A stretch of DNA of 38,817 nt, from the NCBI GenBank assembly GCA_900088475.1, contig FLMG01003887.1:1-38817 (forward strand). The letters run 5' to 3'. The DNA is from Hyphochytrium catenoides (Eukaryota; Sar; Hyphochytriomycetes; Hyphochytriales; Hyphochytriaceae). Position numbers and translations under genes: made by a program. Positions 1 to 38,817 of the stretch are shown here, one piece after another (position 1 is the first letter of the stretch; each line of letters starts with the position of its first letter). The notes below the pieces were generated by a model. It made no database searches. It was not told the origin of the DNA and saw only the letters and a program-made list of their open reading frames with translations.

Positions 1-786
1 GCGGCCAACCACATCTTTGGCCGGTCATCAACAAGAGCTTCATTTCATTTAGAGGCAGAAAGAGGAGGCTATCGTGGCAGCGTAGGGACGTCCATCTGTA
101 AGGTCTTTGGCCTCACTGTGGCCTCGACTGGCCTGTCTGAATCTGATGCTCGCGCTCACGGCATCTCTTCAGCAAAGGCAGTGACAATCCACAGAGCTAG
201 CCACGCCACTTATTACCCTGGAGCATCGCAACTAACGATCAAGCTGACATTTGATGCTGAGAAAGGTGGGAAACTCATTGGCGGGCAAGTCCTTGGCAGT
301 GGCGAGGCGGTGGCCAAGCGTGTGGACGTGCTAGCCACAGCTCTGCAGGCGGGACGTACCGTCTTTGACATAGAAGAGGCTGAGCTAGCCTATGCCCCGC
401 CGTATGGCTCTGCCAAGGATCCTCTTAACATCGCTGGTGCGGTCGCGGCTAACTATCTTCGTGGAGAATATCACTTTATCACTCCTAAAGAGTTACAAGG
501 CGATGTGCCCAACTACCACGTGATAGACGTTAGGACAAGACGTGAGTATCAGTACGGTCACATTGCCGGTGCCAAGAACTTTCCTATCGATGAGCTGAGA
601 CAGCGCCTGGAGGAGCTAAGAGAGGATGTGAAGGAGGAGACTAAGCCCCTTGTGCTCTACTGCGGAGTCGGTTTTAGGTCCTATCTTGGCTATAGAATCC
701 TAGTGCAAAATGGCTTTGAGAATGTGTTCAACCTGGATGGAGGTATCACAACCTGGCTCTCTCATGAGTTCCCGGTAGAGCGATAA
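1..786 (+). CDS. CoA-disulfide reductase-type flavoprotein fused to rhodanese domain (3' part only)
   Basis: The frame is open from the first base, so the gene continues past the left edge; 261 residues are visible. Residues ~30-150 match the dimerisation domain of FAD/NAD(P)H disulfide reductases of the CoA-disulfide reductase/NADH oxidase group: GTSICKVFGLTVASTG, then ELAYAPPYGSAKDPLN. Residues ~158-257 are a rhodanese domain with IDVRTRREYQYGHIAGA and the active loop CGVGFRS (Cys at visible residue 221), then NLDGGITTW. The family reduces CoA disulfides or persulfides, and the rhodanese half carries sulfane sulfur. The FAD-binding half and redox Cys lie outside the window. About 14 residues between NHIFGR and YRGSVGTS look like an insertion relative to the family. 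No intron is visible. The in-frame GTG at 118 is inside the domain and is not a start. Stop is TAA. Which thiol substrate is used cannot be told. Confidence 0.88.
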   Translation, partial: AANHIFGRSSTRASFHLEAERGGYRGSVGTSICKVFGLTVASTGLSESDARAHGISSAKAVTIHRASHATYYPGASQLTIKLTFDAEKGGKLIGGQVLGSGEAVAKRVDVLATALQAGRTVFDIEEAELAYAPPYGSAKDPLNIAGAVAANYLRGEYHFITPKELQGDVPNYHVIDVRTRREYQYGHIAGAKNFPIDELRQRLEELREDVKEETKPLVLYCGVGFRSYLGYRILVQNGFENVFNLDGGITTWLSHEFPVER

Positions 787-1365
787 CTATAGAAAGTACG
801 GAAACAAGCAGCCACCGGGACGAAAGGAGAGCCGATAAGACGGAGGAGAATATGTGGTCGTTGTGTTGGCAATGAAAATAGAAAGACGACGGACTGGGTG
901 GCCTTTCTCTGTTCTCAGCCCATGTCCTGCCCTTTGAATGCACGTGGAGCTCTACTTCTCTTCTCTGCCGACATACGACCAGCCACATCTTTTGAGTCAG
1001 CCTCTTCATTGCTTGGGAACCTTACTCTCTGCACCGAGTGACGACAGTCTGAAGTGAACTCTTGACGGACACTACATGCTCTCTGGAAGCACTCTATGCT
1101 GTGCTATTTCACCTATCGTGAGACGGACTGGGCTTGATGACAAGAGCGAGAACCCGGGCAACTCCCGACCTCGTAATGAGGGAAAGGCAGACACTAGCAA
1201 TAACCTGCTAACTGGGTTTGGTCAGGACAGCGCCTATGAAAGCTTCTTGCTTGCTTCTATTTATAAAAGATTTAAACCTTTCTAAAATCACGCCCTAGGG
1301 TAACAGCACACCCATTGTCTTTGTGTGCCCTTCTTCTTTTCCGTCTCCTTTCTCTTCCCACTTCT
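787..1365. other. Convergent intergenic region
   Basis: This is the 3' gap between the flavoprotein gene (+) and the mannanase gene (-). It has mixed composition and only short open frames without recognisable content. An A/T-rich stretch with TTTATAAAAG near 1259-1268 resembles a TATA box, but no gene starts after it. It may simply be 3' flanking DNA. Confidence 0.6.
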
Positions 1366-2727
1366 CTAGTATGCGTTCTTAACTCCTTCTCTCATCACTT
1401 CTATCGTGCTAACATCCTTGTCGTACACAGCGTACCACCCTGGAGCCTCGTGAGGCGGGTCCGAGATCCACTTGTTACCGGGCCGAGCAGCGCCAGCGTA
1501 CGCCCAGAAACCAAAGCCTGCATATGCGCCTCCATTCTTATGAGAAGAGCTCACGTGACCAAGCATCGCTTTGTAATATCTATCCTTGTTGGTGGTGGGA
1601 TGTTCGGGGTTATACCAGTTTGCCTTGTCACCTAGGGCGAGCCAATTGTCACGGGCCATGCCAAACTCCTCCAGAACCAGGGGCTTGTTGATCTTCTTTG
1701 ACCAGCCTTCTACCTTCTGCAGCTCTCCCACACCCCAGGATACCGCGTTGGCAATGTTAGCCTCGCTGCCGTCCAACATGTCGTAGACTCCCCTGTTCTG
1801 CACCCACACATGGATGGTTGCATAGTCAACGTTAGCTACATCGTGTGCAGTCATATAGTCCTGCTCATCGCTCTTGGATTCTAGCCCAACGGAGACCATG
1901 TGCTTTGGCGCCAGAGACTTGATAAACGCTGTCGTGTCTTGCACCCAGCTGCGCGGAGGAGATTGTGGCTCGTTGCCCAGCTGCCAGGAGAAGACAGTGG
2001 GGTCGTCTTTGTAGAGAAGGCCCGTGTACTTGTTCCTGCGATTGATCACCGTGGCAATGTGATCCCTGTAAGCCTTCTGTGCCGTCTCTCTCACCTGTGG
2101 ATCGTTGTAGAACCGTGCGGAGTATTGGATGAACGTGTCCCAGCTGTTATCCTGGGTATAATCTCCCAGCTTGGGGTCCCAACTGGGCGGGTAAGGGATG
2201 CGGGTGTTGCCTGTGGCCCAAGAGACATACTGGGAGAAGCCGCCAGACCAGTGCCAGAAGTTATTGAGGCACATGACCGCTTTCATGCCTCTCTTGCCGA
2301 TCTCTGCCATGGCATAGTCAAGACCATCAAAAACTGCCTCGTTGTACTGACCAGGAGCCTCCATGAGGGCTGGAGTCATGCGGAACGGCTCAGTGTTGGG
2401 GCCCTCGCTGCTTGCCATAATTCTCAGGTTGTTGATTCCCATCTTCTTCATTGCGTCCAAATCCTCTAAAAGACGAGTACGGTTGCCGCCAAGGCTAACG
2501 TCAGCAACGCCAAGATTCATAGCCTGCCAGTAGTTGGCAGAGAAGATAAACGTTTCCTGACCATCAGCGTAGAAGCGCATATCCTTCACAGAAACAAAGG
2601 CAGAGGAAGACACGGAAGAGATCTGCCCAAAGGCGTTGACTCCTTCCGTGGCAATGACGGCCAGAAACGCCGTCAGATAAGCAGCGTTGACCATACTTCC
2701 TTTGTTAAATCTTGAATGTCCTATCAC
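1366..2727 (-). CDS. Secreted GH5 (subfamily 7-like) endo-beta-1,4-mannanase
   Basis: This is a single-exon frame of 453 residues with stop TAG. It looks like a glycoside hydrolase family 5 beta-mannanase, which cleaves internal beta-1,4 bonds of mannan or glucomannan. Landmarks are MGINNLRIMASSEGP (~96-110), CLNNFWHWSGG (~153-163), the acid/base Glu in WQLGNEPQ (E253), IHVWVQN (~305-311) and the nucleophile Glu in LVLEEFGM (E354), followed by AYAGFGFWAYAG. The N-terminus is a secretion signal. Met12 (at 2694) gives a compact signal, MVNAAYLTAFLAVIATEG, cleaved near VNA, so translation may start there; I kept the first Met. There is an N-glycosylation sequon at N82. Length fits the family. 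It has no intron, unlike the well-modelled genes to the right. It could be a mannosyl-oligosaccharide hydrolase of the same fold rather than a strict endo-mannanase. Confidence 0.92.
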   Translation of the reverse strand: MIGHSRFNKGSMVNAAYLTAFLAVIATEGVNAFGQISSVSSSAFVSVKDMRFYADGQETFIFSANYWQAMNLGVADVSLGGNRTRLLEDLDAMKKMGINNLRIMASSEGPNTEPFRMTPALMEAPGQYNEAVFDGLDYAMAEIGKRGMKAVMCLNNFWHWSGGFSQYVSWATGNTRIPYPPSWDPKLGDYTQDNSWDTFIQYSARFYNDPQVRETAQKAYRDHIATVINRRNKYTGLLYKDDPTVFSWQLGNEPQSPPRSWVQDTTAFIKSLAPKHMVSVGLESKSDEQDYMTAHDVANVDYATIHVWVQNRGVYDMLDGSEANIANAVSWGVGELQKVEGWSKKINKPLVLEEFGMARDNWLALGDKANWYNPEHPTTNKDRYYKAMLGHVSSSHKNGGAYAGFGFWAYAGAARPGNKWISDPPHEAPGWYAVYDKDVSTIEVMREGVKNAY

Positions 2728-5700
2728 GAGGCGTTGACCTTCTTCTTGACTTGCTTTCTGCGACTCCTAGTCGTCTGGAGGAAAGCTCGTGTTTCTCCTT
2801 CTGGGCTGGGCCTTCGCAGCAGAGAGAAAATTGTAGAATGAGTCGGGAGAGGGGACCGCCTTCTTCCTCACGATCAGAGCCTTACCTGTGCCTAGCCATT
2901 TGTTCCTTCTTCTCCTTTGTGTGATGCTTTAGGCTCGCGCCTACCCTGTCTATTGGAGTCTATCGTTCTTCCCTCTCGCTCTCCTCTTCCCCCTTCTTGT
3001 CTCTTGCGTGACCGCCCTTCTTTGGCCTTTGCCTTTGCATCTCCTTTTCCATATTTTCAGTGGCTTGCATGCGATGATCACCGAGCATGGGCGCTCAAGC
3101 TCCATTCGCAATTTATTATCCAAGTTAAGACTAAGGTAGGACCTCAACCAAGCACCTCAAAGTGTCTCCTGTCTCCCTCCCTCTCACTCTATCTCTCCCT
3201 TCCCCACTTCTTCCTTTCCTCAAGCTCGTCCGCCCTCCTTCTCCATTTCACGCTCTCTGATGTTTCTCTTCCCTGTTCTCACTCTCGCTCTCTGGAATTG
3301 CCTGTAGCACATCGTTTGTTAATCTTTCTCTCTCTCTCTCTTTCTCGTGCCCTTCTGTTGCTCTCTGTCTGTCTCTCTCTCTTTCTCTACCTCTCTCCTC
3401 TCCCTCCCGTTCCGTTCTGCCTCTCTCCCTCTCTTGCTATTGCCTCACATCTATCTATCCCAACTGCCATATGGGATCTTCTGCTGGCTCTCTTCCCAAT
3501 AATTGATTCCCTTCTCCATAGCCTTCCCTCCGCCTTCTTCCGGCCACGGCCATCATGGAAATGACCCTTCACATTCTACCGGCCTCTAAGGTTCTGTTTC
3601 TTGCGCATCTAGATTGTTCCTGCTCCGCGGTCACTATCCTTGGGCCTAACTTCAAGAAGGAGACGAGGACAAACGATGATGAAATTGCTAGTCAAGTCTC
3701 AATCATACATCCTGTCCCCACTTCCCTGCACGACCTGATCGCTCCTGCACTGACCACTTTTTTGGAGGTCAATACGAGGGAAGACGGGAACAGAGCAGGC
3801 GTAGAGAAGGGACTAATAGTGAGAAGGAGGAGGAGGTTGGCTCGTTCAACAGCTCAAGAGGGCTATGGAAAGGGCATATTTTACGAGGGCGGTGAACTTG
3901 CAGGGCAAGTGGAAGAGACTAAGACGCGAAGCAAGGATAGGTTTCGAGCGTGACGAACAACACAGCGCAAAAGCAGCAGCCGAAGCAAACAGCAGGAAAA
4001 GGATGAAGGATGTACAAACAAAGAACCAGAGGTAGGCTTCGTGGTCCTCCTCAGAAAGAGGTAATCCAGCTACGATGATGCCTTGAAGGCAAGATCGCGC
4101 TTTGGCAAGGCCAGGTTTGGTCGCGAGAACGTAGCTCTATAATAGAAAGCTAGCCAAAAGAGACAAAGACGTCACATGCTCTGGAAAGGGAGCAGGTGCC
4201 TTCACGTAAGCGGCTTCCCATGGCTCGTAGCCTGTAGTAGCCTCGCAGGCGCTCTTATGACTGCTCCTAACCTCCCCTGGTAGCTTTCTCGCTTTCTTCA
4301 GGCGGGGACGCGCCAGATCCTTTACTTCTATTAGAGAACTCTAAGAGGCTAAGAAGCTTGAGGACTGTTCCCCTTCTTCAACCTGCGCTGGTGATGGTGA
4401 CCTCTTACGCGATGGCCTCAGGACTAAGATTCGTCATAATTGGTTCTTATGCCGCCTGCCTACGTATGGCTGGTATCTCAATCAGAGCAGGCAGAAGGAG
4501 TGCACGACGACTCTGTGGGTAGGACGCCGGCTGTCGGCCTCAGGATGATGGCGGCGCTCCTCTTATATTATGACAGCTTCTTAGGACTCCTCCTTGGGTA
4601 CTTGTACTTGGTGCAATGGTGTCAGATACCTGTACTTGGTAAAGTGGAACTAGTATTCACTGTTAATGTATGACTAATTACCAAGATCCAAGAAGTAAAT
4701 ACCGTCCATGTCACTACTTACTTACTTAGATATAGTTGATGATCCTTTGTTTAAGGGGTTTTTACGGCATTCTTTTTGTGCCTGATGGTCGTGCTGGTGG
4801 CGCGTGGTCGGGCTTGGTGCCGCTGCTGCGCATCAAATCCATTGGCAGGGCACCTTGTTGAAGTTCAAGTTGTACCACGCTTTCTTCTTCCTCTTCTTCT
4901 GCTTTGACCTGTCGTCCGAGTCCTTTGGCTCTTATTAGATATCGTCCTCCTGGTTAGAAAGGCAAAGAAGTAGTATAGGAGAAGCTGGAACAGCAGAGGT
5001 GAGTAAACCTTGGCCTATCATCTTCCCAACTGCGCCGTTCTACCAGCGGTGGAAAAGCGCGAGTGGCTACTGTTTACTCCGAACTTCCGTCTGAAGACGG
5101 ATGACTGTCAACTAGAGGAGCACGAAGAGGCTCAGTACAGTATGACCTCAACGATTGAAAATTATGTTTTCCTTTCCCCTCCGGGCCTCATGATGAAAGG
5201 GCAACAAATCTTGAGGTCACTATTCTTCCTCGCCTGTTGGTTTCCAGTGAGGACAACATCAGTTTCATCATGGTACCTTTCTGCTGCTGTGTCGAATCAC
5301 ACCTCCCATCGAGTCCCAACATCATGGTGTTGCCATGGTATGGCCATGCACTGAAGTATTTCTTGAAGGTGAAGGAGCATGAAGGCAGAGTTGCAGAGTT
5401 GCGGTAAATAAAGTAAGGGAAGAGCGGGAGAGAGCTCAGGAGGCCGAAGAAGGCGACTTGGGAAAGGCTAGTACGTAAGAAGAAGAGTGCTTTATAAGCT
5501 GCTCCATATTAAGAGAACTCGAGAGGAGTAAGGACTTTAAAGTTGCCCATAGTAGGTACGATGCTTAATCAAGAAGGGATGATGATAACGCGTCTCTCGT
5601 CCAAATTTTTGTATAATAAGGAGTTTGGAGGCAAAATGGCATCAAAAGAGAAGTTTGCCCAGGTGTGCAAGAAGAAGCTGAGCACAGCGTTAGGTGAAAA

Positions 5701-7461
5701 GATAGGAAGGTAGACTTGGGATGATATGATGCAGAAGAGGGGCGGAGGACGGGTAAGATTGCCTCTAAGAGCATGAGAAAGGCCAGACCGAGCCGAATAT
5801 CTGACATTGCTCATTGGATCTCCTTAAAACCTCCTTCTGGGTTAGGAAGCTAGTAAACCTTCAAAGCACGTCCAGCAGCCGGCTCTTTGATAGGGAATAA
5901 AAAATGGATGTTTAAGCCCTTACCCCACTTGCAGACGCTGGCAGAGGATAAAGAAAAAGCACCCACTTTGACTAGGGAAGACCGAGAGAGTGCTTCGCCA
6001 TCAAACATGGCTTCCGGCAGAAGATACACAGCTTGCAATCCGAAAGCATTACGCCACGACCTGTCAACAACCAAGAACAATTATGAAATCCCCCTGGCAA
6101 CGAGCGTTACAATCAATGCGTCGTCCGCGGACAGCGTAGGCTAGGGATAGGCGAGTGTAATGAGGACCCGAGCTGAAGCTGAGCTAAGATCGGCTGTTAT
6201 TGACAACGGACCAGTGGCATGCCTCCTCACAGCGTGTGCTTTGACTTAAACGTCAACGCTTTCTTTCCTACATGTTTGAGGGTATAAATGATCGCTTCTC
6301 AATTCTCCATCCTACGTGTCTCCTAGGAAGTGGAAGTTTGGACCGCTGCCACTTGAAACTTACACTATTCGATGTTCTGTGCCCTCCGAGAAAGATGTCC
6401 AGTCTTAATAATGAGTCAATGGCTCCAGCTTTCCAACCATTTCCCCTCCTACTGCGGGTGCAACTGAGTATAAAAGGGAAGAACTGTCCTTCGTCAAAGA
6501 GCAGACAGTGTCCGTCACTCCAATCAGTTACGGGAGCTACTACCCTCCTCCATACTCTCGATGGAGTTTTCTACGCATTAGGAAAAAAGAATCAAAGAGC
6601 TTACATTCAGTTCTAAGATGCTCAGTACCTTTCCCTACCGGTTTGCAGGTAAACGGGAAGCAGAACCTCTTGTAACTCGACCATAAAGCCAGAAAGGCGG
6701 CCTTACTATATTCAGCGTCTCCAACAACGAGTTGGTCGCCGAACCAGGCTAACACTGTCTATAAAGCCCCAGACCAGGACACGCCATGAAGCATGCGCTG
6801 AGCTCAAGGAGCGGTCTGCCTATTGATAGCATGCTTCCCTAGGCAAGGAAGTGGCAGTCACAAGTGCCTTAACACTCTAGAATGCAGATTTTTTTTTGAA
6901 GAACTCTTCTTCTTCCCTGATGATGGAGCAGCCATCATCAGAAGTGAAAGACAGTCCAGAGGGGCGACCTACACCATTCGCACCCCAAGGACATTCCAGT
7001 ATGGCAATTATCAGGATATTGACCAAGTAACAAAATAGCAAACTATTCTCAATTTGGCACAAACAAATCTCAAACATGATATGTGAAGCAAAAGGTTGAT
7101 TTCTTACACATAGAAGCTTGTCAATTAAGGCTATTGTAAATTGCCGGTCAAGAGTCTCGATAATTTACCCGAAGAAATGCGATAAACTCTGAGCTTCAAA
7201 ATGTGGAACTGGACAGAATCTGCATCATCACACAGCTACCTTCTCCGGCAAGACCCAGAACTCGCCCACAATCTTCAAGGTCTTTGGATCATACATGCCC
7301 TGCTTATACCTCGTTATAGGGCTCACAAGGTGCTAGTGCGATAAAAGAAGATGCTTACAGGAACGTTATCTACGTGAGGCCTCTGTCTCCATTCCTCCAC
7401 CTCTCTGATGAGGGAAAGGTCATGCACACTTGGTGGTTGATGATGCCTAGACAAGCCTATA
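2728..7461. other. Large stretch without a recognised gene
   Basis: I recognise no protein family, RNA gene or transposon here. After the CT-rich part, composition is mixed and every frame has only short open stretches. The best candidates, none supported by homology, are: a minus-strand pair of frames at 4176-4340 and 3846-4136 that join in phase over a 39-nt GT-AG gap and encode one hydrophobic helix; a minus-strand exon-like frame at 4762-4949 preceded by TCTAACCAG; a plus-strand 50-codon frame at 5561-5713; and minus-strand frames at 7359-7526 and 7228-7332. A TATAAAAGG element lies at 6469-6477 with no convincing coding start after it. The region could hold lineage-specific short-exon genes, non-coding RNA or decayed sequence. 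Confidence 0.5.
2915..3550. repeat. Pyrimidine-rich low-complexity tract upstream of the mannanase gene
   Basis: The plus strand is dominated by C and T, with runs such as TCTCTCTCTCTCT and CCCTCCCTCTC, densest at 3160-3460. It lies just upstream of the mannanase gene, whose sense strand is purine-rich here. Open frames through it consist almost only of Leu, Ser, Pro and Phe, as expected of CT repeats. It may be 5' flanking or UTR DNA; no function can be read from it. Confidence 0.7.
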
Positions 7462-10400
7462 ATGGCCGATAAGGTGTATGGCTCTCCATCGTGTAGGATG
7501 ATTAGGACGCCAGACGCGCAAAACAATCAAGAGACTTCGCCTGCTACGGATGAAGGCCGTGCCTATCAGAGTCTTTCTGGAGGGTTGTTTGGGTCCTTCT
7601 CTAGGGCCGTCCATACGCCAAGCTATAGCTCCCAGACACCTCCTGGCTACCGGCAGCGCGCATCTGCTTTGGAAGGCGAATTAGGAGGACGAGAAAACAG
7701 CTTAGAGGGTTCAAGAAGCGGCCGTCCGGGTGATCTCTTTGACAGCTCTACTTGGAAGCAACCACTGCAAAATCTCTTTGAAGGGGCCGAAAAGGAAGGA
7801 ATCAAGGACAAGAAGTTCGAGGAGGAAGAGCATGAAGATCTCATCAAATGGATGCCAGAACCTGAAGGGGTGATTGTGACAAGCGTGAGCATTGAGAGGG
7901 ATGCACTGATTCCTTACTGCTTGTTTATTGTGGAGGTGAGACCAGGTCTATTATGCTCTAGCTCTTACACATAAGTGTGTTGCTCTTGTCTTGCCTCTTT
8001 AGTCATATCACTGTTTTTCCAATGTCTTTTTAAGTCTATCCATCTACCCGGCTGCCCGTCAGCAGCTGCTGTCTGCCTTGGGCTTAGTCCAAGCCACAGG
8101 GAATACTAGGTCCAGGCTCTGCGACTCTCTTCCAGTTCTACCGCACGTCTCATTCGTTCTTACTGCCTGACGGTCGTCTCTGTTGGTTGTCTCTTGGCAT
8201 GCATTGTGGCCCCTCAATTTCTCCATGGGCACCTTCGCTTCTGTCACATTTCTGACCTTTGTGTTTGACTTGATATGTAGATAAAGAGCGGAAGAACATG
8301 GTGGAGTATCAGAGTAACGCAGAAGCAGCTTGTCAGGCTGTACATCAGGCTGCGCCTCGAGAACCTTCTTGGCAGAGAGGTATAGAGCTGCACTTACTCT
8401 CTGGCCCCTTTCTCTTCTCCCCGTCTTACTTTATATACCGATCCTATAAAGTACGCTAAGATAGCACACTCTCTGTGTCCTTTTATGAAGGCCTTTCCGG
8501 TGCCGGTGCCCTGGGATTTATTTGTGGAGCGAATTGCTACGAGAAGAGTGCTAGACGCGCCGATTGTGGAGAAGTATCTGCAGGATTTACTTCGGCATCC
8601 GCTCATCAGGAAGTGAGTAGAAATGGAGCATTTGAAGAAGGAGACAAGATTGAAAAAGAATTGTGGTGTTTGTGCGAAGAAATAACCAGGACCTGATGCG
8701 AATGACAGAATGGGCTAGAAAAGCATGGACTTAAGAGCTGCATAAGTCTGATTGCTGTGAAGGCTTTGGACAACCATGCACGAAAAGGCTGACCCCTGTG
8801 TAACTTGTCAGGTCCAAAGCTATGCAGAACTTTCTGGAGCTAAGCCCGATGAGGGCCGACATTAGATATGGGCCATCACTGCGAGAGGTGAGACTAGGGG
8901 ATCGATAAGCCTAAGAACCGAAGACAAGACAACCGGAATAGAAGAGTTTGTTCTCTTTTTGTCTCAGGGTTACCAAGTTGAGCTGTGCCCCTCTGTCTCT
9001 GATCTCTCCTGATCTCACTTTTCCAATCCCTTCACTTGGTTGCTTAGGGCTACTGATCTCACTTTTCCAATCCCTTCGTATGATTGCTTAGGGCTACTTG
9101 CACGTGAAAGTAAAGAGTCATGCTACGTTTTATTCGAAGAGAATTGGCAGCGGCTGCAGTCATGTCATAGACGTGCTCGTCAATATCATCCAGTACTTAC
9201 TCCTGGCCTTCTCTATGGCCTTCTTCTTCGTTCCGGTCGCGACTGTTCTGTTCTTCAAAGCGCCATTGGTGCTGATATCCGGCAATCCAAGGGTACGAAA
9301 CAGAAGGCTTAGGTTATCTGCCTCCAAACGGCTCACTTGACAACTCTGTCTGCATCGTCAACGGCCTCTCCCCGTCGTCTTTCAAATGTTTCGATGATGG
9401 TCGTTTTTGTCTCTAATGATCGTCTGACCTTCAGATTATCAGCACACCACCAGCATGGAGTGACAGGCTGGACCGGTTCATCAACTATTCTGCGTTCTTC
9501 ATCTTCTGGCTGTTCTTGTTTGGAGGTAAGACAGCTGCAAACCACTGAACGCCATTGAGGTGGCGTTCTGCTAAAAGGACGGAAAGACTGGTTGTTTATA
9601 ACGCTTGAGCTTTTGAAAGACAGTTATCTTGGGCTACTTGTTTGAAGCTCTTGCCAGTCTGTTAGCGCTAAGTCTGCTATTCTCTAAATTTACTGTTCCC
9701 CTCTGAACTTCGCCGGTGTTTTCCGTAGCCGTTTTCTGGGCCTATCAGTTCTTCCGTGACCGGATCTTTAAGGAGCGTCGCTGGGTAGTGCTGAAGCCTT
9801 CCTGTCTACTGTTTTTCTCTCGGAAAGACGACCTCAAGCCGACCGAGGTTCTTCTTTTTGACGATAGCATGCAAGTCCGGAGAAGCACCATTAGACAAGG
9901 TAATGATGTAATCTCCTCCTATCTTCGGCATTCGCTAGGATCCCCGCTTCTGTCCTAAAGCTCGGCTCTCAAGCTTGGAGAGCATTTAGCTTTGCTCAAG
10001 CAATTCTCTTCGGTTTGCAATTCTCAGAAAGCGCTGCTGCTCACGTCTAAATCCTTGAAGCCCAACACTAACCACCACATGACTTAACCTTTCCTTTCGT
10101 GTCTCTTCTTTTCTTAGCACACCGCTGTGGCCTCTATCTCTCGAAATTCTGCTCTTTCTTACTTGTACCTATTCTTATCCCCGGGTACCTAGTGCTGACC
10201 GTTTTCCGTCTAGGGCTAATGTGGATGCCCAATGGGCTCACGGTGGATGCTTTGATGGGAACTGTGGAGATGGATGCCGGCCATTTATATGCAGTCATCA
10301 TACAGTCCCTGTGTTTTATAAGCTCCTATCTCTTCTTTTCCTTGATGATAGGTGCGTTCGTAGTGTCTGTCGAGTATCTTCAACACTCATCTCTTCCGGT

Positions 10401-13400
10401 CTCTCTCTCTCTCTAATCAAGAGACCCCTCATTCCACCTTGCTATATACCATAATTCTATCTCTGCATAACCTGTGATGCTTTCCTGTGTTTTCACATTG
10501 TGGACGCGGCTGTGGCATTCCTCAAGAAGCATTCTTGTTACCTCTCCCCTATCGCACATGGCAGTATATGTTGATATGGATGCCTCTTCCTTGCCAGCCT
10601 TTCCTTGCCACAACGTTCCTGACTTGCCGCCCTATCCTCAATAACAGAACCTGGTCTTAGCCCATTTGAGCCAGCCCAAGCAGCCGGAAATGCTTTCAAT
10701 ATGTCTTCCTACCCTCCTCCGTTCCTCTTTGTCCCGACCACTGCCAATCCTGGGGACACGTCTGCACAGACCGAGCCCGCTCTCAATTTCAGCTCCTGCG
10801 GCTACTTTCTGGAAGCTCGAGGACCCACCATCTTGTTTGTCAACTCAGAAGAGTTCAGGGCACCTGTTAAGGTACAGCTTGACCGAGGGTGTCTTACTAC
10901 TCTCCCTTCTTGTACATTATACTATCCGCCGTCGACTTTCCTCGCCCTGAGCATTGTAGTGTCGGGGTAGAGTCACGCTATTCCGAAGCCGCCGCTCTTG
11001 CTGACAAGCTTACCTTACTGTTCTTAATGACGGTGTTACCTTCTTCTGGCCTTGAATGCTCAATGAGTCCGCCGTGTCATTCGCGTCGCGTTCACATGTG
11101 TTGTAGGCTATTATTCGCAAGAAAGGATTAACCGACGAGCCAACTAGATGGAGCTACACGAATTGGCACTTTCTATTCGATATTTCTCCATACAATGTCC
11201 GCTTCGAATCCATCTTCCAGCAGGGGGAGCAAGTCATAGCGGAAGAGGGGGACTATGCAGGCGTTGTTGCCAATATCCCCTCTGTGGCTGCATCCATTGG
11301 GCAGAATTACTCATCATTTTTCATCTATACTGAAGGCAGGCCATTCGAGGTTGACGTCCCAGGAGGTAAGATATCTTGTCATGCAAATGAATTGATTCTG
11401 GTGGCGTGGTTCTGGCGTCCGGTCTGCTGCTGTCCTCACTCCCTGGCCATACTGTCCTCCTCTTCGTTACGCAGATCACAATGTTTTTCTTCGTGGTCTG
11501 ACGTCTCAAGATACGGTTCAGTCCATATATCAGGACAGTCGATTTCAGCCTACGGATCAGTTTCTGTGCAATATTCCCGTGATGATTGGAGAATATCGTG
11601 AGTAATTTGCGTAGGAGTGAGCAGTGTGGATGTTGACGTTCTGTGCGCTGCTATCTATGGCCTTCCAAAGCCAAGAAGTTATCTTCCCTCTTTTGAACAG
11701 TTGGCTTTTTGGTCTACAACCACTTCATTTGCCTTGGTCAGTGGTACGCTCAATCGTTTTCGGGATATGTCTCTATCAACTAGTGGGTTCTGGTCTCTTG
11801 AAGGGTGAATCTGACCGACGTATTTTTGCAGAGTCAAGTAGCTGGTCCACGATTTGGCTAGTCTGTATTAGTGGAGCACTTGTCGCTGTCTTCCTCACGT
11901 TCGGCATCTCTTTATTTCTTGCCAAAGTCGGACTCTGCCATGCCAATTCCAGGCGGTATGACACCTTCCTCCTTGCTGAGACAATCTTGGTCGCTTGCTC
12001 TGTCCCGTTGCTTTGGTTCCTTGCCAGCTGCTTATGTCTCTTCACTGTTTCCACGCAACTGTTTGGTGGAGACATTCGTCTTTATGCTAAGGTTAAGCAT
12101 TGCTTTTAGGTCGTTTTGACAAATCGTTCATTTCCATGCCAAGTCTAATAATAACTACTTCCCTTCCGATGTCTACTGATTGTCGATGAGCAGCGATAAT
12201 TGGCTTTACCTATTGAAAGAAGTTAGGGAACATTCCTCATGGAAGCGCAAAAACCGCTTCAAGTCGTTTGCTCCTGTCCGCCAGCCACGAAATTCGGAAG
12301 ACCCACATGCAACGACTTCGTCTTTTAAAGAGCTAGACAAGGTACGTTTACTCTTCTAAAAGCACTTGACGGAGCTTCAGCATCGGTCCAGAAGTCTGTT
12401 CTTATCTTTCCTATCACCTTTCATCTCCTCTTGGCTATTCCAGCACTTGCCCTCTGCGCTACCCATTCCCAACTTGTCTGTAGATCAACTAGTATTCGAG
12501 TACTTTGCCTATTCATTACATATGGCAGTCTAGGTTCTGATACTCTAGTCTTTGCTCTACGGTTCCTCGCAGGGAAGTAGCAAAGTCTTGCGGGCACGAT
12601 TTCCATCTAAGCAGAGCACCACCAGGATTGTAAGCAAGCGCTACCCTCATCTTTCGTTCAAGATTTCCGGAGGGGAGGGCATCGATCTGCTTTCTCCGTC
12701 TGAAGCCATCTCCTTCCCATTTCACTCTGCGACTTCCCAAACTGTGGCACACTCACTTGGGGGAAATAGCTCGGGTGAGCTGAGAGCTAACGGTCATGGG
12801 CAGTCCATAAGTACTCCTCCAGCCTCATTCAAAGACTTGGAAGACGAAGAAGCACAGCCAGAAAAACGAGAAAGGGAGACTGACGAAGATGGCGCTGAGG
12901 GAGGTATTGCCGTTAAGGAAGAGCTCAATGGGCCGAAGGTCAAGTTATTCGTTGATGCGGAACGTACCTTCTCCGCCATGTATGCCGCACTTGTGGCTGC
13001 GGAAGAGCAGGTTTGGCGTCTAAACTCTCCTTTCTCCCACTTCCTTTTCTACACATCCATGCTACACTGTGGCTTCCAGGTTACCGCTGGGTTTGCTATC
13101 GGTGGTTACACTTTCAGTTCTCGCTTGGTTTTCCCTAATCCTTCCATTAGCCTTCTATAATACACTCTCCCGTGCGGCATCTAGCTGACGATCACTCTAT
13201 ACGCTATAGATTTTGATTGCAGGCTGGTGGATCTGTCCTGACGTCCACCTTGTACGGAAACCTCATCTTTTTGGAGATAGCAAGTTGGACAATCTTCTGT
13301 TAAAGAAAGCGGAAGGTGAGTTCTACTAGCATCTCGGGCCCTGCTCCACGCATTTCTGCACTTTCTGCTCTCCTTCTTCATAAGGGAGAACCGAGCATCT

Positions 13401-16400
13401 CGGGAAACCTAGTGTTTTTACAGCCAAATGGGCGCTCATGGAAAGAAGTAATGCGTTTCGAACAGAAAAGTAGATCTCTCGGCGGTCTCTAACTCTTGCC
13501 CCTCGTGCCTCGTGCCTCACGGTGAATTCGGTGCGCTCGATTCTTGCTCTTTATCATCATCAAACCCCGACTCAATGTGGCGCAGAGGGGGTAGAGATCT
13601 ACATCCTAATGTACAAAGAAGTAGCGCTGGCACTGACATTGAATAGTGCGTACACAAAGAGGCGGTTGATGCAGCATCAGAATATTCACATTATCAGACA
13701 TCCCGAGGACTTCCAGCTGCTGGACCTGGGTTTCTGGTCTCATCATGAGAAAATTCTCTGTGTCGACCAGAGGGTTGCCTTTGTGGGAGGTAGGAAGAGC
13801 CACAAGATTGCAATTTCCTGAACCCTCACTATACATCTGAGCCTTTTTACGAGCTACGTGCAGACCTTTTTCGTGAGAGGCGTGTTTGATTGTATCTCGT
13901 CCGTTGGCTAGTGGTACGCTTTTCGACTTTTGTTCTGCCAATTGACCCGATCTTTCCCTTGCAGGTTTGGACCTTTGTTTTGGTCGGTGGGACACTCCCG
14001 ATCACAGACTAGTCGATAGTGAACAGCCTTACACCTGGCCTGGAAAAGACTACTCGAACCCCAGGCAAGAAGCTGCACGTTTCACACTAGCTCCCGCTGT
14101 GGCTCTATTGTCCGTTCCATAAAATCCTGTTCTTGAAAGCTTGCTATGTTGACCCGCCAAATTGCGGTACCTGTCAGATTGCGATTACGTCTTTCTTCTA
14201 ACACCTTCTTCGTGGACACAGGGTAAAGGACTTTGTTGAGCTGGACAAACCTTATGAAGATCTAGTTGATAGAAAATCAGTCCCAAGAATGCCATGGCAC
14301 GATGTCCACTGCGGGTAAGTAGAGATAAAACGTACGAGGTTAAGCCTATGGAGACGCTGTTGGTAGTCTCCCAGGAGCCTTACGTCCTCTGGTCTGCAGT
14401 GTCTTTGGTCTACCAGCTCAAGATATTGGACGACACTTTGTGCTTCGGTGGAACTACATTTGTATGGGAGTGCGCTATGACCTTAAGACAGGTGAGGGGG
14501 AACGGAGTTAGTCGCAAGTATTGTCGCCTTCCTGTGGACCTCTTTTCAAGGTTTCTGATAGCTACATTTGTCATGCGAGTTGGCCAGAGTGCTCTGATGG
14601 CAAGAACTACTGATGTTGGTCATTCGCTTGTCTTCAAACTCCACCCTGTTCTCTCTCCTTTATTGGCATGGCTGCCTGGCTCTCCAACAGTTGCCTTTTA
14701 TGTTCACTCTTATCAAGTACTCCCATTCACTGTGGATCACGCGACTCTTTAGGTCTTTGTCGCTGTTTTCGGCGGCGTCGGCTTCGTCGTGTCGAAAAGT
14801 GCCTGATACCCTACGACTATCAGAATATCTCTGATTCCACGTCGAGCGAAGATTTTGCTCGCTCTTTTGTGGAGGAGCAAGGACCAACTTCTGCTCCACA
14901 AAGGTGGATAATAGGGCGTTTAGGGATGCTTTACCTGTTACCCTGCCATTGTTGCCCAATTCTACTTTGCCCTGTCTGCTGTCGCATTTGGCCTCCTGGA
15001 ACGTTTTGTTGACGCCCGTTTCGCCCGTTTCCGTTGGCTGTCCATCCTTTTGTAATGTCTACCTCTCTTTCGTTCTACTTGGCGCGGTCCGTCTCCTAGG
15101 TAATCCTCTGCCGGGGGATAACGCCCGTCGCTAGTGTGCACGACGACCTTACCTGTTGTCCATCCATTCCTGAGCGATCTCTGAACAGGCTTGCGCTAAC
15201 ATTGAGCTATATTTTCCCATCATCCAACCCTTTAGTGGGGCTCCATCAATTTTGGAAAACAACAAGCCTAGTAAAGTCAAAACTCAGGATGTAGTCAAGG
15301 TTCCTTCCTCCTCAGCAATGTTGCAGCAGCCTCTACCACCCCGGTTGTCGGCGCATGGAGGGATAGAGAGGTAGGGAGTGTTGACAATCCTCCACTTCAT
15401 CATTTCTCGTGCTTTGGTCCGCTAAGTGACAATTGCAATACTTGGACCGAACCAGGCTGCTAACAGAGAAATGGCTGCGGACGGCCAGCGCCGTAAGCGA
15501 AGACAACTGGGTGGACGCTCAGTGTCAGGTTATTAGGAGTCTATCCAAGGTACGTAGCGCTTTCCAGACGTCGAGTTTGCTTTGCTTGCTTGTCGCCGTC
15601 CCTCACCATTTCTCTCAGCTCACTATCCTGTGTAGGGTGTTATGCCAACTCTCCTCTTTCAGCTTAGCGCTCATCGTGTCTATCGTGGTCTATATACCTA
15701 TTAACGCCGTTCTGCTGATTTTTATATTTTCTTCCTTAGTGAAGCGTTACATTGCGTTATTGCGTTACGTTTGTGGGTCACCCATGCTCTGCACCATGGC
15801 ATTTTTTGACCTCGCTTCTTTGGGTGGACCCTGCCGCCTCACCCTTGGCTGATCGTCCACTCACCCACCCCACCAACTCCGTTCTGTGTGACCCTTCATG
15901 CCACGTAGTGGTCAGGCGGCATAAGAACTGAAGCCAGCATTCAGAACGCCTATATCAAGCTTATTCATGGCGCCAAGTCATTTATTTATATAGAAAACCA
16001 GTTTTTTGTCTCCGGCCTGCAAGGGACTTTTGACGTCAAGAACCGGGTGTTGCAGGCGCTTGTTGAGAGGATCACAGAGGCCATCGAGAAAGGAGAGATC
16101 TTTCGGGTTATTGTTGTTATGCCTCTTCTCCCAGCGTTCGAAGGTGAAGTAGACGGAGGGCAGGCATCTACGTTGCATGCTGTGATGCACTGGCAGGTAA
16201 GAAAGCTTAACTTTCCAGCTGCAGAAAGCATTGGTTTTACGATTCTCCTTTATGTCTTCTTCCACTCCTTGTGGTTTCTCGCCTTCCCTCATTGTTGTCC
16301 TGCTGCTAGTATCAAACCATATGCAGAGGAGGACAGTCGCTGTGGGAGAAGGTTGCAGAATTGACTTCGTCACCTGAAAGCTATGTGGCTTTTTTCGGTC

Positions 16401-19400
16401 TCCGGACTTATGATACACTTCCTAACGGAGAGTTTGTGACGGAACAAATATATGTACATAGTAAATGTATGATAGTTGACGATAGAAAGGTGCTTATAGG
16501 GAGTGCCAACATCAACGATAGGAGCCTCAATGGGCACAGGTAAACATCGCCGTCTATCTTCGAAGTCCCTTCTCAGTCTTCCTACCCAAAGACATGCCCA
16601 TGAAGGTCTATGCTTTCTTCCTGACTCGGAATGACTCCTCTCTGGGACCTGACTCCAAAGTGTTTGTTTTGATGTCGCGTCGCGTCGCGTCTTTCACTTC
16701 CGTCTTGGCCTTCTCCGAATTCTCATCTGTACTTACCTACACCTCCCACCTCACTTCGTTTTCAATTGGGCTTTCCCCTGTTTTACTCTCAACGCTGGGT
16801 GCCGTATCCTTTGTAGGGACTCCGAGATCGCTGTGGTAATAGAGGACGTCAACTTCATTGAAGGCTTCCTCGCTGGTAAACCCGCAGCGTTGGGAGTCAC
16901 CGCTCATCAGCTTCGCCTCTCTCTTTTTAGAGAGCACCTAGGGATACAAGAGGACAACGATGAGAAGATACGGCAGATCCTGGATCCAGCTGCAGACGAA
17001 TGTTGGGTGAGCGTCTTTTCCTTCTCAGATCGTGTACATACTAGTTGACCTCTCTTTCTGTTTGCAAGGTGGTATCTCTTCTTTTTGCATCCCCATGCGA
17101 ATACCACTGGCTTGTTGCTCCCCTTGCCCCTAGTTCTTCGACGTAGCTCCTAACATGCTGTCCATTCTTCTCTCGCTGTTAGTCATTCACACTTCTGCGT
17201 AAACTTTCGTTGACCGAGTTTCTTCGTTTCACCATATGCCTGCCTTTCTCAGGGGTATATTAATGCAAGGGCAAAAAAGAACACTGACATCTACGAAGCA
17301 GTTTTTCATCCATTCCCGTCTGATAGAGTAAAGACCTTTAACGATATTCGGTACGGTTGACTGCATCCACTGCCCCTTCTTTCTCTCTTTTGGGATGGAC
17401 CCAGTCTTGACGTTGCGTCTCTAGCTCATAGTGTACCCTCGTCCTAGTGTAGTTTCAATGCTGATTTCGTATCCCGTCCGGGCTCATATTTATCCCTTTC
17501 TTCTATATGCTGCATCTTGTTACGCCCAGCGGCTATGAGCTGGACGAAGTCTTCGAAAATCAGCGACACAACCGACTGCGAATGCAGCGGTGGTCGCAGG
17601 ACAATTTGAATGAAGATGATCCACCTTCCTGGTGCGACATAGCTGGCAGACCAGTCACAGGTAAGCAAAAGAGATCACTCCTCACTAAAGCCTCAAATGT
17701 TAAGTTCGAATTAGTCCCTGAATAGAAGTACTTGAGGGTCGTGCATGGGAGCTTTGTCATCTAGGAATGGGTGACGTATTGAATATGCTGTCTGGCATAG
17801 GTTTTTGATGTTTCTTCTTTCCCAAACCTGTACAAGGTCACGCCTTTGATCTCTCGGGCTGGGTAGTGGCAAAGCCGTCAGAGGAGGAAACTCTCCCGAC
17901 AGACGAGGAAGGCTGGGTCTACGCTTTCTCATTCTCTACGCTTAACCTTCCTATTCATGAGCGACCAATCTGGACAGGGACAGCTCTCAAGTAAGCGGAT
18001 CGACCTTCATTTATCCATGAATTCCTCTCTGATTTATTGGGACATTCTCCTTTTGACCATCGCTGTTGACTTCTATCATATTCTCTCCTCGCTTGCTTCG
18101 TCTTCCTCCATTATTGTCGACATCCCTGAAAGTTATCTCTTCTTCCCTTATCACGTTCTGAGGTCCACTATCTTTGCTTCGTCGCATAGTAACGGATCTT
18201 GAACTTTCTATAGGCCCATTGCTGCTGTCCGACGCCGTCGATGGGTACGCGCGGAACGCCTCTCTGGGTCAGAGGTTCTTATCACGCCCAGAAACTCTGG
18301 ACCGAATATTCACAAGCCGGGGCCAGATGCCATGAGTGCTCTCCACCGACTGGTCAATGAGGAGGAACGAGAGGATAGGATTGCAGGCAGGAAAGACACA
18401 GTTGAGATAATGTAAGCTGTCCTGCTCTTCCTTTGCTCTTGTCCCCTCTTACAATGGCTAACTTGAGTGATATTTTTCCGTGCAGAACGCCGCGTCAGGA
18501 CTCTCCATCCTCTTCCTTCCCACCAGAAGGAAGCCAGAGGAGAGGAAGGAAGGATTCCTCTGCATTTTGGATTGAAGGGATGCTGGACTTGGCGAAGAGT
18601 CAGGCTCAAAGTCTTCTCTCGTCCACCGCGGCAGCGGGTACACAAATTATGCAGAGATTAGACAAGAAGGCTGAAGAGAATCCCAGTTCTAATTCCCCCC
18701 CAGTACGTCCTCCCAGCTGCGGGCAGATTTCTACCTCTTCATTCGAGATGCCATGCTATTCAGTCTGCCTGCCCATTCGTCTGTTGGTTTCTGTTATTCT
18801 GAAGGGAAGCTCTCGAAATCTTAGGTTGTCCTTCAATTGACCTCTAATTCTGTTTTCTTTCATTCTCTTTCTTCCTGTTTCTGTCTCTTTCTCACTCTGC
18901 TCGTTCTCTCCATGCGGACGCTGATCTTCTTGCATTGCCTTCAGATGAGACTTGAGGATGCGAACAAGCTGAATCAAATCAACACGCTCACTCGAGTGCC
19001 AAAAGGTGGAGGAGGAGTACCAACAGAGGATTATCTAGCGGGAATGGATCTCATTGCTGGAGACAAAGAGGAGGAAGAGGAAGAGGATGAGGACAAGGAG
19101 TATGACATAAGTGGCATTATTCTCGATACTCTGCAGACAATGAAAGAGAGGAAAGGGCCTGACGAGGGAACTCTTGCGCCTCCTCCAGATGGATCTGCAG
19201 AGAGAGTCATTCCACGTGAAAAAGGTGTACCTTCATCTGGATCTTCACCTATCCTCCCTACGCCTGTGGCAGAAGAAGAGAAGCGCGCATCTTTCTCTCC
19301 GGCGTGCCCGCCGTCTTCTTTCGTAGACGCGAAGTTAGTGGACACTGTGACGAGCCCCACTGCGCTTAACTATTTAGCAGAAATGGACCAGTGGAACCGA

Positions 19401-19517
19401 GGCATCATCATGAAGAGGCTTTCGAAGATTGAAGGCAACTTAGTGAAGTTTCCTCTGCAGTTTCTGGTGAATGAGAATTTGAAGCCTTCGATGCTGCCCA
19501 AGGATTTGCACATATAG
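7462..19517 (+). CDS. Transmembrane phospholipase D with PX, split PH, HKD and DysF domains (PXTM-PLD class)
   Basis: Hydrolyses phosphatidylcholine-type lipids to phosphatidic acid. My 31-exon model: 7462-7935, 8281-8379, 8491-8612, 8812-8887, 9092-9292, 9435-9525, 9729-9899, 10118-10351, 10648-10871, 11107-11365, 11475-11597, 11832-11955, 12194-12341, 12573-13010, 13210-13315, 13586-13789, 13965-14064, 14222-14314, 14400-14461, 14753-14903, 15236-15370, 15456-15549, 15909-16196, 16310-16539, 16817-17006, 17253-17350, 17530-17660, 17837-17990, 18214-18411, 18486-18702, 18945-19517; 1,935 residues. Domains: PX ~134-247; PH fragments ~258-268, ~364-408 and ~734-747; membrane helices ~286-312, 342-363, 420-444, 472-489, 697-721; PLD ~905-1500 with HKD1 (H1017, K1019, D1024) and HKD2 (H1389, K1391, D1396, then GSANINDRS); DysF ~1512-1625; acidic tail. 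Exons 17/18 use a GC donor. The exon 12/13 junction is uncertain (in-frame TGA at 12177 in the alternative). Resembles Phytophthora PLD1 from memory. The start has an in-frame stop upstream at 7441 but could lie in a further exon. Confidence 0.88.
9009..9096 (+). repeat. 44-bp tandem duplication containing a 3' splice site
   Basis: Two adjacent 44-bp copies (9009-9052 and 9053-9096) differ only in a short internal stretch (CACTTGGT against CGTATGAT). Each contains the pyrimidine tract, the AG acceptor and the first exon bases of PLD exon 5 (TTGCTTAGGGCTA). The second copy's AG (9090-9091) gives the open frame used in the model. Splicing to the first copy's AG (9046-9047) would read Gly-Tyr-stop. 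Confidence 0.9.
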
Positions 19518-20721
19518 ATCAGAAAGTAGAGAGAGATGGCTGAGAGGTGATGGACACGACGATGTATACTAACGGACAGCTGCCTCCTCGGTAAAACTGT
19601 ATAGCTTTGTATAATGTATATGGACAACCACTAGCCGCCTTTTCATGTATCTCTCTCCTCACTGTAAAAGCTGCTACTCTGAGGTCTGGTACATAGCCTC
19701 ACCGTCCATTGCAGAGAGCGAAAGGTGGAAAGATACTATATAATATGCTATCAGCAGTCGTTCCCGGAACAGCGAAGGGCACTGGTGCGTTCTGAGTAAT
19801 TCTTAGGCAGTCTCTGTGGCCCAGACTCCATAGCCCATACACAGTCTACATCCAAAAGCTGATAGGAGGCAGCCAGTGAATGCCAAGCTAAGATAATGTA
19901 TGAGGAGAGACCTGGTGAACCTACGACTGATGGCGTGTGGACGAGATGAAGAAGAGTGCAACAGATATCTTAAAGCCCCTGCTAACAAGAAGGAGAAGAG
20001 AGGCGCAGGCTACTGTCGTCTTCTGATGGGAAGGGGCGGAAGGCTCTCTATCAAGCCAGAGGACGAAGAGAGAATCAGTCCTCGGCCCTGACAATCCCGC
20101 AAGACTTTCTCCCTCTTTTGATCGACTTCCCTGCGCGGAGGTACTGGACTTAGTCACAAACTTTGGTGTCCCCCTTAGGACTAAGCCTGTCTCTTCCACA
20201 CTTGGTATCAAGCCCTCTCCATCCTCCCTATCTTCCTGGCGATCACCTAACCTCGTTGGTCATCAGCTCTCGTCCTTTCTCTCTTCCTCCCCCATCTTTG
20301 TCACAAAGCTCTCTGCTTCCCAGGAGATTCTCTCACCTGCAATGAGGGTGATCGGACCCATACACAACCTCTAGAGTTGCTTTTGCCCTCGTGTAGCATG
20401 TCAAAGCATCCAAGGGTTGAAAGACAATGGATGATAAAGGAGGAAATAGACCCTGAATGCACGGCCACATTAGAGTGAAGGACCGGCCAGACGATAGAGC
20501 ACGGTCCGAGGTAGGGGTCTCCTACAGAGACATCGCTGAACTGATGTCTCTGTGGCCTCGAGCTGAAGGTGGCCTCGAGCCAGAGAAGGAGAGAAGGAAG
20601 AGAAGAGAGAAAGACCACGAGAGAGAGGGTCAAGGAGGAGCATATACAGACCGAGAGGGAGAAGACGAAATCGGGTAGCAGATAGAGGATGCTGAAGATG
20701 CTATAAGGGAAGTGAGGGAGA
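19518..20721. other. Convergent intergenic region between the PLD and SET-domain genes
   Basis: The two genes end toward each other here. The stretch after the PLD stop is moderately A/T-rich, with an AGATACTATATAATATGC element around 19731-19748 that could be a TATA-like or polyadenylation-region sequence. Open frames exist on both strands at 19.9-20.35 kb and 20.46-20.68 kb. They are Ser/Pro- or Arg/Glu-rich and match nothing I know. The last part is purine-rich. Confidence 0.5.
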
Positions 20722-23700
20722 TTATGAATCCACCTTCATCTCCTCGGATTCTTCAGAAGGCATTATATCTCTGGACCGCTGACAGTGCTCGATGTAATCT
20801 GCTTCATACACGAGAGACAACGGGACGCCATGCATAGCTGGAGAGCACAGATGTGAGAAACCACTTCGGATAGAGAAGACGAAGTCTAGAGAGGGAAGAG
20901 TCGCCTTTGACGTCCATCTCCCTCACTCTCTCTCTCCTCCCTCTCACACTTAACCAAATAAGCTCCTCACCTTACCTGCAATATCATCGCCCAGGTATTC
21001 GTAGCACCAGCCAAGTACATTACTAGGCCGAGGATAGGACGAAGAGAGAAAGCAAAGACGAGCACGCATATGATAAGCCGCTCGAGCAAATCTGAAGTCC
21101 ATCTGCAGGCAATCGATCAGCCACCCAAGAGAGGCCATTAGGTGCCGTAAGAGAGAGAGAGAGAGACATATGAGGCACAGCCATGACATCGGGGGTATCA
21201 GAAGGGAAGATAAGGGGACGGCGAAGGAGTCTAAAAACAGTAGAGATAGAGTCTAAACTGACGGAAAGGAAACAATTGCGGAGCTTGAGCTAAACCTTGG
21301 AACCGCAGATGAAATGGACGAGTTGGGATAGGGGAAAGCGCCGGTGCAGTGCAGGACATAAACAAGCTGGAAAGAGAGAACGTAAGAAGGAAGAATGGGG
21401 AAGAGGGCAGAAGAAGACCCTTGCGAAGGAGAAAGCGGGCATCGAGAGCCAGAGAAAGAAGTGCAAAAAAGCACCTTGAAAAGGTCATGGAGCAGATCGT
21501 GGGCCATAGCAACGATCCAGTGATTTTCAGCAAGTCCATGTTTAAAACATTCTCCATAGAGAGAGAGTAGAGGGGAGGGAGAAAGAAGAGAAGAGAAGTG
21601 ATCATGCATGTCTTCTATTTTCAAAGCGGCTTTGGCTTCAAACGTAAGAAGCTCTTTGAAGTCTTTCTCATCCGCTTTTCTGAGACAATGAGGACACGCC
21701 GGAGCAAAGCCTGATAGACAGAAGGATTGGCCTCAAAGAAGGAAAGAGCCTTAACGCGAAAGGACAGGCAGAGACGAACAACAGGAGAGCAGAGAGAAGA
21801 AAGAAAACGCTAGGACCGAGAGAGAGACGGGGAAAGGTTAAAAGAGAGAGTCTACCAGACCCAAAGAGAAGAAAAGAAGAGAAAAGTGAGAAGGAAGTTG
21901 GGGAATGTCTTGGCGTTGTCCCAACTCTAAGTTCAAGAGCAAAGGCCAACATGGGATTGAGGAGCTGCTCTCCTGAATGTCGGAAGAAGAGACAATTGTT
22001 GTTCGATAGAAGCAGCACCTTCGTCGTCTTCCTCTTGAAGAAAGATTAGTCCGTCGCATGCACCGCAGCGTACACCTCTTGTCCTCTCCTCTTCTTCAAC
22101 CTCTTTGTTGCGGCCAGTGCTCTTTGTCCGATAGCTGCAGCGAGGGCATGAGCAGAGAAAGTACTTGGAGTCAAGGAGAAGAGCTTGGCGATAGGAAGGA
22201 GGCTGCCACCTCTCTTGCAGAAAGTAACTATGGGTAATCTCTTCTCCTATCTCTATTGGACACAAGGCGCGCAGCTCCATCGTTTGACCTATGGGCAAAA
22301 AGCAGGAAACAGAAGGGTGAGAAAGTGATGGGACAAAGAGCATTGTCACAATAGCCAAATGATTTACCTAGCTGTCGCTCATTTTCTCTTACCTTTCTCC
22401 TCCCTAACTCCTATACCCTCCTCTTCTCTCTCTCTCCCTCTCTGCTGTGTGTCTCGATCTGTCTGTCTCTCTATCTACACAGCTACACCCACCCACACAT
22501 TCTCATTTATTTCTTTATCTCTGTTGATTTTTTGCTCCGTCTACCACTACGGCAGTGTCCCACCTTCCATGTTCCAGTTAGCGTTTGGTAGGCATGAGTG
22601 GTTGATCAAGCTGGTACAGAGAAAGAGACCCAAAGCCCCGTCTGAGACCCCAAACATGTTCGCAGAGGCAATCAGACAGACACGTAAGAGGAGGGCAGAA
22701 AGCGGACTCTCCTCCCTCTCATCGCGGCCTTCTCTCAGTACTTTTCTTTTCATGGAAAGCGGGAGGAGACCTAGGAGTTGTTCGCACCGCTGGTCGCTTA
22801 GCCTTTGTCTAATGTTAGAAAACCAGAGAGGGAGTTTCCCGACCGCTCTCTCTAGCTGGGAAAGGAAGTGGCTTGGAATTGCTTCCAGAGGCGGACAAAA
22901 GAGAGAGAGAACCAGAGAAGACTGTACCTCCTCGGGTTCTAAGGAGAATTGGACAGCGGCAAGCAGAGTTTTAGAGTCAACCCCTCCTCCTCCACCTTCC
23001 TCTTCGGACGTGGAGCACCAAACGTCAAGGTCATCCACACTGTCTACAGCGGTAACAGGACAGGAAAGGATGTCAGGACGAAGAGGGAGCCCGAACATAG
23101 AGTGATAACCATCAGATGCCAAGAAAAAGACAGAAAAGAAATAGGGAAGTGGTAACAGAAGGAGACTGCAAGAAGGATGGGCTCCACTGGGAGCAAATAA
23201 GGAAAGAGAGAGATCAAAGAGAGGGAGAAGAGAAATGGCCTCCACCTCCCAGGTCCTCAGTATTCATGGTCATCAGCGCTTCTTCTCTAAAAATCACATC
23301 GCCAGCTTCAAACGCACAGCGGGCGAGGAGAACTCGCCCTCTCTCCGCTGTCACATGAGGAAGAACTCTGTTGCTCTCGTCTTTCTCAACTTTGTGGCAC
23401 AGCCTTTCCCAGGAAGTGAGATACTTGTGCAAGCTTGTCTCTTCTGTCTCCTCTTCTTCGTATTTTCCCAAGCCTTGTCTCTCTTTCTTTCTCCAAACTG
23501 TCCTGCTCATAGAGTCCTCAACGGAATAGCTGGAAGCAGGGCACAGGTTCTCGGCACTGTCACGGAAAATCCACTCGGTAAGCGGGGCATCGGGTGACGA
23601 TGAGGCCGAAGCAATGTTGCTTGCTCTTCTCGCTTAAGAAGATGCGTGTCAGGATGGAGAGACAGAGAGAGCATCACGCGGGCGAGAAGGATGTTGATTA

Positions 23701-24395
23701 TAGAGAAGAAGGAAGTACAAAGCGGAAGAGATAGAGACGAATGGCAGGGACACACCCTTCGAGAACGTATCACTTATTCGGAGAAGTGTGAAGAAAAAGC
23801 TGCATAAGGAGACTTAGAAAATAGAAGAGCGACGCGAAGAGGGCCAACGTTTCAGCTTCAACATGGCAAACAAAAATTTTTGGAGCGCCATAGCCCTTTA
23901 CGGGGCAAAATTGATGAAGAAGGCGGAGAGGAAAGCGAGAGACAGAGTTAAAAGTAGGAGATCCTACCCTCCTCTTCACTCTTGTTGATGTGACAGACTC
24001 GCAGGGCGCTGCCAGAATCATCCACTGGAGACGTAGAGTGAATGAGTGTGGAGGTTGACAAAATAGCATCCCCCCCCGCCCAAAAAAAAAAGAGAAAGAA
24101 AGAGAGAGGAGAGCTCAGTCGCCAAAAAACAGAGAATCAAAGATAAAGAGTGAAAGAGACAGAGAGAGAGAGAGAGACAGAGAGAGATGCGAGAGAAGTA
24201 GAGAATTTGCAAAATTGTATCAAGCAAAGAAGAGAGAGGGCGGTTGAGGCCTGGGTTAGAGTCCCTACCGTCACAGACGAGAAGGAGGTCGCAATCACTG
24301 TCAGAAAGGTGGGAGACAGAGGAAGAGTAGAGAGAGTTGTCTCCGCCTCTCTCTCTTCGGCGGACCAGAAGTGAACCTTTTTGAACATTGTTCAT
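20722..24395 (-). CDS. SET-domain protein lysine methyltransferase, SMYD-like
   Basis: Predicted lysine methyltransferase using S-adenosylmethionine. Eight exons read on the minus strand: 24395-24269, 24024-23968, 23632-23246, 23043-22564, 22288-22019, 21710-21475, 21102-20976, 20837-20722; phases close and give 599 residues with stop TAA. SET landmarks are RVLLARCAFEAGDVIFREEA (~161-180), INHSCLPNA (NHSC at 338-341), GEEITHSY (365-372) and the post-SET cysteines CSCPRC (396-401). Further zinc-ligand pairs follow (CGACDG and, across an intron, CPHC), then helical repeats like the C-terminal TPR region of SMYD proteins. The segment where SMYD proteins carry a MYND zinc finger is replaced by an acidic, glycine-rich stretch, so MYND seems absent. 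The first ~100 residues are low complexity. The frame stays open upstream of the chosen Met to an AG at 24465, so the true start may be one exon further. Substrate unknown. Confidence 0.83.
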
Positions 24396-24510
24396 CGTCT
24401 TCCCCGCTAAGGTCCCTACGTAGCAAGAGTAGATGGGGTTAGGGAGCAGGAAAGTTGTGGGTTCCTAGAGGGATGACCCGCAGAAGGACTCGACAGGGTA
24501 GGCATAGAGG

Positions 24511-24605
24511 AAAGAAAGAGAGAGAGAGCGAGAATGAGAAAGAGAGAGAGAGAAAGAGAGAGAGACAGAGAGACAGAGAGAGAGAGAGAGAGAGAATGAG
24601 AAAGA

Positions 24606-24659
<54 letters not shown>

Positions 24660-24663
24660 AAGA
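24511..24663. repeat. GA-rich microsatellite
   Basis: Nearly pure purine DNA on the plus strand, GAGA runs with scattered A and C interruptions. It lies just upstream of the SET-domain gene, so it reads as CT on that gene's sense strand. It could be part of a 5' intron. Frames through it give only Arg-Glu or Ser-Leu repeats. Confidence 0.85.
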
Positions 24664-26352
24664 GGCTAGTCTCTCCACAGTTTAACCCGGCCTCTCGCTT
24701 CTAGACAACAGACATCGCCCGAGGACAAGGCAGAAGCCGCGTAGAGGAAAGGTCCATCTTTATCTCCTCCAGTCTCCGTAGGCTGCTAACCTCCGGCTCC
24801 TGCAGCGACGGTGGACGGAGGCGAGCCCGCCTGTGCGTCGGACGAAAGGTTACTCTCCATCCTCCTTTCTCCTTCTTCCTCTCTTCCGCTCCTGAGCTTC
24901 AGGCTGCACTCCAAGCTCTTGTGCCTCTGTCTGTGTCTCTCTCTGTTCGCTGTCTCTCTCTTCTGTCTCTTATCATCCTTCTCTCTCTCACTCTCTCTCT
25001 CACTCTCTCTGTCTGTCTCTCTGTCTGAAAATCTTTATTACCCGAAGATCTTCAGAATCTCTGTGCCCCACCCCTGTACATCCATCGTGCGTACATGTAG
25101 TGCCGAACTTCGTTGTAAATATAGTACGAGTAGATTATTTAGCGTTGCTGACTGTACAGGTTGCCGTTAGCCGATAGCATAGCAAAAGAGATAACCTCCA
25201 GGAGCGGAAACAACCAAACGTCACTACTCTCTCTTTCTGACGCCCAGCAGCGCTCCTACCGCTGGTGCCGCTGCAGCGCGCCGCCACCACCAATCGTCGT
25301 CACCTTCTCCCGCCCCTGCAGTCGCCGACGTCCTCCTACTTGCTGGTACTTCTGCTTCTTTCTATTACTCCGAGAGAGGGTTATACTTTTTCTGTGCAAC
25401 CCATGAATGTAAAACTCTCCGATGAAAAGAGAACATCTTCGTCAACCCCCTCCTCCTCGTTTCTCCATCATAAGAGCACCTAGCTCGCTCGTTATCTCAG
25501 CAGCAGAAGCCGACATATTGTCTCACATTATGCGTAAATTTCTTCCGGATAAGGAAAGCACTTTATTGAGAAGGAACTTCCATGATGCTGAATAGCCCTG
25601 CTGCCATCATGGATCTCGTCAAACCGTGCAGGCATGTTGTGGATAAAAATGTCCCCACCCAAACACACGGCGGCATCAGAACACCAGGTTCACGGTGAAG
25701 TTTGAGCGTGGAGTCGCACTTGTGGCCTCGTTTTACAATGAGCTCTGTAATGGTAAGGAGGACGGCGGCGGCTGCAGGAGCTGAAGGAAGTGACAATTAG
25801 GATGATCGATGCGTCATCATCGGCAGCAGCAGCAGCAACGGCGAGCGCTTCTTGTTTTGTTGTTTGGTGGAGCAAAGTGAACACTCCCTGATGGTGGTGG
25901 AGGAGGGGTTGCTGTATGTATGTATGGCTTTTATACAACTCGAGAAATCAAAAGTTCAAAGCAAGTTCATGGGCACACTAGTCAGTTATCAAGTCTGTGA
26001 TCTCACCCAGATGATCTTTGGGTGTTGGCGTGATGGATGATGGGAAAGGGAAGTTCAACTAGCGCCACCCATCCCCTCTCACACAACCTACTGTGCAGTT
26101 ATAAACCCACATGTCCTATATGGTTCATGACGTACGGCCAATACCACTACAAGACTGCTCACACACATCTAAACGGCAAACGCGCGTACTGCAGTAGTGT
26201 CCAGAAAGCCTCCCACCCATCCTCCCATCCCCAAAAGTCATGATCTATCTTTACCTTCACTTTCTTGGCGACATCAGAGGAGGCCCTGTTTCCTGCTTCT
26301 CTCTCTCCTCTTCCCTCTCTTTCTCTCTCTCACTCCCCTCCCCCCCCCTCTT

Positions 26353-26370
26353 NNNNNNNNNNNNNNNNNN
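26353..26370. other. Assembly gap (18 N)
   Basis: Eighteen undetermined bases sit between a C-run (CCCCCCCCTCTT) and a TCTCTC run. The gap is inside a CT microsatellite, the usual place for an assembler to break, so the real length here is unknown. Confidence 0.98.
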
Positions 26371-26900
26371 TCTCTCTCTCTCTCTTCTCTCTTGTCTTTC
26401 TTCTCTCCTCTATTAGGTCAAGCAGCAGGGCATCAGTTCAGTATGCTCGCCCATCACCCATCACCCCCCTCCCTCCCGGCCCCGTGAGGATGCGACGCTA
26501 CTGATCAAGGAGTTTCCCTTCTCTGCTTCTCTATTTCTTTCTCTCTCCCCAGTATTCCCTGTCTGTCTCTCTCTCTTTCCCGTGCCCATTCCGATGGTCC
26601 TCCTCCTTGGTTCATGCATGATATAGAGTGCCGCCAACATAGAAGACTATCAAGGGAGAGAGGAAAGCGAGGTAGAGGAAGAGAGAGCCGATGACGAGAG
26701 CAACATTCACGAGGAAAGCAGCGTAAACTCTGCCCTTCCCATCTTTCACGTACTGTCTCTCTCTTGACATTCGCCAATTTTCCTCTCGTCTCGCTTGTGG
26801 TCGCCGCCGTTCTTAGGGCAAAAGCGGGAGACAAGGTTCAGAGGCAAGGGCGCGGAAGAGAAAGGAGAGGGAACCAGTAGGAAAAGCTCGAATATTAACT

Positions 26901-28193
26901 ATGAGAGAACGCGTGAAGAAGTCGAGCGATGATCTCAAGCAGCAGAATGCCGCCCCAACTTCTCTCTCTCTTGCCTCTTCTGCCGGAGGGTCAATGCTCT
27001 ATCCTAAGCTAGTCTTTATGTTCTACTACGGCGGCATGGCCCTTGTTGCTCCTTATTTTAACCTCTTCTATAAGTCGAAAGGGTTGTCAGGGCAGCAGAT
27101 TGGCATTCTTCTCTCTCTCTCTCCATTTATTGGTATGGTGGCAGCGCCTACTCTCTCTGCTCTGGCAGACAGGAGTGGCAAGCGACAGCTTGTTCTCTCT
27201 CTCTGCATCGTTATCTCCTGCTCGATGCGCATGGTGCAGAGCATGACCAATGATTTCTATCAGTTAATGCTGCTCGTGGTCTGTGGAGAACTTGCTGGAT
27301 CAGGAGTGGGGCCTATCATCGATGCCAGTACGTGTCGACCTCCCCTCTCTTTCTCTCTCTGTCTCTCTTGCTCTCTGTCTCTCTCTCCGTCTCGATTCTC
27401 TCTCTCTCTCTCTATTTCTGTCTCTCTCTCTCTCTATTTCTCTCTTTCTCTTTCTCTCTCTCTCTCTCTCTCCTCTGTCTTTCTCTTCCTGGCTCCTGTA
27501 GAGAATGGCTCTCTGTCTCTCACTTCTGTGGGTTTGGTCTCACCTTTGAATGCTAAAACTAGGGTCATGGTCTTTCTCTCTCTTCATTATCTGAAACGTT
27601 TCTTGATGTATGCTGAGTTTCTTCATCAGAAAGGCTCTTTTCCACCCATTTAGGATGTCTCTTCCGGATGGTTATACCTGTTAACGTTTTCTTTGTCTTC
27701 CCCTCATTCCATATCTCTTGCCTTTCTCTCTCACTCTCTATCACACACTCTCACACGCGCTCTCTCTCTCTCTCTCTCTCTCACTCTCTCTGTTCTAAGT
27801 CACGTACAGCCTTCTAGATAACCCTGAAGACTATGGAAAGTCCCGTCTCTTTGCCTCCATTGGCTGGGGCGGACTGGCTCCGTTAGCTGGGAGCATCATC
27901 GCGAGAGAAGGAGTGGAGAAAATGTTCCCTATCCAGGCCATTGTTCTCTCTTTGGCCATCTTCTTCGTCATGAGGTAGGAAAGAAGAGAGGGAGAGAAGA
28001 GGGAAACAATGATTCTCTCTCTCTCTCAGTCTCTCTCGGTCTTGCTCTCTCTCTCTCTGAGTGCGTCTGTGTCTCTCTCCTCTATTGAATTGACTTAAGA
28101 AGCAGATGTTTACATCATCAGTGAATCACAGACGTGGCCAACACGGCGTGTGTCCCTCTCTCTTTCTTATTGCGAGTTTGGTCCCTGCCTCTC

Positions 28194-28224
<31 letters not shown>

Positions 28225-29711
28225 CCCTTCGTTACCTCTCTCTTCCTCTTCCGTTTTCTCTCCCTCTCTCTCCCTCATATCTGCCTCTCTATCTGCCAGA
28301 ATCCCCTCATCCAATCCAAAGCCTCCGACGAGCCCAACGGCCTCAGCCTCGCAGGCAGTAGATGGCAGAGCAGGAGAAGCTCCTCCAGCTCCACAGGGAG
28401 GACTTGTCGCAGAGCTGCTCCCCATCGTCAGAAAGCCAACCAACAAATTGTTCTTCTGTCTCGCGCTGGCACTAGGGATCACAGGGGTGAGAACACTTCT
28501 TCATCCTCCTTTCCCACAACACTCTCTCTCCCTTTTCCTTCTCTCTTTTGATGTCTTCTCTCCTCAAACATGTCCGCTCTCTTGATACATTTGACCCTCT
28601 CTCTTTCATTCTTTCCACTTCGTCCTTTCTATCTCTCCTTCTGTCTCTAAAGCCCGCTTGCTCTTTTCTCCCCTCTCTCTCTCTCTCCTTCGCTATATCC
28701 TCTTTCTCTCGCTGTCTCTCTCTCTTACATTCTCTCCTGTCGGTTCTCTCCATGGCAGGGTTTTATCAACGGTACTCTCTTCCTCTATATGGACTCTTTG
28801 AAAGCATCGACAGCTGTCATGGGCCTAGGACTCACAGTCAACTGCGCTGCAGAGGTAAAGAGAAGACAGGGTGAAAGATGGTTTTATCTCAGAGAAAGGA
28901 GAGAGCAAGGACAAGAGAGAGCGTGAACTATCGAGAGAGAAGTATTTTTAGAGCATCAGAGACAGTTATTAAGACTGACAACAAACAGAGTCAGAGATGA
29001 GAAGAGAGCGAGAGAGGGAGAGATGACAGAGAGAGAAAGAGCGCGAGAGAGAAAGAGAGAGAGACACAGAGAGAGACAAAGAGAGAAACAGTAACCTTAA
29101 CCTGTTTCTCTATCCTTCGTCCGAATGTTAGGTCGTAATGTTCTGGATCGCTGGAAAGATCTTGAAGAGATTCTCTGTTCCCTGTCTCCTGACACTTGTC
29201 TTCAGCACCTTCGCCTTTCGGATGGCCTATTACTGTCTCATACCTTACCCTTGGCTCATACTTCTAGGTAACAGAGAGAGAGAGAGAGAGAGAGAGTGAT
29301 AGAGAAAAGAGAAAGAGAGGAAAGATAGAGTATAGGGAGAGAAGGGAAGTTAGAAGTAGAGAGCACAAGCTAATCAGGGAGAAGAAGGAAAGAACCGATT
29401 GGGATAAGTCAGGCATTCGAAGCTAAAGAAGAGAGAGAAAAGCCTTTGACGCGTAGCTGACTCTCTCTTCCTCCCCCTTCTTTCTCACAGTTGAAAGTTT
29501 GAATGGCGTTACCTTTGGCATCGGATGGTCTGCCTGCTCTTTCTATGTGAATAGCATCTCCCCTCCGCACCTGAAGACGACCATGCAGGGACTTCTGGCA
29601 GCAGTAGAGTGGGGCTTTGGGATGGGAGGTGAGAAGAGAGAGGAAAATGTTTTATAATCTACGTGGCCCCTTCTCTCTCTCTTTGTCTCTGTCTCTCTGT
29701 CTCTCTCTCTG

Positions 29712-29744
<33 letters not shown>

Positions 29745-30320
29745 GCTTAACGCTAGGTCCTCTGTCGCCTCGATCTTTGGCTGCCCTGTTCCTGTTTGTC
29801 TCCTGTTCAGTCCATCTGTCTTCGAAACTAACCCTTCTGACCTCTCTCTCTTTCTCTCTGTTACTGCTCTCCCTCTTTCTCTCTCTCCTATTCTCTATGT
29901 GTGTTGTCTCTCTGCCTCGCTCTCTCTCTCTTTCTCACTCCCATCTCTCTCCTCATATCTCTCTCACTCTGACCAACTCTCTGCCTCCTTTCCGTCTGTG
30001 CCATAGTTGGCCTCCTAGTCGGTGGCTCTCTGAACGACCTCATTGGGTTCGTCAATGTCTTTTGGGTGGGAGTGCTGGTCAGCTCTTCGGGAGCGCTTCT
30101 CTCTCTCTCCTGGTGGACTGCAGAAGGGAAAAAGGCGAAAGGTCGTCTCTCTCCTTCTCCATCTGTGGCGGATCCAGAGCTCACAGCCAAAGAACTGGAT
30201 AGCTTTCGCCTTGTGGAGGAGGAGGATAGGGAAGATGAAAGATCAGGAAAAGACAGAGAGAAGATGCCTCTCCTAGGCGGTGCAAAAGCTGATGACATAA
30301 GGCCTTCCGTACTAGCTTGA
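26901..30320 (+). CDS. Major facilitator superfamily transporter, MFS_1-like / MFSD6-like
   Basis: Integral membrane solute transporter of unknown substrate. Seven exons: 26901-27327, 27800-27974, 28300-28486, 28759-28854, 29132-29267, 29491-29628, 30007-30320; phases close and give 490 residues, typical for a 12-helix MFS protein. Helix 1 is around FMFYYGGMALVAPYFNLFY. The loop after helix 2 carries an MFS motif-A-like ALADRSGKRQ (D90, R91, K94, R95). DAITYSLLDNPEDYGKSRLF followed by ASIGWGG is typical of the LacY/MFSD6-like branch, and the second half has VESLNGVTFGIGW with LKTTMQGLLAAVEWGFGMG. A hydrophilic Pro/Ser-rich central loop is encoded by exon 3, and the tail is acidic and cytosolic. 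Exon boundaries are supported by GT-AG sites plus the family motifs continuing across each join. Introns 1-3 and 6 are CT-rich on the sense strand, introns 4 and 5 GA-rich. Confidence 0.88.
27342..27480 (+). repeat. CT microsatellite in MFS intron 1
   Basis: Imperfect TCTCTC runs with G and A interruptions fill most of the first MFS intron. The open reading through it is only Leu/Ser/Phe and is intronic, because the conserved DAITYSLLD motif is restored by splicing from 27327 to 27800. Confidence 0.8.
29009..29090 (+). repeat. GA microsatellite in MFS intron 4
   Basis: GAGAGA runs with short interruptions occupy the sense strand of intron 4. A second GA run at 29275-29297 starts right after the donor of intron 5. 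A sense-strand purine tract inside an intron is the opposite of the CT tracts in introns 1-3 and 6 of the same gene. Confidence 0.8.
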
Positions 30321-30535
30321 CCAGAGGGGCAGAAGAGGGAAAGAGTTGAGAAGAGCAAAAGAGAGTGAGACGAGAGTGAGACAAAGCTATGAGAGAAAGA
30401 GAGAGAAGTCTGTCTCTATGTATAGTAACCTAGTGCAACATCCACCTACTCAACCTAGCCCCTTCCGAAGCTCTCTCTCTCTCTTGATTGTCTTTAAGAG
30501 CCACCGTCGATGACTATTTCGACCAATGATGGAGG

Positions 30536-30582
<47 letters not shown>

Positions 30583-31338
30583 GGGGACGCCGGCGTTATT
30601 CTTCGCAGTCACCTACGCGTCAAAAAGCGGAAGAGAGGCATTGACGGATTGGGCGTTTCTGAGGGAGACGGAGAGAGCTTAAGTGTGAGGCCGTAGGTAG
30701 AGAAAGAGAGAGGGAGGTCTAACATCCTGCCAGAGAAGGAGAGGTAAATGATTAATGAAGAAGCCTGAGAATTGTCTCGCAAGGTACTGCCGCGGCCGCT
30801 GCCGCTGCACTATTGGCAGATCAACTGCTATATTACTCTCTTATGGAAGCAACTCTGGGACGACCGAGAGATAATGTACGCGGAAAGAGAGAGAAAGTGA
30901 GAAAGGAAACAAGAGAGAGAGAGAGAGAGAAGAGAGTCGCGCAAGAAGTGTGTAAAAAGCCAAATTGTTCTTGGCTCGCGCTGTCTCAACTTCCGTTTGG
31001 GCACAAATCTCTCTGCCAAACTCCGCTTCCTACTCTACTCTTTCTCTTCTCACTGCATAAACGTCTCTTCACTGCTCTTCGCTTTCCCTTGACCCTCTCC
31101 CTATGAGATGGCCAGTAGGCGGGACGTTGGTATGCCCTTTCCGCCATCAGCTCCTTTCTACGGCACCTATTAGGCCATTAATATCAAGCCTTGTGGACGC
31201 TGTGCGCCTCCGCCTTTGAGAAGTAAAGAGGATGATCTGGCCGCTTATGTCCTTGCTCTCATTCTCTGTGCTCATTGCGTTGACAAGCTTTTTATCCTCT
31301 CTCTCTCTCTCTCGTCGTCCGGACCCTCTCTCTCTTTA
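30321..31338. other. Convergent intergenic region between MFS and LYR genes
   Basis: No gene recognised. It holds a perfect (GA)20 tract at 30540-30580, scattered GA-rich stretches and a NotI site (GCGGCCGC) near 30791. A 97-codon plus-strand frame from 30813 starts with non-repetitive residues but runs into Arg/Glu- and Leu-rich low complexity and matches nothing I know. Confidence 0.5.
30540..30580. repeat. (GA)20 microsatellite
   Basis: Uninterrupted GA dinucleotides, about 40 bases, between the 3' ends of the MFS and LYR genes. It is the longest pure dinucleotide run in the window and a likely length-variable locus. Confidence 0.95.
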
Positions 31339-31713
31339 TCAGGAGAGAGGACTGCCTCCTCCCATAGGGTTCTTCTCTAGGTCCACCGACCAGTCTCCTG
31401 CTTGCTCTCTTAGGCTCGTGTACTTCCGGAGCTGGTCAATACCTCGCACAGCTGTGTCTCTTTGTTGTTCCAACTTCTTTGGATCTGTCTCGTGCATGTT
31501 TGCTCTGAATTCTGTGGGAAGCGAAGAGAGAACGGAAGTGGCCATCAGCAGACGGAACAGAGAAAAAAGAAGAGAAAGAGGGAGTGATCCTTAAGGGCGA
31601 AAGAGGATCAGCAGGTGAAACGAAGTCCACTGGGACCGTGAGACAGCAGCAACTAGGAGTGCGAAGGAGTAATGGAGCCAGAGAGACAAAGATTAACCGG
31701 AGAAAGAAAGAAA

Positions 31714-31754
<41 letters not shown>

Positions 31755-31939
31755 AGAGAGTTCGAGATAACTTGTGTCTGAGGAGAGGAAGGGAAGAGGG
31801 CCGTAGATACCAAGTACCATGACAGAGAGAGACCGATCAAATCTCTTGCTAGGGAGGAAAGAGATATAGAGCTCATAAACATAGTTGAGTGCTCGGACAA
31901 ACACTAGCAGTCAGAGGCATGAGAGAGAGAGCGAGAGAG

Positions 31940-31981
<42 letters not shown>

Positions 31982-32223
31982 GGAGAGAGAGACAGACTCT
32001 GAGAGGCCAAAGCCTCCGTTCTCGTTGCACAAACCGGCAGCGGGTACTTTAGAAATTGACAGAGGAGGACAATGAGAGAGCAGCGACCAAGAAAGGACTG
32101 ACCTATTTTGATGTCCTCGATGATGGCGTTCCTTTTCACGCTGGGAAAGTGCTTAGCGAGCTTCAGAAGCTCTCGATAGACTGACCGCATCTGCTGCGGA
32201 GTCATTGAAGAGTAGGGACCCAT
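31339..32223 (-). CDS. LYR-motif (Complex1_LYR family) mitochondrial protein
   Basis: Small helical protein of the LYR family, whose members bind the mitochondrial acyl carrier protein and serve Fe-S cluster delivery or assembly of respiratory complexes. Two exons, 32223-32103 and 31511-31339, joined in phase 1 give 97 residues with stop TGA. Residues 11-30 fit the LYR helix: the motif is V-Y-R (15-17) followed by ELLKLAKHFPSVKR. After IIEDIK the splice junction makes the conserved E-F-R (Phe at 42), then ANMHETDPKK and a third helix AVRGIDQLRKYTSL. Met7 (32205) is an alternative start; neither gives a strong cleavable presequence, as is common in this family. The 591-nt intron contains two long CT tracts on the sense strand. 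I cannot say which LYRM paralogue it is. Confidence 0.83.
31717..31752. repeat. GA/CT microsatellite in the LYR gene intron
   Basis: AG dinucleotides run for about 36 bases on the plus strand, which is a CT tract on the LYR sense strand. A second, interrupted tract lies at 31919-31992 in the same intron. Confidence 0.9.
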
Positions 32224-32578
32224 AGATCACACTGGCTCCCAGTTCACTTCGCTGTCTTAGGCAAGAGTATCTGCTAGAAGGGCCCTCTGCGCTGCGACAC
32301 AGACTCTCTCTTTCACTGACTCTTAGTGCTCTCCTCCGCCAGCTAAGCCCGTACTTCCTTGTTCGAGCTGCTAATAGAGAGGAAGGGAGATAGACAGCCA
32401 CTGCCACTCAAACAACCCAGATCTTTAAAGCCTCTTCCACGGTTTGCAGATCTTCGTACGCCATCTGCAGATTTTACTTTCAGAATCTGCAGATTCTTAT
32501 CCAAAGATGTGCGTACAATTGTAAAGTGCGAAGACCTTTAATAGAAAAGAGATACTCCATAAATCTATAGCACGCACT
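32224..32578. promoter_or_regulatory. Probable shared upstream region of the LYR gene and the small plus-strand gene
   Basis: This short spacer separates the LYR start (minus strand) from the start of a tentative plus-strand gene. It contains TCTGCAGATT repeated at 32463-32472 and 32486-32495. The second copy sits in a perfect 16-bp palindrome, AGAATCTGCAGATTCT, at 32482-32497. A related TTTGCAGATCTTC is at about 32442. A symmetric element between divergent starts fits a two-way promoter, but its role is inference and depends on the plus-strand gene being real. Confidence 0.35.
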
Positions 32579-33341
32579 ATGGCTGCAGTCAGAATGTGCG
32601 CGCGGCATCGCAGGGAAAAGTACAAGTAATTAAAGACTGGCAAGGTAGGCTCTTGAGTGGGCTGTAAAATGTGCGGACTCCCCACGGAAGAGTAACTCTT
32701 ACTATACAAGCCACTGCAGCCTCTGCTACATTCCAGAGAGAAAGCACGCGCGAGCCAGAGTGACGAGGATCAAGACAGAAGAGAGTGTAGAGTGTGAAGA
32801 GCAGTGCGGAGATGCTGAAGAGATATAAGTCTTGGCATCATTATTCCTCTCCTCCCTCATACGCAGTTCAGATACATGAAGATAAGCTCTTTCTCTCTCT
32901 CTCACTTTCTCCGAGTCCGCTACGCTTTGCTTCCCATCCGTGTTCTCTATCCAACGCAAGCGAAGACGTTGCTTTAGCACGACTCGAAAGAGAGTGGCTT
33001 CAACAAGAAGAGTACGCCTTGAAAAAGGGACGACAGGTGCTGGAGGAGGAGCACTAAGCCCGGACAGAGGTTCCGACGCCGTCCCTTTCCAACGCATGAT
33101 TGAAGAACTGAATGCATTAATGTGAGACAGAGAGACAGATCAGCAGCCCTTCTTCCATACAGTCCATGGAACCTCGAGGTCAGGTATAAAGACGGGGAAT
33201 TGAAAGAGAGGTGAAAGAAGAGAGGGAAGTTGATGCATTATATTGCTAATAACAAGTAAGAACGCCCTAGATGATCTTCATCTCTCTTTGCAGGACATGC
33301 TCACTCGCGGCGACGGGATTGGCTACCAGTTAAGTATGTAG
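32579..33341 (+). CDS. Tentative small protein, three short exons, family unknown
   Basis: I do not recognise the product. The model joins ATG-started exon 32579-32625, exon 32961-33036 and exon 33294-33341. Donors are TACAA|GTAATT and GACAG|GTGCTG; acceptors are GCAAG and TCTCTTTGCAG. All phases close and give 56 residues ending in TAG. The middle exon encodes a charged amphipathic helix, DVALARLEREWLQQEEYALK, and the last encodes DMLTRGDGIGYQLSM. In favour are the strong last acceptor with its pyrimidine tract, the good frame closure and the spacer shared with the LYR gene. Against it are the short length, the lack of homology I can name, and overlap with the possible last exon of THOC2 on the other strand. 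It may be a mitochondrial or nuclear small subunit, or chance. Confidence 0.3.
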
Positions 33342-35769
33342 AGAGAGAGAGAGAGCGAAAGAGAGAGAGAGAGAGAGAGAGAGAAGGCGGGAGAAAAAGC
33401 GACGGAGAGTCGTGTAAGCTTCTGGAAGTCAAGATAGAGGCGATTCAGACAAAATTGGACAGATGCAGACGGCCCCGGGAGTGAAGCGAAGTATACAAAG
33501 ATAGGAGTAGGACCGTGTAAAGGTCCCGGGAGGGAGCCGTGCAGCCTAGAAAAAGAATAAGGGACGAAGGGCGACTTGACAGAAAAGCAGGAGCTGGTCT
33601 TCTCTTCTTTCTCACCTGCGATCCTGGGGCTCTTCTCTTCCTTTGGGAGTTGGACCTCGGCGGTCTTCCTCTCTCCGTGGCGCTCTTTCATCCTTCCTGC
33701 CACCGATGTGAGGAGAGGAACTAGTGCCAGAGCGGTTTACGGTGGATGAGGAAGAAGAGGGAGGATAGTCCGTCCGGTCTCCTCTTTCCCTTTCTCCTTC
33801 TCTCTCTCTCCCTGACCCTGGCATCATCTTCGGCCTTTTATTTTGCGGCTCGTCCCCTCTGTTTCCCTCAGCAGGCGGCGACTGGGCAGGGAGAGGTCGA
33901 GCTCTCTCGCTTGCCCTTCTCTGCTTCTCAGCCTCAAGTCTCTTCCTGTTTTCTTCAATCACTTCCTTCCTGGACCTCTGACGCGGCGCAGGAGGTGTAG
34001 AAGCTGCCACGGGAGAGGGTCCAGAAGAGAGAGGAGGTGTCCGGGAGGAGGGAACAGGGAGAGGAGAGGGTCGAGAGCTTGATGGAGGTGGATGCCGCGA
34101 GCCCTCTGGGTTGCGAACAGGAAGAGGAGGAGGAACTCTTTGGGGGAGAGTGGGAGGAGAAGGAAGGAGTCCAGCTCCCTCTCTCTCTCTCGGAGGGGCT
34201 GCTGTAGATGTTACACCTGCCTCCTCCCGTCGCCGCTTAACTTTGATCGGCTCTTCCGCCTGTTCCGTCCCTCCCCCTGCTGACATCCCGTCTCTCTCTC
34301 GCTGCTGCTCTCTTTCTCGCTTCCTCGCTTGACTAGAAGAGCTCTGGCTTTCCCTCTCCCCACGGCCTGGTGGAGCATCGCCCCCACTTCCTCCTCTCCC
34401 ACTCTCAGACCGGTTGAGACTTATTACTTTACCTCCAGCTGCGGACGAAGAGGGCGGGGGCGATGACCGAGGGTTTTCACGGGAGAGAGGCCTTTCCCGT
34501 CCTCTCTCTTTGGCCTTGTCCGCCCCAACTGCCGCCTCTCCTTCTCTCTCTGCCCTGCCGCGCTCTCGGGGTAGTGAAGAAGAGTGAGCAGGCGCCGCGC
34601 CTGCATCTCTGCCTTTCTCTCTATCCCGAGGCGGAGGATGATCTCTCGCCGAGTCTCGGGCAATGCCTCTGCTACCATCTCTTTCCCTCTCTCCTCTTCC
34701 GGCGCCATCTGCACTTCCCTTTTGATCACTGGTGGCTCTTCTCCTTTCTTCCTCCCTGCCCTCTGCGCCAGGCCTTCGCTCATGCGCCGAGGTAGAGGCT
34801 GACCTTCTAGAAGAGACAGAAGAATCTTTCTCTTCTCTGGCCTCTGGCCGTGCAGCGGAGGATGATAGGGAGCGAGAAGTGGGAGGCGCGGGAGAACTTC
34901 TCCTCGCTTGGCTGGAGTCAGCTCTGCGTGGGCTCCTACTCCGGACAGGAGAATCTTCTGGAGGGCGACTGCCTGAACGTCGGAGCGAGGAAGCATCTCT
35001 GTCTCCTCTCTCTCCACCTCCACGTGCAGCGGAGGAAGATCGGGATATCTCTGTACTTCTCTCTCTTTGTCCTCTCTCCGGAGATCGTCCTCTCACTGGA
35101 GACTTGGACGGAGGTCGAGATTGTGAGTTAGACCGCGAGCTCGTGCCAGTGGGAGGAGGGAGAGAGGAAGAAGGCGCATCTGCCGCTGCAGATGCCTGAG
35201 ACTTTGGCAGCGGAGGTGGAAGTCCGTCATCTCTCAGTGTTGGCTTCTGTTTCTGGAGAAGGGCCCAATACCTGTTGGCCATGACCTTGAGATCCTCTCT
35301 CTCTTCTTCTCTCAGCTTGTTCACTTTCTGCTCTATCTCTGCCTCCATCCTCGTTGTAGACGGAAATTCTTCCACAATCTTAGTTAGCACTATCAGACTG
35401 TTTCTAATGTCCATGTATTCGGCAGACTGCAGGCTTTTGCAGAAGAACTGAACGAGAGAGCGGTGCCATCGTATAGCAACCTTAGCAAACCGCTCATATT
35501 CTACCTTTTTGCTATTGGGGTTGCCAAAGTCTTCACAGAATCCTGGCCTTCCGCCGGCCGTGCACTCCTTCACATAGTCTTTCTTAGACTTCGTCCAGCG
35601 GTTCATCATTTGTAAGGTTTCCCGGAGGAAGAGCCCAAGGTTGGAGGCTTCTCTTTCGGTGCAGCAGAGGAGGGTGCGAACAACCTAAAGGAGGAGACGG
35701 TTGTTAGAGAGACGGAGAGGTAGAAGTTGTTTGAATGAGAGTGATAAAGACAGTTGAAAGCTACCAGAG

Positions 35770-35806
<37 letters not shown>

Positions 35807-38640
35807 CCTAGCTATATTTTCCCTCATTCAGCTTCGCCCTTGATCCCTCGCTCCACTTCTTAGTCCCTGCTTCTTACCAGAGTAAAGGTCTTGTCCAGGT
35901 ACTGGATGCAGCTGAAGTAGGGGATCCCGACAATATGGAGAAGATGGAAGAATTTGGCAGTGTAAACGGCGTCATCTGGGGTCAGCACTGCTCGCGGTAG
36001 TGCGCAGAGACGTAAAAGACATAGCACCGTCTCATTGTGAGGAGAAGGTAGGAACTCTGCCTTCATAGATTCGAAGCGGTCCATTATCCGCTTCCGGTTA
36101 GCAACCTGTGTCGCCTGCTCGGTCTAAATGGTGGAGAGGAAGAGACACGGACGAGAAGGGAGAAACGTGAGAGAATAAGGACACCCAGCGGATATAAGTA
36201 GATATATTACGCTCTCTCGCTCTTCTCTCTCTGTCTCCTCGCCAGATCAAATAGAATTTAGTCACAATAGCCTCTTCCTCCCTAACTATAGCCCCAAGCG
36301 CTATTACCTTCAATGTGTGAATGGTCGTGAGACATTTGTCCATGTCTTTCCTTCTCTTCACATTGGAAGAAGAAGGGTCCGGGTTCTTGTCCATGGTGGT
36401 ATAATGTTGCTGCAGCCGCGATACCTCCGCCTCATAGCGCTTATGAGGAACATAGATGTCATATAGGGAGAGTGACCAGAAAGTCACAAAGAGCTTAGCA
36501 GAAATGGCTTCCCAGACTGGAGGCGGGTAGAGAGAGGAGATAGAAGAGAGAAGGTGCGAAGAGTACGGCGCCCACTTCTGCACAAGTTCTTTGTTCTCTC
36601 CCGCACCATCTGTCGCAGCTCCTGAAGCTCCCTGTTGCTTTGCATGTAACGCATCTGCAGCTCGAATAGCAGGGCGAACTATGTGAAATGCGACTTCTGG
36701 CTCCAAATGATAGTTGGAGCAGAGATCAGAAAGTGAAGGAAGAAGAGATGCGTAGGCGGAAGAAGGAGAGATTGTGGAAGAGAGAAAGTCTAACAGTTGA
36801 ACCAGTGTCATCTGGCAGGTGTCATAGAGTCTTCCTAGCAGCTTGAGATGCCGTGTCGATGTGAGGAAGAGAATTGAAGCCCGCTGCTGGGCTATAAGGG
36901 CGAGGAGAGGAAGAACAAGCTTTTCCTTGAGAATTGTATCTCGCAGACGACTGACCGCCTTCTTGTTAACAGTCTGAAAAGAGAGGCGAAGGAGGTGACA
37001 CAAAGCCACACAGGGAACATGAGGCGGGGAAAACGAGAGCACACCACGTGTTAGGCCATGGCTTCAAGAGAACGATTGCGCTGGACAGCACAGCTGCTGC
37101 TAACTGGGAAAGGCCTTATGTCACACGCGTAGAGAGCATTCTTGCAGAACGAAACGCAGCCGTATATGAAAAAAAGAATAGAGGAGGCACGAAAGCAGTC
37201 GAACGGTGCCGGACCGAAGAGAAGAATGCGTGAGAAAAGAAGGTTAGGGACAGAACGAGGAAGAAAGAGGTTGATCTCATGGAGGTCGTTTAACCTACGG
37301 TGAGCAAGGCTGACGTCGTCTCAAGCCATAGTGTAGAGCCACCAGCTTTGCCTTCCAGCTGCGCCTCTGAGATGTCCTCAAAGCTTTCTATTCCACCCAT
37401 TCTGAGCAGGCCCAACAGGTCAGAGTAAGTGCAAGAGTTAGAGAACAGCCATATCCATCAAATCCCTCTCTCTTTCTCTCCTCGTCAGATACATACACTC
37501 TTCTTTAAGGCAACCTTTTTGTACTCTCTTCTCTCGCAGATTTCCCCTATTAGCCATCATTTTACCCTCTGCCTGACGCCGCCGTCACCTCTGAGAGTTG
37601 CCCAGCCCCACCCACTTTACTATTGCCTCTTCTGCACATCTCGTCTGTAGGATTCAAAGGCCCTGCTTTACCCTCCTCCCTCCTTAATGCAAAAGTAACT
37701 TCTGATAACTTGCTAACCTGGATAGCAGCTTGTTGAGAACGAGTAGGTCGAGCGAATGCCCGGCTTTCAGTCTCTCCACTAGGTACTTCAAAAGGCCCGC
37801 CAGTTCAATTGTGGGATACCTCCGGTAGACCACCCCGCAGAACTCAGAGAGAGAAGAGAGCCACTGCGAAGTGTTCGTACCGTCTTCCTTCAATTTGCTT
37901 CGGCTGCTGGCAAGATGGACTACGAGAGTGAAGGAGAGGACATCCTGGGAGAGAGGAGAGAGGAACTTGAATGCTTCTACCACTGGGTTGATGAGATTGT
38001 CATAGGCTTCAATCTGGCTAACAATGGTCATCAGGACGACAATGGGGTTGCTATGGGATATCTGTCCTCCAGTTATATACAGACGAGTAAAGAGAGAGAC
38101 TTAGAACAGGATGTAAGCAGCCAGGAGTAGGAGAGCCCATTGCACGCCAAAATCAATGTTAAGAACCGGAGAAGCTGGCAAAGCCAGCTGCAGGGGACAA
38201 ACCATGGCAGAAACAGATACCACCCCAGAGAAGGAGGTACTCCAGAGACCAAACCAGCACGAACGACATGGATTAGGCCACTCCCAACTACTAGAGAGTC
38301 TCGACCCCAACATTGATGGTATTGCGGATCTCAGGCAGTGAGAGGGGAACAGAAACTGCAAGGTAAAAAGAAGAAGGGATTAGTCGCCCACTCACCTTCG
38401 CTAACTGTCTTCCAATGGTCTTTGTATTCTCCTTCGAAAGTCTCCGAAGTATCTTCCTCGTGTTGTTAGCCGTCTCCGCCTCAGCCATAAGCAGCAGAGG
38501 AGACAAGTAAGCTTTGTCTTTCCAAGAGGAGTAAAGCCGATATCGATCCTCAAAGTCAAGACTCTTGATCGCTTCCCATAGCTCCGCCGCCACGGCCGGA
38601 TTGCAATCGATTAAGGAGAGCCCGGGAAGCAACGAGTTCT
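33301..38640 (-). CDS. THOC2: THO complex subunit 2 (5' end beyond the right edge)
   Basis: Largest subunit of the THO complex, the nuclear assembly that couples transcription to mRNP packaging and export as part of TREX. Minus-strand exons: 38640-38396, 38061-37718, 37401-37299, 36973-36308, 36123-35878, 35684-33616 and probably 33322-33301; about 1,230 residues in phase. The first visible exon begins with an AG acceptor, so earlier exons lie outside. Landmarks: WEAIKSLDFEDRYRLYSSWK, ILRRLSKENTKTIGRQLAK joined to ISHSNPIVVL, LLSRMGGIES, then the conserved C-terminal Tho2 region with KLFVTFWSLSLYDIYVP, LPRAVLTPDDAVYTAKFF and EASNLGLFLRETL. The last ~430 residues are a disordered Ser/Arg/Pro/Glu-rich tail. 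If the strong donor CGCAG|GTGAGA at 33615 is not used, the frame ends at TGA 33612 instead. Human THOC2 is ~1,590 residues, so perhaps a quarter is missing. Confidence 0.9.
33341..33384. repeat. GA/CT microsatellite near the THOC2 3' end
   Basis: GAGAGA on the plus strand with one GCGAAA interruption. In the seven-exon THOC2 model it is the pyrimidine tract directly upstream of the last acceptor. Otherwise it is 3' flanking DNA of THOC2 and of the small plus-strand gene. Confidence 0.85.
35773..35803. repeat. GA/CT microsatellite in a THOC2 intron
   Basis: About 30 bases of AG dinucleotides in the 193-nt intron between exons 36123-35878 and 35684-33616. It reads as CT on the gene's sense strand, so it can serve as an oversized pyrimidine tract. 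Confidence 0.9.
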
Positions 38641-38817
38641 CTGTAGATGGCAAGAGAGACGAAGTTGGATACGTGAAGCGACACGGCAAGACAGAAGGAC
38701 AACCGAAGCATAAAAAAAGATCTGGGACCAACATAGTGAGAAGAGACCGGCCAAAAAAGGAGGACAGACCCACGGTAACGATGGGACGATGTTGATAACT
38801 CAAGCGAAAGGCAAAGA

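What the first reader, a model, noticed from the sequence alone, without database searches (positions are those of the whole stretch)
17253..18411. A DysF domain fused behind a phospholipase D catalytic domain
Right after the PLD domain ends, residues ~1512-1625 of the spliced protein show the full DysF signature in order: VFENQR, several conserved Trp, [11 protein letters not shown] and VRRRRWVR. DysF domains are known from dysferlin-family proteins, TECPR1 (reported to bind sphingomyelin exposed on damaged membranes) and yeast Pex30/Spo73-type ER proteins. I know of no described PLD carrying one. A lipid-sensing module tied to phosphatidic acid production suggests a membrane-damage or contact-site enzyme.
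Basis: partly seen in the sequence, partly recalled or inferred. Interest (0 to 1): 0.85.

Follow-up and report, generated by a model that had tools for sequence, protein, structure and literature searches.

The report
Phospholipase D with inserted dysferlin domain
A membrane-anchored phospholipase D, of a kind known from oomycetes, carries a dysferlin-type domain set inside the enzyme, and since yeast dysferlin domains were recently shown to bind phosphatidic acid, the very product of this enzyme, it may sense what it makes.

Summary

The protein is an oomycete-type PXTM-PLD, a described subfamily. Of 124 relatives scanned, 50 carry the insert; all 34 named ones are oomycetes. Four PLD genes of this genome carry it. 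In one paralogue, single open frames run from PLD into DysF and from DysF into the tail, arguing strongly against a separate transcript. No paper I found reports DysF in a PLD.

Likely role (inferred): a cytosolic membrane-binding module recognising anionic lipid, most plausibly phosphatidic acid. Membrane-damage sensing is possible but untested. New variant of a known kind.

The parts
7462..19517 (+). whole PXTM-type PLD gene, 32 exons (GT-AG, one GC-AG after exon 18), 1925 aa; exon 12 (11701-11736) doubtful
7867..8845 (+). PX-like domain (about aa 136-243), exons 1-4
   Evidence: Pfam PX E 0.01, below cut-off; aligns with oomycete PXTM-PLDs
9197..9736 (+). transmembrane-like segments 1 and 2 (aa 293-311, overlapping a second peak at 279-297; and 339-357)
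   Evidence: hydropathy
9776..10287 (+). PH remnant (about aa 371-436)
   Evidence: Pfam PH E 0.16, below cut-off; alignment
10294..10350 (+). transmembrane-like segment 3 (aa 439-457)
   Evidence: hydropathy
10351..11851 (+). about 220-aa region between TM3 and TM4 (aa 458-678), presumably luminal/extracellular; 3 of the protein's 6 N-x-S/T sequons and two Cys (508, 650) kept in 7 of 7 PXTM-type relatives aligned
   Evidence: topology inferred
11852..11908 (+). transmembrane-like segment 4 (aa 679-697)
   Evidence: hydropathy
12942..17350 (+). PLD catalytic core (about aa 886-1501) with HKD1 (13741-13767) and HKD2 (16457-16483)
   Evidence: Pfam PLDc E 1e-15, PLDc_2 E 3.9e-13
17253..17350 (+). 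exon 27: last stretch of the PLD core ([13 protein letters not shown]), not DysF
17534..18256 (+). DysF domain (aa 1504-1611), exons 28-30
17567..17593 (+). DysF tip loop 1 (aa 1515-1523, HNRLRMQRW), taken to correspond to the first membrane-binding region of Pex30 DysF
   Evidence: position; Pex30 regions from PMC12101077/PMC12101078; correspondence inferred
17929..18229 (+). DysF tip loop 2 (aa 1577-1602; interrupted by the intron 17991-18213), taken to correspond to the second Pex30 membrane-binding region
   Evidence: position; correspondence inferred
19416..19517 (+). conserved PLD C-terminal tail (aa 1893-1925) and stop codon
   Evidence: in the model of relative P0045 the C-terminal residue aligns with residue 933 of human PLD2

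Best explanation
This is a membrane-anchored PXTM-type phospholipase D with a DysF domain inserted between the catalytic core and the conserved C-terminal tail. PX, PH remnant, catalytic core and DysF are most likely all cytosolic, with one luminal or extracellular region between TM3 and TM4. The DysF tip loops, basic and hydrophobic, probably dip into the same membrane leaflet on which the enzyme works and recognise anionic lipid, most likely phosphatidic acid, the product of PLD. Product binding would hold the enzyme where phosphatidic acid already is and so reinforce (or cap) local production. Shown here: the domain by homology, its fixed position inside the PLD, its wide conservation, intact HKD motifs. 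Inferred: topology, lipid binding, lipid identity, effect on activity.
Against: No lipid binding was tested on any PLD DysF. TECPR1 DysF binds sphingomyelin with the same distal region (PMC12101078), so the lipid cannot be read from the fold; on lipid strips Pex30 DysF also bound PI3P, PI4P and PI4,5P2 weakly. The Pex30 loop with two Trp is only partly kept: the five short-type oomycete segments have two Trp there, the window loop one Trp with several Arg. DysF needed high phosphatidic acid in vitro. Yeast PLD (Spo14) was not needed for Pex30 accumulation in the seipin mutant. Oomycete PLDs P0001, P0077 and P0118 have an unrelated low-complexity stretch at the same place, so the site tolerates passengers.
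Confidence: 0.5

Rival explanations
1. DysF is a damage or stress sensor like TECPR1: it binds a sphingolipid (or another lipid) normally hidden on the far leaflet and concentrates the PLD at injured membranes, where phosphatidic acid helps repair.
For: Best structural match is the TECPR1 N-terminal DysF, best PDB profile hit is TECPR1 too (E 0.012); TECPR1 binds exposed sphingomyelin (PMC12128658, PMC12101078, passages).
Against: The PLD already has transmembrane segments; no sphingolipid data for any PLD DysF; similarity of fold does not give the lipid.
Confidence: 0.15
2. DysF is a regulatory gate: placed before the C-terminal tail, it moves the tail or covers the active site until it meets membrane, lipid or a partner.
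For: Nested position before the tail in the DysF-PLDs aligned; in the model of P0045 residues 1061-1090 of the tail region have pLDDT 82-97 (the last ten only 56) and align to PLD2 up to its residue 933. That the PLD1 tail is needed for activity is recalled, not read.
Against: No coordinates were available to measure distances; about 280 aa lie between DysF and tail in the window, which would weaken mechanical coupling.
Confidence: 0.15
3. DysF is a protein-docking or contact-site module (as in Pex30-family complexes) with little lipid specificity.
For: Pex30-family proteins work at contact sites as oligomers (PMC12101078); PXTM-PLD knock-outs or stop mutants give growth defects (PMC3056787, PMC2760151, passages), which fits any of these readings.
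Against: In Pex30, deleting DysF left interactions with its partners normal.
Confidence: 0.12
4. The DysF exons are a separate gene or an assembly/splicing artefact.
For: No RNA reads were available; the single-sequence Pfam and PDB hits are weak.
Against: Intact frame across exons 26-32; PLD and DysF in one protein in 50 relatives; continuous open frames in paralogue C942; an intronless P. infestans gene of the same subfamily, although the P. infestans protein was not identified by name among the rows (P0007 and P0011 have its length, 1807 aa).
Confidence: 0.02

Closest known systems
PXTM-PLD of oomycetes (Meijer et al. 2005, 2011; PMC3056787)
   Same: PX-like start, transmembrane segments, PH remnant between TM2 and TM3, two HKD motifs, IENQFF and GSANIN motifs, and, as found here, the DysF insert and C-terminal tail
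   Different: 31 introns in my model against none in P. infestans; 37-46% identity in the searched region to P0002-P0042; four TM segments by my count against five reported; at least four DysF-PLD genes in this genome against a single PXTM-PLD gene in P. infestans
Human PLD1/PLD2 (PXPH-PLD)
   Different: no DysF and no transmembrane segments (recalled)
TECPR1 and dysferlin/myoferlin DysF domains
   Same: DysF signature, profile and (on a relative) predicted fold
   Different: no tectonin or C2 domain hit in the window protein
Yeast Pex30 family and Spo73
   Same: DysF domain; Pex30 also has a membrane anchor and binds phosphatidic acid (PMC12101077, PMC12101078)
   Different: no PLD domain; the yeast PLD is a separate protein, Spo14

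Membership tests
DysF domain | ordered signature ENQR ... W ... D-x-x-G-W-x-Y ... RRRRWxR (recalled, and as in the TECPR1/dysferlin alignment) | tested here: met
   16 invariant columns in 15 segments
DysF domain | profile similarity to accepted DysF domains | tested here: met
   window alone E 4.9e-8; 100 shuffled controls best 0.016; 23.9 bits, 2000 shuffles max 10.0. Reverse test weaker: the DysF-PLD profile scores TECPR1 18.9 (shuffles max 11.2) but dysferlin only 8.8 (shuffles max 11.7)
DysF domain | curated Pfam cut-off (PF06398) reached by the window protein | tested here: not met
   10-10.7 bits on the piece, cut-off 26.8, no hit on the whole protein. PF06398 models whole Pex24p, not DysF as such, so this is not a defining feature of DysF; no DysFN/DysFC (SMART) model was available
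DysF domain | DysF fold | tested here: inconclusive
DysF domain | lipid binding | not testable with these tools
   needs a binding assay
PXTM-PLD | two intact HKD motifs | tested here: met
PXTM-PLD | PX domain and PH remnant | tested here: inconclusive
   Pfam PX E 0.01, PH E 0.16, both under cut-off; aligned over their length with relatives, one of them (P0010) named Pi-PXTM-PLD
PXTM-PLD | transmembrane segments around the PH remnant | tested here: met
   two before and one after the PH remnant, one before the catalytic core; five are reported for P. infestans
PXTM-PLD | groups with oomycete PXTM-PLDs in a tree | tested here: met
   support 0.89 (moderate)
Ferlin (dysferlin) family | multiple C2 domains | tested here: not met
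   no C2 hit
TECPR1 | tectonin repeats | tested here: not met
   no such hit
Pex30/Pex24p family | full PF06398 domain (N-terminal part as well) | tested here: not met
   only profile positions 275-358 of 358 matched, under cut-off

The most novel reading that the evidence does not exclude
A whole class of PLDs, older than the split between oomycetes and this organism, is built as an enzyme with its own product sensor: a DysF domain nested in the PLD reads phosphatidic acid and ties PLD output to phosphatidic-acid-rich or contact-site membranes. As far as I know it would be the first enzyme recognised to carry a DysF domain.
Probability: 0.33. Interest if true: 0.8.

Novelty: new variant of a known kind. 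Interest (0 to 1): 0.6.

Why it matters
The DysF domain is a main site of mutation in human dysferlinopathies and its function was long unknown (so stated in PMC12101077, section read). Here one sits inside an enzyme whose product is the lipid that yeast DysF domains were shown in 2025 to bind. That would give the phosphatidic acid idea independent, evolutionary support, and offers an enzyme assay in which DysF function can be read out. It also gives a name to a stretch that the precomputed Pfam annotation leaves blank in oomycete PXTM-PLDs, a subfamily linked to growth.

Tried and rejected

Profile caveats: the A1 profile was built from the window and 14 relatives, so its high scores are not independent for those. 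The independent TECPR1+dysferlin profile scores the 15 segments 9.1-32.9 bits; shuffles were run for 3 of them (max 10.0, 14.1, 10.9), and some PXTM members do not stand clear of such values. It scores the three own-genome paralogue pieces only 2.2-6.9; these are DysF by similarity to the DysF-PLDs (51-82 bits), not to TECPR1. Inside the full-length window protein its best stretch scores 17.2.

Interval caveat: 22 of the 74 relatives without DysF gave no core-to-tail interval. Of these I looked at P0001, P0043, P0049, P0077, P0118; P0001, P0043 and P0077 have clearly longer stretches there without DysF, and P0118 no recognisable tail.

A survey with a DysF-only region found 7 proteins, query included, all from Aphanomyces or Thraustotheca: the search needs shared words, so it does not show absence elsewhere. 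One search listed only the best 120 of 855 proteins, so DysF-PLDs outside oomycetes are not excluded. Searches used my first gene model (1957 aa); Pfam was repeated on the corrected one with the same families. That the named genera are oomycetes is recalled. The tree used 39 sequences chosen by me, midpoint rooting, and the three paralogues as joined tblastn pieces. Two oomycete PLDs without DysF (P0077, P0118; presumably the PXPH class, not tested) fall next to the PXTM-type clade (support 0.88), so one gain with a loss, or two gains, cannot be told apart. Species: not identified; the rRNA search did not complete. Bacterial promoter/terminator scan was uninformative.

Full report
Gene. The window encodes one PLD gene on the + strand. 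Alignment with eight oomycete-type relatives showed that exon 8 starts later, at 10214, which gives 1925 aa; exon 12 (36 bases) has no counterpart in them and may not be real. Both HKD motifs are intact. On the corrected protein Pfam finds PLDc (E 1e-15) and PLDc_2 (E 3.9e-13); PX (0.01) and PH (0.16) are below cut-off. Hydropathy shows four transmembrane-like regions, the first as two overlapping peaks. If the PX start is cytosolic, four segments put PH, catalytic core and DysF in the cytosol and leave one region of about 220 aa on the other side. That region holds 3 of the 6 N-x-S/T sequons and two cysteines (508, 650) kept in 7 of 7 PXTM-type relatives aligned. The topology is inference.

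Family. The best relatives are oomycete PLDs, three of them named Pi-PXTM-PLD (P0006, P0010, P0039), all three with DysF. The 50 DysF-bearing relatives are 34 with an oomycete name and 16 without any organism name. Meijer et al. 2011 describe PXTM-PLD as PX, five transmembrane domains and a PH remnant between the second and third, 1807 aa and no intron in P. infestans, and their text does not contain 'dysferlin' (PMC3056787, passages). A later paper calls the class oomycete-specific (PMC6637911, passage). A P. sojae mutant with a premature stop in it grows less (PMC2760151, passage).

This genome. PLDc matches lie on five contigs (lower bounds). Besides the window, three of the other four carry the insert: C840, C942 and C479; C479 was recognised by eye and by the family profile. 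C1036 was not studied. In C942 one open frame runs from the GSANIN region into the first half of DysF, and another from the second half of DysF through the PLD tail to the stop codon. This makes a separate transcript very unlikely. A tree of the core without DysF columns (39 sequences, 19 with DysF) puts the window with oomycete PXTM-PLDs (0.89), C942 with the short oomycete type (0.99), C479 with C840 (0.99). Two oomycete PLDs without DysF fall beside the PXTM-type clade (0.88); with P0001 they have a low-complexity stretch where the others have DysF. DysF was therefore probably present before the two lineages parted, with one loss or two gains. The organism was not identified. Its intron-rich gene and 37-46% identity to P0002-P0042 in the searched region suggest a lineage outside the sampled oomycetes; this is inference.

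Mechanism. Two 2025 papers show that Pex30 DysF binds phosphatidic acid: PMC12101077 (two sections and passages read) and PMC12101078 (passages), the latter with lipid strips also for other family members and the dysferlin inner DysF. The binding regions are two tip loops rich in aromatic and basic residues. The loops of the window that I take to correspond are residues 1515-1523 (HNRLRMQRW) and 1577-1602. Spo73, a DysF-only protein, needs a conserved basic loop to reach the prospore membrane (PMC4863634, passage). PLD makes phosphatidic acid. The simplest reading is a lipid-binding module that keeps the active site on phosphatidic-acid-rich membrane. TECPR1 uses the same region for sphingomyelin, so the lipid is not settled. 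In oomycetes phosphatidic acid is involved in cyst formation (PMC9694693, passages), a possible setting.

Print. Searches for DysF domain with phospholipase D (3 papers), oomycete with dysferlin and phospholipase D (0), architecture terms (1), dysferlin with Phytophthora (2) and PXTM-PLD (3) found no report of a DysF domain in a PLD. Passages were read in seven of these nine distinct papers; two (PMC2923515, PMC2386466) were seen in listings only. Most subscription papers are not in the library; Meijer et al. 2005 was not read.

Noticed in passing
window 1366-2766, - strand: Uninterrupted mannan endo-1,4-beta-mannosidase-like frame; the best named relatives are chytrid fungi (63% to Gorgonomyces haynaldii over 93%), an unnamed metagenome protein is at 65%. 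Beside an intron-rich gene this hints at horizontal transfer.
   Followed up: partly
L021 2600-3700 (C956) and L020 4900-6300, - strand (C577): Two separate DysF-like stretches with no PLDc match found there; C577 reaches the Pfam Pex24p cut-off, the pieces score 20.4 and 32.8 bits with the TECPR1+dysferlin profile.
   Followed up: partly
window 10351-11851: The region between TM3 and TM4 has 3 of the 6 N-x-S/T sequons and two cysteines kept in 7 of 7 PXTM-type relatives aligned; looks like an ectodomain of unknown function, perhaps with a disulphide.
   Followed up: partly
P0001, P0077, P0118 after HKD2: Oomycete PLDs without DysF carry a long low-complexity stretch at the very site where DysF sits in the others.
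   Followed up: partly
G000 contig C1036 221752-222789: Two PLDc motifs in a 503-aa open frame, unlike the intron-split PLD genes; perhaps a bacterial-type PLD or contaminant.
   Followed up: no
window 14065-14221: The intron after exon 18 has a GC-AG boundary.
   Followed up: no
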